From Halalkalicoccus subterraneus (GTDB lineage: Archaea > Halobacteriota > Halobacteria > Halobacteriales > Halalkalicoccaceae): 64,000 bases of DNA. The stretch lies in contig NZ_RDQG01000037.1 of the NCBI RefSeq assembly GCF_003697815.1, positions 50,480 through 114,479 of the forward strand, in the 5' to 3' direction. Both the position numbers and the translations under genes were made by a program. Below are positions 1-64,000 of the stretch, in pieces (position 1 is the first letter of the stretch; every line of letters starts with the position of its first letter). The notes under the pieces were generated by a model, which saw only the letters and a list, made by a program, of their open reading frames with translations, was not told the origin of the DNA and made no database searches.

Positions 1-1
1 A

Positions 2-532
2 GCAGAGCAAAACGGGACAACCGTTGAGTCATTGTTCGAGAATCGGCTTGCCGTATGTTTCCGGATTCTTGGCTACAATGTCGAGGATCTAGGGCAAGGA
101 AGTGGACGTAATCCGGATAGGATCTTCACCTATCGGGGGAACGACAGCAGTTACGCGGTTATCTACGATGCCAAATCGAGTGCTGAGCCCTATCGATTAC
201 GGACGGACGCTGAGCGACAATTTGAAGACTACATCAATCAGCCTATTAGCGAGCTTCAACGGCGAGGCTTTGACAATATCTATTTCGCCGTTATCTCGGG
301 GTCGTTCGTTGATGAGGCTCGTGAAGAAATTCGTGCGCTGAAGATCCGGACGCCGATTCGGGAAGTCCGGTTGCTTGAGGCTAACGCCGTTATTGAACTG
401 CTTGAGAATTCGCTTCGAGATCCGGAGTTTCGGCTTGGTCCTGGTGGATATCAGGGTGTTGGGTTGCAGGACTTCTTTGTTGAGAGTGGGGTTCTTACTG
501 AGGCCGACGTTCGGGAAGAACTTGGGTTGTAG
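2..532 (+). CDS. FokI-like restriction endonuclease, C-terminal part (gene cut by window start)
   Basis: The frame is open to the first base, so the gene starts upstream; a TTG at 32 is only an internal codon. The visible ~177 residues hold a PD-(D/E)XK nuclease core: a PDRIF motif, a 16-residue gap, then YAVIYDAKSS followed by a PYRL segment. This spacing and wording match the FokI cleavage domain (PD...VDTKAYSGGYNL), so the Asp of PD and the Asp and Lys of DAK are the likely metal-binding and catalytic residues. FokI-type enzymes cut DNA as dimers at a distance from a separate recognition domain, which would lie in the missing N-terminal part. It opens a restriction/defence island. Nuclease fold is fairly sure; specificity unknown. 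Confidence 0.75.
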   Translation, partial: AEQNGTTVESLFENRLAVCFRILGYNVEDLGQGSGRNPDRIFTYRGNDSSYAVIYDAKSSAEPYRLRTDAERQFEDYINQPISELQRRGFDNIYFAVISGSFVDEAREEIRALKIRTPIREVRLLEANAVIELLENSLRDPEFRLGPGGYQGVGLQDFFVESGVLTEADVREELGL

Positions 533-724
533 AGAGCAGGTTTTTGTGGGTTGTGGCGACTGTCAGCTCTCCATCAATGACAGTGACACCGAATCGTTAA
601 TCACTCATGGATGAGACAAACGGTGCATACGCTCATTCGGATCTCATGTCCCGATCTGCTACCCCAACATAACGTGAGTTTGTTGCTGAGGAGTTCGAAA
701 CCCCTCCCGGCCCTGTGGGAATTG

Positions 725-1207
725 CTAGCCGATTATACCCATACTAAACTCGATCACAGTGATCGCACTGGCGGTGATCGAAAGTGGCCGTTCTGTTGCG
801 ATAAATCGCTTTTTCATTTTTTCGGCGAAATCGAATTCCCCGTTATCCGCATTCATACTTTCTCGTAATACTTCAATAGCTGTTTGAAGTATCCACCACG
901 CTTCTTCCTCAGATTTGACTTCATTGAGATGGATTGCAACCCCCTCTGTTGCCTGGCTTGGATTAGATGTCAAAACAACGTATGCCGGTAGACGAGCGTG
1001 GTCTATATTATCAATATCGAAAATCAACTGTTTTTCTTCACGCTTGTCGCCCGTTCGGACGTACCATTCACCTACCCCTAGCTCATTACGAATTTGATCT
1101 CTGTCGATTTTATTTGCAGGATGTTCCGTATTCCTTTCCAGGCCCACTTCAACAATGTAACCCTTTCCTTTCGGTACTTCGGCAAGGGTGTTTACTGTAA
1201 GTGCCAC
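725..1207 (-). CDS. Hypothetical protein, 160 aa
   Basis: Not recognised. The protein is acidic with regular haloarchaeal composition, no membrane segment and no zinc motif. The middle (residues about 60-100) has an alternating hydrophobic pattern suggesting beta strands, and the C-terminus contains a hydrophobic stretch (residues about 140-160). It lies between the FokI-like nuclease end and another unknown gene within the defence island, but nothing in it indicates a nuclease, toxin or regulator. Coding potential is supported by length, absence of a better overlapping frame and acidic composition. Confidence 0.6.
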   Translation of the reverse strand: MALTVNTLAEVPKGKGYIVEVGLERNTEHPANKIDRDQIRNELGVGEWYVRTGDKREEKQLIFDIDNIDHARLPAYVVLTSNPSQATEGVAIHLNEVKSEEEAWWILQTAIEVLRESMNADNGEFDFAEKMKKRFIATERPLSITASAITVIEFSMGIIG

Positions 1208-1564
1208 TCTTCATTATTGGAGTACGACTAAATATAGGTTATTTCGTGCACCTCTAGAAATTCTCCTTGCATTCAATGGAACAATTTCTGTCTTAATGTG
1301 AACAAGAGCAGGCCGACTATGCGGATCTCTAAGCAGCTATTCGACGATTGACTTGAACCGGCTGCTGATCGAAGCCGAACCGATCAACAGATGCCTTGAT
1401 CAATCGAAACACGGACTCGGACAGGTCAAAGACTGGCTTTAGAAGGACAACTTCGAAGCTAATCTCGGGATGGTGACCGACAGCCTGCCATGGATCTTCA
1501 TCAAATATGGTCAGGACACATGACGACAGTGCTCATTACGGTGGAACACTTCATACATCGGTAA
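1208..1564. other. Intergenic stretch, possible decayed coding remnant
   Basis: About 350 bases without an intact gene. Between roughly 1340 and 1520 the plus strand reads as a peptide-like frame (LNRLLIEAEPINRC... then, after an in-frame TAG, KDNFEANLGMVTDSLPW...), which looks like a gene remnant with a stop codon rather than random sequence. I do not recognise the family. The last ~40 bases before 1565 should hold the promoter of the next gene. Confidence 0.25.
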
Positions 1565-3013
1565 ATGAACAACACAGATCGTTCTGACGATAACGAATCA
1601 GATGAGTCCCAAGAACCATCCGCTCCTGACGGAGACGGGGCAATTGACGCTGACGAGCTTCTCAATGAGATACAAGCCCGACGTGACGAACAGCGACAAC
1701 AAGTATCCTACGAGTGGTGCGAAACCATTCGAGACGCGGGTGAACGTTATCGTGAACTCAACGACATTGATAGCGTTGTTGAGACTCTGTCACAACCCGA
1801 AGACGATATTCGGGAGGCACTTACAGTTTACCGATTAATTTTCGAAGAACCTCCGGGTATGGCAGCTTCGATCGCCACACGGACTAGTCGTGCTTTTTTC
1901 GCTATGGACGCAAATCCTGATGAGACAATCGGCCTAGGGGATCGAGATGATTCAATTGAGGATCTAGTTTGTGAGCATGTTGGCTCTATCTATCTTGAGT
2001 ATGATCTTGACGAGAAACCAGTTGGTGATCCAGTGGATCAGACGGTACCGGAGCATCCGACCAATCTGGAAGCGTTTCGGGAGATGATAACGGAGACAAG
2101 GTCGATATCAACGGCTGCATCGGCAGTAGCTAGCATGGATGACTGGAATAAGAAGATCGTAGAGCAGATGCGGCCTTCGATTCAGACAATTGCAATGACT
2201 ACAGCGACAGATAGTCTAAATAAAGTGCTTGCCCAGCAGCGCTCTCTATCGGACAAGACAATGGCGGCTGCATTTCGTCCATCGTTGATGTCTGAGCCGC
2301 TGCTTCGTTCTCAGACAAACTTGATTGATACAGCAATGGTATCGATGTTAGACCGGCGGCATGAGTTACTGCAGGCTGTGATGTCTCCTGTCTTCGAGCA
2401 ACTCGCACAGCACCATAGAATGTTCACGAACACTGCTATACAGTCTATAGTCGACTCATTCGACGATATCGTGTTCCCGTCATCAGTGCTCGCCGATCTA
2501 GTCTCGATCCAGCCAGCGATTGATACCTCTACTCTATTCACAACGTCACCAATTGTTTCAGCAGCGGCAGCTTCTCAAGTAGAGTATTCAAGGGTGTCGT
2601 ACCCATTTGCTTCAACGCCCGAATCTGACTTCACCGATTCCGATTCTGTGGACTCACCGGTTTCTTCTGATATATCGTCGATAGACGCGCCTGTGGAGCC
2701 GTCTACGGATGTAGAACTAGATTCTATGCCGGTAGAGGCCACGATTGATGCGACTCTTCCCAGCACTGGCATGGTCTCGTCGGAACTGATGTTCGAAATC
2801 CCTGTACTGCTGGTCGAATCAATACTGAGTGCAGGCGAGGCTAGAACTTGGTTCACTCAGTTGCCATACGACCATCAGATCACAGTGGTTAATTTTCTTT
2901 TAGTCTCAACTACGTTCTATGTGACCCAGAATGCATTGTTGACCACTCTTTCAGCGACTCTCTCACCAGCTGTTCGGCAAATGATATCTAAAGAAAATCA
3001 TAGTAGGCGCTAA
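1565..3013 (+). CDS. Hypothetical acidic Ser/Thr-rich protein, 482 aa
   Basis: Not recognised. The N-terminal ~35 residues are highly acidic and probably disordered. Residues about 35-290 look mainly alpha-helical with several amphipathic repeats (TTATDSLNKVL, QTNLIDTAMVSM, RHELLQAVMSP). Residues about 350-410 form a low-complexity Ser/Asp/Val linker. The last ~70 residues (VLLVESILSAGEARTWF and a following hydrophobic stretch of ~25 residues) could be one or two membrane-associated helices. Domain layout, with long helical part, linker and hydrophobic tail, would suit a membrane-tethered sensor or effector in the defence island, but that is inference only. ATG start at 1565 has no strong Shine-Dalgarno. 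Confidence 0.65.
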   Translation: MNNTDRSDDNESDESQEPSAPDGDGAIDADELLNEIQARRDEQRQQVSYEWCETIRDAGERYRELNDIDSVVETLSQPEDDIREALTVYRLIFEEPPGMAASIATRTSRAFFAMDANPDETIGLGDRDDSIEDLVCEHVGSIYLEYDLDEKPVGDPVDQTVPEHPTNLEAFREMITETRSISTAASAVASMDDWNKKIVEQMRPSIQTIAMTTATDSLNKVLAQQRSLSDKTMAAAFRPSLMSEPLLRSQTNLIDTAMVSMLDRRHELLQAVMSPVFEQLAQHHRMFTNTAIQSIVDSFDDIVFPSSVLADLVSIQPAIDTSTLFTTSPIVSAAAASQVEYSRVSYPFASTPESDFTDSDSVDSPVSSDISSIDAPVEPSTDVELDSMPVEATIDATLPSTGMVSSELMFEIPVLLVESILSAGEARTWFTQLPYDHQITVVNFLLVSTTFYVTQNALLTTLSATLSPAVRQMISKENHSRR

Positions 3014-3060
3014 AGAACCCAATAGAACAATTGGAAGGGCCGACATCTGGAATCTTAAGA

Positions 3061-4245
3061 TTACGAATGAGAAAGAGAATCATTATCTCGCCGCCTTTTG
3101 GTACAATTATGACATTCAAGACGGTTTGAAATCGTTTGAAGCGGGTTGCGTTTGGTGAGCTCTTGGTCACACGATGAACACCGTATAGGATCAGTCACAC
3201 CGACTCCATTCCCGTATCCAATAGTAATGGTTCGGCTTATGCTACCGTCAGTTATGTTGAAATCAACTTCACCTCGCTCGTACTCGATTTCGGTCAGAGT
3301 GAGAGGTGTGACATTCACGTCAAGTGAGTGTCTTTCTCGGATTTCGCGTTGCCGCTCGGGAAATCCTCTGTCGCGACGTTCCCGTAGCTCGTTGAGCGTC
3401 TCGTCGAGTTCCTCATACTCCGATTTGAGTCCCTTCCGTTCCCGCAGCGCTTGGACGCGTGACTCCTCGTCTTCGGTGTTGATTTGCCCACTCAAATCGC
3501 TGATCTTCGACAACAAATTCGAGTGTTCTTTCTGTAGTTCCTGGATACGATGTTCTTGCAGCTGGCGGTAGTCTTCTACCTCTGAATCTGCAGCACGAGA
3601 GGCTTCTCGATGGATCTCATCGAGTCGGTCTTGTATACCGTCGAGGACCAGCTCACGAGCCAAATCAAGAAGTGGTTGCGCTTCTGCCTTCGTCAATTGT
3701 GCGTCGCCACCGGAGACTGCGTCGGACCCTATTGATGTCAGTTCGAGGAAAGAACCCTCCAATCTCGGCAGGTGTTCCTCTGACCGTGTATCCACAGCGA
3801 CGGCGCGGAGGAACTCTTGTTGGTATTCACTGACGGTCTCGATGCCGAGACGAAAGAGAACCACAACGGCTGTGCGGTCGTAATACGGGGTGAACTGCGC
3901 GTTCTGTACTTCGACAGCACCGTTCTGGATCCACTCCGGAATCTTGACATCTGAGTCATCCTCTATCGATAGCTTGCCAGTAGGCGACCGTTCACCCGCC
4001 TCACGGAGTAGCCGCTGAAAGAACGCACTCTCCGGATGGATCCGTTTTGTACTATCATCTTCTTGGGTATTCCCCCCACGGATAAGTGTGTGTCTCCCGT
4101 GAGAGATCTCGGTGTCCGTTTCATCAGGAACCGAAACTACCCAGCAATCTTCGTTTCGCTCGATTGAACATCCAATTGAACGGAGATATCGTTCGGTAAA
4201 CTGCTCTACCGCTGATTGCGTGACAGGAACTGCAGCGTCAATCAT
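3061..4245 (-). CDS. Coiled-coil protein with C-terminal zinc ribbon, partner of the SNF2 helicase
   Basis: 394 aa. The N-terminal half (about 1-190) is a mixed alpha/beta region; residues about 195-290 are a long Glu/Arg/Gln-rich coiled coil; the C-terminus has a CSSCDQEL...LECHNC four-cysteine zinc ribbon. Its start overlaps the end of the helicase gene by 8 bases, so the two are co-transcribed and translationally coupled. In RapA- and DrmD-like helicases a long C-terminal extension follows the SNF2 core; here that extension seems to be a separate polypeptide. Likely role: target or DNA recognition for the helicase. No enzymatic motif seen. The family name is not recognised. Confidence 0.75.
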   Translation of the reverse strand: MIDAAVPVTQSAVEQFTERYLRSIGCSIERNEDCWVVSVPDETDTEISHGRHTLIRGGNTQEDDSTKRIHPESAFFQRLLREAGERSPTGKLSIEDDSDVKIPEWIQNGAVEVQNAQFTPYYDRTAVVVLFRLGIETVSEYQQEFLRAVAVDTRSEEHLPRLEGSFLELTSIGSDAVSGGDAQLTKAEAQPLLDLARELVLDGIQDRLDEIHREASRAADSEVEDYRQLQEHRIQELQKEHSNLLSKISDLSGQINTEDEESRVQALRERKGLKSEYEELDETLNELRERRDRGFPERQREIRERHSLDVNVTPLTLTEIEYERGEVDFNITDGSISRTITIGYGNGVGVTDPIRCSSCDQELTKRNPLQTISNRLECHNCTKRRRDNDSLSHS

Positions 4246-5992
4246 CGCTCGCCCCTAGATCGAAGCCTTCGAATACGCCGCTATTGAACTCCTCCAGTTT
4301 ATCAGCGAGTTCACGTTGTTCCTGCAGGTCAACGGCCATCGCATCGAAGTCGTTCTCAAGATCGACTTCGGAATTAGCGTTCACCAGCCGTTCGAAGATC
4401 TCGTCTTCAAAGCTCGTCCCGGACTCCTCTAACCGGCTTAGAATTGAGCTTAGCTCCCCAACACTCTGCTGGAACAGGTCGATCTTGTGGTACAGTCGTT
4501 CCAGTACATACTCCTCGACTGTATTTTTCAGTGCCATATTGAAGACGAACACGTCTCGCTTCTGCCCGATTCGGTGTATACGCCCGATACGCTGTTCCAC
4601 ACGCATTGGATTCCATGGAAGGTCTAAATTAACCAATATATTACAAAATTGTAAGTTCCTGCCTTCGCTCATCGCGTCGGTTGAAACGAGGATTCCTCCT
4701 TCTTCCTCGAAGTCTCTCACTATCTGTTCCTTCTCGCTGCTGGAGTGGCCACCGTGAAACGCATGTACTGTGTACCCCTCAGAGGCGAGTCGGTGGAGAA
4801 TCTGTCGCTGGGTTGCCCGGAACTGGGTAAAGACAATGACTCTTCCCATCTCGACATTGTCGCGGGCCTCTTCGACGATGTCCAGCAGTCGCTCCTGTTT
4901 GGTTACTATATCGATTTTGTCGATCAGATTTAGAATGGACTCCAGTTCGTCCGCGTGCGTAAGCTCGGACTGTTCATAGAGTCGCTTTTCGATGGTTTGC
5001 TTGAGTGCGACCGGGCTGCTGACAACTTCTTTTTGGAGGAGCATCAATACGAGCTTCTGGCCCTGGTCTTGGCTGTAGGCACCTTTGACGTAGTTAGAGA
5101 CCGCCTGATAGAGTTCGCGTTCCTTTGAGGTGGGTTCGAACGTCCGTGTGTCGATGGTTCGATCCGTGAAATCGATGTTCGTGTCCTCTCGCCGATTTCG
5201 GATCATCACCTTATTCAACCGATCTTGTAGCTCGTTTCTGTTCACCAGCGTTTCCTGATTGCTGTTCACGAAGTAATGGTGGAAGACATCGCGTGTGCCA
5301 AACAGTCCAGGGCGGAGTAGCGAGACAACGTTGTACAGGTCCGTCAGTTCGTTCTGGATCGGTGTCGCCGTCAAGAAGAACGCGTAGTTGTAGGAGAGCC
5401 GGTCGACCAGGTCGTAGCGGTCCGTCTCTTCATTCTTCACGTAATGGGCCTCATCGAGGACCAGAACGTCCCAGTCGCGGTCGAGGACCATCTGACGGTG
5501 TCTTTCGTTTTTCGCAGTGTCAATGCTCGCAATGATGTAGTCGTGGGTGTCGAAGTCCTCAAATTCGTCGTCGTAGTTGCAGATGAAGTCGAGTCCGAAT
5601 TTTTCACGGAGCTCTGCCTGCCACTGTTTGGCCAGCTGTGCAGGAGTGAGGATGAGGACGGATTCGTCCGTTTCACGGAAGTGCATCTCTTTGAGAATCA
5701 TCCCGACCTCTATGGTCTTCCCGAGCCCGACCTCGTCTGCGAGGAGGGCCTTCCCGTCCATCTCGAAGAGGGCACGGTAGGCCGCATCCACCTGGTGTTC
5801 GAGTAGCTTGACGGAGTTTTCGTCCAGCTCTTTCAACGACCGGAGTTCGGAATCCGGTTGGCCGGCTTGGAGACGGACAGCCTGGATACTCTGTAGATGG
5901 TCTCCTTCGGTACCGTCCTCGGACAACGAATCGAGAAGATCGTCAGCAGATTCGTGTGTGACCTCAACATCCACGAGGTCGTACCCGCTCAT
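4238..5992 (-). CDS. SNF2-family DEAH helicase/translocase of the defence locus
   Basis: 584 aa. Motif I ADEVGLGKT at residues 85-93, motif II DEAH at 180-183, motif III FLTATP near 215, and a full helicase C domain (about 390-490) ending with the SNF2 motif VI QRIGRIHRIGQ. Only short flanks surround the two RecA-like domains, so it is a compact ATP-driven dsDNA translocase of the RapA/DrmD type. It is divergent from the P-loop ATPase at 6137 and overlaps its own coiled-coil partner. Together with the ATPase and DUF1156 methylase it fits the helicase-methylase-ATPase (Hma) type defence loci and the anti-phage DUF499/DUF1156 islands noted in archaea and bacteria. Family assignment is firm; the system role is from context. 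Confidence 0.93.
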   Translation of the reverse strand: MSGYDLVDVEVTHESADDLLDSLSEDGTEGDHLQSIQAVRLQAGQPDSELRSLKELDENSVKLLEHQVDAAYRALFEMDGKALLADEVGLGKTIEVGMILKEMHFRETDESVLILTPAQLAKQWQAELREKFGLDFICNYDDEFEDFDTHDYIIASIDTAKNERHRQMVLDRDWDVLVLDEAHYVKNEETDRYDLVDRLSYNYAFFLTATPIQNELTDLYNVVSLLRPGLFGTRDVFHHYFVNSNQETLVNRNELQDRLNKVMIRNRREDTNIDFTDRTIDTRTFEPTSKERELYQAVSNYVKGAYSQDQGQKLVLMLLQKEVVSSPVALKQTIEKRLYEQSELTHADELESILNLIDKIDIVTKQERLLDIVEEARDNVEMGRVIVFTQFRATQRQILHRLASEGYTVHAFHGGHSSSEKEQIVRDFEEEGGILVSTDAMSEGRNLQFCNILVNLDLPWNPMRVEQRIGRIHRIGQKRDVFVFNMALKNTVEEYVLERLYHKIDLFQQSVGELSSILSRLEESGTSFEDEIFERLVNANSEVDLENDFDAMAVDLQEQRELADKLEEFNSGVFEGFDLGASDD

Positions 5993-6136
5993 ACGTTCGT
6001 AGAAACAGGTGTGCGTGAAATACGTTTTGTGACCGACAACCGTCGATCAGCACGCAGTACTGTTGTTGCGCCTCGGGCTGTGTTCACGGAACCATAGTGT
6101 TTATTGGGTGCCACTGAGGTGTGTTTAAGTATCAAA
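5993..6136. promoter_or_regulatory. Divergent promoter region between helicase and ATPase genes
   Basis: The two halves of the locus are transcribed apart from this 144-base gap. On the plus strand a TATA-like box, TGTTTATTGGG, at 6097-6107 lies about 35 bases before the chosen ATG at 6137 and would give a start site near 6128, hence a very short leader. This supports ATG 6137 rather than the upstream ATG at 6104. A shared region allows co-regulation of helicase and ATPase. Confidence 0.5.
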
Positions 6137-9100
6137 ATGGCACAGATGGGATCCTTATCGAACACTCTCGAAGACACGGTGACCCTCAGCCGCGAGCTTC
6201 GGGAAGAAGGGCAGATCGACGGGCAGGTAAAACTCTACAACGTTGACGACGACGGCGAATTCGAGTCTGACGCAGAACTCTTCTTCGAGCGGACACTGAT
6301 GACGCAGGGTCTTCAAGAGGCACTCTCAATCCTCCGTGATTCGTTAACTGGCGATGACCCACGCGGGACGCACATTCTCTATGGTCCGTACGGCAGTGGG
6401 AAGTCCCACCAGATGGTTGCGCTGTACCACTGTTTCGATGATCCTGCAGCAGCAGGCGCGTGGGCGAGTGATTCGGTCGAAGGATTCGATGCTGCGCTTC
6501 CGGAGTCCGCGATGCCGATTACGGTGGCGATGCAGAACGAACAGTACGAATATCTCTGGGAGCCGTTCTTCGAGGCGCTCGATTACGACCCTGGGACGTT
6601 CGAGTCGGGAGGGTATCCCGACATGCAGACAATTCAGGAGGCTGTTAGCGACGACACAGTCGCATTTTTCGTGGACGAGCTGGAGGACTGGTTCGACACG
6701 CTTCAGGGTGACCGCAAGAGCGCGAACAAGGCGTTCCTCCAGTCGCTGCTCGAATCGACCGCGCTCTCGGACCTCGAACTGTACACTATCGTCTCTGTGC
6801 TCCGTGAAGGGTCTGAGGTTCACGACATTCTGAACCGCGAACAGGCGGTTGAGGTTAATATGAATAATCAGGTTGACAAGCGAGAGGTCCTGCGCCACCG
6901 CCTGATCGACTCCGTCGACGAGAGTGCGGCCCGCGAAATCGTCAACGGGTATTTCGACGCGTACGACCAAGCCGATGGGCACGTCGATCTCCCAGACGAC
7001 TTGCTGTCGGAGATGCACGACCTCTATCCGTTCCATCCTGTGCTTCTGGACGCGCTTGAGACACGCTACTACGCCGATGAGGGCAACCAGAACACGCGCG
7101 GGATGATCTACCTCTTCTCGAAGGTCCTCCTGCAGATGCAGGATCAGACAGACCTGATCACGCACGGCGACATCGACGCCATCGAGTTCGAAGACGAACT
7201 GGCGAAGATCAACTACGAACGGCTGAACGCCGCCACCGGAGACATCAAAAGCCGTATCGACACCGATGAAGTGCCTCACGGTCGCCGCATCCTGAACACG
7301 ATTCTCCTGTACTCGCTGAAGCCCAGCGAAGGCGAGGGCGCGGAGGTCTCGGAGATTGTGATGGGTGCTTACCAGACAGCTGACCTCGTCTCCGACGTCG
7401 TCCTCAACCTTGAACGCCTTCACGGAGTCGCGTGGCATCTCCACAAGCTGAACGGAAAGTACGCAATCCGGGACCGACAGAACCCGAACGCGCTCATTCG
7501 GAACGCAGCTGTTGACGTGTCGGAGACGTCGGCAAAGGCCGAGATCGCGGACTTCATCACGGACATCTTCGGCTCGAATGCGTACCCGGTCGGGTTCCGG
7601 ACGAACGATATGCGAGACATCTCGGACAACCGTGAAGTAAAGGTCGTCGTGAAGGACGGCCAGTGGACCCAAACGGAGGTCAAGAAGGTCATCACGAACG
7701 ACGGTCGCGGACGCGAGTGGCGCAACACGCTCGTGTTCGTCCAGCCCTCGGGGGACAAGGCCATCGAGTCGGGAACGCGGTACATCGACAAGGCACGGTA
7801 CATCGAGGGTGCACGGCAGGTACTCGCCGACGAGTCGCTTGATGACGAAATCCGCACGTCGATTCGGAGCATGAAGAAGCAAGAGGAGAACGAACTCCGC
7901 GAGGAACTCCAACTCCTGTACGGCGATGTGATCGACGGGGATAATTTGATGGACGACGACGAGTGGGCGAAAGTGGAGCCGATGGACCTCGATGTCTTCG
8001 TCCTTGACGAGGCGAAACTGGACGCCTCGAACATTGCGAATTCTGCGGCAGCTGACCCGTTCGACCTCCAGTCACACGTCTGGGACATCGCCGAGGACCT
8101 GCTGGAACGGCGTGGAGAGATCTCGATCAAGGACATCTACGAGCAGTTCCTCCGTGACCCGGAGCTCCCGATTCCCGGCAGCGCGAACGACGTGTTGAAC
8201 GCGACCGTCGAAGCGCTCGACGGCAAGCCGGTGCTCGCTCGTGACACCGGCGGGTTCCGCGACGACCTTTCGGGAAGCTCGCTGGACACTGTGCTCGTTC
8301 AGCAGGACGACGTGAATGTGTGGGGTGTCGATGACGCCGAGCAGGAACTCCGCCAGCGCTTCGGAAGCGGCACGACTGCGCTTGACATCGGCGACTTCGA
8401 GCTGGAGCTCGTTGAGGACAGCGAGATCTGGATCGACGGCGACAGCCACGACGTCGTGATGCGGGCTATTGGTCGGCTCGCCCGTGAGGACCAGTACGTC
8501 ATCGTGAAGGGGAACGAGATTCTCGATAAGCCACAGTCCGACGCGACCCTCCGCGACGTCGGCGGCGCGGAGGTCGTCGGTGCATCGTCCCTCGTGGACC
8601 GCATCGAGACGCACATCGACGACGACGGCTACGCGAACCTCGACACGATCATTGGGGAGGTTCGGTCGGATGAAGCAGTGTTCCTGCCGCCGGACGAGAC
8701 TGAATCGGTCGCTCGTGAGGCGGTCAACGAATTCCTCGTGGACGACTACGTGCTGGAAGCCGGCGGTCGGTACCTCGGATCGCTCGGTGACCGCGAGCCG
8801 ACGACAGTCAAGATCGTCCCGACGGTGTCCGATCGAATCGGTGACCAGATTTTGGCGTACATCGAGGACTTGGAACCGAGTGACCAGTTCACCGTGAACA
8901 AGGTTACCGACCGGTTCGACGACAGCGTCACCGAGTACATGGTGCGGACGTTCTTGCTGGAGAACATTGGAAAGGACGAGAAGCCGGAGTACGTCGTCAA
9001 CACGACTGGGTCGGACAAAGCCACCGACTGGGTACCCGGCTACCCGTTCCGAAAGGCCGACACGGAGGCTGATACGTGGCGCTTTGAGTACAACGGCGAC

Positions 9101-9352
9101 GACGTCGCTGCGATGCGGAGCAAGTGGCGGAACAACCACCAGACGGGAAGCGTCGAGTACGGCGACGTCACGTTCATGCTGCCTGAGTGGGAGGGAGTTC
9201 CCGGTGCTCTTCAGGGGACCGCCGACGTCGAGCGGACGCAGGTTAGCTTGACATTACGGTCAGAGCAGGACTACACAAAGGTGCAGGATCTGTTCGAGCG
9301 GATGCCCGACGAGTCGTCGAGCCTGAAAATCGAGATCAGCTTCCAGAAGTAG
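6137..9352 (+). CDS. Large P-loop ATPase, DUF499-like, core of the defence locus
   Basis: 1071 aa from ATG 6137 (an in-frame ATG at 6104 is possible but is upstream of the inferred start site). Walker A GPYGSGKSH at about residues 83-91, Walker B FFVDELEDW at about 175-183, followed by an AAA+-like domain with FHPVLLDAL typical of the DUF499/BrxC-PglY-like ATPases. The long C-terminal half contains repeated winged-helix-like segments and a SLKIEI tail. DUF499-type ATPases occur with DUF1156 methylases and helicases in anti-phage islands and are thought to be motor or assembly factors. No nuclease motif is seen. ATPase assignment is sure; the exact family name is likely but not certain. Confidence 0.85.
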   Translation: MAQMGSLSNTLEDTVTLSRELREEGQIDGQVKLYNVDDDGEFESDAELFFERTLMTQGLQEALSILRDSLTGDDPRGTHILYGPYGSGKSHQMVALYHCFDDPAAAGAWASDSVEGFDAALPESAMPITVAMQNEQYEYLWEPFFEALDYDPGTFESGGYPDMQTIQEAVSDDTVAFFVDELEDWFDTLQGDRKSANKAFLQSLLESTALSDLELYTIVSVLREGSEVHDILNREQAVEVNMNNQVDKREVLRHRLIDSVDESAAREIVNGYFDAYDQADGHVDLPDDLLSEMHDLYPFHPVLLDALETRYYADEGNQNTRGMIYLFSKVLLQMQDQTDLITHGDIDAIEFEDELAKINYERLNAATGDIKSRIDTDEVPHGRRILNTILLYSLKPSEGEGAEVSEIVMGAYQTADLVSDVVLNLERLHGVAWHLHKLNGKYAIRDRQNPNALIRNAAVDVSETSAKAEIADFITDIFGSNAYPVGFRTNDMRDISDNREVKVVVKDGQWTQTEVKKVITNDGRGREWRNTLVFVQPSGDKAIESGTRYIDKARYIEGARQVLADESLDDEIRTSIRSMKKQEENELREELQLLYGDVIDGDNLMDDDEWAKVEPMDLDVFVLDEAKLDASNIANSAAADPFDLQSHVWDIAEDLLERRGEISIKDIYEQFLRDPELPIPGSANDVLNATVEALDGKPVLARDTGGFRDDLSGSSLDTVLVQQDDVNVWGVDDAEQELRQRFGSGTTALDIGDFELELVEDSEIWIDGDSHDVVMRAIGRLAREDQYVIVKGNEILDKPQSDATLRDVGGAEVVGASSLVDRIETHIDDDGYANLDTIIGEVRSDEAVFLPPDETESVAREAVNEFLVDDYVLEAGGRYLGSLGDREPTTVKIVPTVSDRIGDQILAYIEDLEPSDQFTVNKVTDRFDDSVTEYMVRTFLLENIGKDEKPEYVVNTTGSDKATDWVPGYPFRKADTEADTWRFEYNGDDVAAMRSKWRNNHQTGSVEYGDVTFMLPEWEGVPGALQGTADVERTQVSLTLRSEQDYTKVQDLFERMPDESSSLKIEISFQK

Positions 9353-9623
9353 ATGTCGCTCAGCTGTATTGTCCCCTCATTAACCACTAGTTCCTATTTT
9401 TTGTATTCAATCGATTAATACAGGTATCGAAGTAGAATAATTATGACCGAATGAGTGATTATAGCCCTCAAATTACAAAGGAAAAGGTCATCAGTCGTCA
9501 TCTATCGGCCTGTCGTGTCAGCGGTACTTGTGTCTCTGTGGTTGAGTTTCTTCTCCTTTGAGGTAGTGGATGTTAATCAGGATGTTTATTTCACTCTATA
9601 CTCAGTTCCCCGCTAAGAGACCT
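9353..9623. other. AT-rich spacer before the HNH gene
   Basis: About 270 bases of low-GC sequence that differ sharply from the GC-rich ATPase gene before it. No gene is seen; an in-frame ATG at 9570 upstream of the HNH start is less likely than ATG 9624 because the 18 extra residues are hydrophobic and unlike the acidic start at MSTDTLPKEQ. It probably carries the separate promoter of the embedded HNH gene. Confidence 0.4.
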
Positions 9624-10577
9624 ATGTCAACTGATACTCTGCCAAAGGAACAATTACATCAGAAACTCCTTTCAGCCCTTGATGATGCTGTGGTAGACTA
9701 TTCTGATACTTCACAGAAGCCATTAGAGATAACGCTGGATCACCCGCTCCCTCCGAAAGTTAGAGTATATATGTATAATGTCACAAGTCCCGAAGGAGAT
9801 CGGCCAGATGACGAATACAAAGCACAACTAATAGCACCGGGTCAAGATAGCGACGAACGAGGTTCTTTCGATTTCTCTGATGATTGGCTTGTTCTCCTAA
9901 TAGGTTACGAACAGTATGATGAGGTTTTTGTATTATGGGATGGATATTTACATCCGAACTTTTCGTTCTCAAAAACAGTCTATGTGAAGCAATGGGCTAT
10001 CAGGAAGGCAGTCCGCGGTGAGTTGGGAGAACAGACTAGAAATTTACAAACTGGCGAAGAAGTGGTTATCACGGCCAATAGTGAGAATCTAAATGAGGCA
10101 ATCCGTTTGCGAACCTCGCTCTCGAGTTCATCTCTCCCAGAGGGAACAGAAGCAGCTGGCGTATCCAATCCAGATCCGGAAAAGAAGGCTACTGACTATA
10201 ATATACCGGATAAAAGGACATCAGAGATCACCAGAAAAATCCGGAATACAATTATCGTAAATAATCTAAAGCAGAGATACAACTACCGTTGTCAGGTTTG
10301 CGGGGATCGTCGAAAACAATCTAGGGAGAATTACTATGCTGAAGGACATCATTTGAAACCTCTGAGTGAGGGGGGGCCTGATGATATCAGGAACATAATC
10401 ATACTCTGTCCAAATCACCACGCTGACTTCGATTTTGGGATGGTCAAAGTTGACCCTAATTCATTAGAAATCGATCACTATTACGAGGATAAAAAAAGAG
10501 AAATCGAACTCCGACCAGGTCATGAGATTAATCCCGGATTTCTAGAGTACAATAACGCTCATATCGCCGAATTCTGA
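9624..10577 (+). CDS. HNH endonuclease embedded in the defence locus
   Basis: 317 aa from ATG 9624. The C-terminal third (about 220-275) is an HNH/McrA-type nuclease: YRCQVCGDRR, then EGHHLKPLSEGG, then IILCPNHHADFD, giving the two CxxC-type zinc ligands and the HH...N...H catalytic set. The N-terminal ~200 residues are a separate domain, perhaps for modified-base or target recognition, as in other HNH restriction enzymes. Base composition is clearly lower in GC than the flanking ATPase and most of the methylase gene, and it has its own upstream spacer, so it looks like a later insertion into the locus. It may be a stand-alone (type IV-like) restriction enzyme or the nuclease of the system. 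Confidence 0.85.
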   Translation: MSTDTLPKEQLHQKLLSALDDAVVDYSDTSQKPLEITLDHPLPPKVRVYMYNVTSPEGDRPDDEYKAQLIAPGQDSDERGSFDFSDDWLVLLIGYEQYDEVFVLWDGYLHPNFSFSKTVYVKQWAIRKAVRGELGEQTRNLQTGEEVVITANSENLNEAIRLRTSLSSSSLPEGTEAAGVSNPDPEKKATDYNIPDKRTSEITRKIRNTIIVNNLKQRYNYRCQVCGDRRKQSRENYYAEGHHLKPLSEGGPDDIRNIIILCPNHHADFDFGMVKVDPNSLEIDHYYEDKKREIELRPGHEINPGFLEYNNAHIAEF

Positions 10578-10669
10578 GACTAATAATCAACTGATAACAG
10601 TGCTTAGTAGTCCGAGAGGCGGCACTCTAGAATATTTCGGTATACCAGTACCCCACAATGCGTCGCCAG

Positions 10670-11119
10670 CTAATTCGGCCTAAGTTCATCTGCCCGTCCT
10701 GACGACCCGCCATTAGCCAGTTCCTTGTCTTCTAGAGCGTCTGAGATAGCGGCATTAATTAATCGAGCGTCAGCGCTAACGGCTGGATCTGCCAACTTTG
10801 CTGCTTGTACGAACGGCTTTGTGTTCGGACCCTTGACTTACGTTTTGATAGAATATCACTTTGAACTGGGTAGTTCTTGGTCCTAAGCTTCCAGAAATCT
10901 GTACAGAAACGCGGTTTCTGACTTGGGGTCACCGATGTCGTGGCGGACAGTGTATGTCTTGTCGTCCACACACTGTTCTTGAAAACGATCTAGAAGAGCA
11001 GATTTACCCGATTCACTCGGACCAACTACTGCGTAGAGCTCTCCCTCACCCAATTCTAACCTGTCTTGCAGCTTCACAAGTTCCGATTTACGATTGACGA
11101 ACGGAACAGCAGTTGACAC
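10670..11119 (-). pseudogene. Decayed P-loop NTPase (archaeal STAND/ATPase-like) gene
   Basis: On the minus strand an open frame from 11119 to 10883 encodes MSTAVPFVNRKSELVKL... and a Walker A GPSESGKS, the usual beginning of archaeal STAND-type ATPases (PFVxRxxEL, then P-loop), but it stops after 78 residues. After a frame change, 10670-10820 still reads as coding (PFVQAAKLADPAVSADARL... ending ADELRPN and a stop). So two pieces of one gene, or a gene with a large internal deletion, remain. It occupies the slot between HNH nuclease and methylase and overlaps the upstream region of the methylase gene. Family is inferred from the N-terminal motif only. Confidence 0.6.
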
Positions 11120-11205
11120 AGTTACAACAGGCTACTGACCGTTGTAGTATCACTGTTGTCGAGACACCCGAATCCTTATGCGGTCAGATTGTGCTTCATC
11201 CTCAT

Positions 11206-13863
11206 ATGACAGATAGCTCCAGAGGGAAGCAGATTTCTGAACGTCAATCCCTCCCGATTGAAAAGGGATTCCCTATTGAGCGGGTGAACGAGATCGCCGA
11301 GAAGGAAGGCCGTGCGAAGATGTACTACCGGCCGATTTACACTATGCACAAGTGGTGGGCACGTCGTCTCGGCTGCGTCTTCCGTGCTATCTCTCTGTAT
11401 ACGCTTCTGGATGATCCAGAAAAGGTGGAAGTGTTTGAACCAGGGAACGAGGACCAGACACTCGCCGGCTGGGGTGACGACGACGCCGAAGAATTCGATG
11501 TTGCGTCCCTGCTTGAGCAGGTAGATATGACGGATCCGGAGAGCCTTTGGAAACTCTACCCCAAAGACGTACGCGTTGAAGACAAGAAGATCCTCGATCC
11601 GTTTATGGGGGGTGGAACCTCGCTAGTTGAGGCATCGCGTTTCGGTGCCGAGGTCATTGGCAACGACCTGAATCCGGTCGCCTGGTTCGTCACCAAAAAA
11701 GAACTTGAAGCTGGCCAGACCGACGTCGAAGACCTCAAAGCCGCCTTCAAGGAGGTTAAGGAGGACGTCGCCGACGAGATTACGCAGTATTACCGGACAC
11801 CCTGCCCGAACGGCGACCACGAGGCTAACGTGATGTACAACTTCTGGGTCAAGGAGTTGGACTGCGTCTCCTGTGGGCACACTGTTCCGCTCTTCAAAGA
11901 CTACCGTGTCGCGAAAGGCCGGTACGAGAACGACGACCAGTATAATGTGCTTTGCCCGGACTGTGGGGCAGTCACACTTGTAGATGACTGGCAGTCAGAG
12001 AGCGTCTGCGACGACTGTGGGCATGGGTTCGTCCCCAAGGAAGGAAACGTCTCCCGTGGCGGGAAGTACAACTGTCCCGACTGCGGACAGAAGTATGCGA
12101 TTACGGACGCAATTCAGGAGCAGGGAGGCTACGACACGCGACTGTACGCTCTAGAGTATTATTGTGAACACTGTGAGGATATAGGTAAAGAGCGGAGCTT
12201 GTACAAAGGGTACAAAAGGGCTGAAGATACGGATGTTCAGCTCTTTAACGAAGCAAAAGAAAGATGGGAAGGAAATGAAGAACTCCGTTCTTATTCACCT
12301 TCTGAACAGGTCCCCGAGGGACACATTCCTTCAGAAAGAAATCCTATCTTTGACCATGGGTATGAAGAGTGGCAGGATATGTTCACTGAAAGACAGATGT
12401 TTGGCCTGAGTACGCTTCTACGTTCAATTGACCAGAACGTGTCGGACGATAATCTTAGAGAATTATTGCTTCTGGGCTTCTCTGACTGTCTGATGTTCAA
12501 TAGTACTTTTTCTATCTACAATCTAAACGCTAACAAGATCGAGGGAACGTTTAGGATGAACTCATTCGTTCCCCAGACAGACTTCGTTGAGAACAATCTC
12601 TGGGGTACTAAATTCGGACGGGGGACTTTCTCCAATACTATGGACAAAGTCTTCAATGCTGTAGAATACGCCTCAAACCCCACAGAACGCTATATCGAAG
12701 ATGGTGAGACAAAAGAGTCAGAGCCATTCTCGAAGGAAATTGGTGGAACACATACTCTAAATCTGGGTGACGCTAGGACGATTGATTTCGGGGAAAACGA
12801 ATTTGACGCAGTAATCACAGATCCACCGTACTATGATAATGTCATGTACTCAGAAGTTGCTGATTATTTTTATGTTTGGCAAAAGCTTCTACTCGAGGAT
12901 GAATATCCGGGGTTCGATAACGAAAAAACACCCCGAGCAGATAGTATTGTTACCAATCCGTTCCACGATAAAACGGCAGAAGATTTTGAGTCTGAGCTGG
13001 GGCAAGCGTTCGAAAATATCCACCGCCATCTCAAGTCGGATGGACTGTTAGCATTTACTTATCACCACTCTGATTCGGAATCTTGGGGAGAATTACTGGA
13101 GTCCCTCTGCGAGACTGGATTCGAGGTAACGGCCACGTATCCCATCTCATCAGACCTGAACAAGTTCATCAGCGGAGAAGCCGTCTCCTTCGATATCGTC
13201 GTCGTCGCCCGCCCCATCGACGACACCGAGCCAGCCTCGTGGAAATCCCTCCGCCGCGACATTTATCGAACGGCCCGCCGTACCCGCACGCAACTCGACG
13301 AGAACCGCGACCTCTCCCGCGGCGACATCGGCGTGATGGAGATGGGCGCGTGTTTCCGCGAGTACTCCAAGCACCACGGGAAGGTGCAGCGCGACGGCGA
13401 GATCATGTCCGCCAAGGAAGTCGTCCAGGAGATATACGGCATCATCCAGGACGCCAGCGACATCGGCGTCGAAGACGTGTTCATCGACTTGCTCGACACG
13501 CCGGACGTCTCCTACGACGACGTCAACAAGCTCTGCCGCGGGACGAACGCTACCCCGGAGGACCTCAAGGAGACGCGCCTGTACAACCAGGACGACGGCT
13601 TCGAACTCGGCACGTGGGACAACGAGAAACGGCAGGCGTACATCCAGGAGCGCGTCAACGGCGACGGTGGCGAACACCTCTCGAACCTCGACAAGCTCCA
13701 GTTCCTCCGGTACCGCTACGAGAAGGGACAGGCGGTCCAGAACTACGTCGAGAAGTGGGACGTCGATGACGACCTACGTGAACTCGCTGGTCGGCTCGCC
13801 GACGTGACCGGCGACGACACGTACACGCGGGTTCTCGGCGACCGGGATATCACGAGCTACTAA
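11206..13863 (+). CDS. DUF1156-type adenine-specific DNA methyltransferase with zinc ribbons
   Basis: 885 aa from ATG 11206; an ATG at 11113 is in frame but the extra 31 residues overlap the relic NTPase start and are not methylase-like. Features: N-terminal YYRPIYTMHKWWARR (DUF1156 signature), AdoMet motif I DPFMGGGT near residue 130, four CxxC zinc ribbons (about 200-325), and catalytic motif IV DPPYYDN near 538. N6-adenine methylation of DNA is the expected activity, marking host DNA or serving in a PglX-like role. A stretch from about 12150 to 13100 is much lower in GC than both ends of the gene, suggesting a mosaic gene. It partners the ATPase and SNF2 helicase in the defence locus. Confidence 0.92.
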   Translation: MTDSSRGKQISERQSLPIEKGFPIERVNEIAEKEGRAKMYYRPIYTMHKWWARRLGCVFRAISLYTLLDDPEKVEVFEPGNEDQTLAGWGDDDAEEFDVASLLEQVDMTDPESLWKLYPKDVRVEDKKILDPFMGGGTSLVEASRFGAEVIGNDLNPVAWFVTKKELEAGQTDVEDLKAAFKEVKEDVADEITQYYRTPCPNGDHEANVMYNFWVKELDCVSCGHTVPLFKDYRVAKGRYENDDQYNVLCPDCGAVTLVDDWQSESVCDDCGHGFVPKEGNVSRGGKYNCPDCGQKYAITDAIQEQGGYDTRLYALEYYCEHCEDIGKERSLYKGYKRAEDTDVQLFNEAKERWEGNEELRSYSPSEQVPEGHIPSERNPIFDHGYEEWQDMFTERQMFGLSTLLRSIDQNVSDDNLRELLLLGFSDCLMFNSTFSIYNLNANKIEGTFRMNSFVPQTDFVENNLWGTKFGRGTFSNTMDKVFNAVEYASNPTERYIEDGETKESEPFSKEIGGTHTLNLGDARTIDFGENEFDAVITDPPYYDNVMYSEVADYFYVWQKLLLEDEYPGFDNEKTPRADSIVTNPFHDKTAEDFESELGQAFENIHRHLKSDGLLAFTYHHSDSESWGELLESLCETGFEVTATYPISSDLNKFISGEAVSFDIVVVARPIDDTEPASWKSLRRDIYRTARRTRTQLDENRDLSRGDIGVMEMGACFREYSKHHGKVQRDGEIMSAKEVVQEIYGIIQDASDIGVEDVFIDLLDTPDVSYDDVNKLCRGTNATPEDLKETRLYNQDDGFELGTWDNEKRQAYIQERVNGDGGEHLSNLDKLQFLRYRYEKGQAVQNYVEKWDVDDDLRELAGRLADVTGDDTYTRVLGDRDITSY

Positions 13864-13865
13864 CC

Positions 13866-14249
13866 ATGGCAGGACCAGGCCAAATCCCCGGACGATACAA
13901 TATCATCCTCGAAGGGGAGTACGACGTGTTCGACCACCAGATACCGGTCGAGGAGTTCGTCAAGCGTCTCAAAAATGACGACGTGCCAGACAAAGTCAGC
14001 GTCGTTGGACTGGGTGACGCGTTCACGGACGGTGACCTGGTAGACGAACTTGCTCGTGAAATGGATCGACGAGCGAACGACTTGGAGTATCAGATCCCGA
14101 CCGTCCAGTTCGTCGTCAAAGGGTCGTTCCACCGAAGCGGGAAGACCTATGACCTCCGTTACAACGACGCACTGCACTCCCTGCAACAGGTCTTCGGCCC
14201 GCAGCTCGAACGGAAAGAGGAGGGTGATTGGCTCGTTGCACCGTTTTAG
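13866..14249 (+). CDS. Hypothetical protein, 127 aa, coupled to the methylase
   Basis: Starts two bases after the methylase stop, so it is in the same operon. The sequence suggests a small alpha/beta fold (YNIILEGEYDVF, KVSVVGLGDAF, VQFVVKGSFHR) with no catalytic motif I recognise. The VVGLGDAF and GDLVDELAREM segments could bind a nucleotide but lack a P-loop. It occupies the place that DUF3780 proteins hold in related DUF499/DUF1156 loci, but I cannot show that it belongs to that family. A conserved accessory subunit of the methylase is the simplest guess. Confidence 0.65.
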   Translation: MAGPGQIPGRYNIILEGEYDVFDHQIPVEEFVKRLKNDDVPDKVSVVGLGDAFTDGDLVDELAREMDRRANDLEYQIPTVQFVVKGSFHRSGKTYDLRYNDALHSLQQVFGPQLERKEEGDWLVAPF

Positions 14250-14313
14250 TCGGTAACCCGGTTCGGAACACAAACGTTCTTTACCGGTATTGATTAGACG
14301 CTTCAGATAGGAG

Positions 14314-15390
14314 ATGAAACAAATGGGTGTCTTCGAAGTCGAACCGCAGGAGTTCCCCGACCGGGTGAGCTTCAATCACTACCTGGCGGAACATTACGAC
14401 ACCCTCATCGAGAACGATCTCTACGTTATCGCCGGTCTGACTGAATACTCCCGAGAAGATTTCCTCGACCTGCTCAGGGACAGCGGCTACGAGATCGTTG
14501 AGGACTACGGGGGAATCCAAAAGATTCGCTGTGACTACGGCGGTGACCAGCCAGCCGAATTCTACCTCTCCTATGACGTGGAGGATAACGTCATTTTGTT
14601 CTATACGGATATGCGGAAGACCGAGGAGGTAGAGAATACCATCGAGCCCTTCCTAGAGAATAAGCCCGGTGTTCACTACCTGTACATCAGTCCGAGCCTC
14701 CTCCAAGACATCCGGGAGAAGATCGTTTCCGAGGACCCCGCTACTGAGATCACCGAGTTCGTAGCCAAGCGGACAGAGCGCACTGATACAAGTGCTCGAT
14801 TCCGGCCAGAAGAATGGCGCACGATCAATTACTACGGCAGAGATGGGCTTGAGAGTCTTCGTGAGATGGAAGAACACTACGGGGTACTTCCACGGATCAT
14901 GGCATTCAACGTCCCCGGTGATCTTTGCTTCCGGATCAATCACAAAGGAGTGTTCAAACTCAAGAACGGTAGCCTGAAACGCCTCTTCAAGCACATCGAA
15001 ACCTGTATCGAAGAAGCGCTCAAGGTAAAGCAGGCGTACGAGCGCACCGACTTCGAGATGATTACAGCCTCTGCCCAGCTCGAAGTCCCTACCTCCGAAC
15101 CAGCGGCAATCACACTGAACAATCGGATCCGATACCACGAACTTGACGGATTGAAGGACAGCATGCAGGACCGAGACTACGTGCTTGTTGGGTCGTACTC
15201 CGAGGAGGGTTCGCTGTATTTCACCACTGAGGTCATCGACCAAGTCAAAAACAGCACGTTCCGGATCAAAGCAAACGAAGACCAAATCAGAGTCTTCCCA
15301 CAGGATGAAAGCAATCTCGGCACCTTCTACCGGTTTTATGAGTTCATCCAAGACAGCGTCGATGAGAGCGCCGAACTAGCACCAGCATAG
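14314..15390 (+). CDS. Hypothetical protein, 358 aa, paired with a PD-(D/E)XK nuclease
   Basis: Not recognised. It begins MKQMGVFEVEPQEFP and has a repeating alpha/beta character with many aromatic residues (EFYLSYDVEDNVILFYT, VHYLYISPSLLQDI). A DLCFRINHKGVFKLKNG segment near residue 210 resembles a small beta-sheet binding module. No membrane helices, zinc ligands or P-loop. It ends three bases before the nuclease gene at 15394, implying a two-gene unit, possibly a sensor and effector pair or nuclease with inhibitor. A short AT-rich gap (14250-14313) with its own possible promoter separates it from the methylase operon. Confidence 0.65.
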   Translation: MKQMGVFEVEPQEFPDRVSFNHYLAEHYDTLIENDLYVIAGLTEYSREDFLDLLRDSGYEIVEDYGGIQKIRCDYGGDQPAEFYLSYDVEDNVILFYTDMRKTEEVENTIEPFLENKPGVHYLYISPSLLQDIREKIVSEDPATEITEFVAKRTERTDTSARFRPEEWRTINYYGRDGLESLREMEEHYGVLPRIMAFNVPGDLCFRINHKGVFKLKNGSLKRLFKHIETCIEEALKVKQAYERTDFEMITASAQLEVPTSEPAAITLNNRIRYHELDGLKDSMQDRDYVLVGSYSEEGSLYFTTEVIDQVKNSTFRIKANEDQIRVFPQDESNLGTFYRFYEFIQDSVDESAELAPA

Positions 15391-15393
15391 CGC

Positions 15394-16539
15394 ATGACGG
15401 TCGATGAGTTGGACGATGAAGAGGTCCGCAAGCAGTACGCGATTATCACCGATCGCGTTCCCTCCTACAAGGAACGGAAGGCAGAATGCGAAGATGAGCT
15501 CCAGAGTGATGACGAGGTAGTTGAGAACGCGAGAAAGGAGGTTGAAGCAGGGATTCGAAACGGGCGAAAGCACGATAATCTCCTTACGTCTACAATCTCG
15601 GCATTCCTCCCGAACGGTTCGGTTCAACAACAGACGGGCTGGACGTTCCGCGGTGCAGAACCACTGTCGGAGTATAATGAGCCGAATGCTGATGCCATCT
15701 TCTGTAATCCTGATCGGAACCTCGCGCTCATTGTCGAATGTAAGACCAGCCTCTCTTCACCGGGGAACGCTCTAACCCAAATCTATGACGCAGCTGACGC
15801 AGTCCGGGAATACCGTGATGAACTCTCGGAGAACATCGGGATGGAGATCAAGCGGCTCGAAACAGCAATTTGTGTTCCAAGTTACCTTGACGAACAATTA
15901 GCGCAACGAATTGAGTATGAGGAGCAGAACGGCGACGCTCGGGAACAGGTCTACGTCTGGAGATGGCACTACCTGCAGGAGGGTGAACGAATCGATCTCT
16001 TCACTAGTTTTGACAACCGAACTCGTTCCGAGGCTACGCACGACAGTAAACTCACTCAGGTTCTGAACTCGAGTGTCGAAATCACAAAGGAGAGGCAGGC
16101 GACACCATCGTTCTTCCCGTCTTCGCACACCTTCCACATCATGGAAGCGGCGCTCTCGCAGCTTCTAAAGAAGCGAATCAGGAACGAAGGTCCGCTGAGA
16201 GAATTCACTGATACGGAGTTACACAATATCCTGATATCTCAGCGCCACCTCCCTCACTATAACGCAAACAAGATTGGTACACGGATTTACGATGGCCTGA
16301 TGGACCGACTAGAGTCGGATAACCTGGTCACGACCATCGATCAAGAAGAAACCGAACTCACGGCAGGTGAGAAGTTCTATCGCTACCGGGTACGGGGCCG
16401 TTCCGTCGAAACGGTACTGAAGAATCTGCAGGAGAAATACCGAACAAAAGCAATTGACCGAAAGATCGAGATCAAGGCCATGAGGAAGGTCATCGAAGAG
16501 TTTGACGAAGACCAGAGTTCATTGGGCGACTTCGGATGA
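15394..16539 (+). CDS. Putative PD-(D/E)XK restriction endonuclease with winged-helix tail
   Basis: 381 aa. Residues about 65-130 contain a restriction-endonuclease-like core: PNADAIFCN, then LALIVECKTS, matching D...(E)xK with Asp before the turn and Glu-Cys-Lys as the catalytic ExK. The C-terminal third (about 245-360) is helical with a winged-helix look (ELHNILISQRHLPHY, IYDGLMDRLESDNLV, RYRVRGRSVE) that could bind DNA. N-terminal ~50 residues are charged and helical. It is the last plus-strand gene of the defence locus and converges with McrC; their stops are 14 bases apart. DNA cleavage is likely; target and partner unknown. Confidence 0.7.
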   Translation: MTVDELDDEEVRKQYAIITDRVPSYKERKAECEDELQSDDEVVENARKEVEAGIRNGRKHDNLLTSTISAFLPNGSVQQQTGWTFRGAEPLSEYNEPNADAIFCNPDRNLALIVECKTSLSSPGNALTQIYDAADAVREYRDELSENIGMEIKRLETAICVPSYLDEQLAQRIEYEEQNGDAREQVYVWRWHYLQEGERIDLFTSFDNRTRSEATHDSKLTQVLNSSVEITKERQATPSFFPSSHTFHIMEAALSQLLKKRIRNEGPLREFTDTELHNILISQRHLPHYNANKIGTRIYDGLMDRLESDNLVTTIDQEETELTAGEKFYRYRVRGRSVETVLKNLQEKYRTKAIDRKIEIKAMRKVIEEFDEDQSSLGDFG

Positions 16540-16553
16540 ACCCCTTTGAGCCA

Positions 16554-18314
16554 CTACAGTAGCTTTAGCGGCCCTTCTTTCTCCACCTTACCGGAACTAT
16601 TTTCGAGGAAGTATAGGTCGATCCACTCCTGACCTTGATCCCGACAGAACACAGGGACACAAGTTGTTGTGTGTTCGTACCGACGATCACAACGGGTTTC
16701 GATCTGCTCGCGGGTCCAATCACCGTCCTGTTCCAAATCGTATCGATTACGCACCTCCCAGGAGTGTTCGTCAGCTGCCGCTTTGACGACACGCAGAGAG
16801 AAGTCTCGTAGGTCTTTGAACGTGAACCGTCCGCTCATCTGCTTCGCCTGACTCAGGTCGGTTTCCTCGGTGCCGTCGAGACACAATCGGTTCTCCGCGA
16901 CGGCGCGGAAGGCTTCGAGTTCTGCGGATCTTTCAACGAGCACGTCGTACAGATAGTCGTGGACGACGTCGCCGTATCCGTCCAAAGTGAACTCTTGCTC
17001 GGGCGAGACGATCTGCAGTTCGGCTCCAGTTTGGGCGACCCTTCGACGCTTCGGTTCGAGAAGCGGACACAGGAACGCGAGCCGATCAGAGTGAAGGAGA
17101 TAGGCGTAGCTGAACAGTCGTGATCTGGACGCCGATTTCTTCACTGGATCGTGACCTTCTGCGTAGTACTTCGAATCCAGCACGGCGAGCGTCTCGTTGC
17201 CCTCCTGCAGTGTATGGTCCGGTTCGTGGTAGATCTGTCCCTCACCCTCGAACGGATTCACGGATGGTGACCGAACGGGTGTCACGTCGTCGAGATCGTC
17301 GAGATGGTCGTAGGACTTGATGTACGTGAGCTCGCGCTCGATAACGACCTGGGAGTACTGCTCGAACAGCGACTCCATATTCAGGACGTAGTCCACGACC
17401 AGTTCTCGTGGCCCGTCGCGGAGCTGCTGGCCGAGCGACGACGACATAATCGCTTTGGCGACGTCGAACGCCTTCTGGTAGTACCGACGCTGCTTGGGCA
17501 GATCGCTGAGAGAGATGCGTTGGTACTCGTCTATCCGATCCAATCCGCTCCCGACACCCATACTCTCCAGGCGTTCTACTTCCCGGTGAACCTCTGAGAA
17601 AATTCGGTCGTACGCTGGATGGTCGTTCTCTTGGGAGTTCTGTCGAAAAAGTCGAAGGAGCGTCTTCCCGGCGTGGTGGAGCAGTGAGTTCGCAGTGTTG
17701 TTGTACTCTGTCTCGTTGCGGATCCAGTGTGGTTCCAGCGTTCCGCGTGCGTGGTTCAACAGCGTCTGTTCAACATCGATCTCGCCCCGACCGTCGAGGC
17801 TGTCGAGCCGTCGAATGACCAGATCGCGGATGTGCCCCTGCCGGTGGATTGTTTCCAATCCATCGAGATAGTTGATCGCCAAGACCACGAATACGTCGTC
17901 GAGGTGGATGTCGTCGGAGAGGAAGTCCTGAAGCGGGATCCCGTGGTACTCGATAGACCGGTTCTGGTCGTAGACGGCCAGCAGCATGTCGAAGATGTGC
18001 TCCCAGTCGATCTTCGGATCGACCTGTACCTTCGACGACGGCGTGAGGCTCACGACACCAATGATGTCCGTCGCTTCGATATGGAGAATCTCATTCTCGT
18101 CGCCGTCTACAGTGACCGTCACGACCTCGTACTCTTGGTCGGAATCGAGTGCCGCTTGGCTCTTCGTGAACACCCCGGGACTCTGCTGCGTGAACGAAGC
18201 GCGACGAAGTTGGTCCCCAATAGACGACGGACAGCCCTCTATCCGGATTTCCCCGCGCTCGGGGACGTTGAAGGTGCTCTGCCCGTACTCGTAGACTTCG
18301 TCAACGGCGCTCAT
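16554..18314 (-). CDS. mcrC: McrC-like nuclease subunit of a McrBC type IV restriction system
   Basis: 586 aa, longer than the ~350 aa of Escherichia coli McrC but common for archaeal forms. The hallmark GRGEIDVEQTLLNHARG segment lies near residue 195 and the PD-(D/E)XK core near 375 has VLDSKYY (D...SK), which in McrC supplies the metal-binding Asp and Lys. N-terminal ~150 residues form the beta-rich region that docks on McrB. It overlaps mcrB by one base (TAATG), so synthesis is coupled. McrBC cuts DNA carrying modified cytosines after GTP-driven translocation. A C-terminal extension (about 460-586) is of unknown role. Confidence 0.9.
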   Translation of the reverse strand: MSAVDEVYEYGQSTFNVPERGEIRIEGCPSSIGDQLRRASFTQQSPGVFTKSQAALDSDQEYEVVTVTVDGDENEILHIEATDIIGVVSLTPSSKVQVDPKIDWEHIFDMLLAVYDQNRSIEYHGIPLQDFLSDDIHLDDVFVVLAINYLDGLETIHRQGHIRDLVIRRLDSLDGRGEIDVEQTLLNHARGTLEPHWIRNETEYNNTANSLLHHAGKTLLRLFRQNSQENDHPAYDRIFSEVHREVERLESMGVGSGLDRIDEYQRISLSDLPKQRRYYQKAFDVAKAIMSSSLGQQLRDGPRELVVDYVLNMESLFEQYSQVVIERELTYIKSYDHLDDLDDVTPVRSPSVNPFEGEGQIYHEPDHTLQEGNETLAVLDSKYYAEGHDPVKKSASRSRLFSYAYLLHSDRLAFLCPLLEPKRRRVAQTGAELQIVSPEQEFTLDGYGDVVHDYLYDVLVERSAELEAFRAVAENRLCLDGTEETDLSQAKQMSGRFTFKDLRDFSLRVVKAAADEHSWEVRNRYDLEQDGDWTREQIETRCDRRYEHTTTCVPVFCRDQGQEWIDLYFLENSSGKVEKEGPLKLL

Positions 18315-19543
18315 TACTCGTAGGAACCCATCCGGCGGCGTTCTTGTTCGAGTTCTCGTTCGGCGAGTTCAGCCGCCGGTGCGAGATCGAACTCTTCGAA
18401 CTCGCCGTTCAGCGCACGGTAGTGCTCTGCGATTCGTTCGACTTGCGGGAATGCGGCGGAGTTCAGAAGCCGCGGAATGATATACGTCCGGAACGCTTGT
18501 CCGACCGCGTCAGTCTGGTCGTACTCGTATTCGCCGCCTTCCCGACAGCCGACACCCAAGAAGACAGCCACGTCGCGGTAGTGCATTGGGCCGAAGCGCA
18601 TAATTGACCCTTGCGACGTTGATTCGTGGCCGTGGTTGATCCCCTGGTAGTCCCGCTCGAACAGGCGGAGAATCTCGCTTTCTCCGAGCTCCGTGTGTCC
18701 GGTGACGTGCGTGGTGATCCAGTCCCTGAACAGCTGGCGGCGCTTGTCCTCTTCGTACTCATCCAGCTCGATCATGGCGAACCGGCGAGTGATCGCGTTG
18801 TCGAGTTCGTTCACTGTCCGATCAGACATATTCATTGTGCAGATGATGTTCACCCTCTCATCCAGTTCAATGGTCTCGCCCTCGTCGGTCTCGAAAATGG
18901 TTTGATGAGGGTTCTCGATGGCAGTGTATAGTGGGCCGAAAATCTTCGAGATGTCCGCCCGGGTGATCTCATCGAGAATGACGCCGTACTTGACGTCGAA
19001 GTGTCGCGCACGCTGGACTGCTTCCGAAACGCAGCCGGGCTTCGTTCGATAGCTCAGTGAATCGCCCGTGTAGTCCGGGCTGATGCCACCGATAATGTCT
19101 GACGGCGTCCAAGAAGGGGTCGCGGTGTTGAGGGTGTAACCGATGCCGGTCTCGCGGGCGAGCTGCTTGGCGAAAGTCGTCTTCCCTGTTCCGGTCGGCC
19201 CGTACAGAACGACCGGTTTACCGGCTTCAAGCGCGACCTTCGCGTTTCGTTCGACATCGTTCGGGACAAGTATCTTCTCAGGAGTTTCGTCACCACGGAG
19301 ACTCACAACTCGCTTGAGACGGTCTGACGTCAGCGGAGACTCAAGCACGGCACGCCGAACCTGTCCCAGACCACGCTTGCCGTCGTGGATTACGTCGAGT
19401 TTCTCGTCCTCGATCAAGAACTCAAGTACTTCCTCGTTCTCAGCACTTTGAATTGCCTCGACGACGTCGTCAGTTACCCGGTGAAGAATTCCGATTTCGT
19501 CTTTTGCATCCTCAAGTGTATAGTTGTCCGACGAGTCACTCAT
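18314..19543 (-). CDS. mcrB: McrB-like AAA+ GTPase of a McrBC type IV restriction system
   Basis: 409 aa from ATG 19543. Walker A GPTGTGKT (115-122), Walker B ILDE (189-192), the McrB-specific TMNMSDR segment (236-242, equivalent to MNTADR that sets GTP use) and an RRF arginine pair (253-255). The N-terminal ~90 residues are a small helical domain, not the DUF3578 base-flipping domain of E. coli McrB, so recognition may differ. Start chosen because a TATAAAATCC-type box lies about 27 bases upstream of 19543, giving a leaderless mRNA; an in-frame ATG at 19585 lies upstream of that box. First gene of a two-gene operon with mcrC. Confidence 0.92.
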   Translation of the reverse strand: MSDSSDNYTLEDAKDEIGILHRVTDDVVEAIQSAENEEVLEFLIEDEKLDVIHDGKRGLGQVRRAVLESPLTSDRLKRVVSLRGDETPEKILVPNDVERNAKVALEAGKPVVLYGPTGTGKTTFAKQLARETGIGYTLNTATPSWTPSDIIGGISPDYTGDSLSYRTKPGCVSEAVQRARHFDVKYGVILDEITRADISKIFGPLYTAIENPHQTIFETDEGETIELDERVNIICTMNMSDRTVNELDNAITRRFAMIELDEYEEDKRRQLFRDWITTHVTGHTELGESEILRLFERDYQGINHGHESTSQGSIMRFGPMHYRDVAVFLGVGCREGGEYEYDQTDAVGQAFRTYIIPRLLNSAAFPQVERIAEHYRALNGEFEEFDLAPAAELAERELEQERRRMGSYE

Positions 19544-19562
19544 TATTGGATACAGGTAGTGC

Positions 19563-19577
19563 GGAGTATATAAAATC
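19563..19577 (-). promoter_or_regulatory. TATA box of the mcrBC operon
   Basis: On the minus strand the sequence reads CGGGATTTTATATACTCC; the TTTATATA core is centred about 26 bases before the ATG at 19543. In haloarchaea this spacing places the transcription start at or next to the A of the start codon, so the operon probably has a leaderless transcript. Confidence 0.65.
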
Positions 19578-19813
19578 CCGTTCAAAAAGCCGCATCTGAA
19601 GTGTTAGTCGGAATGATTCTACAAACCAGATATAGGATAAATAACTATAATCTCTGTTCTTTTGGATTAATCACATTCGACATCGATTAAGGATCGATAT
19701 CTAGCCGGTCTTCGACTATACTGATAGGGATCAGCAGATGCGTCCATGTCTTTCTTACTCCGTATTGTATGATCTGCCCTATTTAAACGAACTCGACGAT
19801 ATGTATTCTAATG

Positions 19814-20041
19814 TTATTCATCACAGACTATTTCTTGAAGCTCCTCAAGCAAATCAGGACGATGATTACGAAGAACAGCGATATCTTTTGGTAGTTCTTC
19901 TGTAATTCGCTGGCGAACTCGATAAGCAGATTGATCAACTTGTGTTTGTGTTGGTTCGTCTTCACCAGTGAGATGTCTTCGATCTGTATCTGTCATAACA
20001 GCCCTATATCGTCCCATGGTGGTTGTTGCTAATGCGTGCAT
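19814..20041 (-). CDS. Small conserved haloarchaeal protein, 75 aa
   Basis: MHALATTTMGRYRAVMTDTD... with an acidic helical remainder (YRVRQRITEELPKDIAVLRNH, LLEELQEIV). The pattern resembles small proteins often found on haloarchaeal plasmids and proviruses, but I do not know a function. The start at 20041 fits an AT-rich TATA-like element near 20065-20073, giving a leaderless message; an internal ATG at 19996 would give a 60-residue form. It is divergent from the zinc-protein module at 20217 and may regulate it, judging only from position. Confidence 0.55.
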   Translation of the reverse strand: MHALATTTMGRYRAVMTDTDRRHLTGEDEPTQTQVDQSAYRVRQRITEELPKDIAVLRNHRPDLLEELQEIVCDE

Positions 20042-20152
20042 AACAGTTCAATGCATGCACTATCTACATATTCAACCATCATTCTATCTATGCACTAATG
20101 CAAAGTATTAACAGGCACTACTGCATAGAATCTGTTAGAGGAGCGCGGAATT
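20042..20152. promoter_or_regulatory. Divergent control region with inverted repeats
   Basis: Holds an 8 bp palindrome TGCATGCA (20052-20059), an inverted pair TCTATGCA (20087-20094) and TGCATAGA (20122-20129) separated by 27 bases, and related half-sites TGCACT and GGCACTACTGCA. The repeated TGCA theme between two divergent genes is typical of an operator bound by a dimeric regulator. Which protein binds is not shown. Confidence 0.45.
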
Positions 20153-20215
20153 GCCAATGTGGAAATTGGCCCGGTGTTAGTGCACCGGACCGTGCTTCTC
20201 AAACCCGTGAGAAGC
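20153..20215 (+). promoter_or_regulatory. Three tandem hairpins forming the 5' leader of the zinc-protein operon
   Basis: Three back-to-back perfect stem-loops: GCCAAT/ATTGGC (20153-20170, 6-base loop), CCGGTG/CACCGG (20171-20188, 6-base loop) and GCTTCTCA/TGAGAAGC (20194-20215, 6-base loop). The last stem ends one base before the ATG at 20217. If transcribed, the structure would bury the initiation region, suggesting translational control by a protein or by unfolding. The stems are seen directly; the role is inference. Confidence 0.5.
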
Positions 20216-20216
20216 A

Positions 20217-20426
20217 ATGAGCACTAGCAACTCACCCCCAGAAAACAGTATCGCCTCCGAACAGACAGACGACTGGATCACCGGTCCTCACCGCGAACCC
20301 TCAACGGTCGCCAACGCCACCACCTACTGGCGCTGCGAAGCCTGCGAACGCGAATCCATCCGCGAGCAAGACCTCTACCGCGAGACCTTCCACGCCGAGG
20401 ACTGTGTGGTGGGCGAGCGATGCTAA
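20217..20426 (+). CDS. Small zinc-finger protein, 69 aa
   Basis: After a disordered Ser/Glu-rich N-terminus, residues about 38-69 carry CEACERESIREQD then HAEDC, i.e. a CxxC plus HxxxC zinc-binding set. Its end overlaps the next start (TGCTAA/ATGCTAA) so the two are coupled. Such mini zinc fingers are frequent in haloarchaea and may act in protein or nucleic-acid contacts; no specific role is known to me. It directly follows a three-hairpin leader. Confidence 0.65.
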   Translation: MSTSNSPPENSIASEQTDDWITGPHREPSTVANATTYWRCEACERESIREQDLYRETFHAEDCVVGERC

Positions 20427-21175
20427 CCGAAATCCCCATCGACAGTACCCAACTGTTCGCCGGCGCGCGACTCTCCGAGACCAACCCCGACTGTACGGCC
20501 TGCAACCGACTCCTTAGAGAAGGCGAACAGGTCACGATCTACGCCGCCCGCCAAGAGGACGCCCCCACGTTCGCGATCGAACGCATCTACTGTCGCAACT
20601 GCACGCCCGAGGAACTCACCAGTCCAACGCTGGGCCTGAGCGAACACCTCCTCCAAACACAGCTCACCCGAACGCTCGACGTTCGTACCCAGAGTGAGTT
20701 CCAAACACTCGACGAAATCACGACGCTCGATGCAAGCGCCCCGAGCCAAGGCAGTGCTGAAGCCCACAACGAAGACCCTCCAACAGCGCTCCTGCGGGAC
20801 ACCCACATCCAGAACCCCGCCAGTGCCGTCTATCACATCGACGACAGGGAGGGCCAGCCACTGTGCAACTGCAACAGTGACGCCCAGTACACGCCCGTGC
20901 CACTCGCGGAAGCCGAGGCGAGTACGGCCCGCAAGTGCGAGAACTGCCAGATTGTCCGCCAGGGCGAACAGGCAACCCAGCCCTGTCCCCACTGCAGTGC
21001 CCAGATCGGGATGAGCGCGTGGCCCCAACACGTCCGGGCATGTACGGGTGATCCGACCGACGCCGCCAAGGAGACCGATCCAGACGGCGACCCGGCGATC
21101 ACCCAGACCCAGCGCACCACGAGCCCGGCCACACGCACGGACGCTCGTACACCGCTCCACCAGCGCCAGGAGTAA
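20420..21175 (+). CDS. Multi-CxxC zinc protein, module copy A, 251 aa
   Basis: Begins MLTEIPIDSTQLFAGARLS and contains CTACNR, CRNCTP, CNCNS, CENCQ and a final CPHC...HVRAC finger (C2HC type), so at least two or three zinc sites. The stretch SPTLGLSEHLLQTQLTR and YHIDDREGQPLCNC are shared with the protein at 32394 (SPTLGYSEHLLATRLTT, YHIERKDEQRTPLCNC), proving paralogy. C-terminal ~45 residues are low complexity. Function unknown; nucleic-acid or protein binding is likely from the zinc ribbons. Part of an operon 20217-22054 with a small leader-like gene and a winged-helix gene. Confidence 0.75.
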   Translation: MLTEIPIDSTQLFAGARLSETNPDCTACNRLLREGEQVTIYAARQEDAPTFAIERIYCRNCTPEELTSPTLGLSEHLLQTQLTRTLDVRTQSEFQTLDEITTLDASAPSQGSAEAHNEDPPTALLRDTHIQNPASAVYHIDDREGQPLCNCNSDAQYTPVPLAEAEASTARKCENCQIVRQGEQATQPCPHCSAQIGMSAWPQHVRACTGDPTDAAKETDPDGDPAITQTQRTTSPATRTDARTPLHQRQE

Positions 21176-21186
21176 CCCGCGCCACA

Positions 21187-21357
21187 ATGGGCGGGCTCTC
21201 GCACAGCGCCAGCGACACACGCCTACCGAGAGCCTCGCCTATAGCACCCCGAGTCCTGCGTGGAGTCACCCCGCTGAGCCACGCCGTCGAATCGCTTGCC
21301 AGCCATGAGACGGGCTCGATTGTCTCATTTGTAACACACCACATTTCCGATGAATGA
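21187..21357 (+). CDS. Short conserved leader-like gene, 56 aa
   Basis: A small open frame between the zinc protein and the winged-helix gene, overlapping the latter's ATG by 8 bases. Its N-terminus MGGLSHSASDTRLPRAS matches the N-terminus of the winged-helix protein at 33072 (MSGHSHSVSARRRPSGS) in the same relative position of the paralogous module. In copy B this peptide is fused to the winged-helix protein, here it is separate. Conservation across the two copies supports coding, although the rest of the peptide is of odd composition (many Ser, His, Val) and could be decaying. Confidence 0.45.
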   Translation: MGGLSHSASDTRLPRASPIAPRVLRGVTPLSHAVESLASHETGSIVSFVTHHISDE

Positions 21358-22054
21358 AACCACCACACCTACCGAGAGTACCGCTACTGACCAGTCGACG
21401 ACTGAGGAACTAACCCTCGAGGCCGTCTACGAGCAGCTCGAAACGCTCACCGGCCGCGTCGAGGAACTTGAGGCCGAAGTCGAACGCAAGGACGAGCGCA
21501 TCGAGGAACTCGAAGCAGAGCTCACCGAGTACAAGCGCTTTGCCGGCTCGGAGTTCGCGGACGTTCGCGGACGGATCACCGACGTCGAAGAACAGGCCGA
21601 AGAGCTCGAAACGACACTCCAGGAGACGCCCACAGCGACCACCACCGTTGACGCCGAGGAGAACGGCTCCCAGACCACGACCACGGAGACGCCGTTAGAG
21701 CGGATCTGTACGCTCCCCGAGCACGTCGCTGATCGCGAGCTGACGACCAACCAGGAACGTGCTCGGTTCATTGCTCGCGACGTGCGTGACTACGCCGAGA
21801 AAGCGCCTGCTGGACTCGTGCTTGATAGCCAGACAATCAAGAAGGTTCTTACCGCGTCTGAAGGCTCGAACCCACACACCCAGACTGTGGCCCGCGTTAT
21901 GGACTTCCTCGCAAAGCTCGGCAAAGACGAGGTCGAACAGACGAAACGGCGTGGCAAGAAGCTCGTTGTCGTCGACGAGGAGGCAGCCGACCGCTATCAC
22001 GATCGTTGTGATCGGGATATTGAGCAAGCCCCCGTAGGAGGCGTGATGTCCTAA
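21350..22054 (+). CDS. Coiled-coil winged-helix protein, module copy A, 234 aa
   Basis: N-terminal acidic Thr/Ser-rich tail, then a coiled coil (about 25-90) of VEELEAEVERKDERIEELEAE type, a linker, and a C-terminal winged-helix-like region (about 125-220): RFIARDVRDYAEKAP, DSQTIKKVL, TVARVMDFLAKLG, then a basic wing KRRGKKLVVVD. DNA binding as a dimer is likely. A damaged copy of its 3' half lies at 36940-37226. This family recurs on haloarchaeal plasmids; function (partition, replication control or transcription) is not known to me. Last gene of the module operon, followed by a conserved palindrome block. Confidence 0.75.
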   Translation: MNETTTPTESTATDQSTTEELTLEAVYEQLETLTGRVEELEAEVERKDERIEELEAELTEYKRFAGSEFADVRGRITDVEEQAEELETTLQETPTATTTVDAEENGSQTTTTETPLERICTLPEHVADRELTTNQERARFIARDVRDYAEKAPAGLVLDSQTIKKVLTASEGSNPHTQTVARVMDFLAKLGKDEVEQTKRRGKKLVVVDEEAADRYHDRCDRDIEQAPVGGVMS

Positions 22055-22148
22055 CAACGGGACAATACGAAGGAGCATAGCTGCCGACAACTACCCCGGG
22101 CACGCCCTCCGTTCCTAGTTACAACTCCGAACAGCCCTACCTTGGTGT

Positions 22149-22222
22149 AGTAGTAGTGGAGGGAGTAGAAACGATTTTGCTAGTTCTACCTTCGGAACCA
22201 TATCACACCACGGTGTGATTAG
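22149..22222. repeat. Conserved block with 18 bp palindrome, copy 1
   Basis: About 70 bases (TAGTAGTGG...AAACGATTTTG...GGTTCTA-like...) ending in the palindrome ATCACACCACGGTGTGAT at 22202-22219. The same block and identical palindrome occur at 37322-37393 downstream of the decayed gene copy. Identity of a non-coding stretch where the adjacent gene has decayed suggests a binding site under selection, or recent duplication. Possible iteron, centromere-like or operator site. Confidence 0.6.
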
Positions 22223-22232
22223 TCAGACAACG

Positions 22233-22276
22233 CCTTGTGCAACACAACCTCTTCTCAACAAGATGTGTTGCACAAG
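22233..22276. repeat. Dispersed inverted repeat IR-TGCA, copy 1
   Basis: Left arm CCTTGTGCAACAC (22233-22245) and right arm GTGTTGCACAAG (22265-22276), total 44 bases with a 19-base centre. One of four copies in the window with conserved arms and unrelated centres. Confidence 0.75.
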
Positions 22277-22505
22277 TCTCAGCGTCTGAAGCACTTTCGG
22301 CATACGATATACCCGCCTGATCATCGGTTCCACAATTACGAATCGGGCTCAAAGCGATTCGCGGCTCTGTTGAGACCCTCTACAGATGAACTGAGAACAA
22401 CCCAGCGCTCCATACAGAGGATTCAGGTATCATTTGTAAAACAAATACTATATTTAGAGAGATGATTCGCCTATCATAATCGTGTTCATATTAGTTCTGG
22501 AGTAT
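22277..22505. other. Non-coding stretch before amine oxidase gene end
   Basis: About 230 bases without a credible gene. A GGCTCTGTTGAGACCCTC string near 22362 recalls ends of some insertion sequences but has no partner here. The rest is AT-rich and should hold the terminator of the amine oxidase gene. Confidence 0.3.
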
Positions 22506-24488
22506 TCAGTCATCATCTGCACTTGCCGATTCTGATCCACAAGCATCGGGTTCTGGTGGAACGTGGATCGATGGATTCTCATCAAAGAATCCTTCGGGAG
22601 CGATCTCGAAGCTGGCGATCTCTACCGGTAGGACAGGCCAATCTTCGGGCCGTGTGCGGTGATTGACCCCTAGTGTGTACCAGGCGACGAGATCCTCTTG
22701 TTCGATATTGCGATCCGCCTTCGTCCATTCTCGCAGACCGTGAGGATTATCGTTTTGATTCGGGTAGTCCCCATCCGCGAACATCTCATCTTCATTGTAG
22801 GGAGTCACCCAGAAATTGTTCTCGAGAAAGCCAGCGCGTCTTTGGGCGGGTGATCCTGACTGCATCGGTGAGGCGACGTTGGTGGCCGGATGGAGTGTGT
22901 ATCCGGTATTATAGCCATACGAGTTCGTCTCATTTGGATTGACGATCTTCCAATATCGATCCCGCAATGGATCGATATCCATCCGTGCTTCCTGCTCGGT
23001 TTCCAGCAATGTTTCGTCAGCATACCAGCCTTGGCCTCCCGTATTGTCCGATTCTTCGTGGGTCCAAGCAATGTCGTCGACGGGCTCATTATGGATTTCG
23101 AATGCTGAATTCGTTTCACCGTCGACGTCGAAATCAAGCCGGAAATTGAAGTGATGTTGGTGGATCGAAGTCTTGACCTGCGGGGCAACCACCTCATAGA
23201 ATCCATCTGTGTCATCCGCCGTCGTTCCTTGGGGCACGACTCCATTCGAGTCGATCCCAGTGAGGCGCATTTCGGCTTCTATACGCCCATCTTGATAGAA
23301 GTACCAGTAGAACGCGTAGTCGTAGTTATAGACAGTAGCGATTTGTGAGACAACAAGTCGCCGCCGCCGGCGCACTTCTGTCTGGTCTTCTTGACGCCAC
23401 TCCGTATGCTTCCACAGCAACCCATCATCTTCTTCGTGCATGCAGATCGCGTTGGGAATCTCTAAGACATTCCCGTCCCGATCGTTCGTAACTGCATCGA
23501 AGTAATACATCTCACCTAGACAATCACAACCCTCGGTGAGCGAGTTCACCATTCGGCCGACATTGAACTCACTGATGTCAAAGGCGTTTTTCCAGTTGTG
23601 GTTGGGATCAACATCGCCATACGGAACCGCCATGGCCGATGTAGACGCACGATGGAGGATTTTTCGAGTATCCCCGTTGTCATCGAACCTGATGTTGTGC
23701 AGGACAAGCCCTTCACGATCAGTCCAGCCGACACGGAATTTCCATCCTTGCCACTCGACTTCTCGGCCGTCAACTTCCCAGCTTGTTCCCTCCGGTTGAA
23801 TCACATCGAGGTGCTCCCGATCGTCTCGTGTGTCGATTAAGTCTGGTTTGTAGTTTGCGTCCTCGGGCGGCAGCGGGCTGTCCTCGTCGACCACACCATT
23901 GTCGACGACTTCTACGACTTCCATTTCATCAAGGTCAACGAAGGCGTGGACTCCTTCAATAGGTCGTGCGTACGCGTTATCCTCTTTACTTTCAGCGATC
24001 CAAGAGAGGCCACGTGCAAGGCGTCGGCCTTCAAGCCCGTCAGGAACGAATTCACTGCTGTTGATCGGCCACGGATCAACGATTGCAAGATCGAAGTTTT
24101 CAACGCCACGTTTTTTCGCCGCTTCTTGCCACTCTTCGCTTTGTCTAACCGCCTCTTCAGCTTCGAAGATGTCTTCACCAGGAATATGCGGCTGAGCATC
24201 TGGGAGACGTTCCCAAGACGTTACTTCACCGTCAGGGAGTGAAACGGTTGCTTCATACGTTGTCTTTTCCTGAAAATCCCGAAGTACGACTAAAACGTCC
24301 CTATCGACTGAACCACCATCCCAGGTTTCAACTTCTTCTTTCGAAGGCTCGACCGGTTGGTAGCTATAGAATCCGAAGGTACTACCGATCTTTTGGCTTT
24401 CTTGGAGAATTTCGGTCGTGGAGTTGATCTCTGCTTCGGTCAGTGGGTCCAGTGGATGCTCGACCGTGGGAGTTTCTACTTGTGCCAT
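22506..24488 (-). CDS. Copper-containing primary-amine oxidase (TPQ cofactor)
   Basis: 660 aa, the usual length. Catalytic signature NYDY with the Tyr that becomes topaquinone at about residue 389; general-base Asp in FDISEF at about 304; copper ligands HQH at 443/445 and the His of GVNHRTRPEDWP at about 610. The enzyme oxidises primary amines to aldehydes with release of ammonia and hydrogen peroxide. No Tat or Sec signal is seen, so it is probably cytoplasmic like other haloarchaeal and arthrobacterial enzymes. It stands beside a C45 hydrolase and a deacetylase-like gene, which could feed it amines. Substrate (tyramine, phenylethylamine, histamine, polyamines) cannot be told from sequence. 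Confidence 0.95.
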   Translation of the reverse strand: MAQVETPTVEHPLDPLTEAEINSTTEILQESQKIGSTFGFYSYQPVEPSKEEVETWDGGSVDRDVLVVLRDFQEKTTYEATVSLPDGEVTSWERLPDAQPHIPGEDIFEAEEAVRQSEEWQEAAKKRGVENFDLAIVDPWPINSSEFVPDGLEGRRLARGLSWIAESKEDNAYARPIEGVHAFVDLDEMEVVEVVDNGVVDEDSPLPPEDANYKPDLIDTRDDREHLDVIQPEGTSWEVDGREVEWQGWKFRVGWTDREGLVLHNIRFDDNGDTRKILHRASTSAMAVPYGDVDPNHNWKNAFDISEFNVGRMVNSLTEGCDCLGEMYYFDAVTNDRDGNVLEIPNAICMHEEDDGLLWKHTEWRQEDQTEVRRRRRLVVSQIATVYNYDYAFYWYFYQDGRIEAEMRLTGIDSNGVVPQGTTADDTDGFYEVVAPQVKTSIHQHHFNFRLDFDVDGETNSAFEIHNEPVDDIAWTHEESDNTGGQGWYADETLLETEQEARMDIDPLRDRYWKIVNPNETNSYGYNTGYTLHPATNVASPMQSGSPAQRRAGFLENNFWVTPYNEDEMFADGDYPNQNDNPHGLREWTKADRNIEQEDLVAWYTLGVNHRTRPEDWPVLPVEIASFEIAPEGFFDENPSIHVPPEPDACGSESASADDD

Positions 24489-24801
24489 AAGCCATCGTGT
24501 AACACAATGTCATAGAGGATTGTTAAATTTTTGCCGTGATAGGAGCGCAGAATGAACGAGATCAGTATCTCCAGATATAAAAATTATTTTATATATACAA
24601 GACAATGAGTGGAGATGCAAGCGAATCTTGGGCACATCGGTTGCTTTTCTTCGCCATGGTCGTGTTCGAGTGTTCAGTGCTTGGGGGTTCAGCTTTGGAA
24701 TATCACTGTTCGTGATTTTCGATATGATTCCTATTAAAGAGTTCAAGAGTCACCCAAACAGTTATCGATGTGGGCATTCTCATGGGTGAGAGTATCAAGC
24801 A
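24489..24801. other. AT-rich intergenic region
   Basis: About 310 bases, very AT-rich between 24510 and 24610, containing the promoter of the amine oxidase gene (AT-rich runs such as TTTATATATAC near 24590). No convincing gene. Confidence 0.4.
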
Positions 24802-24894
24802 ATGTCAGAGTTTGAAGGAGTATTAGACAGAGCCGAGTCTCATGAGATCGAGGGGATATTAGCGGATCGAGCTGGGATCAAGAATATCGATTGA
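24802..24894 (+). CDS. Possible small protein or gene fragment, 30 aa
   Basis: MSEFEGVLDRAESHEIEGIL... has acidic haloarchaeal codon and residue use and a clean ATG and stop. It may be a true microprotein or the surviving N-terminus of a lost gene; no homologue is recognised. A tRNA or RNA feature is not seen here. Confidence 0.25.
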   Translation: MSEFEGVLDRAESHEIEGILADRAGIKNID

Positions 24895-24991
24895 TCGGCA
24901 TAATTATGATATAGAGCGAGTTCACGGAGAGAACGGGGCGCTCCCATAGCTTATAACCGGCATTGTCGCTCGAAATCATCGTACTAATCTC

Positions 24992-25606
24992 ATGCTTGCT
25001 ATTGTCTGGATGAGCAATATTGGACTTCTGGGTGAGTGGCTACGATGGCTATGGATAGTGGTGTACGCAGTCGTTACGGTCGTTCACCTATCGCACGCGA
25101 TTGATACTGATTGCCGGCAGGTGTGGCATTCCAATCACGTTGTAATGGCTGTCGGGATGGGATACATGTTTCTCCCTACACGCCTGAAGGCGGTGTCTGA
25201 TGAGATGTGGCAGATAGCATTCATTATGATCGCAGCAACCATCGTTGTGTGGGTACTGCATTTGTGGGCCACTCACCGGATGATTGACTTCCTCTGGATG
25301 GTCTCACTATTCGATGTATTGGCAATGATCTATATGTTCGCGTTTCCAGAGGCAGCGATTGCGCCGCTCACTTACCTCCTCGTTGTTTATTTCATCTTAG
25401 AAACAATAGTATGGATGGGCGGAGTGTTTGAGTACACTGGACAATGGGGTAGATTGCTACCGGTAGTAATCCGTTCTCGCTTGTACTCCCGACTTATTTT
25501 CCACGAACCGCTGGTTGGTGGTAGCTCAGGCAGAGAGCGTATGACACTCAGTGCGATGGCAGCCGGGATGGCATATATGTTCATTATCATGCAGAGTGGC
25601 ATGTAA
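24992..25606 (+). CDS. Polytopic membrane protein with Met/His motifs, DUF5134-like layout
   Basis: 204 aa with about six or seven transmembrane segments. Segments 3 and last carry Met/His-rich motifs (HSNHVVMAVGMGYMF around 47-61, and LSAMAAGMAYMFIIMQSGM at the C-terminus), plus VHLSHAID near 33. The layout, with H...M..GM motifs in helices, resembles actinobacterial DUF5134 membrane proteins, but I cannot confirm the family. Met/His in membranes often binds copper, and the neighbour is a copper enzyme, so a role in copper handling is a reasonable guess. Single gene with its own promoter region, divergent from the amine oxidase gene. Confidence 0.7.
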   Translation: MLAIVWMSNIGLLGEWLRWLWIVVYAVVTVVHLSHAIDTDCRQVWHSNHVVMAVGMGYMFLPTRLKAVSDEMWQIAFIMIAATIVVWVLHLWATHRMIDFLWMVSLFDVLAMIYMFAFPEAAIAPLTYLLVVYFILETIVWMGGVFEYTGQWGRLLPVVIRSRLYSRLIFHEPLVGGSSGRERMTLSAMAAGMAYMFIIMQSGM

Positions 25607-25765
25607 TAGGGCTCAGATACTTAGCTAGGAATCTGTCCATCACGGCCTCTGCGGTAGTGTCGTCGGTACGGATGTCGCTAGAGAGGATCCCAATCTGCCG
25701 TTTATTATCATCGCTATCCTCATGGAACTACTATCCGTTTCGGAGTAGTAATGAGAAACGAGTAC

Positions 25766-26884
25766 TTATGCGGCGCTAAACTCCTTGTATTCGTTCTCGC
25801 ATGGTGGCCCGGCAGTACCGAGCAGACGGCGCTCGGTTAGATCCATCACGTAGCTACCATTCGTCTGGAGCTGATCCAGTTCTGGGTCAGCTTCGTTTGG
25901 ATGACGGCAGATACTATTCGGCCGTCCGAAGTGATCTTGGAGACTCTCAGTGAGAACATCGCTATCGATCTCTCCGGCGTGTTTTGAAAGAAGTCTTTTG
26001 AGACGCGGAGCTCGACAGAGCGTGTCTGGAATCAGTTTCTCGAACTCACTGTTCATGGAACTCCGGTCTTCGACGTGATTTGCATGTGTTAGCAGGTGAT
26101 CTTGCGGATACAGATAATTCGCCGTCTCTGGTGCAATCTCGAGATTGACCATTTCACCCTCTTCGTGTGCAACAATAACATTTCCAGAACACGCCCGGTC
26201 TTTTGTGATCAGGGGTGCAATTGCACTGTCCATTCGTTCGGCGTCCAGTACTTCCCTAAATCGGACGTGGTATGGTTTGCGAAACGGATTTTCGCCATCC
26301 TTTGCGGTAACCAGCCCATTGAGCGTCATTCCCAAACCGTGCTCGTTGACGCCGATTTTGCCGCCGACGATCCCGGCTTCGGTCATGGCTACCATGTTCG
26401 GTTTATCGTCTCGACGAATGTCCATGACGAACGTTTCGAGACCAGGCATCCAATCCCAGTTTTGACCGAGATACGTATGTCCGTCAGCCGTTATTTCAGG
26501 CTGAGCGGCGAACGCAGTACATGCGTCTGGACTCGCTTCGTCAACTTCGTCAGCAGCCTGTTTAAACGCACTATACATTACTTCGTATCGTGCGTTTAAT
26601 ACAGTAATGTCCTTCAAGGATAGCCCACTCCCCTCAGCAACTCCTCTCATTTCCTCCGAATATTCTTCGTTCTCTTCCTCTATGAGTGGGATGAACTCTT
26701 CGGCTTGTTCGTAGACGGTGTCTTCGTCCGTCCCTTTATACTCAAAAATATCGAGGTAGATTTCGACGTTGGTCGCGATTTCGTCTGCGAACTCGGTGCC
26801 GTGTGTTACGCCACGTTCGTACGGCGTTCCAGTTAATTGTAGGCCTCGAAGACCGGTTTTCACTTGCGACATATTGTGTGGCAA
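25766..26884 (-). CDS. C45-family acyltransferase-like hydrolase (Ntn fold)
   Basis: 372 aa. Members of the isopenicillin-N acyltransferase/C45 peptidase family are made as proenzymes that cut themselves before a Cys; here SPDACTAF at residue 122 fits that Cys, followed by the family's YLGQNWDW motif (about 138). N-terminal GTPYERGVTHG and the HANHVED region also match. The mature enzyme hydrolyses or transfers acyl groups on amides of amines or amino acids. Start could be Met1 or Met5; a TATA-like element near 26900-26910 fits either. Its place beside amine oxidase suggests release of amines from N-acyl-amines. Confidence 0.88.
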   Translation of the reverse strand: MPHNMSQVKTGLRGLQLTGTPYERGVTHGTEFADEIATNVEIYLDIFEYKGTDEDTVYEQAEEFIPLIEEENEEYSEEMRGVAEGSGLSLKDITVLNARYEVMYSAFKQAADEVDEASPDACTAFAAQPEITADGHTYLGQNWDWMPGLETFVMDIRRDDKPNMVAMTEAGIVGGKIGVNEHGLGMTLNGLVTAKDGENPFRKPYHVRFREVLDAERMDSAIAPLITKDRACSGNVIVAHEEGEMVNLEIAPETANYLYPQDHLLTHANHVEDRSSMNSEFEKLIPDTLCRAPRLKRLLSKHAGEIDSDVLTESLQDHFGRPNSICRHPNEADPELDQLQTNGSYVMDLTERRLLGTAGPPCENEYKEFSAA

Positions 26885-27025
26885 CTATCCACACACAATC
26901 CAATAAGTGTTGCCCATTTGTTGCGAAGTTTGTTATAATCTTTCAACACATACTAGAATAGAAAATAATGAAAATCGCATGACCATTACATTTATCATTT
27001 AGATAGTCGTATGGGGTGCTATACC

Positions 27026-27862
27026 ATGGCAGAAACAAACGCGACGGTAGCACTTGGATTCGACTTCGATGCAGTATCGATTTGGCTACATAGCTTCGAT
27101 TTTCTTGAAAGCCCAACAAAGCATTCGAGGGGTGTGTATGGGGCCGAGGTTGGCACACCACGGATGCTAGATCTCCTCGATAAATTAGAGATCCCTGCAA
27201 CGTGGTTCATTCCCGGACACACTATCGACAGTTTTCCGGAAGCCTGTGGTGAGATACACGATAGAGGCTACGACATCCAACACCACGGGTGGAAGCATAC
27301 AAACCCCGCAAATTTCGAGACACGGGAGGATGAGAAGGCGGATGGGGAACGTGCAATTGAATCGATCCGTGATCTTACTGGAGAAAAACCGACCGGCTAT
27401 CGTTCCCCCTACTGGGACTACTCAAAACACACGCTAGGGATCATTCAAGAACTCGGGATGGAGTGGGACTCCAGTTTGATGGGAAATGATTTCGAACCGT
27501 ATTATGTCCGCGAGAACTGGAGTGCAAACCCGGATGAGCCGTACGATCCTGGAGAAGAGACCGACATTCTTGAGATTCCGGTCTCTTGGCACCGAGACGA
27601 TTGGCCTCCGTTCCAGTTCATTCTTGGCGCCGATTCCCAAGGCGGTGCACCCGATGAGGAGCAAGTCTTCGGAATGTGGAAGGCCCAGTTTGACTGGATG
27701 TACGACAACGTCGATAACGGAATTTTTGCGCTCACAATGCACCCACAGGTAATTGGTCAACCTCCACGTCCCCTCTATGTAGAGGAACTCGTTCGCCATA
27801 TGCAGTCGAAGCCCGGTGTAGAGTTCAAAACGTTCGAGGAGATCGCTGCCGAACGGAGGTAA
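27026..27862 (+). CDS. Polysaccharide deacetylase-family protein (PuuE/allantoinase-like)
   Basis: 278 aa from ATG 27026. NodB-type motifs: FDFDA near residue 15 (metal Asp), TWFIPGHTID near 62, HHGWKHTN near 90 (two metal His), and GYRSPYWDYS near 132. The FDFDA start and length of ~280 resemble cyclic-amide/peptidoglycan deacetylase-like haloarchaeal proteins rather than chitin deacetylases; no signal peptide, so cytoplasmic. Probably a metal-dependent amidohydrolase acting on an N-acetyl or cyclic amide substrate. A TTTATCATTT box about 30 bases upstream supports this start over ATG 27011. Context with C45 hydrolase and amine oxidase points to nitrogen-compound breakdown. Confidence 0.85.
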   Translation: MAETNATVALGFDFDAVSIWLHSFDFLESPTKHSRGVYGAEVGTPRMLDLLDKLEIPATWFIPGHTIDSFPEACGEIHDRGYDIQHHGWKHTNPANFETREDEKADGERAIESIRDLTGEKPTGYRSPYWDYSKHTLGIIQELGMEWDSSLMGNDFEPYYVRENWSANPDEPYDPGEETDILEIPVSWHRDDWPPFQFILGADSQGGAPDEEQVFGMWKAQFDWMYDNVDNGIFALTMHPQVIGQPPRPLYVEELVRHMQSKPGVEFKTFEEIAAERR

Positions 27863-27948
27863 CTCTCAAGTCGCTTTGAGAGAAGATCCAGAGAAGTCTC
27901 CGCTATACCAGCGAGTCTACAAACCCGACCATCGCTGAGCCACTCGGC

Positions 27949-28887
27949 GTGATAGATAATACTAACAGCTGGTACAGTGAAACCCCTGCTGTGTCGGGCA
28001 CAACTGGTCCCCATTCCTATCGTGATTTTATCGAGCCGGCAGCACCGATGTACCGATCGGACCGAGAGATACTGGATCAGCTCTGTACCCACTCCCAACT
28101 AAGTGCCGGTCAACTCTCCGAGAACCGCTTCCGAGAGAACGTCATTCGATTACAGCTTGAGGATCTAGCCCGCATTGGAGCAGTACGAAAAATCGGCTAC
28201 GACACGTACACAATCACCCCCTATGGGACAGATTTGGCCCGAGATCTGTCTCCTGTTCCAGTAAATGACGGCCTCTTTGAGGTGCAGAACATCGCGCCAG
28301 AGCAGTTCCCGGCGGACAGCCAGCGTCTCTGCGATTTTAGTTCACTAGATGGGCAAACAGTGAAGGCGATTAATCTCGAGCTCAGCAGAGAGTCTGAGCA
28401 GACCTATGGGTGGATCCGCAACAACCGAGATCTAACCCGCCAGCGAATACGGAACGTCCAAGACACAGCGATCCACCGGCTCATTCGAGAATTTCCGACG
28501 AATGATCCATTGCCAGCACAAAGTGCTCATTGGGTTCGTGCACTAGTTGGACTGCATCTATTCCCGGATGCTAATCACCGAACGGCGACAAACACACTCG
28601 AATATCTTATCGAACAAGAGCTAGGGATGGCAACTGCTGTGGTCCAGGAGTCGATCGATCGCACTGTCCTGCAGTCGAAGTATATTCGAACGTTTCACGC
28701 TGATGTTCGTTGTAACCGACTCTGGGAACGCGATGAACTCTTTCAGCTGTGGCATCGTTACTTTACTAAGGCGTTCACGGAGACAATTGAGGGCCGACGA
28801 CCGAATGACCCACCAACATCGGTACTCGACCGAATTCTAGAAGATGCACGTGAGACGCTCACTGAACTGACGTCGACAGAGAACTGA
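27949..28887 (+). CDS. Fic/Doc-like protein with N-terminal winged helix
   Basis: 312 aa from GTG 27949; ATG 28048 is an alternative. Residues about 35-100 look like a winged helix (REILDQLCTHSQLSAGQL, RLQLEDLARIGAVRKIGYDTYTITPYG). The Fic core holds HLFPDANHRTATN at 203-215: H203, F205, D207, N209 and R211 of the HxFx(D/E)xNxR motif are kept, but the two glycines of the standard motif are Ala208 and His210. Fic enzymes transfer AMP or other phosphate-linked groups to proteins, so this may modify a target or act as a toxin. Whether the altered loop is active is open. Confidence 0.75.
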   Translation: MIDNTNSWYSETPAVSGTTGPHSYRDFIEPAAPMYRSDREILDQLCTHSQLSAGQLSENRFRENVIRLQLEDLARIGAVRKIGYDTYTITPYGTDLARDLSPVPVNDGLFEVQNIAPEQFPADSQRLCDFSSLDGQTVKAINLELSRESEQTYGWIRNNRDLTRQRIRNVQDTAIHRLIREFPTNDPLPAQSAHWVRALVGLHLFPDANHRTATNTLEYLIEQELGMATAVVQESIDRTVLQSKYIRTFHADVRCNRLWERDELFQLWHRYFTKAFTETIEGRRPNDPPTSVLDRILEDARETLTELTSTEN

Positions 28888-28907
28888 TTGAGAAAACGTA
28901 GTCGGGG

Positions 28908-29012
28908 TTATTCGTCGGTATCGCTACCGGAACCGACCTGTCCCATCTTTTTGTAGAGATCGGACTTCTCGTTGCGGAGTTCACGCATCCGCTTGACCGC
29001 CTCTTTGTTCAT
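28908..29012 (-). CDS. Small basic-acidic peptide gene, 34 aa
   Basis: MNKEAVKRMRELRNEKSDLY... ends GQVGSGSDTDE. Helical, charged, with acidic tail and haloarchaeal codon use. It sits convergent and tightly next to the Fic-like gene (21-base gap between stops). Could be a small regulatory partner, even an antitoxin, but only size and position suggest it. Confidence 0.4.
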   Translation of the reverse strand: MNKEAVKRMRELRNEKSDLYKKMGQVGSGSDTDE

Positions 29013-29219
29013 ACTGGTATAGTACAGTGTGACCGTATTTATTCGTTGGGAGGCGATCAGTACTCTGAATCAGTGTGCAATATTCGGGTCCATTCTAAGA
29101 CGCCGTTTACCGAGTACAGGGTTCGCAGTGAGTATCGCGTACGAGATCGTGTTCCCAGTGCTCTGCTGTGGCCTATTATGCAGCCGAAAGTTGATAATCA
29201 CCCTCCGTGATGAGCGAGT

Positions 29220-29360
29220 ATGCCCCAGTGTGACGGGTGTGGCCAGCACGTGACCGCCGATTTCCACCGCGTCTTCGCTGACAACGACGGGACGCTCTAT
29301 GGCTGTCCCGACTGTCTGAGTGCGACGGCAATCAAGAACGGGAAAGCAACTGGCCACTGA
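29220..29360 (+). CDS. DUF7563-type mini zinc finger, 46 aa
   Basis: MPQCDGCGQHVTADFHRVF then YGCPDCLSATAI: two CxxC pairs about 22 residues apart, with the VTxxFxRVFAD linker typical of the haloarchaeal DUF7563 family. Proteins of this size usually bind one zinc ion; role unknown. Start ATG 29220 is the only one compatible with the motif. Confidence 0.7.
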   Translation: MPQCDGCGQHVTADFHRVFADNDGTLYGCPDCLSATAIKNGKATGH

Positions 29361-29433
29361 ACCGCTTAGTCGCTATCGGCCTCCTGCAGCTAAACGGAGT
29401 AAATAGGACCTTTATATTGAACAAGAAGGGAAT

Positions 29434-29622
29434 TCAGGCCTGTGCTCGTTCGACAGTCCGCTCAAGATGTTCTTCGCAGACGTACTCCGAGAGCACATCA
29501 TCAGTCAGCACATAGTAGTCGGCATCGTGCTCACAATCATCGGTCGCACACGGGCGCGGCGTATTCCGCTCGCCGAGTCCAAGGACGAGATCGACACCCG
29601 GTCGATCGAGACGATTCGTCAT
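29434..29622 (-). CDS. Small zinc-binding protein, 62 aa
   Basis: Contains CATDDCEHDADYYVL and YVCEEHLE, i.e. Cx4C...CxxH, a zinc-binding arrangement found in small haloarchaeal proteins. Acidic. Convergent with the neighbouring mini zinc finger. Function unknown. Confidence 0.6.
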   Translation of the reverse strand: MTNRLDRPGVDLVLGLGERNTPRPCATDDCEHDADYYVLTDDVLSEYVCEEHLERTVERAQA

Positions 29623-29727
29623 AGCTACGTCTCTCTCGATAAACCATATAGTTCTTCTATATTTCTAAGAAAAACCGTCTGTTCTGCCTAGCGTGCTTCC
29701 GACCCTGTCTGCGGCTCACACATGTGG

Positions 29728-30852
29728 TTAATAATCCGATTCAGCAGGCGGGAGAGCCTTCTCTCGGTATGTCTCGTAGATATTCGTTCCCCACTCGATC
29801 AAATCCTCGTGTTCACTAATGAGTACGGCAATATGATTGCCATCACCGACTTCATTGTATGTCCCGACCGCGATCTTCCGCTCATCATACAGTCCAATAC
29901 CAAGAGTGAGTGAATTCTCGAGTCGCGAGAGCGTATAACGTTCGTATGCAGAATTATCGAGGAGATAGTGGAAGTCGTCATTGGCACAAATCATCTCGTA
30001 GACAGAGGCATCGACAATCGGTTCTAAGACGACACCTAGTTTCAGCAACTTGTGATACCCGTCAAACAGGGTTGGATTGAATACTGACGTGAGAATACGG
30101 AATTCTCGCGTTTGTGGATCACACAGTTTGAGTGCAGACTCGACAACGAGCCCAGGAGAGATTGGTTCCGATGCGACGAGCTCCGCATCAGTGAGAGCGT
30201 GTGTCGGAAAGTCACTCCACGTTGTCGAGAGGCGCTGTAAGAAGGGTGCCTTCTCAATAGCCTGCTCGCCCAGCGTAAGCAACTCCTCGTAGACAGAGAG
30301 GGCATGTTCTCCAGACGAGGTGAGAGCGTACGAGCCTGAGTCCGTCTCACACCACCCGTATTCCACAAACGCTTGCAAGGCACGCCAGATTGTAACACTG
30401 GATGGTGAATCTTCACCTGGCGTCGTGAGTTCGCTCCGTGTCGCAGGACGCGTTCGCAGTGTTCGTAGTAGTTGGAGCGGTCGGGATGACCGAGTCAGGA
30501 ATGAAAGCTGCTCGCGAGAGATCTCCGAAAGACAGTCTTGGACAGCCTCTAGGACAAACACTCCTCCATATGTGAGGGTATATTCGAGTGGTGTCGATGG
30601 TTTCTGATTGATGAGCCCGTGCCGTGAGAACGCTGCGAGGTGCTCTGAAGCAGTCTGTCGGGACACAATCCCCTGATTTTCAATGCCAGTTGGGGTTGAC
30701 GCGGTTCCATCTAGCGCACGCAGGATATCCCAGCACGTCGAATCGATGAGTTCGTTGATTGCGACACGAACGATGAACTGCTCACCGTTGAGGGGATTTG
30801 TTGCGGTGCGTTCCTCCTCGAGTGTAGCTACTGGAATCGACTCTCGTTGCAT
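29728..30852 (-). CDS. Transcription regulator with two winged helices and FilR1-like sensor domain
   Basis: 374 aa from ATG 30852; a longer frame to 30936 exists but would leave only 18 bases to the divergent gene and no promoter. Residues about 30-90 (in this numbering) form one winged helix (INELIDSTCWDILRALDG, ENQGIVSRQTASEHLAAF), about 125-195 a second (RPATRSELTTPGE, SVTIWRALQAFVEYGW), then a ~170-residue domain like the FilR1/DUF1724 sensor of archaeal regulators. Probably senses a small molecule. Divergent from the UbiA gene, which it may control. Confidence 0.75.
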   Translation of the reverse strand: MQRESIPVATLEEERTATNPLNGEQFIVRVAINELIDSTCWDILRALDGTASTPTGIENQGIVSRQTASEHLAAFSRHGLINQKPSTPLEYTLTYGGVFVLEAVQDCLSEISREQLSFLTRSSRPLQLLRTLRTRPATRSELTTPGEDSPSSVTIWRALQAFVEYGWCETDSGSYALTSSGEHALSVYEELLTLGEQAIEKAPFLQRLSTTWSDFPTHALTDAELVASEPISPGLVVESALKLCDPQTREFRILTSVFNPTLFDGYHKLLKLGVVLEPIVDASVYEMICANDDFHYLLDNSAYERYTLSRLENSLTLGIGLYDERKIAVGTYNEVGDGNHIAVLISEHEDLIEWGTNIYETYREKALPPAESDY

Positions 30853-30953
30853 TATAACCTGATTTTTGATAGCGTGTAAATAATACCCCGATATGGGATC
30901 TCCAAGTAGCTTCGATTGACTTTTTGCAGTGATCAAGTAACCCCGAGTATCTA

Positions 30954-31802
30954 ATGGCGGTTGATGAGCGCGTTCGTGGGGTACTCGAACTCACTCGACC
31001 AGTAAATGCACTCGTCGCTGGAATACTGACGTTCACTGGGGCGTTTATCGCACAAGGGAGTGAGCTCGTTGGTAGTGCTGAATCCGTCACTATCGCAGCC
31101 CTCGTAACGGTTCTCGCAACAGGAGCAGGGAACGCAATCAATGACTATTTCGACAGAGAGGTTGACCAAATCACAAATCCGGAGCGACCACTTCCGCGTG
31201 GCGCAGTTACGCCTCGAACGACACTTCTGTTCAGTGCAATACTCTTTATCCTTGCTGGGGGACTGTCACTGACTCTCCCGCCAATTGCGATCGCGATAGC
31301 GCTCATAAATATTGGTCTTCTGGTGATCTACACACCTCTCTTGAAGGGATTACCAGGAGTCGGGAATGCTGCCATAGCCTATCTCGGCGGGAGTGCATTT
31401 TTATTCGGTGGAGCCGCCGTCGAGAGCCTCACAGCTCCTGGGATACTATTCGCCATAGCAACACTGGCAACCTTTTCTCGAGAAGTTATCAAGGACGTAG
31501 AGGATCTCGCTGGTGATCAGGAAAACGATCTCAAGACGCTTCCAATCGTGATCGGAACGCATCGGGCACTTGTGGGTGCTGCTGTCGTCCTTTGTCTGAT
31601 GGCTCTGCTGATACCACTCCCCTATCTCTATGGCACACTTGGAAGGCTGTATCTCGTACTTGTCGTGCCAGCAACCCTCGCAATGCTGTATGCTGGTTGG
31701 ATCAGCTTTACCGATCCAACGAGAGGACAATCGGTGCTGAAGTATGGGACATTTCTCACGGCTGCGGCCTTCATCGGTGGCCGGCTAGCAACAATCACAT
31801 AA
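30954..31802 (+). CDS. UbiA-type prenyltransferase, probably digeranylgeranylglyceryl phosphate synthase
   Basis: 282 aa with about eight membrane helices. Both aspartate-rich motifs are intact: NDYFDREVD (63-71) with NPERPLPRG after it, and DVEDLAGD (181-188). The size, ELTRPVNA start and motif wording match haloarchaeal geranylgeranylglycerol-phosphate geranylgeranyltransferase, which adds the second C20 chain in ether lipid synthesis at the membrane. An accessory copy on mobile DNA could be a spare, or could act on another acceptor such as a quinone or haem precursor. UbiA family is sure; exact substrate is probable only. Confidence 0.88.
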   Translation: MAVDERVRGVLELTRPVNALVAGILTFTGAFIAQGSELVGSAESVTIAALVTVLATGAGNAINDYFDREVDQITNPERPLPRGAVTPRTTLLFSAILFILAGGLSLTLPPIAIAIALINIGLLVIYTPLLKGLPGVGNAAIAYLGGSAFLFGGAAVESLTAPGILFAIATLATFSREVIKDVEDLAGDQENDLKTLPIVIGTHRALVGAAVVLCLMALLIPLPYLYGTLGRLYLVLVVPATLAMLYAGWISFTDPTRGQSVLKYGTFLTAAAFIGGRLATIT

Positions 31803-32154
31803 TATAACGAGTATATCTACTCTGGTTACTATTTAGAAGACTACGTTCGGTTGCTAACATTGTTACAATAAAGATATAGTATATAGTAGGTGTGTTTCAC
31901 GGGGGTTGACACCGTAAACAGGGATGAAATTATATGGGCTCCATCGCATGGTTCATACTGGATGGTCGATATCTGATCCGAACCAGGAGTACATCAGCAT
32001 AGCTGTACGGGGGTTCCCGTTTCAGCTACAGCCAGAATAGGGTAGCTACTCGATTGGATCAGCCCATAGCGTCGTATCCCGTTTACGGGGTCCCACTCAC
32101 ACTCAACGTAGGAACTTGGACTGTGAGTGGTCCCCGCGTTAACGGAAGGCGTCG
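31803..32154. other. Intergenic region with a long imperfect inverted repeat
   Basis: No intact gene. At 32079-32101 and 32122-32145 lie two arms of about 23 bases that pair with few mismatches (core CCACTCACA / TGTGAGTGG; outer parts CCGTT...ACGGGG / CCCCGCG...AACGG), centre 20 bases. AT-rich sequence with ATATAGTATATAG lies near 31875. May be a leader structure of the following module or the end of a mobile element. Confidence 0.45.
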
Positions 32155-32394
32155 ATGTGGCTGGACTCGATTGAGTCGAGCAACCAGTTAACCACACATG
32201 CAATCACGATGACGCCAACAACACCACGGTGCCCTGGGAATAAAGGTTTTCTCACGGTACCAACCGACGATAGAGTACAGTCCATCGCAGAAGTAGTTCG
32301 CTACACTAGCGACAGCCAATCTTACAAGCTCGTTCCTTCGACATGCCCGACGTACTCACTGATACGAGTTCCGAGCAAGGAGGTGACGGTCTAA
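32155..32394 (+). CDS. Doubtful small gene upstream of zinc protein copy B, 79 aa
   Basis: Open frame whose TAA overlaps the ATG at 32394, in the position where module copy A has its 69-aa zinc finger. The peptide has no CxxC and little acidity, and does not align with copy A, so it may be a decayed or replaced gene or chance. An ATG at 32209 would give a 61-residue form. Confidence 0.3.
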   Translation: MWLDSIESSNQLTTHAITMTPTTPRCPGNKGFLTVPTDDRVQSIAEVVRYTSDSQSYKLVPSTCPTYSLIRVPSKEVTV

Positions 32395-33059
32395 TGCGAA
32401 TCGAAGTCGACACCAGTCTTACCCAACTGTTCGCCGGCACTCGCCTCCCAACTGGGTCGACATGCACTCATTGCGATCACCCGTTCGACGCCAACGATCG
32501 CTGTATTCTGCTTGCAATCTGTCCAGAGGACGCATCAGCTTACACACTCACGGGACTCTCCTGTCCTGGTTGTGCCCATCAGACCATCTCCTCACCGACA
32601 CTCGGATACAGTGAGCACCTCCTTGCGACCCGCCTCACGACAACAGCACACTCAAACGACGGGGCCCTCATCCTTTCGGACGTCCACACGATCCACACAA
32701 GCCCGCCAAGCGAAGGATCAGCCATCACTGACGGACCAGTAGCACTCCTCCCAACCGCTGACCTACCAGAACTCACAAACACCACCTACCATATCGAGCG
32801 TAAGGACGAGCAGCGGACACCACTGTGCAACTGTTCGTCCGACACGGAGTACACGCGTGTTGCGTTCGCTGATCTCGAAACACCGAGCGCACACTGCTGT
32901 CAGACCTGCCGTGACGTCTCTCAGAACGACTACTGCTCGTTAAGAGATGGCCTCTACCACGCCCAGGCCAAGACTGCTGATTCACCTCCCGACCCAGCAA
33001 TCGGCGAGCTCCAGCGAGCCAGACGTTCAGCAACCCGAACGAGCGCCCAGCAGGAGTAG
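32394..33059 (+). CDS. Multi-CxxC zinc protein, module copy B, 221 aa
   Basis: Start ATG 32394 is set by the Shine-Dalgarno GGAGGTGA at 32380-32387 and by alignment with copy A (MRIEVDTSLTQLFAGTRL against MLTEIPIDSTQLFAGARL). Zinc motifs CTHCDHPFD, CPGCAHQ, CNCSS and CCQTC are kept, but the C-terminal CPHC...HVRAC finger of copy A is missing. Shared SPTLGYSEHLLATRL and YHIE...TPLCNC blocks show common origin. Role unknown; see copy A. Confidence 0.75.
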   Translation: MRIEVDTSLTQLFAGTRLPTGSTCTHCDHPFDANDRCILLAICPEDASAYTLTGLSCPGCAHQTISSPTLGYSEHLLATRLTTTAHSNDGALILSDVHTIHTSPPSEGSAITDGPVALLPTADLPELTNTTYHIERKDEQRTPLCNCSSDTEYTRVAFADLETPSAHCCQTCRDVSQNDYCSLRDGLYHAQAKTADSPPDPAIGELQRARRSATRTSAQQE

Positions 33060-33071
33060 TCCACACGAGCA

Positions 33072-33689
33072 ATGAGTGGACACTCCCACAGCGTCAGCGC
33101 TCGCCGTCGACCGAGCGGTTCGCTGCTCGTCAGCAACCCCTCAATAAGCCTCGCGCAGGACCACGAACAAGAACGAAGTACGCTCTGGAATCAGGGTTGC
33201 AACGGGGTGCGCGAGTACGTCGATGCTGGCGAGCTTGCTCAGTGGCTTCACAACGAACCGGGCGTCAACAAAGAATACAGTCAGAAGCTCGCCAGTCGAA
33301 CGATCAACGCACTCACCGACCTGACGAAGGGGCGCCTTTACGTCAAACAGAAGAATCGTCGCAAAGATAGATTGTCGTACAAGGAACGGTGCGTCGTCCT
33401 GCCAGACGAGTCTGAGATCTCCGGTGAAACAACGTTCGGTGAGAGTTGTACTTCAACCACGTCCCCAGAAATGCTTACCAACGCTATAGGAGCTGCTACA
33501 TCCGCGAAAGACAACTTGGAAATCAATGAAACCGATACGTTGGATAGTCTAACCAGTTGGGCCGCTGATGTACTCACTTGTCTAACCTGCGGAGAGATTC
33601 TCCCGTCCGATACGAGCATCAGCGGGCTGGTTGAGTGCCCACGATGTCATGAAGTCACGACCGGTCCAACCAAGGTGGGGGACGAATGA
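33072..33689 (+). CDS. Winged-helix protein with zinc ribbon, module copy B, 205 aa
   Basis: Begins with the MSGHSHSVSARRRPSGS leader peptide that is a separate gene in copy A. Residues about 45-115 form a DNA-binding region: VREYVDAGELAQWL, YSQKLASRTINALTDL, then a basic wing RLYVKQKNRRKDRLSYKER. The C-terminus has CLTCGEIL...VECPRCHEV, a four-Cys zinc ribbon. A 3' fragment of a close homologue lies at 50624-50791. Probably a plasmid regulator or replication/partition accessory factor; not proven. Twelve bases separate it from the zinc protein, so same operon. Confidence 0.7.
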   Translation: MSGHSHSVSARRRPSGSLLVSNPSISLAQDHEQERSTLWNQGCNGVREYVDAGELAQWLHNEPGVNKEYSQKLASRTINALTDLTKGRLYVKQKNRRKDRLSYKERCVVLPDESEISGETTFGESCTSTTSPEMLTNAIGAATSAKDNLEINETDTLDSLTSWAADVLTCLTCGEILPSDTSISGLVECPRCHEVTTGPTKVGDE

Positions 33690-33922
33690 CAAGAGCGTTT
33701 ATTTTTTCTGTATGTGACCGGCGAGAGTGTGGGGAGGGTGGAGAGGAACCCCCGCAAGACGGGAAAACAGCAAGAAGAGGCCCTAACAAACAAGACAGGG
33801 TCAGCAACCACCCAACCACCACCGCCACCACCACCACCACTGTACTCCCGCTAGTAGCGGTAGTTGATGAGACCGCTACCGCTACTAACGGTAGCAGTCC
33901 TGTTGTGGAGGTGACTTCTTAA
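33686..33922 (+). CDS. Doubtful low-complexity gene, 78 aa
   Basis: Overlaps the previous stop by 4 bases and the next start by 1, which is operon-like. But it has a Thr run from an ACC/CCA tract (33820-33842) and covers a perfect 11 bp hairpin, AGTAGCGGTAG (33853-33863) / CTACCGCTACT (33876-33886), just before the next gene. The DNA may be a regulatory leader rather than coding; both are possible. Confidence 0.35.
   Translation: MTRAFIFSVCDRRECGEGGEEPPQDGKTARRGPNKQDRVSNHPTTTATTTTTVLPLVAVVDETATATNGSSPVVEVTS
33853..33886 (+). promoter_or_regulatory. Hairpin upstream of the 381-aa gene
   Basis: Perfect 11 bp inverted repeat AGTAGCGGTAG / CTACCGCTACT with a 12-base loop, 36 bases before the ATG at 33922. 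An extra CTACTAACGGTAGC follows, giving alternative pairings. Possible attenuator-like or operator element. Confidence 0.45.
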
Positions 33923-35067
33923 TGGCATATCTCACCGAGCTTGATTGGTTCGTTCCTGTCAAGGAATGGGAACGGTACTGCAACCTCATCTATGAGGTCT
34001 GGGGCGACACAGACCTCTACGGCGGAATTTTCGCCAGTCAGGCGATGCGGCAGTACATTGATATCGACGAGTTCGCAGAGGCTGAGAGGGAGATCTCCGA
34101 TACCCTCCAGACAGGGGGTCCATCACAGATAGAAAAAACAAACGCAACTACGACCCCGCTCTCCGAACAGGAGAAGTGCCGGGTCCGAGTGGGGGTCCAC
34201 CCACCAACGAAGGAGGTGTTTGCCTCGGTCGCCCGATCCAACGGCATGAACCCCGGTGTCATGTTCGCGTACGCGATCCGCGAGTATCGGGAGGGTGGCC
34301 GAATGAGAAGGATCGTGGAGAAGTTTAAGAAATTTGATGAGTTCAAACAGCAGGATGATCACGAACAGGAGGAGGAATGCAACCCTACGACCCCGGCAGA
34401 GAAGCACGAGGTCATCTGTGACCAAATCAGGGACACCGTTGGATTGGACAAGAACATTCCCGAGGAGACACTTGTCGAGACGATCGAGGACGTCGCCGGA
34501 TCGTCGCAACCGACGATTAACAAGTACCTCCCGGACGTGATAGACGACCTCGAGTTAGTGCATCACCCCAAGAACGCCGATCTGTACATTCACGAATCGC
34601 GCTTGGAGGAGATGGGCATTGATCCGAATGCACCACCGATCGACCGGAAACCCGCTGCTGTCCTCGATCGGGACGAGCGGGTCCAAGCTATCAAGATCGA
34701 GCTTCACCGTAACGCAGCTGCTATGAGCGTCTCCGAGATCCAATCCTCGGTTCTTGACGGCGCTTGGTCGTGGAGTCACGTCGACGAGCTCACTACCGAG
34801 ATCGCCAACCAGGATGGGTTCGGGTTCCGCGACACAAATAGCAGTAAGAAGATTCTTGGGAAATCGGGCGGCTCCTCTCACCAGACACGATCTCAGTCTT
34901 CCTCCCGGTCGAGTGGGACTGATTCAACTGGCTCCGACCATGCCCAGCAGCACGATCACGACCAGGACGACAACGATGAGCGGGAGAAGCTCACGTCGGA
35001 CGCAGCCGCCGAGATGGACGTGCTCATGAACGCGGAAGTCGCAACGGACGGGGGTGAGGATATCTAA
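33922..35067 (+). CDS. Plasmid-type DNA-binding-like protein, 381 aa
   Basis: No named family recognised. N-terminal part (about 1-110) includes a stretch VRVGVHPPTKEVFASVARSNGMNPGVMFAYAIREY that resembles a ribbon-helix-helix or helical DNA-binding element. The middle (about 155-230) is winged-helix-like (EETLVETIEDVAGSSQPTI, KYLPDVIDDLELV), and about 245-300 repeats the pattern. The last ~80 residues are Ser/His/Asp-rich and disordered. An adaptor or replication/partition protein of the element is plausible. ATG start overlaps the preceding frame by one base. Confidence 0.65.
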   Translation: MAYLTELDWFVPVKEWERYCNLIYEVWGDTDLYGGIFASQAMRQYIDIDEFAEAEREISDTLQTGGPSQIEKTNATTTPLSEQEKCRVRVGVHPPTKEVFASVARSNGMNPGVMFAYAIREYREGGRMRRIVEKFKKFDEFKQQDDHEQEEECNPTTPAEKHEVICDQIRDTVGLDKNIPEETLVETIEDVAGSSQPTINKYLPDVIDDLELVHHPKNADLYIHESRLEEMGIDPNAPPIDRKPAAVLDRDERVQAIKIELHRNAAAMSVSEIQSSVLDGAWSWSHVDELTTEIANQDGFGFRDTNSSKKILGKSGGSSHQTRSQSSSRSSGTDSTGSDHAQQHDHDQDDNDEREKLTSDAAAEMDVLMNAEVATDGGEDI

Positions 35068-35109
35068 CTTTCCTTCTTTATCCCCCTATGATGGGGTTGA
35101 TAAGGTGGT

Positions 35110-35379
35110 GTGACCGCCGAGATCCCTCGGCGTGAGCGTGATATCCATGCCGCAATGGAGAGTGTCATGGGGAATCTTACGGACTACTTCAAGGAGACGT
35201 ATACGCCGCTGATTCTCGATCGACTCGCGTATGAGCCATCGCCGAGTAACGCGGACCTCTTCCTCCCAATTGGAGACGCCGAGCAGCACCGTTGTGAGGA
35301 GACTGAGACGGAGGCAACTCAGCAGATGGCCGACCTCACACAGGCGATTCCGGCAACGGATGGTGGAACATCTGAGTGA
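35110..35379 (+). CDS. Small hypothetical protein, 89 aa
   Basis: GTG start at 35110. Acidic, with a helical first half (RRERDIHAAMESVMGNLTDYF) and disordered tail. Lies 42 bases after the 381-aa gene, possibly in its operon. No motif recognised. Confidence 0.5.
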   Translation: MTAEIPRRERDIHAAMESVMGNLTDYFKETYTPLILDRLAYEPSPSNADLFLPIGDAEQHRCEETETEATQQMADLTQAIPATDGGTSE

Positions 35380-35419
35380 CATCTCCGCCGGGTAGCTGTT
35401 GAGATTGTTATTTCCTTAG

Positions 35420-35465
35420 CCTTGTGCAACAACCGCCTTTCAAGAATGACCGATGTTGCACAAGG
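35420..35465. repeat. Dispersed inverted repeat IR-TGCA, copy 2
   Basis: Arms CCTTGTGCAACA (35420-35431) and TGTTGCACAAGG (35454-35465), perfect 12 bp complement, 22-base centre. Confidence 0.8.
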
Positions 35466-36423
35466 TCAGCAGCATCAGTCGAGCAAGTATCCCGAGTATG
35501 ATCCTCGTCAGCCGATCCTGGTGTGACTGTTAATCGATGCTCTAGCAGTCACCTTTGCCGAGAGTGAAGGCGGTACTAATGGCGACACTGATGTGAGATC
35601 TGACGTGCTGCCAAAAACCTCCCCGGCGTGGGAGGTCCAACAATGATCGAAGGGGTAGGTACCCTCAGTGGCGGCGTACAGGGGAGGCGACCGCCACCAA
35701 TTACTACCATGTCAATATACTTAATCTTTTTGGTTATAGTTTCGAATCTTGGACTTTAATGATGAGTGCACGTTGGACCCTGTCTCACCGTTAGTACCAC
35801 CGACTCGGTATCTACTGACAGGCTGAAGATGACGCAGGCTCCCGGCCCTGAGGCCACGGCCGGGAGTAGGAGGGTGACCCTCCCGTGAACTAGTAGTAGT
35901 ACCTACCTATTAGTTACCAGGAGGCTAGAACGTTCCTTGTGGTTTTCACAGTAGTTCTATTATCATTCGATTATTCTATTATTTCTTCATATCATATTAA
36001 TTTCAATAAAGTGATAAGATATATGATGCTCCGGGTGCTAATAATATGTGCCAGGCGTGGATGACCGGTCTCTCGAGTCACAAGGAGGGATCGAAGTGGC
36101 TCTCTGGTTGTGTTCTGGAGAAGGGCATGCACGCCTGGACGCCTGCGGTGGAGTGCAGGAGTCAACTATGGCCTCAGTCCTGCCCTCTCATGAAGGCGTG
36201 TACCCTATCGTTAGATTCACACTACTAGTTATTAAATCTAGCACCCAAATGAATTGTCGCTACTGAGATTGGAGACGCCACGAAGATCATCTCTTTAGGA
36301 GGGAGCGAAAAGACTCCCTATACAGTCCACCATCTGGCAGATTTCTCAGGAAATTGGAGCCGAGTGTTGAATTTCCGGGAGCCCTGCGGTGCAGACTGGG
36401 TTAATCGAGGATCTGTTCAGATA
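35466..36423. other. Non-coding region with several strong hairpins, possible structured RNA
   Basis: Nearly 1 kb without a credible gene. Hairpins: CCTCCC/GGGAGG near 35614-35632, CTCCCGGCC/GGCCGGGAG near 35847-35875, GGAGGG/CCCTCC directly after it, and a long-range pair CCAGGCGTG (about 36051) / CACGCCTGG (about 36129). Between 35700 and 36040 it is AT-rich with TAGTAGTAG runs. GC-rich folded islands in AT-rich DNA are typical of expressed structured RNAs or of replication/transfer origins. Confidence 0.4.
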
Positions 36424-36469
36424 CCTTGTGCAATACCACCCGTCCTCACTTGGCAGATGATGCACAAGG
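36424..36469. repeat. Dispersed inverted repeat IR-TGCA, copy 3 (degenerate)
   Basis: Arms CCTTGTGCAAT (36424-36434) and GATGCACAAGG (36459-36469); same overall length of 46 as copy 2, but inner bases have drifted. Confidence 0.65.
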
Positions 36470-36939
36470 TTAGCCAACTCTCTGTCGATAAACACCAATT
36501 AACTAATACAATTGATGCTCTATGAGTTACTGCAGCCTGCCTAGCCCCTGGCTGCACGCATACCCACCCCACTCTCTCGTTCATGAGAACCTTTCCGATT
36601 CGGAGGGATTTTCGACGCACAACTAGCAGGCGAATCGGATACGAACACCTTGCCATGATTGGAACTGCAAGACACCACCGGAGTCAGTGAGTGATTCCGG
36701 CTCCGAATCGGGCGGTCACTACTGATCACTCAAGTCATCCGAAGGTGTCGCCCTCTCGCTTCCGTAACAGCTGATGGTTATAAATAAATACTAATTACAG
36801 AAAAGTTAACAAGGCGTCAGTATGTAGATGCACCTGTCGCGGACGGCCCTAACCCCTATCCCGACCGCGGCAGCACCCATATCTGGGTGCAGCGGCTCCC
36901 CATCACCTGTCATCGGTTTCGCTTCGACTCGCATCTCGA
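36470..36939. other. Non-coding region
   Basis: About 470 bases with no supported gene; AT-rich around 36775-36815. Holds GCACCCATATCTGGGTGC, a perfect 8 bp stem, near 36876. Confidence 0.35.
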
Positions 36940-37226
36940 TCGCATCGCACGCGACGTTCATGAGTGCGCCGAGAAAGCGCCTGCTGGGCTCGTACTTGTT
37001 AGGCAAATAATTACGAAGGGATTACCGCTGCTGAAGGAACGAAGCCTCATACACAAACGGTGGTCCGCGTTATGGACTTCCTCAACAAATTGGGCAAAGA
37101 CGACGTTGAACAGACGAAACGACGCTCGAAGAAACTCGTTATCGTCGATAAAAATGCGGCAGACGCATATCACGATCGTTGTGATAGGGAAATCGAGCAA
37201 CCCCCATGATAAGCGTGATATCCTAA
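36940..37226 (+). pseudogene. Decayed 3' copy of the coiled-coil winged-helix gene
   Basis: Aligns with the last ~95 codons of the gene at 21350-22054: ARDVHECAEKAPAGLVL then, after a one-base deletion near 37022 (GGATTACC against GTTCTTACC), HTQTVVRVMDFLNKLG and KRRSKKLVIVD through a stop at the same place. The 5' coiled-coil half is missing. The wing and helix residues outside the deletion are well kept, so the loss is recent or the fragment is tolerated. Confidence 0.8.
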
Positions 37227-37321
37227 CACCAAATCAATACAATTAAGAGTAGTCCGAAAGAACAAATCAGGTAAGCAGAGTAGCGGCAGTAACAACTACA
37301 ACCAACTCTAGTATAGTACAA

Positions 37322-37393
37322 TAGTAGTGTCGATAGTAAAAACGATTTTGGCGGTTCTAGCTCCGCAAGCATATCACACCACGGTGTGATTAG
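37322..37393. repeat. Conserved block with 18 bp palindrome, copy 2
   Basis: Shares AAACGATTTTG, GGTTCTA-type and the identical palindrome ATCACACCACGGTGTGAT (37373-37390) with 22149-22222, in the same position downstream of the winged-helix gene copy. Confidence 0.6.
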
Positions 37394-37594
37394 AGTAGAG
37401 TTACTGGAGTCATGGTTTCATTCTCGTCATACCGTTTCTCCGTCGTTTGGTTTGGCAGTGATTTCTCTACTTCCTATGCAGATGAATGATTACGCTCGTC
37501 AGAATCGTTTTGACAGTATCTAGTTCGATAGACCGTTGATTCCTACTGGACTCAATTAATATGGAGAGTATATAGCGCGGTATATGCAGTGGTT

Positions 37595-37873
37595 TCATGG
37601 CGGTGGTTTGTCGGATCTAGGAAGTTCGCTGATACAGTGCTTACAATATGTATAGAAGAGATCATTTTTTGTGTGGCATGCTCGGCACAGTCTACTTGAT
37701 GGGGGGTCTGATATAGCTTGATTAAGGGGAGACGATTGTGGCTGAGTCACTGAACGTAACGAAGTGCCTCCGTTGTCGCTCTCTTGTTTCCACCGCCTGA
37801 GATAGTACTGACTGAGGCCGTACCAAAGTAGGCCGATAAAGAGAATCGCGAGTAGTTGGCTAGACGATACCAT
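37595..37873 (-). CDS. Single-pass membrane protein with zinc ribbon, 92 aa
   Basis: N-terminal hydrophobic helix (about 5-25, LLAILFIGLLWYGLSQYYL), a polar linker, then CRACHTKNDLFYTYCKHC (about 63-80), a four-Cys zinc ribbon on the cytoplasmic side. This compact design is common in haloarchaea; role unknown. Confidence 0.65.
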   Translation of the reverse strand: MVSSSQLLAILFIGLLWYGLSQYYLRRWKQESDNGGTSLRSVTQPQSSPLNQAISDPPSSRLCRACHTKNDLFYTYCKHCISELPRSDKPPP

Positions 37874-38111
37874 CCTCTCGTTTGGTATAGCGTGCCAAGC
37901 TCAATGAGATTTTTCATTTGTTTCTGACTTGAATATATGAACTATAATCGTTGAACACATACGTCCATATGCTGTTTTCCTCCATTTGAGAGGATCAGTA
38001 TTCGAATTTCCAGGATTCCCTCACGCCGATTGTATCTCCTACTGAGGGAAGGCAACAGAATTATATCAGCCCGATATTCTTCGAAGAGATAATGATACGG
38101 TTCCATCGTCT

Positions 38112-38489
38112 ATGACTCGGCCTAAGCCTACAGAGAGCTCCATAATCGAAACAACTCTTTCACTGGATACAGTCTTGGAGCTACTAGCGAATCAACGCCG
38201 ACGATTCGCGCTCTATGCGGTAGTCGATTTGACTGACGATCTCATCGAGTTTGAGATGCTTATTGAGGAAGTCGCAACTCTCGAAGCAGCATGCGCACAG
38301 ACAGCACTCACTCGTGAGCAGTACCAAGACGTGGCTGCCGATCTGTACCACTGGCACCTCCCTGTTCTTGCTGATGTCGAACTCATTGATTTCGATACGC
38401 GAGACGAACTAGTCCGATATTGGCCCCATCACGTCCTCGAAACGTGGGTCGCCCGCGTAAGACAGGACGAACTAGTACACCGAGAGTAG
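38112..38489 (+). CDS. DUF7344-type winged-helix regulator, 125 aa
   Basis: LSLDTVLELLANQRRRFALYAV at residues 16-37 is the hallmark of haloarchaeal DUF7344 proteins, followed by an ASLAxx-like helical segment and a YxxLxHxHLPxLxD-type stretch (DLYHWHLPVLADVELIDFD, 77-95) that forms the wing. Likely a DNA-binding regulator. Single gene. Confidence 0.75.
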   Translation: MTRPKPTESSIIETTLSLDTVLELLANQRRRFALYAVVDLTDDLIEFEMLIEEVATLEAACAQTALTREQYQDVAADLYHWHLPVLADVELIDFDTRDELVRYWPHHVLETWVARVRQDELVHRE

Positions 38490-38527
38490 CTCTCAAATCA
38501 ACTCAAAACGACTTACCTTCACAGAGA

Positions 38528-38641
38528 CGGTTGTTCGAGCGGTACAACTACCAGTGCTGGTACGTCCCGTAAACGGCTGGTGACAGCTCTAGCCAAGTAC
38601 CCTCCCGAGAGATTCTACTCCGGATAATGGTCGTCCATGGA
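38528..38641. repeat. ~110 bp non-coding repeat element, copy 1
   Basis: Matches 50863-50971: both read ACGGTT/GCGGTT...GGTAC..CC.GTAAACGGCTGGTGAC.GCT.TAGCC then ...CGTCCATGG/CTGTCCATGG. Contains no open frame. The match covers most of the only 300-base gap between two regulator genes. Confidence 0.6.
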
Positions 38642-38793
38642 CAGACTACAGTGGTAAACGCCTACCGAGTTCGACGATTAGTCCAGACGCGAACGGAGCA
38701 ACTGTACGAGTCGAGACTATATCCGCGGACATCATAATTAGTGCCAGTTCCATCAGTCAACAGATTCACCGCGTTTAGAACCGTAGAACAAGT

Positions 38794-39504
38794 ATGACTG
38801 TTGATGAGCCCGACAATGCGCTTCGGCTGTCACTGAAGATTTGGCACCCTGATTGCTGGACAACCCACGTCACTGAACAGATCGATATCGGAATTCTCAG
38901 CTACGGGATATACACAACGGTGGACGATCATGCAACAAGTCTCTGTACGTTTTATGCGGATGATCAAACAACGATCGACGAGGCGATCGATTTCGTTCGA
39001 AACTCGCCACCTGTCTGTTCTGTCGCCGAAATGAGTCTCGATTACGATACCGGTTCAGTCGCGTCACCGGGGAACGCAACCCAGGAAGTGCTTGTCGAGC
39101 AGGACGGCGGGACGCAGATCACGCAGGCGTTCACCTCGCGCGGATTTGTCTTCGAACCAGTTCACTCCACAGATGGCTTCGAGTATTGGACACTGTTAAC
39201 AAACCATAACAAAGAACAGATTCGGGCTGTCCTCGATACCATCCGTGAGGAGAAAAACGCAGAGATTACCGTTAGAAAAATCACCTCAGCAGCCTCGATA
39301 ACCGACAATAGTCGCCTCCCGCTTTACGAACTCTCACAGCGACAGCGTGAGGTCTTTGAACTCGCTCGTGAGTGGGGATATTACGATTGGCCGAAGCAGT
39401 GTTCAGCACGTGCATTGGCTACGGAGTTGGGAATCGCAACCTCGACTCTGCACGAACACCTTCACAAGGTGGAGGCGAAGCTACTTGATCCCCCACCGAA
39501 GTGA
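38794..39504 (+). CDS. Bat-like HTH_10 transcription regulator
   Basis: 236 aa. The C-terminal ~55 residues (LSQRQREVFELAREWGYYDWP, then ARALATELGIATSTLHEHLHKVEAKLL) are the HTH_10 domain of haloarchaeal Bat/DmsR-type regulators. The N-terminal ~170 residues form two ligand- or redox-sensing beta-rich repeats without cysteine pairs. Converges with the EamA transporter gene (14-base gap between stops). Confidence 0.88.
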   Translation: MTVDEPDNALRLSLKIWHPDCWTTHVTEQIDIGILSYGIYTTVDDHATSLCTFYADDQTTIDEAIDFVRNSPPVCSVAEMSLDYDTGSVASPGNATQEVLVEQDGGTQITQAFTSRGFVFEPVHSTDGFEYWTLLTNHNKEQIRAVLDTIREEKNAEITVRKITSAASITDNSRLPLYELSQRQREVFELAREWGYYDWPKQCSARALATELGIATSTLHEHLHKVEAKLLDPPPK

Positions 39505-39518
39505 GCCGATCTATGAGC

Positions 39519-40445
39519 CTACGATGAGAGGAACCGGCAGCACTGCAGGAATTCGCCCCGCAGAGTCTCATATTTGAGTAGTGCGAATCCAAAGAGAATA
39601 ACCAGAAATCCGAGGAGCGACATCGTGTCAATCTCCTCGCCAAGCCAAAGCCAGCCGATCAGTGCGGCAAAAACCGGTGTCACGTACTCAATGAGGTTCG
39701 TTTCGATTGATCCCAGTCTGTCGAGCAATGCAAAGTATGCAAGGAATCCAATGACGGTGGGAACCACAACGAGATACGCGAGGACACCAATCGCTTCGGG
39801 AGACCACTGGATCGACGCAATTGATTCCGAGCGCCCGAGGCTGATCGCCTGCAGTTCGATCGCACCGAGCACCATTGCCCACGCCTGTCTCGATTCAAGA
39901 GACAGATCGACCGGATAGCGCTGAACGAAAACCGATCCTATGGCGGTTGACACCGCCGCTGCGACGATCAAGAGTTCTCCCTGTGAACCACCTGAGAGGA
40001 CCCCGCTAATGTCGGGACGCGCAACGAGCGCAACGCCGACAAAACTGACGACGATTCCAAGTATTCCGGCGACAGCAACCCGCTCGTCGGCCAAGAGTAC
40101 GTGAGCAAACCCGATCGTTAGAATCGGCGCAGTAGAGACGAGAATCGCCGCGACGGCGCTCGTAACGTACTGCTGGCCAACGAAGAGCAATGCGTGATAT
40201 CCCCCATAGATGAAGATGCCGCTCGTAAGGATGTGCAGCCACTCGGCCAACCCGTTCGGGCGGAGTCGATTCGCGCGGACGATAGTGTAGACGAGCATAA
40301 CTAGTGCCGCGAGTTCGAATCGAAGCGCCGCATAGAGAATCGGCGGGAAATACTCAAGCCCGGCGTTGATCGCGACGAACGACGATCCCCACGCGGCTGC
40401 GAGGCCGACAAATAGTGCTATCGTTCCGTATTGTCTGGAGTCCAT
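39519..40445 (-). CDS. EamA/DMT-family transporter
   Basis: 308 aa with ten predicted membrane helices in two EamA repeats (GLAAAWGSSFVAINAGLEYFPP at the start and LDRLGSIETNLIEYVTPVFAALIGWLWLGE in the second half are typical). Exports or imports small metabolites, possibly amino acids or nucleosides; substrate cannot be told. Possible target of the adjacent Bat-like regulator. Confidence 0.88.
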   Translation of the reverse strand: MDSRQYGTIALFVGLAAAWGSSFVAINAGLEYFPPILYAALRFELAALVMLVYTIVRANRLRPNGLAEWLHILTSGIFIYGGYHALLFVGQQYVTSAVAAILVSTAPILTIGFAHVLLADERVAVAGILGIVVSFVGVALVARPDISGVLSGGSQGELLIVAAAVSTAIGSVFVQRYPVDLSLESRQAWAMVLGAIELQAISLGRSESIASIQWSPEAIGVLAYLVVVPTVIGFLAYFALLDRLGSIETNLIEYVTPVFAALIGWLWLGEEIDTMSLLGFLVILFGFALLKYETLRGEFLQCCRFLSS

Positions 40446-40579
40446 TACCTGTTGCTACGTCTAAGCCATCTCTCAACCCACGACCGGCCATACTAGGCTG
40501 CCCATTCGATCAACAATTAATCTCGGATCGAATCCTCGTCTCGAAAGAATACACGCAAATGGTGCGATGCTCACTTAGA

Positions 40580-40616
40580 TTGACATCCTCCTCCGGCTTT
40601 AGCCGGAGGAATCTTT
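40580..40616. mobile_element. Orphan IS200/IS605-type end hairpin
   Basis: TTGACATCC followed by a perfect 10 bp stem TCCTCCGGCT / AGCCGGAGGA (40589-40598, 40601-40610) and AATCTTTCC. Read on the minus strand as ...GATTCCTCCGGC...GGAGGATGTCAA, it matches the conserved right ends of haloarchaeal IS200/IS605 (IS1341-type, TnpB) elements. No TnpA or TnpB gene remains here. Confidence 0.6.
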
Positions 40617-40635
40617 CCGTCACCGCAGACGGATT

Positions 40636-41007
40636 CTACGCGCCGACAATATCTGACCGATAGCTGTCGATTTCTGTTAGAACCTGTTGACGATCCGATT
40701 TGGGAACGTCGTTCATCTCGAGAGCTGTATCTAAATGCTCTGCAACGGCATCGAATTCGTCATCTGTGATCCCCATCCCTTCATGAGCGTCGTACATATC
40801 GGCACCATCGTAGTCAACCGGGCCACCAGTTACAGCCGAGATGAACTGTGCCTGGTGGGCTCGGAGAGCAGTCGTATCCGTCTCCTCGAAATGGTGCGCA
40901 ACTTGCTCATCATTTAACACTCGATCATAGAAATCATCCACGACGGTTTCAATAGCGTCTTGACCACCCAAGCGATCGAACAGTGGTTCGTTAGTACTCA
41001 TCGACAC
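40636..41007 (-). CDS. glbN: Truncated haemoglobin, group I
   Basis: 123 aa. The LFDRLGGQDAIETVVDDFYDRVLND start, Tyr27 at position B10 and the proximal His75 in DAHEGMGI identify a 2/2 globin (trHb1 type). Such proteins bind O2 and NO and detoxify NO or handle low oxygen. Translation may start at Met1 or Met3. It shares the window with a NO reductase and ferredoxin, fitting nitrosative stress defence. Minus-strand single gene. Confidence 0.92.
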   Translation of the reverse strand: MSMSTNEPLFDRLGGQDAIETVVDDFYDRVLNDEQVAHHFEETDTTALRAHQAQFISAVTGGPVDYDGADMYDAHEGMGITDDEFDAVAEHLDTALEMNDVPKSDRQQVLTEIDSYRSDIVGA

Positions 41008-41157
41008 CGTTGGCTACACTCGCATGTCCTAATACAGTTTTGATAATATAACCACATATCTTGGAATATTTCCGGTACTGCTCGGACCAGAGCAGTCCAG
41101 TTACGCTGAGCCAATAGGCTAAGTGTCTTGTCTACGTAGCCGTAGAGCGATCCTCTA

Positions 41158-41310
41158 ATGGTCCAATCCGATCGCAATACATCACCAAACGAGCCGCAAG
41201 AAACAGCACCCTGCTTCGCTTGCGGGCAAGAGACATCACTTCCGGACGACACACAGAGTCCCGTTTGCTACCGACCGTTGTGTGATGACTGTGCCGACGA
41301 TTCGGGGTGA
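41158..41310 (+). CDS. Small double-CxxC zinc protein, 50 aa
   Basis: Contains CFACGQET, then CYRPLCDDC: a CPxCG-like zinc mini-protein. ATG 41158, stop 41310. Too short to be caught by length filters but the cysteine pattern and acidic tail support it. Confidence 0.55.
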   Translation: MVQSDRNTSPNEPQETAPCFACGQETSLPDDTQSPVCYRPLCDDCADDSG

Positions 41311-41357
41311 ATGGCTGGTTAGGCAATTGAAGAAGCGGTATTCAATCTTGATCTACG

Positions 41358-41483
41358 ATGAATGCACAGAATCATACTGAGTATCTCGTTATGAGTGCTC
41401 CTGGTCGGGAAGCCGTGTTTACGGCGAGTATCGTATTCGGCGACACACTCAGTATCGACCGATCGAATCTGTATCTATGGTAA
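41358..41483 (+). CDS. Possible small gene, 41 aa, overlapping the next
   Basis: MNAQNHTEYLVMSAPGREAVF... ends TGG TAA with the next ATG overlapping (ATGGTAA), as in coupled genes. No motif; low to moderate support. Confidence 0.35.
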   Translation: MNAQNHTEYLVMSAPGREAVFTASIVFGDTLSIDRSNLYLW

Positions 41484-41800
41484 CGTCGATCCGGACGGTA
41501 GATCGAGGTGCGTGGCTCAGTATAAATGGAACGCGTGAATTCGGCATAAGTGATCTCTGGCCGCTCGCCGAATCAGATATCTGTGCCTGTGAAGTAACTG
41601 ACTTCCTTGCCGAAGGAATCGCTGAGATTGGTGTTGATCCGCCAAATATCGAAGCTCAGTTTACAGGCCGATGTATCGTATGCGGAACTGAAGGGACGAC
41701 CGGTTGGCTTGTCCTCGGTCGGGTAAACCCAGTTGATCAAACGTTTTTGGGTGTTGATCCGGAGTCCATTCATGTCCCTAATCGGCAATTCTGCCATTAG
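41477..41800 (+). CDS. Hypothetical protein with Cys pair, 107 aa
   Basis: Beta-rich protein with CACEV and CIVCGTEGTTGWL; the latter looks like half of a zinc knuckle. Ends at CH. Stop overlaps the convergent minus-strand gene by 4 bases. Not recognised. Confidence 0.5.
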   Translation: MVTSIRTVDRGAWLSINGTREFGISDLWPLAESDICACEVTDFLAEGIAEIGVDPPNIEAQFTGRCIVCGTEGTTGWLVLGRVNPVDQTFLGVDPESIHVPNRQFCH

Positions 41801-42180
41801 TCGAATACAGACGGCCAGCCCCGATACTGGATCTCTTGGTGAAGCCGCTCCCGATCGTAGTAGCGAAAGTCATACCTGCGGCAGTACTGATCGGATTGCT
41901 CGGGTTCATCGGACCACCTGTTGACTCGCCAGACATCCAATTTGGAGTGTGTAGAGAGGCCTTCTATCTCGATATGAGAGATATCAACCCCGTCGTATCC
42001 GTTTTGGATTGCTTTACACAGTGTTTCCCGGAGCGTTTCCTCGAACGACTGGGCAACACACCGACTTACAGAACTGCACGCCTCACTCCCGGTTTTGCAA
42101 CGCCCAGATGATTTCTCAAGGGATACGGAGGTGGATGTCTGTCTCAACTTCGCCCGGTCTCTTTTGGAAGTATCACGCAT
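41797..42180 (-). CDS. Hypothetical protein, 127 aa
   Basis: First ~40 residues are basic and unlike haloarchaeal proteins, so a later start (for example near SFEETLRETL, residue 45) may be right. The remainder (LCKAIQNGYDGVDISHIEIEGL, LDVWRVNRWSDEPEQ, YYDRERLHQEIQYRG) is acidic and well formed. No family recognised. Confidence 0.5.
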   Translation of the reverse strand: MRDTSKRDRAKLRQTSTSVSLEKSSGRCKTGSEACSSVSRCVAQSFEETLRETLCKAIQNGYDGVDISHIEIEGLSTHSKLDVWRVNRWSDEPEQSDQYCRRYDFRYYDRERLHQEIQYRGWPSVFD

Positions 42181-42307
42181 GGTGGTATCGTCGTCGTGGA
42201 GTCTCCTGTGATTTCAACGGCTCATATGGAGCGTGTAGCGGTCCTTCGTTGGGAACATCTAGCGGCGGACGTACTCATCAACTTTCGGGCGTGCTGTGAG
42301 AACAGAT

Positions 42308-42820
42308 CTACTGTGAATCACTAGTCACTCGCTCAAAGAGATGGAGGACGATTGCGTGGACTTCCACAAGGATAACGACACTGATAACGATAATCGCAAC
42401 TTGCAGTGGCGTTGAGAGTAGCCCTAGCGAGACAATCAATGTCGTTGCGCACGCTGGCGCATGATTGGTATCCGTTGCAATCATTCCCCAGCTCGTCACG
42501 ATAATGGAGAGAACTCCACTCCCTGCAAGGCGGAGCCCATTAGGCGAAAATGCAGCATGAGTCGCTGTGATTGAGATACCAGCCGCGAGGACTGTATAAG
42601 CTGTTAATCCTACGACACCGCCGATAAGATGGCTCCCAACGATACGATAGGTTCGGGTACGTTCACCTCGTCGATCAAATGCAAGAATAAACGCTGACGG
42701 ACCAAGGCTGGGGAAAACAAACGGCTGTCCGCTTGCCCAGGCAACAAGTCCTAAGACAGTAAACAAAAAGCCCGCATACAGACTTGTTCCGACTCTCTGC
42801 CGTACCATGTTTGCTTTCAA
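42308..42820 (-). CDS. HPP-family membrane protein
   Basis: 170 aa, about four to five membrane helices. FVFPSLGPSAFILAF (about 34-48) and ATDTNHAPACATTLIVSLG (about 115-133) match the HPP family, whose signature is the GPSA / HPPAxA-type loop; here NHAPACAT replaces HPPA. HPP proteins include nitrite transporters of plants and cyanobacteria. Transport of a small anion is plausible. Confidence 0.8.
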   Translation of the reverse strand: MKANMVRQRVGTSLYAGFLFTVLGLVAWASGQPFVFPSLGPSAFILAFDRRGERTRTYRIVGSHLIGGVVGLTAYTVLAAGISITATHAAFSPNGLRLAGSGVLSIIVTSWGMIATDTNHAPACATTLIVSLGLLSTPLQVAIIVISVVILVEVHAIVLHLFERVTSDSQ

Positions 42821-43078
42821 CCGCTCGTCGTGTAAAGCCTGTTCAATTCAATCGACAGGGCCTCGTAACAGAAACAGTCTACCGACGGCTGGAAGATTGC
42901 TGTTGAACCTAATGTTTGCTTCATATCTGAGAACTATTGCTCGGCAACTTCTCGTCGATCTGGTGGCCTCAAATTAGGGCCCAGTGTTATTGACCATTTC
43001 CTGTTGAAGTGGCAATTCCAAGCCAAGCAAGTTTGATATCGACCATAGACTCTTATGCTCGAACCATAGATTTCCAGT

Positions 43079-43501
43079 ATGGATCAGCGAATCCTCGTCC
43101 CATACGACGGGTCGGATGCATCAAAGACAGCACTCGAACGTGCCTTAGAGGAAAATCCTGATGCCGAAATTACCGTCCTTAACGTCCTTGATTCGACAAA
43201 TCGTGCCTATAGTGGGGTTCAAGCTAGTGGGGCTGAAAGTCTCAATGACGCTCAGCGTGAAGAAGCTGAAGAACTGTTCCAGCAGGCTAAAAATCACGCT
43301 GCCGACTACGATATGACCATTCAAACTGCCGTTCAAGTCGGTACTCCAGGCGAGGTAATCGTCGAATATGCCCAGGAGAACAACATCGATCATATCATCA
43401 TGGGGAGCCACGGTCGTTCAGGTCTCTCACGGATCGTTGTTGGGAGTGTCGCCGAAACAGTGATCCGGAATTCACCGCTGACGGTAACGATCGCTCGATA
43501 G
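43079..43501 (+). CDS. Universal stress protein, UspA family
   Basis: 140 aa. ILVPYDGSDASKTALERAL start and the ATP-binding motif MGSHGRSGLSRIVVGSVAETVI (Gx2Gx9G(S)) are intact. Binds ATP and is usually induced by stress. Monocistronic, with a spacer of about 250 bases before it. Confidence 0.93.
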   Translation: MDQRILVPYDGSDASKTALERALEENPDAEITVLNVLDSTNRAYSGVQASGAESLNDAQREEAEELFQQAKNHAADYDMTIQTAVQVGTPGEVIVEYAQENNIDHIIMGSHGRSGLSRIVVGSVAETVIRNSPLTVTIAR

Positions 43502-43646
43502 CACATCGCTACGAACCATTCCTCTTATTTTTTAGATTGCAAGTCAAGCTCACGAACTATTATATCGTCCTCAGAGGGTGGATACCCTCTCGACGGAGAT
43601 GCGGTCGGTGGATAGATTTAACAGAATCCGGCAGCGAAGTCAGTAT

Positions 43647-43721
43647 GCTCCGTTGGTGTAGCTCGGCCAATCATCTCGGCATCTCACGTCGAGGACCGAG
43701 GTTCAAATCCTCGACTGAGCA
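43647..43721 (+). tRNA. tRNA-Glu (CUC)-like gene, slightly degenerate
   Basis: 75 bases. Acceptor arms GCTCCGT and ACTGAGC pair except C5-U68; D-arm GTGTAGC..GGCCAATCAT; anticodon stem TCGGC/GTCGA (one G-U) with loop ATCTCAC, anticodon CTC; short variable loop; T-arm CGAGG TTCAAAT CCTCG; discriminator A; no encoded CCA. Matches the haloarchaeal tRNA-Glu pattern. Could be functional or a damaged copy left by integration. Confidence 0.75.
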
Positions 43722-43874
43722 TCAAATCCTAATCCAGGGGAGGTTGGCGGAACGAATTTCTGAAGGATTAGAACGTCTCGTTTGAAACACTGGAGGCCAC
43801 CTGTAGACGTCATCACTCGACTGAACAAAGTAATGTGCCTATAGCCAGAAACCTGCTTCAGAGAGACTGTCGCT

Positions 43875-44597
43875 ATGAGATGGGAATTCAAAGAAATCGA
43901 ATGGGAAGCCGTCGCGGGTATCCTAGCGGCAGTTCTCGCCCTTGTACTCCATTTCTTGCACATCGTGGACGAAGCCGTGCTTCTTCAGATTACGCTCGTT
44001 CTCATGGCGTTCTTGTTTATCAGTCATCTCAGGCGTGAATCGGAAACGGAGAATCTCTCTGAGTCCCTCGCTCACACCGAACGCACTGTTGAAGACATCC
44101 GCGCCGGTATGGATGCCTCCGACCTCAAACTCATCGGCCCAGGAGAGCTCAGATCGCGGAGTACGCAGTTCGGCCAGGGTGCCCGTGGAGAAATGATCTG
44201 GTTCAACGTTTGTCTGCTCATGTTCGTCCCTCAGAATCTCTTCGATGCGTTGCTTCGTCCACCGATCGAGAATCCAAGTGTGTCCTCGATACAGTTCGTC
44301 CTCGACGAGAGTGAGCGGGAACGCTGGAATACGCAGGTCAAACCCAAAATAAAGAAATGTCGGGATGCTGAGACGGTACAGGAACCCATTTGGCGCGAAC
44401 TCGATGAGAATGTCTCGTTCATTCTGCGCGGGACAAAAAACGGAGAGACTGACGCGCTCTTGAGTTTCTGGGGAGAACCGTTTATGGCACGAACGACGAG
44501 GGACGTTCCCCGCTATATCATCCACGTAACAGAAGAATCCGAATTGATCCCCCAATTGCGAGACATCGAACGCGAACATAGACTTCAGCAGACATGA
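43875..44597 (+). CDS. Membrane-anchored hypothetical protein, 240 aa
   Basis: Two N-terminal membrane helices (about 13-27 and 32-50), a short coiled coil (SETENLSESLAHTERTVEDI), then a soluble alpha/beta domain of ~160 residues (GARGEMIWFNVCLLMFVPQ, VSSIQFVLDESERERW, SFWGEPFMARTTRD). The overall layout resembles membrane-tethered sensors or PLD-like proteins but the HKD motif is absent. Located just downstream of the tRNA-like gene. Unknown role. Confidence 0.65.
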   Translation: MRWEFKEIEWEAVAGILAAVLALVLHFLHIVDEAVLLQITLVLMAFLFISHLRRESETENLSESLAHTERTVEDIRAGMDASDLKLIGPGELRSRSTQFGQGARGEMIWFNVCLLMFVPQNLFDALLRPPIENPSVSSIQFVLDESERERWNTQVKPKIKKCRDAETVQEPIWRELDENVSFILRGTKNGETDALLSFWGEPFMARTTRDVPRYIIHVTEESELIPQLRDIEREHRLQQT

Positions 44598-44707
44598 ATA
44601 AAGGATTCCCATCAACAACCAAGAAGGCCACCATCGGTATCCTCTGAGCGAACAGAACGAATCATTGAAACGGACGATTCAAAGCACAACAGACCGATAT
44701 TCACACA

Positions 44708-44953
44708 ATGTACGTCGAATTCGATCGCGATACCTGTACAGGAATCTTCAACTGCGTCCACGAGTGGGAAAAGTTCGTCGAAGATCGTGATGCGGGGAAA
44801 GCGACGCTCGTTGAAAGCGACGAGTTCGAGACCGATCACTATAGACGAGACGTTCCCGAAGGGGAGGAATTCGATGCGAAAATGGCCGCTCGTGTTTGTC
44901 CGGTAGATGCAATCACTATCTACGACGAGGAGGGGGAACAATTGGTTCCATAA
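44708..44953 (+). CDS. Ferredoxin, haloarchaeal single-cluster type
   Basis: 81 aa. Cys10 and Cys16 (CTGIFNC) and Cys64 in ARVCPVDAI: three cysteines in Cx5C...CP spacing, expected for a [3Fe-4S] (or incomplete [4Fe-4S]) cluster. Very acidic. Serves as a small electron carrier, possibly for cytochrome P450-like or NO-related redox enzymes. Single gene. Confidence 0.88.
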   Translation: MYVEFDRDTCTGIFNCVHEWEKFVEDRDAGKATLVESDEFETDHYRRDVPEGEEFDAKMAARVCPVDAITIYDEEGEQLVP

Positions 44954-45123
44954 TCTGCCCTTGGCTGTCGTTCTAGATAGCGTGAGTAGAGATTTGACTA
45001 CTAAAGGGAGGTGGGTTTTTTACGTATTTAGAGAAGGAAGGGATATAACCGATATCCAGCTATATATCCCCGATCTTGGAGCTAGTGATACGAATATATA
45101 AGAATTATATGCTATTAATTGAG

Positions 45124-45405
45124 CTATGTGCGTTCGAGGTACAGAGAATACATGATAATTGCGAAACCGATCGCGACAAGAACACTGTTAATCAAGACAC
45201 CCATCTCTAACGAAACAGATAGAAGTTGATCAGCTACTCCAGCAAGTAGTGAGCCAAGCGTAATGACACCAAATCCAATACCTAACGTCCGCAGTGAGGA
45301 AGCACCAGTTCGACGGTACGCTTTATATGCAATATAGGTGATACCGGATCCCAATAGTAAAATTACTGTTTTGACAACGACAACAGCAGTTCCGACCCAT
45401 ATCAT
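45124..45405 (-). CDS. DUF7521-type small membrane protein
   Basis: 93 aa with three membrane helices; GSGITYIAYKAYRRTGASSLRTLGIGFGVITLGSLLAG is the signature of haloarchaeal DUF7521 proteins. It overlaps the upstream HTH gene by 4 bases, and HTH-DUF7521 pairs recur in these genomes, so they likely form a membrane-linked regulatory unit. Confidence 0.75.
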   Translation of the reverse strand: MIWVGTAVVVVKTVILLLGSGITYIAYKAYRRTGASSLRTLGIGFGVITLGSLLAGVADQLLSVSLEMGVLINSVLVAIGFAIIMYSLYLERT

Positions 45406-45776
45406 AACTCATCACCCATCTGAGACCAAATATCCGCGAGTCGTTCATCTGCCTTTCGGGAAGGACGATCCACTGTTACTGAGAAGTCATCGCTCTCCAT
45501 CGAGATCTTCACGTTGTCAAAGTCTCGCTCATATCGTGTGGTTCGTCCTCCTTGCGGATTAATCGTGTCTCGCTCACGGACGAGCGATGCATGACTCAGG
45601 AGTTCTAATTTTCGATACAAAGTTGATTGGGGTATATCGCATCTGGTACTGAGTTCAGTTGCGGTCATAGGTTGTGCTGTTTCACGAAGGATCGTTCGGC
45701 AATCAGCGTCATCCAGCGCATCAAGAATTACCTGTAATGATGGTGAATCCGCTGATGACGCTGAACTACGTTCCAT
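45402..45776 (-). CDS. Winged-helix regulator paired with DUF7521 protein
   Basis: 124 aa. ArsR/HTH_20-like domain at about 15-80 (LQVILDALDDADCRTIL, TATELSTRCDIPQSTLYRKLELL, SLVRERDTI) with a wing and a short C-terminal beta/helix part. Controls its own operon or nearby genes. Stop of this gene and start of the membrane protein overlap. Confidence 0.85.
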   Translation of the reverse strand: MERSSASSADSPSLQVILDALDDADCRTILRETAQPMTATELSTRCDIPQSTLYRKLELLSHASLVRERDTINPQGGRTTRYERDFDNVKISMESDDFSVTVDRPSRKADERLADIWSQMGDEL

Positions 45777-45973
45777 TGGCTACTTCCAAATACTCCGTCG
45801 CATATACTGTCTGGTTTGGCTTATACCAGCTATTATAGAGAGTATCCCTCTATTCCACAGCGGATATACAGCCCGTCGCTTGAGAGCATTTCGTTCAATG
45901 TTCTTCCCACCGGTATTCGTCGTAGTCCTCAGAAGAAGGCAATACATTTTGTGCATACCGATACTGAACGCCA

Positions 45974-46948
45974 TTACACATTGTGCCCCTCTTCGCCATA
46001 AATCTCAAGCAACTCTTGATACCGAGCTCGGATCGTCATTCTACTTACGTGAGTCGCAGATCGTACGGTCTCTTGTGTGAGTTTCTCGTTTGTTAATCGA
46101 GTAGCTGCATAGATGGCACCAGCGGCAAGCCCAGCGGGATTCCGACCGCTATGAACTCCCTGCGTTTTTGCAGTTGTGAGTAGGTCCCGAGCCCGACGTG
46201 TTGCTTCATCACTCACATTGAGTTCGGACGCAAACTGTGGAACGTATTGAAGTGGATCCACTGGTTTCATTCGTAAGCCAAGCTCACGGGACAAATAGCG
46301 ATAGGCACGCTGTATACGGAGTCGTTCAACTCGACTTACAGTCTCGAACTCTGCCAACGTCCGTGGTGTCGAATGTTGCCGAGCCGCTGTATACAACGAT
46401 GCTGTGGCCATCCCCTCAATGGATCGTCCGGGAAGCAAGTCATCTTCAACAGCTCGTCGATAGAGCACACCAGCAGTTTCACGAATCGAGTCAGGTAAAC
46501 CAAGAGCGGAGGCCATCCGACGGATCTCGCCGAATGCCTGCTTGAGATTTCGTTCGTGTGCATCCTTCGTTCGAAACCGTTCGTCCCACTGGCGGAGGCG
46601 TTGTAATTGTGCTCGTTTTGGCTCTGATATCGCGTGCCCGTATGCATCCCTATCTTGCCAACCTATCATTGTACTCAACCCCTTATCATGCATCAATTGC
46701 GTTGTTGGGGCACCAACCCGGCTTTTTTCATCGCGCTCCTTGCTATCGTATGCACGCCAGTCCGGACCATGATCGACCACATCAGTATCGAGAACCAAGC
46801 CACACTCCTCACAGGTGACTTCACCATGCTCATCGTCCTGAATAACGGGTCCATCACATTCTGGACACACAGAGGCCGACTGAGATGGTGAATTCGAGGA
46901 CGTCTCCTCGCTATGGTCATCGATGATTGTAGGGACAGTGTTAGTCAT
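45974..46948 (-). CDS. tfb: Transcription initiation factor TFB
   Basis: 324 aa from ATG 46948; an upstream in-frame ATG at 47083 would add 45 non-TFB residues. Zinc ribbon with Cys28, Cys31, Cys46, Cys49; B-reader/linker region (WRAYDSKERDEKSRVGAPTT); then two cyclin folds (about 120-215 and 220-315). Recruits RNA polymerase to TATA/TBP promoters. Haloarchaea carry several TFBs, and accessory copies on plasmids can select gene sets. Neighbours are the HTH-DUF7521 pair and the NO reductase. Confidence 0.95.
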   Translation of the reverse strand: MTNTVPTIIDDHSEETSSNSPSQSASVCPECDGPVIQDDEHGEVTCEECGLVLDTDVVDHGPDWRAYDSKERDEKSRVGAPTTQLMHDKGLSTMIGWQDRDAYGHAISEPKRAQLQRLRQWDERFRTKDAHERNLKQAFGEIRRMASALGLPDSIRETAGVLYRRAVEDDLLPGRSIEGMATASLYTAARQHSTPRTLAEFETVSRVERLRIQRAYRYLSRELGLRMKPVDPLQYVPQFASELNVSDEATRRARDLLTTAKTQGVHSGRNPAGLAAGAIYAATRLTNEKLTQETVRSATHVSRMTIRARYQELLEIYGEEGHNV

Positions 46949-47128
46949 GATTTCTAGAGTTCGACGCTGGTTGTGCTGTCTTCGATCTAATACTGTGAGA
47001 GAGAGACGCAAGAAGACAGGGCGGATTCCCAAACGCTGAGAATCCGTCGATTTGAGGAGCGACGATACTAATTCCCTACTCACGACTCATGATAATACAA
47101 AAAATTATAGTAAGCCTGCTAATGACGC

Positions 47129-47340
47129 ATGGATCGACTAGCCAACACCTCTCTCTCTCTCTCACTCGATATGGGGTTTGAACTATTAGCCAACAAGCGC
47201 GCCGTTTGGCGCTGTATTCGCTGCTTGACTTTTTCGACGCTCTCACCAAGTTCGGAACGGCTCAAATGGACATGTATGACGAGCAGTCCTGCACCACCTC
47301 GGCAGCCTTGGAGACTGGCTATCGACATCTCAATACTGCA
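47129..47340 (+). pseudogene. Frameshifted DUF7344-like regulator relic
   Basis: The start reads LDMGFELLANKRAVWRCI, like the hallmark LSLDTVLELLANQRRRFALYA of DUF7344 proteins (compare 38112). After about 47270 coding continues in another frame: DEQSCTTSAALETGYRHLNTA and a stop, typical of the second half of the family. So a frameshift and lost bases in the middle destroyed it. A shadow minus-strand frame is not favoured. Confidence 0.5.
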
Positions 47341-47444
47341 TAAAGGTATGACACGAGAAGACGGTCGGCGACGATCCGCTGAACGAGATGATTGATCGCT
47401 TATTCCATTTCAAGCGCAATCTCAAAACTGCCGGTGAGCGTCCG

Positions 47445-50400
47445 CTACGCGATCACCTGATGCTTTCTATCGCCCCGAGCTGCGTAAACGTGCTTGACCG
47501 CGCCGACGGTAAATGCAAGTGCACCGAGGATCATCGGGGTGTCCCCAAGTGTTCGGACCCAGAGCAAGGCCTGCACCCGCGGGCGCTCATAGAACTCGAG
47601 ACTCCGGGCGACAGCGTATCCTTCCGAGTAGGACGCTTTGAGCTGGGCGAAGCCGACGGGAAGCAACGAGGCGAAAGTCATGATCGCCAGCCCGATGTTC
47701 GTCAGCCAAAACGCCCCGCGGAACCACGCTGGGTCCCAGGCGTTCTCGGGCGTGACCACACGCAAGATGTACGTCCCCAACCCGAGTGCGAGCAGCCCGA
47801 ACGCGCCGAACATCGCCGCGTGGGCGTGGGCCACAGTCAGGTAGGTGCCGTGTTCGTAGTAGTTGATCACCGGCAGGTTAATGAAGAATCCCAGTACCCC
47901 GCCACCGACGAAATTCCAGACGCTGCTGGCGATAATAAACAAAAATGGAATCGTATACGGGAAGTCTTCGCCCTGTGCGCGAAGCGAGCGATACTCCCCA
48001 AGGCTCCGATACAGGACGAACACCAATGGGATGAACTCAAGCGTCGAAAACGTCGTTCCGAGGGGCACCCATACGTCGGGCAGACCGACCCACCAGTAAT
48101 GATGCGAGACGCCGACGATACCTGCACCCATGATCGTGAACACCTCGAAGAGGATTGCCTTCTCAGCATCGCCTTGGTCGACCAGCTCCATCGAGACCAG
48201 CGCAACCGAGATCACGGCGGTGACAAAGAACTCGAAGACGCCCTCGACCCACATGTGAACGACCCACCAGCGCCAGAACTCCGTGACCGCTATGTTCGTC
48301 TCGGGAGTGTACAGCATGCTCGCTCCGAACAGCAGCGCAATCGAGCCGCCAGCGTACGCCATGAAGTGTCCCAGTCCGGCCGGAGAGTCCTCGACACGGC
48401 GCACACCGCGGATCACCAACCCGGTCCAGCCGACGAAGCCCGCAAGAAGCAACAGTTTCCAGAGCCGGCCGACTTCGAGGTACTCGAGACCTTCCGAGCC
48501 GATCAGCCACCAGAGGTCGCCGTCCTCTGGCGTCCCAAGCTTGCCGTGGATACCGAGCCAGACGCCCGCAAACGCGCCGACGGTCGCAGTCACAAGCAGA
48601 CCGAGCAGCGTGGTCGTCCCTGCGGTCTGCCACGGTGGGTCGTCGTCGCTGAACAGCCCCGGGAGGAACAATCCGCCCGCGAGCCACAGTGTCGTGATCC
48701 AGAGCACTGCGAGGTTGACGTGCCACGTTCGGACGGTCGCGAAGGGCAACAGCGAGACGATGTCGATCCCCAGTGCATCAGCGATGCCGAAAAAGCCGGT
48801 GCGCTCGATGTAGTAGTGGGCTAGCAGCGCTCCGGTGAGCGTCTGAACGAGAAACAGGGCACCCGCGACGGGGACATACCACGCGGCGGCGTACTGTGTA
48901 GCCGTACTTGCCACCTTGTCCGGCGAAGGAATCTCGATCATCTCGGTCGTCGGCTCGGCGAAGTCGAAGGTATGGTACGCCCACACGCCCAGCCCACCGC
49001 TCGCGACGAGCAATACGAGGCTGATCGTACTCCAGACGAGCACCTGCCCAGTCGGGCGGTTCCCGGTCCCGGAAACGTAGGGCCAGTCGTTTGTATACGA
49101 GTGGTCCGAGCCCGGTCGATTGGTATGGGAGATCCAGGCCGTCCAGCAGGCGAAGTCGGCGATTCGGGCGGCCTGTTCTACACTTCTAACAAAGCCTTCT
49201 GGGATTCCTCGTTCGGGATCACCCTCGTGATAGCGCTCGATATATGTCTCACGGATCTGCTGATGTGCATAGGTCTCGGCTGCTGAGTACTCCGCGATTG
49301 GGCCGTCAGGGGCCTCACCGTCGAGTTCGGTTTCGACCCGGTGTTCAACGGCGGCCTGTTCATCCTCATCGAGGGCCACCAGAGAATCGGTTCCCCGCTC
49401 TCGAGCGTAGTACTCGCGCATGAAGTGGGCTTTTAGCTCTAGCGCGTCGGCAGTGAGGTCGACTCCAAAGTAGGAGCCGTTGCCCAGGATCGACCCCTGA
49501 TTCATCAGTCCGTTGGCCTGGAATGCTTTTTTCCCTGCCCGGACTTGCTCTGCCGTAAAGACGACATCGTTATCGGGACCACGGAATTCCTCGGGGATCG
49601 GGGGCGCGTGACGTTTAGAGAACCACGCTCCAAGCCCCATCGCTACGAGGTTGGCGACGAAAAGTGCAACGAGCGCCCGTGCGCCAGTCGTCTCTGAACC
49701 GAGAATTTCGCGTATTTCGTCTTCGTCAAGCCCATCAAGGAGCTTCGAGAGCGCGCCGAGGGCGACCTGTTCGCCAGTGTACTGGCCACCACCCCCGATG
49801 TTCTCGGCGGCGAACACGGACAGCAGGCCCGCAAGCGCCCCGCCGAGGTCCGACACACCCCCACTGTCGGCAAGCAGGGTCGCCGCGAGTGCCGCCGCTC
49901 CGGCCTCAGTTGCGTGGATGGAACGTCCTTCGTTTCCATCTACGGTCACGTCCTCGAAACGCTCCGAGGCGTCGCCGAGGGCCCGCTCAATCTGGTGACC
50001 GAATTCGATCGCGTCCCGTTCGAGTAACTCGGAGAAAGCGTCGCCGTCTCGGTCGCCAGCCGTGATGGCCGCTAGATCAAGCTCCGAGAGATCTACATCC
50101 GAGAGAGTCCCGGCGAGCGTCGATTCCGACGGTCGTGCGTCGGCGGCCACGCGCTCGCGGATCGCCTCAACGGTCCGATCGTCCAAGCGAGTCTCATCAA
50201 GATTGTACTGGTGTAGGAACGCCTCGAACGCGCGATCGGTCGCTTCATCAACGACCGACATCCCCTCGTACTCCTTAAGGAGGGATTCGATACGGCGCTC
50301 GATCGCACTGGAAGGATCATGTGCCGTCCGGCGAACCCACGTCGGGACGGCATCAACAACGCCTGGTTTGAGCCGCTCTACTACGTACGCTTTCGCGTGG

Positions 50401-50468
50401 CGCCTCTCCGACGCGGGTTGGTCACGATCGGGGAGGACGGCGTTCTGAAGGAAGTTCGTGATGGCCAT
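47445..50468 (-). CDS. norB: Quinol-type nitric oxide reductase with long N-terminal extension
   Basis: 1007 aa. From about residue 265 on it is a qNor: AWFSKRHAPPIPEEF, the NGLMNQGSILGNGSYFG cytochrome c-like segment, then a 12-14-helix haem-copper oxidase core with haem/FeB histidines (ARTWHVNLAVLW, TVAHAHAAMFG, GVSHHYWWVG). Catalyses 2 NO to N2O with electrons from quinol, at the cell membrane. The first ~265 residues are an added acidic, helical region without recognised motif, containing a hydrophobic stretch at 190-205; usual qNor is ~760 aa. Haem-copper assignment is sure; role of the extension is unknown. Confidence 0.93.
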   Translation of the reverse strand: MAITNFLQNAVLPDRDQPASERRHAKAYVVERLKPGVVDAVPTWVRRTAHDPSSAIERRIESLLKEYEGMSVVDEATDRAFEAFLHQYNLDETRLDDRTVEAIRERVAADARPSESTLAGTLSDVDLSELDLAAITAGDRDGDAFSELLERDAIEFGHQIERALGDASERFEDVTVDGNEGRSIHATEAGAAALAATLLADSGGVSDLGGALAGLLSVFAAENIGGGGQYTGEQVALGALSKLLDGLDEDEIREILGSETTGARALVALFVANLVAMGLGAWFSKRHAPPIPEEFRGPDNDVVFTAEQVRAGKKAFQANGLMNQGSILGNGSYFGVDLTADALELKAHFMREYYARERGTDSLVALDEDEQAAVEHRVETELDGEAPDGPIAEYSAAETYAHQQIRETYIERYHEGDPERGIPEGFVRSVEQAARIADFACWTAWISHTNRPGSDHSYTNDWPYVSGTGNRPTGQVLVWSTISLVLLVASGGLGVWAYHTFDFAEPTTEMIEIPSPDKVASTATQYAAAWYVPVAGALFLVQTLTGALLAHYYIERTGFFGIADALGIDIVSLLPFATVRTWHVNLAVLWITTLWLAGGLFLPGLFSDDDPPWQTAGTTTLLGLLVTATVGAFAGVWLGIHGKLGTPEDGDLWWLIGSEGLEYLEVGRLWKLLLLAGFVGWTGLVIRGVRRVEDSPAGLGHFMAYAGGSIALLFGASMLYTPETNIAVTEFWRWWVVHMWVEGVFEFFVTAVISVALVSMELVDQGDAEKAILFEVFTIMGAGIVGVSHHYWWVGLPDVWVPLGTTFSTLEFIPLVFVLYRSLGEYRSLRAQGEDFPYTIPFLFIIASSVWNFVGGGVLGFFINLPVINYYEHGTYLTVAHAHAAMFGAFGLLALGLGTYILRVVTPENAWDPAWFRGAFWLTNIGLAIMTFASLLPVGFAQLKASYSEGYAVARSLEFYERPRVQALLWVRTLGDTPMILGALAFTVGAVKHVYAARGDRKHQVIA

Positions 50469-50623
50469 AGATGTGAATTGTCGGGTATCTGTACCAACGT
50501 TTTATGATAACAACATACGTGCAAATAGTTATATTGGTACACTCGAACATGTTTGGGCCTACCGTCGAGTGGCGAGTTGGTAGGCCGATCGAACAACGAC
50601 CTGAGATCCTGTAGCCAGGTACT
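50469..50623. other. Promoter region of norB and spacer
   Basis: AT-rich sequence (AACAACATACGTGCAAATAGTTATATTGG) directly upstream of norB on the minus strand contains TATA-like runs. No gene seen. Confidence 0.35.
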
Positions 50624-50791
50624 ACTTTACACCTCACGAAAGGACGTCTCTACGTGAAACGGAAGAATCGTCGGAAGGACGGGCTCTCGTATAAGGAACG
50701 GCGCGTCGTCCTTCCCGAAGAGTCCGAGATCCCCGGTGAAACAACGCTCGAGGCGGACTCTCCGGAGACAGCTGACGTCGGTGGCGAGTGA
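50624..50791 (+). pseudogene. 3' fragment of a winged-helix gene like module copy B
   Basis: Without a start codon, it encodes LTKGRLYVKRKNRRKDG, LSYKERRVVLPEESEIPGE and a short new tail to a TGA. These match residues ~85-125 of the protein at 33072-33689 (LTKGRLYVKQKNRRKDR, LSYKERCVVLPDESEISGE). The 5' half is lost and the zinc-ribbon tail absent, so either a truncated relic or the end of a shorter family member. Confidence 0.75.
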
Positions 50792-50862
50792 TGTCCCCGG
50801 GCCCTAACTCCCGTGAGAGCGGGTTAACACTCTAACAGGAACTCGGCTACTCCCCGCGCAAG

Positions 50863-50971
50863 CGGTTACTAGTACGGTACGATTACTAGTGGGTACATCC
50901 GTGAACGGCTGGTGACGGCTTTAGCCAGGGACCTCTCTGAGAGGTTCCACTCCCGACAACGGCTGTCCATG
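50863..50971. repeat. ~110 bp non-coding repeat element, copy 2
   Basis: Counterpart of 38528-38641 with shared GTGAACGGCTGGTGAC...TTAGCC and CTGTCCATGG. This copy has a perfect palindrome ACCTCTCTGAGAGGT and ACTAGTACGGTACGATTACTAGT-like symmetry, which could fold in RNA. Confidence 0.55.
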
Positions 50972-51046
50972 GCTAATCGTCAACCCTCATCAGTTTCCTC
51001 GTGCTGTGATCGCTATCGGTAGACCGTTATCGATCCTAATACAGCG

Positions 51047-51379
51047 TTACTCAACGTACTCTCGCAACTGAGCAACTGCCTGCTCAACGATCTCGTCGGT
51101 GAGCCTCCCTTGCCAATCGGTGATCCACTCCGTCTTCACTGAATTCACCGACCACGGCATTATCGAACTCGATTTGGGAGCACCTCCTTCTTGCCAGTGC
51201 TCATCCATGAGTACAATTCGTTCGTCATGCCACGTTCGCGTCGTCAGTGAAAGAGTGATATACTGTTCACCGTGAAACGGTGTCTCTGCTCGATTGATAA
51301 GCAGAAACGGGCGGCCGGTTGTGCTCTCATCTTTGAACGGGTCCGCTGCGAGCACAACATCTCCACGTTCCATGCTCAT
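51047..51379 (-). CDS. MazF/PemK-like toxin
   Basis: 110 aa. RGDVVLAADPFKDESTTGRPFLLIN at the N-terminus and ITLSLTTRTWHDERIVL follow the MazF/PemK fold (RGDIVxxxxP...KxRPxLVI..., then xLxT). Likely a ribosome-independent endoribonuclease. Overlaps the upstream antitoxin gene by 4 bases, as usual for type II pairs. Confidence 0.8.
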   Translation of the reverse strand: MSMERGDVVLAADPFKDESTTGRPFLLINRAETPFHGEQYITLSLTTRTWHDERIVLMDEHWQEGGAPKSSSIMPWSVNSVKTEWITDWQGRLTDEIVEQAVAQLREYVE

Positions 51380-51726
51380 TCGGATGAGTCTTCAGCAGCG
51401 TGTTCACGCCATTCGTCGAGATCCTCTGCACCGAACCGCTCATCCAGATCCGTTATCGTACGATGAAATCGAAACGCCTCATGGACCCGTTGCTCATCAC
51501 CAATTGCCCAGTAGTCTCCCTTGTGCTGAACCAGCTCCCGATCCTGTAGCCGACGGAGAACAGTCCCGATCGAACTCTTCTTGATACTGGCCCCTTCTGC
51601 AATCTCGGAGGGAGTGAAAGCCTTGTCGTTGTTCCGATAGAGGAATCGAACGACCTTTTCAGCGTTCGTTACCTCGGTCAGTTCCTCACTGCTTCCGTCA
51701 GTGAACGTTTCAATATCGATTGGCAT
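51376..51726 (-). CDS. Winged-helix (MarR-like) antitoxin
   Basis: 116 aa from ATG 51726; a TATA-like CTTATGAC on the minus strand (about 51753-51759) gives a near-leaderless start, and upstream Met at 51759 would sit within it. Winged helix about 25-80: VVRFLYRNNDKAFTPSEIAEGA, SSIGTVLRRLQDRELVQHKG. An acidic C-terminus (HEAFRFHRTITDLDERFGAED) may block the toxin. Archaeal MazF partners of this type differ from bacterial MazE/AbrB. Confidence 0.78.
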   Translation of the reverse strand: MPIDIETFTDGSSEELTEVTNAEKVVRFLYRNNDKAFTPSEIAEGASIKKSSIGTVLRRLQDRELVQHKGDYWAIGDEQRVHEAFRFHRTITDLDERFGAEDLDEWREHAAEDSSE

Positions 51727-51912
51727 GTTTGTCAGTAGTGTCTCTAGTGTCATAAGCACTTGCTCGTCATTACGTCATTAGTGTCACTACTGCAGCAGAG
51801 ACCCGAAATATCTCGTCGGTGAACTTGTGGGGTGACGTTGCTTTGCTACCGACGATACTCTAAGAAGAGCTCGTCTACCGTGTACTATTTCTAAAGTAAA
51901 CTAAATTCATCC

Positions 51913-51960
51913 TACCTTGTGCAACAATGTTTCCTTACGAGGACTCCGTTGCACAAGGTA
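51913..51960. repeat. Dispersed inverted repeat IR-TGCA, copy 4
   Basis: TACCTTGTGCAAC (51913-51925) and GTTGCACAAGGTA (51948-51960) form perfect 13 bp arms with a 22-base centre; the longest arms of the four copies. Confidence 0.8.
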
Positions 51961-52055
51961 GCGTGCAATCTGAGCCTGTATTGTTGACCCTATTCTTCCT
52001 CTCAACACTATCACGGACCCAACTTACTATTAGTTAAAGCTTATATTGATACTAT
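51961..52055. promoter_or_regulatory. Promoter region of the Tat lipoprotein gene
   Basis: AAGCTTATATTGATAC at about 52037-52052 is a TATA-like run but only ~15 bases before the ATG at 52056, so the true box may be TTACTATTAGTTAAAG near 52024-52039. Otherwise nothing is seen. Confidence 0.35.
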
Positions 52056-53303
52056 ATGAGAAGTGAGGCGTACATCTCGTCACTGGATCGACGACAATTC
52101 CTCAAGCGGACGGCAGCGACAGCAGCCGGTACGACACTCGCCAGTAGCGCAGGCTGTCTCCAACTGCTTGGCTTGAGTGGCTCGCCAACCGGTCTCAATG
52201 GTGGTCCTACGTTTCAAGACGTTCAACGGGAGGATGCTGACATCGTCGCCGAGTCCGCCAGCACTCTCGAAGCTGAAATCAATCGTGGTGGAGGACGCAT
52301 TATCTGGATCCCATCCGATACAGCGATCGATCTGAGCGGCCGGAACCTCACGCTCCGCCATGTGACGATCGCTTCGGGCCGCTCGGACGATGGCTCGGGA
52401 GCGCTCCTCGCAACGTCGGATCGCGGTCGTGGCTCACCAACGATGAGCAACGCCCTCTTCACACTCGAGGAAGGGGGTCGCCTCACCGGCGTAACGATCC
52501 GTGGCCCACATTGGAACTACACTGCCTCACCAGTCATTCCCGGGTATATTCCATTCGCACCAGGTGAGACACGCCCTGAACGCGCCCGGTGGCGCAGTGA
52601 CTGGTACGCGCGCGGTGTGTCGATGCAAGCCGACAGTAGCCAGTTCGATAACTGCGAGCTCTGGGGTTTTTCGACCGGCATCATGGTCGGCAGCCGGGAG
52701 TCACCAGCCTCACCGTCGATTCTCTACTCCGCGCTGCATAATTGCATGATGACCTCCGCCGGGTATCCGATTGACGTCAATCGGGGCACGCCGACGATCT
52801 ACCGGTGTGCCTTTGACGCCTATCGCCACGCGATCTGCGGATATGGCACCGCTGACGCGGGCTATCTCGCGATCGAATGCGATTTCGGTCCTCACGCATC
52901 GAGCCATCCAATCGATATGCACCGGATCGGCGAGAACGAGAGTGGCGCGAACGATGAATCCGCGCTGCGGTGGCAATGGCGGGCGGGAGGAACGATGCTC
53001 GTCCGCAACTCGATCATCCGGCCGACGCGAGTCGTCGACCAACGCCATCACAACGGTGCGAACGCTGGACCGTACGAGCCCGACCCGTATATCAACCATA
53101 ACCGTGGCGGCTTCACACCGCACGTCCTGATTCGGGGTGCACCGGCCGACGGGATCTATCTCGAGGGCAACCAGTGTGCCCACCCCGATCCAGAGACTGG
53201 GATCGACCAATCATCGTTCCCGGGTCGCCAGCGCATGAACGAGTTCGGCTGGCACAACATCTTTACCCAACAGAATCAGTGGGACGTCCCGTTCAGTCAG
53301 TAA
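52056..53303 (+). CDS. Tat-exported lipoprotein with right-handed beta-helix
   Basis: 415 aa. Twin-arginine signal SSLDRRQFLKRTAATAAGTTL with lipobox ASSAGC (Cys ~34). The mature part has repeated short strands (LRHVTIASG, LTGVTIRGPHW, FDNCELWGFSTGIMVG, IYRCAFDAYRHAI, LVRNSIIRP, IYLEGNQC), the pattern of pectate-lyase-like parallel beta-helices. Probably a surface carbohydrate-binding or lyase protein. Its stop overlaps a convergent lipoprotein gene by 11 bases. Substrate unknown. Confidence 0.85.
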   Translation: MRSEAYISSLDRRQFLKRTAATAAGTTLASSAGCLQLLGLSGSPTGLNGGPTFQDVQREDADIVAESASTLEAEINRGGGRIIWIPSDTAIDLSGRNLTLRHVTIASGRSDDGSGALLATSDRGRGSPTMSNALFTLEEGGRLTGVTIRGPHWNYTASPVIPGYIPFAPGETRPERARWRSDWYARGVSMQADSSQFDNCELWGFSTGIMVGSRESPASPSILYSALHNCMMTSAGYPIDVNRGTPTIYRCAFDAYRHAICGYGTADAGYLAIECDFGPHASSHPIDMHRIGENESGANDESALRWQWRAGGTMLVRNSIIRPTRVVDQRHHNGANAGPYEPDPYINHNRGGFTPHVLIRGAPADGIYLEGNQCAHPDPETGIDQSSFPGRQRMNEFGWHNIFTQQNQWDVPFSQ

Positions 53304-53910
53304 CGTCGTAGACCGTTCGATTCACTTCGATTCGCTCGAGAGTCCCCTCTATTGTTCCGGTAGTCGGTTGGATTTCGAACTCGTGATTCTCACCAGGCTC
53401 GAGATCACGGACGGTCACGAGCGTGGCACTGAGATACGCGTCGTTCGTCCCGTAGAAGATCACCTCGATATCGACGACGTTGATCGCTCGGTCGCTGACG
53501 TTCGTCGCTGTACCAGTCACGAGCAGCGAGCTATCAGTCGTTTGTTGGGCATCGGCCGTTATCTCGACGTCACTCGGATCGCGAGTAGTGGTTTCGTACT
53601 CCCCGTAGGTCTCGTTGTACTCGTCACGGTTGATCTGGGTAGCGTTCTCGTCAGGATGCTGCTGGCGCTTCGTGCTGTCTTTACTAGTTGTCTCGCTCGC
53701 GTTTTTTCGCTCAGTACCGCGCTCACTCGTATTGTCAGTATCAGCAGGTCCTTCAGAAGTCGTGTTCTCCTGTGACCTATTATCAGTACCACCGGTAGGA
53801 CGTTCTTCGTCATCATCATCTTCCCACCAGCGGGTTCCGATACACCCGGAGAGGGAGACTAGCGTCCCGATACTCCCGAGAACTTTCGCGAATTGCCGTC
53901 GTAAGATCAT
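53293..53910 (-). CDS. Lipoprotein with FxLYD-like domain
   Basis: 205 aa. RRQFAKVLGSIGTLVSLSGC is a signal with lipobox, then a ~65-residue Asp/Thr/Glu-rich linker, then an Ig-like domain (VEITADAQQTTDSSLLVTGTATNVSDRAI...VEVIFYGTNDAYLSATLVTVRDLEPGE) typical of FxLYD proteins. Anchored outside the cell. Role unknown. Confidence 0.8.
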   Translation of the reverse strand: MILRRQFAKVLGSIGTLVSLSGCIGTRWWEDDDDEERPTGGTDNRSQENTTSEGPADTDNTSERGTERKNASETTSKDSTKRQQHPDENATQINRDEYNETYGEYETTTRDPSDVEITADAQQTTDSSLLVTGTATNVSDRAINVVDIEVIFYGTNDAYLSATLVTVRDLEPGENHEFEIQPTTGTIEGTLERIEVNRTVYDVTD

Positions 53911-53961
53911 TGTCTGTCGAGTCTGTTGATAATCTACTATTGAGCTCCTCTCCGTCCTCCG

Positions 53962-54204
53962 TTAGTCAATCCCGACGCCGATTCCTAAGAGGAGAAACAG
54001 CCAGTAGAACACGAACAGTCCGAAATTGCGAATACTGAATCGAGGTAGCTCATCACCCACGCCCACGAACAGGACCCCGCCAGCAGTGGCCAAAAACAGA
54101 GCTGCAAGGACTCCCCACTGACCGACAAGGAAGATAGCAAGGACGACTGTTCCAAGCCCGATTACTTTCGCGGCACCAGCGTTCGTTGAACTCAGAAATC
54201 CCAT
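53962..54204 (-). CDS. Small membrane protein, 80 aa
   Basis: Two to three hydrophobic segments (KVIGLGTVVLAIFLVGQWGVLAALFLATAGGVLFVGVG, and FGLFVFYWLFLLLGIGVGI). No motif. Convergent or tandem with lipoprotein gene; could be a conjugation-region accessory. Confidence 0.6.
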   Translation of the reverse strand: MGFLSSTNAGAAKVIGLGTVVLAIFLVGQWGVLAALFLATAGGVLFVGVGDELPRFSIRNFGLFVFYWLFLLLGIGVGID

Positions 54205-54294
54205 TACTGCCCTAGTTCTAATAGTACTCTAATATTAATCTTGGGTCAGACAGAGCCGAGAAACGTGGTTGCAAGACGACTCGATCGCGAGTTA

Positions 54295-54567
54295 TCAATC
54301 CGATTCCTGTTCCCGCCGAAGACAGCGCTGGGCGTGCAGCAACATTCCGCGCCACGTAAATCCGTTCGTCTCTTTCGTCTCCGAGAGTTCCTCGTACTGT
54401 TCGAGCGGGACTTCGATTAGAATGGATTTCATTTCGTCCTCGTCGGAAGCGTCCGCTTGGCCGCCATCCGGGAAAATCCTCGTCTCGTCGTCGGTATGTG
54501 ATCGATATTTGGATTTCATTGTATCGAGAGTGAGTATGGGTTCGATACCAGAGCTCTGCAGAGCCAT
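54295..54567 (-). CDS. Ribbon-helix-helix-like small protein
   Basis: 90 aa. The segment MKSILIEVPLEQYEELSETKETNGFTWRGMLLHAQR (about 46-81) has the strand-helix-helix pattern of RHH regulators. Start at 54567 fits a TTTATCAC box (about 54598-54604) ~30 bases upstream. It is divergent from the conjugation operon (start 54654), so it likely autoregulates and controls transfer genes; inference from position. Confidence 0.65.
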   Translation of the reverse strand: MALQSSGIEPILTLDTMKSKYRSHTDDETRIFPDGGQADASDEDEMKSILIEVPLEQYEELSETKETNGFTWRGMLLHAQRCLRREQESD

Positions 54568-54653
54568 TCGTTCGCGGCCCCATTAGTCTTAGCAAAGATT
54601 TATCACCGTTGACTATTGTACTAGACTTATAGTAAACTAATACTGATACAATA
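54568..54653. promoter_or_regulatory. Divergent promoter between RHH-like gene and transfer operon
   Basis: Minus strand: GATAAATC box about 30 bases before ATG 54567. Plus strand: CTTATAGT (54626-54633) about 24 bases before GTG 54654, allowing leaderless translation from that GTG. Short inverted stretches ACTATTGTACTAGAC...AGTAAACTAATACTGATACAATAGT (ACTATTGTA/TACAATAGT) form a 9 bp repeat that could be the operator. Confidence 0.55.
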
Positions 54654-55181
54654 GTGGACGAGGACGAACAGCGAATCCTAACCAGAGTATTCCCACACGA
54701 ACCACACAAACTTCAAAATTCCATGTCATCGACAGGCGATACCCCTCCCGAAGACGAGCCGACAGACGACCAACCACCTCTACACCCACTCATCGCACGC
54801 GTGATGAACGTGTTCCAGGGCCCGACACGGGTTCCAACAGCGTACCTTGCGGCAGGAACCGCCATTGGCCTCCTGGTAGTTATCGCGAGCACACCCGCTG
54901 CAGCCCAGGAGTTCTGCGATGATCCCGCCGGACAGTTGTTGATCTCGATCGAGACGATGCTAATCAACTACGGGACGATGCTGTTGTTCCTCGCTTTCCT
55001 GATCGGCGTTGCCATGTGGGCGCTGACACCCATCTTTGCCGGGCAGAGTGCGATCGGACTGGGAATGATCCTGCTCTCGTTCGGGGCAGCAATCGCCTTC
55101 GTCGTCGGCACCCAGTTCTTTGGGATGACCTTCGAGATCGCCGGCGCCGGTGGTCAGAGCTGCTCAACCGTCCTCAACTAA
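54654..55181 (+). CDS. VirB2-like pilin/small membrane protein of the transfer operon
   Basis: 175 aa from GTG 54654; ATG 54723 gives 152 aa. Has a helix near 67-85 ending ASTPAAAQEFC, a signal-peptidase-like AAA site, then two membrane helices (about 97-120 and 125-150) joined by a short loop, and two Cys in the mature part. Signal plus two helices is the layout of VirB2/TrbC pilins, placed as usual before VirB6 and VirB4. Sequence similarity alone would not settle it. Confidence 0.65.
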   Translation: MDEDEQRILTRVFPHEPHKLQNSMSSTGDTPPEDEPTDDQPPLHPLIARVMNVFQGPTRVPTAYLAAGTAIGLLVVIASTPAAAQEFCDDPAGQLLISIETMLINYGTMLLFLAFLIGVAMWALTPIFAGQSAIGLGMILLSFGAAIAFVVGTQFFGMTFEIAGAGGQSCSTVLN

Positions 55182-55227
55182 CCACAGACTCTCGACCCTC
55201 GTGATTCGCTACCCGGACTAATCGCCT

Positions 55228-56826
55228 ATGGATACGCCACTGAACCCGCGTCGACTCGTCGTGATTATCCTCATCATAGGTCTTGCCATGACCTCGATAG
55301 CTGGTCCTGTCGCTGCTGCTTCAGAGACGACTGCTACGCTCGATATTGACGGAATCGTTCTTCAGACCGACGCAGGTGATCTCACCGACGACAACGAGAG
55401 TGACGGTACCACCTCAAACGAGGATGATGACGAGTCGAATGTAACAGCAGAGGATCTGGAAGAGCTCCCGATCGACGTCGACGAAGACGAGGTCAACCTC
55501 GAGGAGATCAACAACGAATCTGCGGACAACGCGACCAACACTACCAACGGAACTAACGCCGAAAACGGGGGCGGCACACCACAAATCGGCGGCGGTGGTG
55601 GAACCGGCAGTATCGGTCCGAGCCTGTCGCCCGAAGAGAACGCCAAGGATCTCGCCGAGTGGCTCCGAGGGCAACTTCGCGGGGCGACCGTCTACCTCGT
55701 CGACGAGGTGATTAACGACATGCTGGGGACGCCTACGCCCGAGAATGACGGGTGGCACGGCATCCTCGGCCAGCCTGTTGGCGAGACGTACAGCGATCTC
55801 TACGAAGAGGTCTATATGCAGATGATCCTGCCACCGGCGTTCCAGTTCATGATCATCGGGTTCATCTTCTTCACCCTGTTTGTCGTGCCGTTTTCGCCGA
55901 TGACTGGCCAGCGCGTCTGGTCGGTATTGCTCGCGATGTTCGGCGCCGGAGCGTTGGTGATGCTCAGCTGGAACGTCGCGTCGTTGCTCCATCACGTCTC
56001 GGATGCCGTGACGATGTGGTTCCTCCCCCAGGGTGAGGAGATCCTCGCGAGTGGCGACCCGAACAATCCCTTCTCCGAGGAGAATATCAAGCTGAATGCT
56101 GGGCCACTAGCAGTCGGTCTCGGAGTCTACCTCGCGAGTTGGAATGTCGGGTTGATGTTGGCACTGATTCACGGGATCCGCCACGCAGTGTTATTTCTCA
56201 TGCCGACGATACTACCGATCATCCTCGTCGGGATGTACTTTGGGCCCCGAACGTCGAAAGCAGCGTTCTCGGTGCTGTTCTGGCAGTATATCGGCCTACT
56301 GGTGATGAACTGGCCGACGGCACTCCTGCTCTCGATCGGCTATCACGTCGGCTTTGACTTCGGCATGGGCGCTGCAGGATCGCTCGCGAATATGGCGGTG
56401 ACGATCGGCGTGATCATCCTCGCGGTCGTCCTGCCGCTGACGATCCAGACGTCGTTCCTTGGGGGATCGTTGGTCGCGATCATCACGAAAGGGTCAGTGC
56501 TGTCAACGGGCATGAACACGGCCCGACGAGTCCTACCGTCGCGCGGGGATACCTCTCGATTGAAACGGGGTGGAGGCTACATCAATCCCGTCTCCCGGTT
56601 CACTCGCGATCGATCCACCAACAGCAATCGTCAGCGCCGACAGGACGTTGCAGCGACTGACGGCGGTTCGTCGACCCAATCACGACTGACGAACTACTCC
56701 CAGTCTCACTCCCGATCAACCCCCTCTCGACAATCGGGTCCTTCTCGTAGTCAGCAAGACGCCGGCAGTATCGACGCCCGACGGCGGGAACGCTACCGTC
56801 GCCTTCGCCGAAATAGGTCTGATTGA
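55228..56826 (+). CDS. VirB6/TrbL-like polytopic membrane protein
   Basis: 532 aa. Signal peptide (about 8-32), a ~90-residue very acidic outside segment rich in Asp/Asn/Thr and ending in a GGGGG-like stretch, then about six membrane helices (200-430) and a basic Ser/Arg tail in the cytoplasm. This is the design of VirB6/TrbL inner-membrane channel proteins. Followed by VirB4 with a 4-base overlap. Acidic ectodomain suits high salt. Confidence 0.75.
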   Translation: MDTPLNPRRLVVIILIIGLAMTSIAGPVAAASETTATLDIDGIVLQTDAGDLTDDNESDGTTSNEDDDESNVTAEDLEELPIDVDEDEVNLEEINNESADNATNTTNGTNAENGGGTPQIGGGGGTGSIGPSLSPEENAKDLAEWLRGQLRGATVYLVDEVINDMLGTPTPENDGWHGILGQPVGETYSDLYEEVYMQMILPPAFQFMIIGFIFFTLFVVPFSPMTGQRVWSVLLAMFGAGALVMLSWNVASLLHHVSDAVTMWFLPQGEEILASGDPNNPFSEENIKLNAGPLAVGLGVYLASWNVGLMLALIHGIRHAVLFLMPTILPIILVGMYFGPRTSKAAFSVLFWQYIGLLVMNWPTALLLSIGYHVGFDFGMGAAGSLANMAVTIGVIILAVVLPLTIQTSFLGGSLVAIITKGSVLSTGMNTARRVLPSRGDTSRLKRGGGYINPVSRFTRDRSTNSNRQRRQDVAATDGGSSTQSRLTNYSQSHSRSTPSRQSGPSRSQQDAGSIDARRRERYRRLRRNRSD

Positions 56827-59800
56827 CAATGAGCACAGGAACTGACCAGCAGCGAGCAGCGGACAGACGCAAAGTTCTCCCAAACCGATTGACCGGCCAG
56901 CGAATCGCCGGCGTCTCGAAAGTCGCGATTTACGCTGGCGGTGGCACAGCCGCGATGACGTGGTTCGCCGCGGATATGTATGTTCCACCGGGCTACCGAA
57001 GTCCGGTCTACGGGCTTGCACTCTGCATGTTCGTTGGCTCAATCATCGCCTCGTTTCACACGCCGAATCACCTCTCGGTTCACGAACACCTGCGGCGACG
57101 CATTACCCATCATACTCGACAACATACCATGCTCAGTGCACGCAACGGCAGCAAGAAAGCACAGCCCACCAACGACACGCTTCCCGGTCGGATCGTTCGA
57201 CTCCCAATCATCCGAAATGTCCGTGGAATCGGTGTCGACGAGGCAGAACGCTCGCAGGACGCCGTGCAGGTCTCCCGCCCGTTCCACAATTCGTCGGCCA
57301 TCGAAACGGCTGATGGCGGTGTGATCGGCGCGATCAAGGTTCGCCCGGCGGCGATGGCGGTCGCCGACGAAGGCCACTGGACACGCCGTGTGGAGCGCCT
57401 CGCGAACGTCATCGACTCATCAGTCACCGCGAGGACGCAGTTCACCTCGAAGATGCGAGCCGTCGATTACGGCGACCGGATGGGTACGTACGACAATCGC
57501 GAGCAAGAGCTCCTTGACAAGCTTGCCGCGAAACACGGCGATATTGATACAGCCTACCGGAAGGCTCGCAATAGTGAGATCAATCGAGAGGATCTCGGTC
57601 TCTTAATTGGGGCTGACCTCGCTGATGAGCGCCAGAGCGTGATTGATCTATACGACGTCACCACGCTCAAGCGCAACTACTACGTCACGATCAAGATCGA
57701 ACCAGCGGACGTCGTCACGGAGGACAATGTTGAGGCGGGCGGCGGGATGGCGAACGTCCCGCTATTGGGCCGCCTCTGGAAGTACAAGGAACTCCGTGAT
57801 CTCCGCCAGGAGGGCGACCACACGCAAGTAATGGTCGAACGGCTTGAGAACAAACTCGAGACGCTTGAGTCGGACCTCCGGACGATTGAGGACATCAGTA
57901 CGCGAATCCTCTCCTCAACCGAGCTTTCGCAGGTCTTCGCCGATCACTATCAGGCGGCTAACGCGTACGTGAACGACAACTTTGGCGACGTCGTCCGGCT
58001 CTCACCGAAGCCGACCTCCAGTGAGGGAACGGCGATGTACGGTGTCGACCACGATCATCTACGCGACCTTCCCAATGGCCCGATCGGCGAGTCCAACGGC
58101 GCTGTCGAACCTCAAACGCCCGGCGAGACATCCCAAATGGTCGATCAGGGGGACGACGGCAATCGCCATATAGTCCCCACTCGCAGTGACCAATCCAACG
58201 AGCCCAATGACGAGGGCATCGTCAATACGGCGAAGAGCACTGCGAGCTCCTTTGCTGATCGAGTCGCGAAGATCAACGATAACCCCGTTGCCGACGTCAT
58301 TCTCACGAAAGAGCAGCTGGTCGACCACTATCAGACGGTTGTCGGCCCCAAAGACGGCATTTACCGCGGCAACGAGAATTGGATTACGATCGACAACGCC
58401 GTCTACAGCAAGACACTCTCGATCCGCGAATGGCCCGCCGTCCCCAAGATGGGCATCCTCGAGCCGATTCTTCGAGAACATGAACCCGGCGTCGCGGTCA
58501 ACGTCGCGACCCACATCAATCCGATTGACCAGCAGCGTGCCGAAATCGAACTCTCAGACACGGAAGACCAACTGAAGGACAAAAAGGAGAAGGCCGAGGA
58601 CTCCCGGCTGCCGATGTTCCTGCAGACCTACCGGAAACAGCACGACGAGGCCCAGGAGATGGTCGAGGCGAACCAGGATTCGGAATACGACCTCTTCGAA
58701 ACGAACACGCATATCGAACTCCGAAGCGACGACCCCGAAGCCCTCGGTCGGACCATCGATCACATCAACTCGATGATGAACGACGAGGGCGCCGAAGCCC
58801 GTCAAGAAACAGCCCACCACTTCGAGGGGTGGCAGTCAGTCGCGCCCGTGTGTGATGATAAGCTCGAGGAGCCGATCATGATGTTCGCCGACGGTGTGGC
58901 CCGTGAGTTCCCCTGGACGTCGCGAAATCTCCATGAACCGAACGGCGTCGAGTTCGGGATCAATATGCACACGAACGAGCCGCTGTACTTGGACCTCTGG
59001 AACCGCAAGACTGGCTTCGACTTTGGGATCTTCACGAAGAAAGGCGGCGGCAAGACGACGACTGCCACGGAGATCCTCGGCCGGCTAAACATGGTCTATC
59101 GCGATGATCTCATGACGATCATTATCGACCCACTGCAGGAGTATGCGAACCTCGCGACTGTCCACGACGGCGAGCGTCTTGTCGTCGGTGGGGATACGGG
59201 CATCAACCCGTTCCATATCGAGGCGACACCTGAAGAGAAGCTCGCGACCATCGGCAAGGGCGCACCGTACAAGCACTGGCTGGAGGGCTGTATGGACTTT
59301 GTCGAGATGTACTACGCCGACGAGGGTCTGGACTTCGCCGAGAAGAAGGGGATCTGGCGTATGGCGATTCGAGAAGCCGCCGAGCGCTATGGGATCGAAG
59401 ACGATCCGCAGACCCACTCAGCAGACTATCGTCGGGAACAGGGCTATTCGGGTGACTGCCCGACGCCAATGGACGCGATCGAGATCATCGACGAGATGAC
59501 CGACGAGCCTGAGGAGTGGGTTCGCTCGAAGCCCGGGCAGGATCCCTCCGAACGAAAAGTTGAGGAACGAGAGGTCACGGCCGTCGACATCATCAACAAC
59601 GATATCCAACCGTTCCTCCCCGGCGGCGAGTACGAGCACTTCACGAAACAGACTGATATCGAGCTTGAGGATTCGACGTTCTTCTACGTCGATATGCAGC
59701 AACAAGAGGCCAGTACATCGATTGGTCTGACGATGCAGGTCGTCTACGACCTCTTCTACGAGATGGTCAAAACAATCGACATTCCGTCGGTGATCTTCAT

Positions 59801-60410
59801 GGACGAGTTCCACTATATGCTGCGGGACTCGCTGGCCCAGAAATCGCTCAATCAGAAGTTCCGTCATGGTCGCCACTGGGACCTCTCACTCGGCGTCGCC
59901 ACGCAGTCGTTCAAGGATTTCTTTGGCGAGGACGCTGACGGTAACACCCACCTCACGGACAACGCCCAAGTCCTGTTCGAGAACATGCCCACACAAATCT
60001 TCCACCAGGAGGATATGAGCGACGAGTGGGCCGAGGAGATCGGGCTCACATCAGACGAAGCCAGATTCATTCGAAATGCGGAGCCGGGTAATCGTGAATT
60101 GGGTTACTCAACGGCCCTACTCCGGGTTTCGGACAAAGGTACCTACCCGTTGAAAGTCAAGATGGACTTCGAGGAGAATCCCCGCGAAGCTGTCGTGACG
60201 GAGTTCGATCCCTCGGAACATGGCGAGGATTTCTACTCGTATCTCCTCGAGCACGACGACATCTGTGAATGGCGCTTCGCCCCGACGACAGACGGCAAGG
60301 TCGCCACCAACACGGAGATCACAGCAACGGGCACGAACACGTCTGGAGACGCTGTCGAGCAGAACCAGAGGCCACAGCGTACCGACGTTAGTGCTACGGG
60401 GGACGACTGA
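56823..60410 (+). CDS. virB4: VirB4-family conjugation ATPase
   Basis: 1195 aa, longer than bacterial VirB4 (~800). Two N-terminal membrane helices (about 25-45 and 50-75) anchor it. Walker A KKGGGKTTT near 739-747, IIIDPLQEYANL just after (VirB4 D-loop), Walker B SVIFMDEFHYML near 988-999, and QSFKDFF sensor Gln near 1020. Coiled segments near 320-360 and 575-620. Powers pilus assembly and DNA transfer at the membrane. A Ser/Thr-rich tail ends the protein. Stop is followed at once by the next ATG. Confidence 0.92.
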   Translation: MTMSTGTDQQRAADRRKVLPNRLTGQRIAGVSKVAIYAGGGTAAMTWFAADMYVPPGYRSPVYGLALCMFVGSIIASFHTPNHLSVHEHLRRRITHHTRQHTMLSARNGSKKAQPTNDTLPGRIVRLPIIRNVRGIGVDEAERSQDAVQVSRPFHNSSAIETADGGVIGAIKVRPAAMAVADEGHWTRRVERLANVIDSSVTARTQFTSKMRAVDYGDRMGTYDNREQELLDKLAAKHGDIDTAYRKARNSEINREDLGLLIGADLADERQSVIDLYDVTTLKRNYYVTIKIEPADVVTEDNVEAGGGMANVPLLGRLWKYKELRDLRQEGDHTQVMVERLENKLETLESDLRTIEDISTRILSSTELSQVFADHYQAANAYVNDNFGDVVRLSPKPTSSEGTAMYGVDHDHLRDLPNGPIGESNGAVEPQTPGETSQMVDQGDDGNRHIVPTRSDQSNEPNDEGIVNTAKSTASSFADRVAKINDNPVADVILTKEQLVDHYQTVVGPKDGIYRGNENWITIDNAVYSKTLSIREWPAVPKMGILEPILREHEPGVAVNVATHINPIDQQRAEIELSDTEDQLKDKKEKAEDSRLPMFLQTYRKQHDEAQEMVEANQDSEYDLFETNTHIELRSDDPEALGRTIDHINSMMNDEGAEARQETAHHFEGWQSVAPVCDDKLEEPIMMFADGVAREFPWTSRNLHEPNGVEFGINMHTNEPLYLDLWNRKTGFDFGIFTKKGGGKTTTATEILGRLNMVYRDDLMTIIIDPLQEYANLATVHDGERLVVGGDTGINPFHIEATPEEKLATIGKGAPYKHWLEGCMDFVEMYYADEGLDFAEKKGIWRMAIREAAERYGIEDDPQTHSADYRREQGYSGDCPTPMDAIEIIDEMTDEPEEWVRSKPGQDPSERKVEEREVTAVDIINNDIQPFLPGGEYEHFTKQTDIELEDSTFFYVDMQQQEASTSIGLTMQVVYDLFYEMVKTIDIPSVIFMDEFHYMLRDSLAQKSLNQKFRHGRHWDLSLGVATQSFKDFFGEDADGNTHLTDNAQVLFENMPTQIFHQEDMSDEWAEEIGLTSDEARFIRNAEPGNRELGYSTALLRVSDKGTYPLKVKMDFEENPREAVVTEFDPSEHGEDFYSYLLEHDDICEWRFAPTTDGKVATNTEITATGTNTSGDAVEQNQRPQRTDVSATGDD

Positions 60411-61787
60411 ATGGGTCGAATCGCCTCGGCACTGATCCGCGACGATGTCCGTCGGTCGGTCGCCCGGAAAGTCCCGGCCCTTCGCGACGGCGGCTCGGAT
60501 GCCTACGACACGCTGCAGCTGACCAATGACGTAATCAACGAACTCGAAGAGGCCCGTGCCGAACGTCGCGCAGTCCACGTCCTTCCACACAAAGAGGGTG
60601 GTGGGATTCCGAAGGCGGTCGACCTGCTAACGTCGGTTCACCCGATGCGGACTGGGACCAGTACTGACTCGCGCCCAGCCCACGCTTTCGAGATCCGCAA
60701 CATCAACGAGCAGATCGGCTTCCAATGGGTGATGGGCGGCGAGAAATACCAGAACCGGCTGGCCCGGCAGCTCGAAACGTTCTACCCCGACAGCCACATC
60801 GAAGTCGACGAACTACCCGAGCCCGAGCTTCTCCCATTCCGCGAGGACTGGCATCTGGCCGCCGCTCGCCTCGAGCTAAAACTCCAAGGCAAGAAGGAAC
60901 GCTACTATCCGATCAAGCACATCGACGTCGAGGGCTTCGAGAACGATCCCTACGGCTCGATCACCAGCGAAATGGTCGGCGAGCGTGAAGCCGAGACAGT
61001 CACGAACGTCGCGACACAGGTGGTCTTCCGCCCAGCACCCAGCGACTGGTACAAGGGTGGTGTCCTAGAGCCCTCGATTCACGACGTCGCCGACGACTTA
61101 GAGGAGAACGTCCAGCCGGCCGATACGAAGGACATCGTTCGGGGAATGTTCACAAAAGAGGGGGTGGATCTTTCAGAGGTTCGCACCCAAAAGCGCGGGA
61201 CAAACAAGAAGACCACAGCGGCTGCTGACGCCGTCCGCCGCCAAGCCGGACAGAAGGGCTATGAGGTCGACATTCGGATCGTCGCGGTCGGTCAGGACCC
61301 AGAGACGGCGATCAGCCGCGTCGACGAGACGGCCGATATGTTTGAGGGGTACTACGATTCGGACACCCAGCAGGGGTTCGATTGTGTCCCGATGAGCGGC
61401 GAGGATCTCTTGAAGCTCGTCCAACTCGCGATGCGCCGCGAATACGTCGATCATGGCATGACGATGGGGGTTCGAACCGCGGCAGGCGTGGTTCACGTCC
61501 CGAACGAGTCGATCAATACCCAGAACGTCAGTTGGACTCGCACATCGAATGCTGGGGACGTCCCAGCGGACTCCCCGCGCTTTAGCGAGTGGCTGAGCCC
61601 AGCACTTGGCTGGGATACACCGGATCGATCGGTGAAACGGGATCCCGATAAGTGGATCTACGCCATCAATCAGTCCCAACCAACAGAAGCAGCGATTGCA
61701 GCAGTAACTGAGCAGGACCAAGAAACGCAGGCGACCGGTGAACAGCCCGACCAGACGCAATCAGACAGTACGGAGGCAGTATACTAA
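60411..61787 (+). CDS. Transfer protein resembling the N-terminal region of TraG/VirD4-type proteins
   Basis: 458 aa. The AHAFEIRNINEQIGFQWVMG segment followed by RQLETFYPDSHIEVDE (about 85-130) and the VVHVPNESINTQNVSW stretch (about 363-378) recall the pre-ATPase half of large archaeal/bacterial conjugative ATPases, here split from the ATPase at 62053. No P-loop. The tail from ~385 (SPRFSEWLSPALGWDTPDRS...DPDKWIYAINQ) is repeated in the next gene. It begins one base after the VirB4 stop. Probably an adaptor for substrate DNA or relaxase; inference. Confidence 0.7.
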   Translation: MGRIASALIRDDVRRSVARKVPALRDGGSDAYDTLQLTNDVINELEEARAERRAVHVLPHKEGGGIPKAVDLLTSVHPMRTGTSTDSRPAHAFEIRNINEQIGFQWVMGGEKYQNRLARQLETFYPDSHIEVDELPEPELLPFREDWHLAAARLELKLQGKKERYYPIKHIDVEGFENDPYGSITSEMVGEREAETVTNVATQVVFRPAPSDWYKGGVLEPSIHDVADDLEENVQPADTKDIVRGMFTKEGVDLSEVRTQKRGTNKKTTAAADAVRRQAGQKGYEVDIRIVAVGQDPETAISRVDETADMFEGYYDSDTQQGFDCVPMSGEDLLKLVQLAMRREYVDHGMTMGVRTAAGVVHVPNESINTQNVSWTRTSNAGDVPADSPRFSEWLSPALGWDTPDRSVKRDPDKWIYAINQSQPTEAAIAAVTEQDQETQATGEQPDQTQSDSTEAVY

Positions 61788-62053
61788 TGACACACTCTAA
61801 TGCATCCACCGACGACGAATCGGACGCAGAAATCGACTCCCCTCGTTTCGACGACTGGGTACAACCCGCGACCAACTGGGAGGCGTCGGATCGATCAGCG
61901 ACAACAGATCCAGAAGAGTGGGTGTATGCGATCGATCAACTCCCACCGGATATCGAAGAACCCACGGCAGGCACAGTACGCGAACAGCACCAGCAGTCAG
62001 CCGAGCAACCGAATGGAAATGACCACTCGGATTCGACGGAGGGAGACAACTAA
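61787..62053 (+). CDS. Small protein duplicating the tail of the upstream transfer protein
   Basis: 88 aa. SPRFDDWVQPATNWEASDRS then DPEEWVYAIDQLPP matches SPRFSEWLSPALGWDTPDRS then DPDKWIYAINQSQP at the end of the 458-aa protein. It overlaps both neighbours by one base (TAATG). The rest is disordered and acidic. It may compete with or bridge to the same partner. Confidence 0.65.
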   Translation: MTHSNASTDDESDAEIDSPRFDDWVQPATNWEASDRSATTDPEEWVYAIDQLPPDIEEPTAGTVREQHQQSAEQPNGNDHSDSTEGDN

Positions 62054-64000
62054 TGGGACTATTCAATTCATTCACCAGCGACGACGAAAACGAGACTGAA
62101 GCGGACGACAACAACGAGACGACCCAAGTAGCGAGTGATGGAGAGTACGACCCGACTCGACCAAAACGGATCAACGGCAAAGAGTGGTGGATCGAACGCA
62201 TCGACGAGGTCTCCAACGAGGTCGAAACCTACGCCGGCGAATGGCCCCGAGCGATGATCGAAAACGCCGCTAAAAAGCCCTACCAGCCAGTTTGGGTGGG
62301 CTGTTCCGAACGGACGGGCCGAGAGTTCGGTGTCGAATTCTCTCGGGCGTTCCGCCATATTGCCTACCTCGGTAGTACAGGAACCGGCAAGACAACGGCG
62401 ATCTACAACTCTGTAACCCAACTCATGATGGGCGGTCATGGCGTCGCGATCGTTGATCCAAAGGGTGACGACATCTACGACCTCTTGCGTCGAGTTCCGA
62501 AACGGCGTTGGGACGACGTCGTCTACGTCGACCTCGGCGCTGACTACTATTCGCTCGAAGATGAAGAGACGGGCGAGGACGTCCCATATCAGATCGGGTT
62601 CAATATTCTGGACACGTACCACGATCCCGGTGAGCCTGGCTTCGACGAGGAAATCGAGTGGATCGTCGCCGACCTGATCGAACTGCTCGCTGCCGGCGAG
62701 TACTGGGGGCCACGCATGGACCGGATCGCGAAAAACATGATCCGCGGAATGGCCCGCCACGAGGAAGAGTTCACCATCATCGAGATCTACTATGCCTTGC
62801 TTGAAGAGGAAAACCGCCAGCAGTACGCGGATCTGATCGGCGATTCGATTGACGACGATGACATCATGTTCCTCGAGGGATTCACCCGACGAATCGCCGA
62901 GGAATTGAGCGACGACGAACTGGACCCGTTGCTCGGGCGGCTGAAAGACTGGGTCGAGAACCCGATCACCCGGAAAATCATCGCGATGCGCGGCGCCGAG
63001 GTCACGCTAGGCCAGATCGTCAACGAGCAGAAGATCCTGATTGTCAACAACGACCTCCCAAAGGAAGCGAAGATCATGACTGCTAATGCGGTTGTGAGCG
63101 GCATCTGGACCGCCGTCACCTCTCGGAAAGACCCGTCCGAACAGCAGATGATGGAACTCGCTGGAATGGACAATGTCGGTAGTGAGTATGCGCCCTTTTT
63201 CCTCGCGATCGACGAGTGTCACTCGGTCCTCACCGATGGTGACGAGATCGAGACGATGCTCATGGAAGCCCGCTCAAAGAAACTCGGGTTGATGCTTTCG
63301 ACGCAGGTCCTCAGGTCACTCCCGGACGACGCGGCGGATGCAATTATCTCCAATTGCAACACGATTCTCTCGCTCACACCAAATCATCCCGAAGAGGCGC
63401 GTGAGATCGCAAACCGATTCGGTGGAATGGATACTGAGGATTTGCAGCGAACACCCGATTACCATGCACAGACGCAACTCAACAGTGAGGATGATCCGTT
63501 CCTAGCGAAGCTCATCCCACCGTATCCACCATGCCATACCATCGAAGAAGCATACGAGCTAATCGTCACTTCGCTTGAGAACTACGGCTCGCCAGTCCAA
63601 AGTGGCGAGGAGATTCTCGACGAAATGCACTTCGATGCCGGTGGGGCGATTTCGTCCAAGACGACTGAAGCAGGTGCCAGTAACGACGGCGAGGAACAGA
63701 TCGATGTGACGAGCGACCCCGCCGAGCAAGCGCTCTATGAAGCGGCTTACACAGTCCAGATTAAGCGAGATGCGATCGGTGAATACGTCGAGAGCGAGGC
63801 AGTGAAAGACGAGTGGCGACGCCGAGCCGGTGAGCTCGGCTTCTCATCGGAAGTGTCGAACGTAATTGAGCAAGCACCTGATGAGTATCTCCAACGCCAA
63901 CGTCGGGATGGTGATTCGGTGATGAAGGTGACACCAGAGGGCCTCGAATATGCAGGACTAGCCCAAGACACCGGCAGCAGTGCAAGCGGTGGCGGCGACG
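62053..64000 (+). CDS. virD4: VirD4/TraG-type coupling ATPase (continues beyond window)
   Basis: At least 649 aa; the end is outside. Walker A GSTGTGKT at 107-114, VAIVDPKGDDIYDLL near 133 (T4CP motif), Walker B FFLAIDECHSVL with D387-E388, and a TQVLRSLPD sensor region near 417. After ~510 a Ser/Glu linker and a winged-helix-like segment (RRRAGELGFSSEVSNVIEQ) follow. Couples processed DNA to the transfer channel. ATG overlaps the previous stop by one base. No N-terminal membrane helix is visible, which is unusual for VirD4 and fits the split from the 458-aa partner. Confidence 0.9.
   Translation, partial: MGLFNSFTSDDENETEADDNNETTQVASDGEYDPTRPKRINGKEWWIERIDEVSNEVETYAGEWPRAMIENAAKKPYQPVWVGCSERTGREFGVEFSRAFRHIAYLGSTGTGKTTAIYNSVTQLMMGGHGVAIVDPKGDDIYDLLRRVPKRRWDDVVYVDLGADYYSLEDEETGEDVPYQIGFNILDTYHDPGEPGFDEEIEWIVADLIELLAAGEYWGPRMDRIAKNMIRGMARHEEEFTIIEIYYALLEEENRQQYADLIGDSIDDDDIMFLEGFTRRIAEELSDDELDPLLGRLKDWVENPITRKIIAMRGAEVTLGQIVNEQKILIVNNDLPKEAKIMTANAVVSGIWTAVTSRKDPSEQQMMELAGMDNVGSEYAPFFLAIDECHSVLTDGDEIETMLMEARSKKLGLMLSTQVLRSLPDDAADAIISNCNTILSLTPNHPEEAREIANRFGGMDTEDLQRTPDYHAQTQLNSEDDPFLAKLIPPYPPCHTIEEAYELIVTSLENYGSPVQSGEEILDEMHFDAGGAISSKTTEAGASNDGEEQIDVTSDPAEQALYEAAYTVQIKRDAIGEYVESEAVKDEWRRRAGELGFSSEVSNVIEQAPDEYLQRQRRDGDSVMKVTPEGLEYAGLAQDTGSSASGGGD

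Follow-up and report, generated by a model that had tools for sequence, protein, structure and literature searches.

A gene cluster at the 3′ end of a 64,000-nucleotide stretch of Halalkalicoccus subterraneus DNA (hereafter the window) probably encodes a conjugative type IV secretion system (T4SS) with a two-part coupling protein, composed of a VirB4-like docking half and a motor that carries a predicted MOBC-like nuclease at its C-terminus. This built-in nuclease, predicted from sequence comparison and structure modelling, is for us the most interesting result. Archaeal relaxases are very few in surveys, and the existence of unknown ones has been suggested (Guglielmini 2011, PMC3158045; PMC12857230). 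The candidate relaxase domain reported here shows invariant H/D/ExE residues and occurs in 45% of the sampled Halobacteriales genomes. A bolder version, which we offer only tentatively, is that a relaxase-type nuclease inside the VirD4 C-terminus would be the missing archaeal relaxase, in a protein where a VirB4-like docking half, fused in one lineage and separately encoded in others, would have taken the place of the membrane anchor. In the open-access literature we found a prior description neither of the VirB4-like front half nor of the C-terminal nuclease.

An earlier note on this DNA had proposed an archaeal type IV secretion operon, and this assignment stands: six plus-strand ORFs of the pilin, VirB6, VirB4, 458-aa, 88-aa and VirD4 types can be read at positions 54654-64000 of the window, with family matches for the VirB4 and VirD4 products. 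The first gene (54654..55181, +) encodes a VirB2-like pilin precursor of 175 aa with three hydrophobic segments; its homologues have a later start and a length of about 152 aa, and a PAAAQ-type site and two cysteines are invariant throughout the family. It is followed by the gene of a 532-aa VirB6-like polytopic membrane protein with six hydrophobic segments (55228..56826, +). Neither of these two proteins matches a profile itself, and both were assigned through aligned relatives, two of which match PF04956 (TrbC/VIRB2; best E 1.8e-4) and one PF18895 in the case of the pilin, and two PF19590 (TrbL_3/VirB6; 7.8e-14) in the case of VirB6. The third gene (56823..60410, +) encodes a VirB4-type ATPase of 1195 aa, which matches NF045975 (E 2.7e-33) and TIGR00929 (2.1e-15), both below the curated equivalog cut-offs, and has an N-terminal hydrophobic segment at about residues 60-78. 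In its Walker A motif, TKKGGGKT, the first Gly is replaced by Thr, and the canonical motif is absent from VirB4 in all six close Halalkalicoccus copies. Then come the 458-aa protein (60411..61787, +), assigned through fusions and AF2/Foldseek as the front half of the coupling protein, an 88-aa protein (61787..62053, +) and residues 1-649 of a VirD4/TraG-type coupling ATPase motor (62053..64000, +). The motor is recognised by TraG-D_C (PF12696, E 1.7e-8) and TrwB_AAD_bind (PF10412, E 2.1e-8), both over the cut-off. Its gene extends beyond the window, to a full length of 1026 aa (L002:2533-5613), and the contig ends 6.3 kb 3′ of the window.

Read directly, the junctions are tight from VirB6 onwards: there is a 4-base overlap between VirB6 and VirB4, the 458-aa gene starts right after VirB4, and the 458/88 and 88/VirD4 junctions each overlap by 1 base within TAATG. 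The claim that all six genes overlap or abut thus holds for VirB6 through VirD4, but not for the pilin and VirB6 genes, which lie 46 bases apart. The same genome carries three near-identical operons (C37, C78 and C99), with 91-92% identity in the 458-aa protein, and a truncated VirD4 without Walker A on C16. The presence of these copies, together with a gene order conserved in the majority of some 50 haloarchaeal loci, indicates that the gene set is not a chance assembly. The closest named homologues of the 458-aa protein are found in H. jeotgali B3 plasmid 2 (88.9%) and Halalkalicoccus paucihalophilus (87%). As for the 88-aa gene, it is, judging by its sequence, a lineage-specific tandem copy of the tail of the 458-aa protein: its residues 8-85 resemble residues 378-455 of the latter (43% identity, E 2.6e-16), and it occurs in four of the six close Halalkalicoccus operons, being absent from L019 and L028.

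There is good support for a split coupling protein with the 458-aa protein as its front half. The loci, about 50 from haloarchaea, were mapped with iterated profiles after retrieval, and their commonest gene order is pilin, VirB6, VirB4, the 458-aa family (N458) and VirD4. The N458 family is present in 76 of 295 Halobacteriales genomes, and 51 plasmid records carry such a module. In 19 of 47 loci, N458 and the VirD4 motor form a single ORF, with the N458 domain first, and the remaining 28 loci have neighbouring genes for the two. A fused relative is also carried by pHGLR3 of Haloferax gibbonsii LR2-5. These natural fusions bear out the proposal that the 458-aa protein is half of a coupling protein; its likeness to the front part of TraG-type ATPases holds in the form of such haloarchaeal fusions, but not at the sequence level, where no Pfam or PDB match was obtained. 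On a tree of both domains, which was a quick build with some long branches, the split or fused state changes just twice, giving one fused clade of 16 and a separate one of 3 with an inter-domain insert, with the remainder split; splitting is therefore old and stable rather than a result of gene decay. VirB4 is also divided, into N-terminal part and motor, in five loci (L065, L071, L072, L025 and L026).

Two further groups of coupling proteins were seen. Giant ORFs, from 2407 to >3100 aa, combine the front half, the VirD4 motor and the nuclease-like region with long extra sequence, and no VirB4 was found near them (L062:8525-15748, L063:1-9245 and L069:1-9379). A third clade (L178-L182) consists of nuclease-bearing coupling proteins of 1144-1541 aa encoded beside VirB4, in which no TM segment was found; their front half is unlike N458 and is missed by the N458 profile, VirB4 is mostly in two or more ORFs, and VirB6 was seen in three of the five loci.

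The coupling ATPase had been described as lacking a membrane anchor of its own in its visible part, and this holds for the full 1026 aa. For this reason the same note had suggested that the 458-aa protein may be its missing half, and thus might supply the anchor. The idea of such an anchor draws on the position of the 458-aa gene directly upstream of the motor genes and on the fusions that make it a front half, but we consider it very improbable. In a simple Kyte-Doolittle scan (19-residue window, threshold 1.7), the highest means were 0.73 (458-aa protein) and 0.98 (VirD4), and the threshold was reached by no N458- or VirD4-bearing ORF in any locus. Segments of at least 1.7 occur only in the pilin, in VirB6 and at the N-terminus of VirB4. 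On this family-wide hydropathy we reject the 458-aa protein as a membrane anchor.

Models suggest instead that the front half is a VirB4-N-terminal-domain-like module without membrane segment. The AF2 model of the 458-aa protein, built with 46 homologues, has a pLDDT of 74.2 and a well predicted core, with a VirB4-NTD-like domain at about residues 30-395 and a flexible tail at 377-458 (disordered in AF2 from 399). Foldseek against the PDB placed R388 TrwK/VirB4 structures at ranks 1-5 (best E 3.9e-5, prob 1.00), so that the fold check proposed for this protein gave a VirB4-NTD-like model. For a natural fusion of 1193 aa (L066; pLDDT 84.9), the model could be aligned with TrwK/VirB4 along some 900 columns (E 8.3e-15), with HerA and TrwB ranking next. 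With low global TM-scores, a pTM of 0.51 and a global rmsd of about 10 Å to VirB4, this match supports only the fold class and the domain layout. The Foldseek match list gives no residue ranges, and it is the lack of a P-loop, together with the end-to-end match of the fusion, that equates the 458-aa protein with the N-terminal part of VirB4. No link was detected between N458 and the N-terminus of the operon's own VirB4 (hhalign, P 0.26), and sequence searches of N458 in Pfam, NCBIfam, PHROGs and the PDB gave no useful match. PHROG 5156, whose function is not known, covers the N-domain and the motor of a fused protein. Separately, gp27.4 of Bacillus phage SPO1 (H42, H43) shows a weak similarity to the fused coupling protein (E 5e-4, 20% identity), which spans the front half and the motor, the same layout as PHROG 5156.

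The resulting architecture can be set against several known systems. R388 TrwK/VirB4 (PDB 7o41-7o43, 8rtb, 8rtd), the best structural match also of the 458-aa front half alone, has in common with the haloarchaeal protein an N-terminal domain followed by a RecA motor, along the aligned columns mentioned above. However, the haloarchaeal motor is VirD4/TraG-type in sequence, its front half is a separate gene without sequence match, and a winged helix and a nuclease are added at the C-terminus. TrwB/TraG coupling proteins resemble the haloarchaeal motor in their TrwB_AAD_bind and TraG-D_C profiles and in the TrwB fold (TMt about 0.6), but the haloarchaeal one lacks the N-terminal transmembrane domain and has a VirB4-NTD-like front half in its place. 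Coupling proteins (T4CPs) without transmembrane domain are a recognised class, in which TraJ of pIP501 pairs with TraI (PMC7431656). This pair is similar to the haloarchaeal one in joining a coupling protein of that class to a second protein, although TraI is a T4SS membrane protein (PMC7431656) and the haloarchaeal partner has no TM segment. The VirB4-like front half points to a way in which a coupling protein that is itself soluble could be brought to the membrane-bound machinery. Among archaea, VirB4 and TraG/VirD4 genes are present in haloarchaeal Fsx1 elements (PMC9259645), and the Thermococcus plasmid pT33-3 is a case of archaeal conjugation with VirB4/VirD4 in which no relaxase has been identified (PMC12857230).

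Past the window, VirD4 continues with the remainder of a winged-helix region and then a PD-(D/E)XK-like domain, which matches nothing in Pfam or NCBIfam. The domain, preceded by the winged helix, follows the pattern H, PD, insert, IEAE and KPxQTLxNL, and in 39 sequences (35% mean column identity) the residues G77, H81, D111, E126, E128 and P135 are invariant; the counterparts of the invariant H, D and two E in the VirD4 of the window are H651, D681, E725 and E727. In the AF2 model of L066, residues 932-1037 run as helix, strand, D-bearing strand, two insert helices, ExE strand, helix and strand, a predicted alpha-beta-beta-(aa)-beta-alpha-beta core whose order we take to be that of the PD-(D/E)XK fold. 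Searched with a profile of the domain, 245 Halobacteriales genomes gave matches in 110, and the ORFs concerned are, with few exceptions, 900-1600 aa long. The earlier note had advised looking downstream for a relaxase: no relaxase family recurs beside the operon across the compared loci, and the candidate is this MOBC-like domain within VirD4 itself.

MOBC is a relaxase family related to restriction endonucleases, one of whose members, TraX, bears an N-terminal winged helix (PMC12857230). Ten bacterial MOBC proteins, a set that leaves out the Vibrio and Paenibacillus larvae plasmids, were aligned and show H114, P147, D148, E161, E163 and K167 as invariant. Compared with them by hhalign, the haloarchaeal domain scored 27.5-35.3; all 150 column-shuffled decoys scored lower (mean about 12, maximum 21.1), and the two other PD-(D/E)XK families taken as specificity controls stayed near the decoy level (archaeal Hjc, z 0.9 to 2.5; NucS, z -0.8 to 0.6). 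Like the MOBC proteins CloDF13 MobC and pAD1 TraX, the haloarchaeal domain has a winged helix and then a PD-(D/E)XK domain, with the H, PD and ExE in register. Unlike them, it is fused to the motor, lacks the conserved catalytic Lys that follows the ExE, as K167 is not conserved among the 39 haloarchaeal sequences, and is not detected by PF13814, which gave no match over its cut-off in the window's own genome or among the domain members. A PF13814 match in that genome is at chance level and contains stops. The pairwise P values are modest (5e-4 to 6e-3; probability 6-32%), and for this reason, along with the unshared Lys and the lack of a PF13814 match, we call the domain MOBC-like and not a MOBC member. 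The mobC gene of bacterial plasmids directly adjoins the T4CP gene, while the haloarchaeal domain lies within the coupling protein, so a fusion of both genes would be a short step. Sequence and model together make it plausible that the C-terminal domain of VirD4, in its resemblance to MOBC relaxases, is a built-in relaxase.

It is also possible, at somewhat less than even chances, that the T4SS and its two-part coupling protein are real and that the C-terminal nuclease, instead of being a relaxase, makes double-strand cuts or trims ends in the service of a dsDNA pump. The missing MOBC Lys, the HerA match of the motor in the structure search and the lack of a known relaxase in archaeal conjugative plasmids (PMC12857230) would suit such an activity, as would the Thermus precedent, where TdtA transjugation requires a restriction enzyme as well as the nuclease NurA, and dsDNA pumping has been proposed (PMC5365140). 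Like the haloarchaeal protein, Thermus TdtA/NurA and, by its description, Thermococcus pT33-3 rely on FtsK/HerA/VirD4-type motors to transfer DNA, and no relaxase is known for either (PMC5365140, PMC12857230), but TdtA works with separate nuclease genes. MOBC was the best profile match among the families tested, above Hjc and NucS, and the order of winged helix and nuclease is that of TraX-type relaxases, both of which argue for the relaxase reading.

Alternatively, the system could be a conventional one, supplied with DNA by separate relaxase cassettes located elsewhere in the genome, and the C-terminal domain of VirD4 would then have another role. There are indeed three genes of the relaxase family PF03432 in the window's genome, and H. 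jeotgali plasmid 2 holds a MOBP relaxase as well as the same T4SS type. However, a PF03432 match was found in only 6 of 41 T4SS-bearing genomes, which led us to dismiss these relaxases as a universal partner, and the cassette that we examined has its own coupling protein, which makes this explanation unlikely. The mobilization-like cassette in question, on C15 (L107:755-3203), encodes a NikA-like RHH protein, a small MOBP-type HUH relaxase of 172 aa (PF03432, 36.6 bits) and a 439-aa T4CP resembling TrwB; the further PF03432 matches of the genome are on C20 and C55.

Under the preferred reading, the machine would consist of the pilin, the VirB6-like channel protein, the VirB4 ATPase and the two-part coupling protein. 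From what was observed or computed (gene order, the fusion/split pairing, the lack of TM segments, the predicted folds and the invariant H/D/ExE), we infer that the front half probably attaches the ring of the VirD4-type motor, which is soluble, to the membrane complex of VirB4 and VirB6, with this protein contact as a substitute for the TrwB transmembrane domain. The winged helix would bind the plasmid DNA and the restriction-endonuclease-type domain would nick or cut it, after which the motor would pump the DNA through the channel and into a presumed transfer. Some copies of the operon are on chromosome-sized contigs (L026, L074, L085 and L088), as could be expected if it served DNA uptake or exchange between cells, in the way of Ced/Ted, which import DNA (PMC9905601), or protein delivery, and not plasmid conjugation. 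This role seems improbable to us, since the module is carried by those 51 plasmid records, and since Ced is composed of CedA, CedA1, CedA2 and CedB (PMC11868833), a list without a coupling protein, whereas the present loci have one.

Several neighbouring genes accompany the operon. A small membrane protein of 80 aa (53962..54204, -) is conserved upstream of this type of T4SS in 10 loci, a lipoprotein-like protein of 205 aa (53293..53910, -), with an FxLYD domain in H. jeotgali, is conserved with the operon, and a Tat-signal secreted protein of 415 aa (52056..53303, +) is associated with it in 9 loci. A winged-helix/coiled-coil protein occurs in 25 loci, mostly downstream and on the opposite strand. 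One T4SS clade (L086:1122-2900 and relatives) has two conserved proteins encoded upstream, a secreted one of 587 aa, which has no Pfam match, and a 289-aa lipoprotein. Farther from the operon, the window encodes a NorB-type nitric oxide reductase (47445-50468, -), with COX1 and NorB cytochrome c-like domains and about 290 extra N-terminal residues without Pfam match. Finally, a PemK/MazF-like gene (51047-51759, -; weak match, 3.2e-4) overlaps a MarR-like regulator gene, and both could possibly form a toxin-antitoxin pair.
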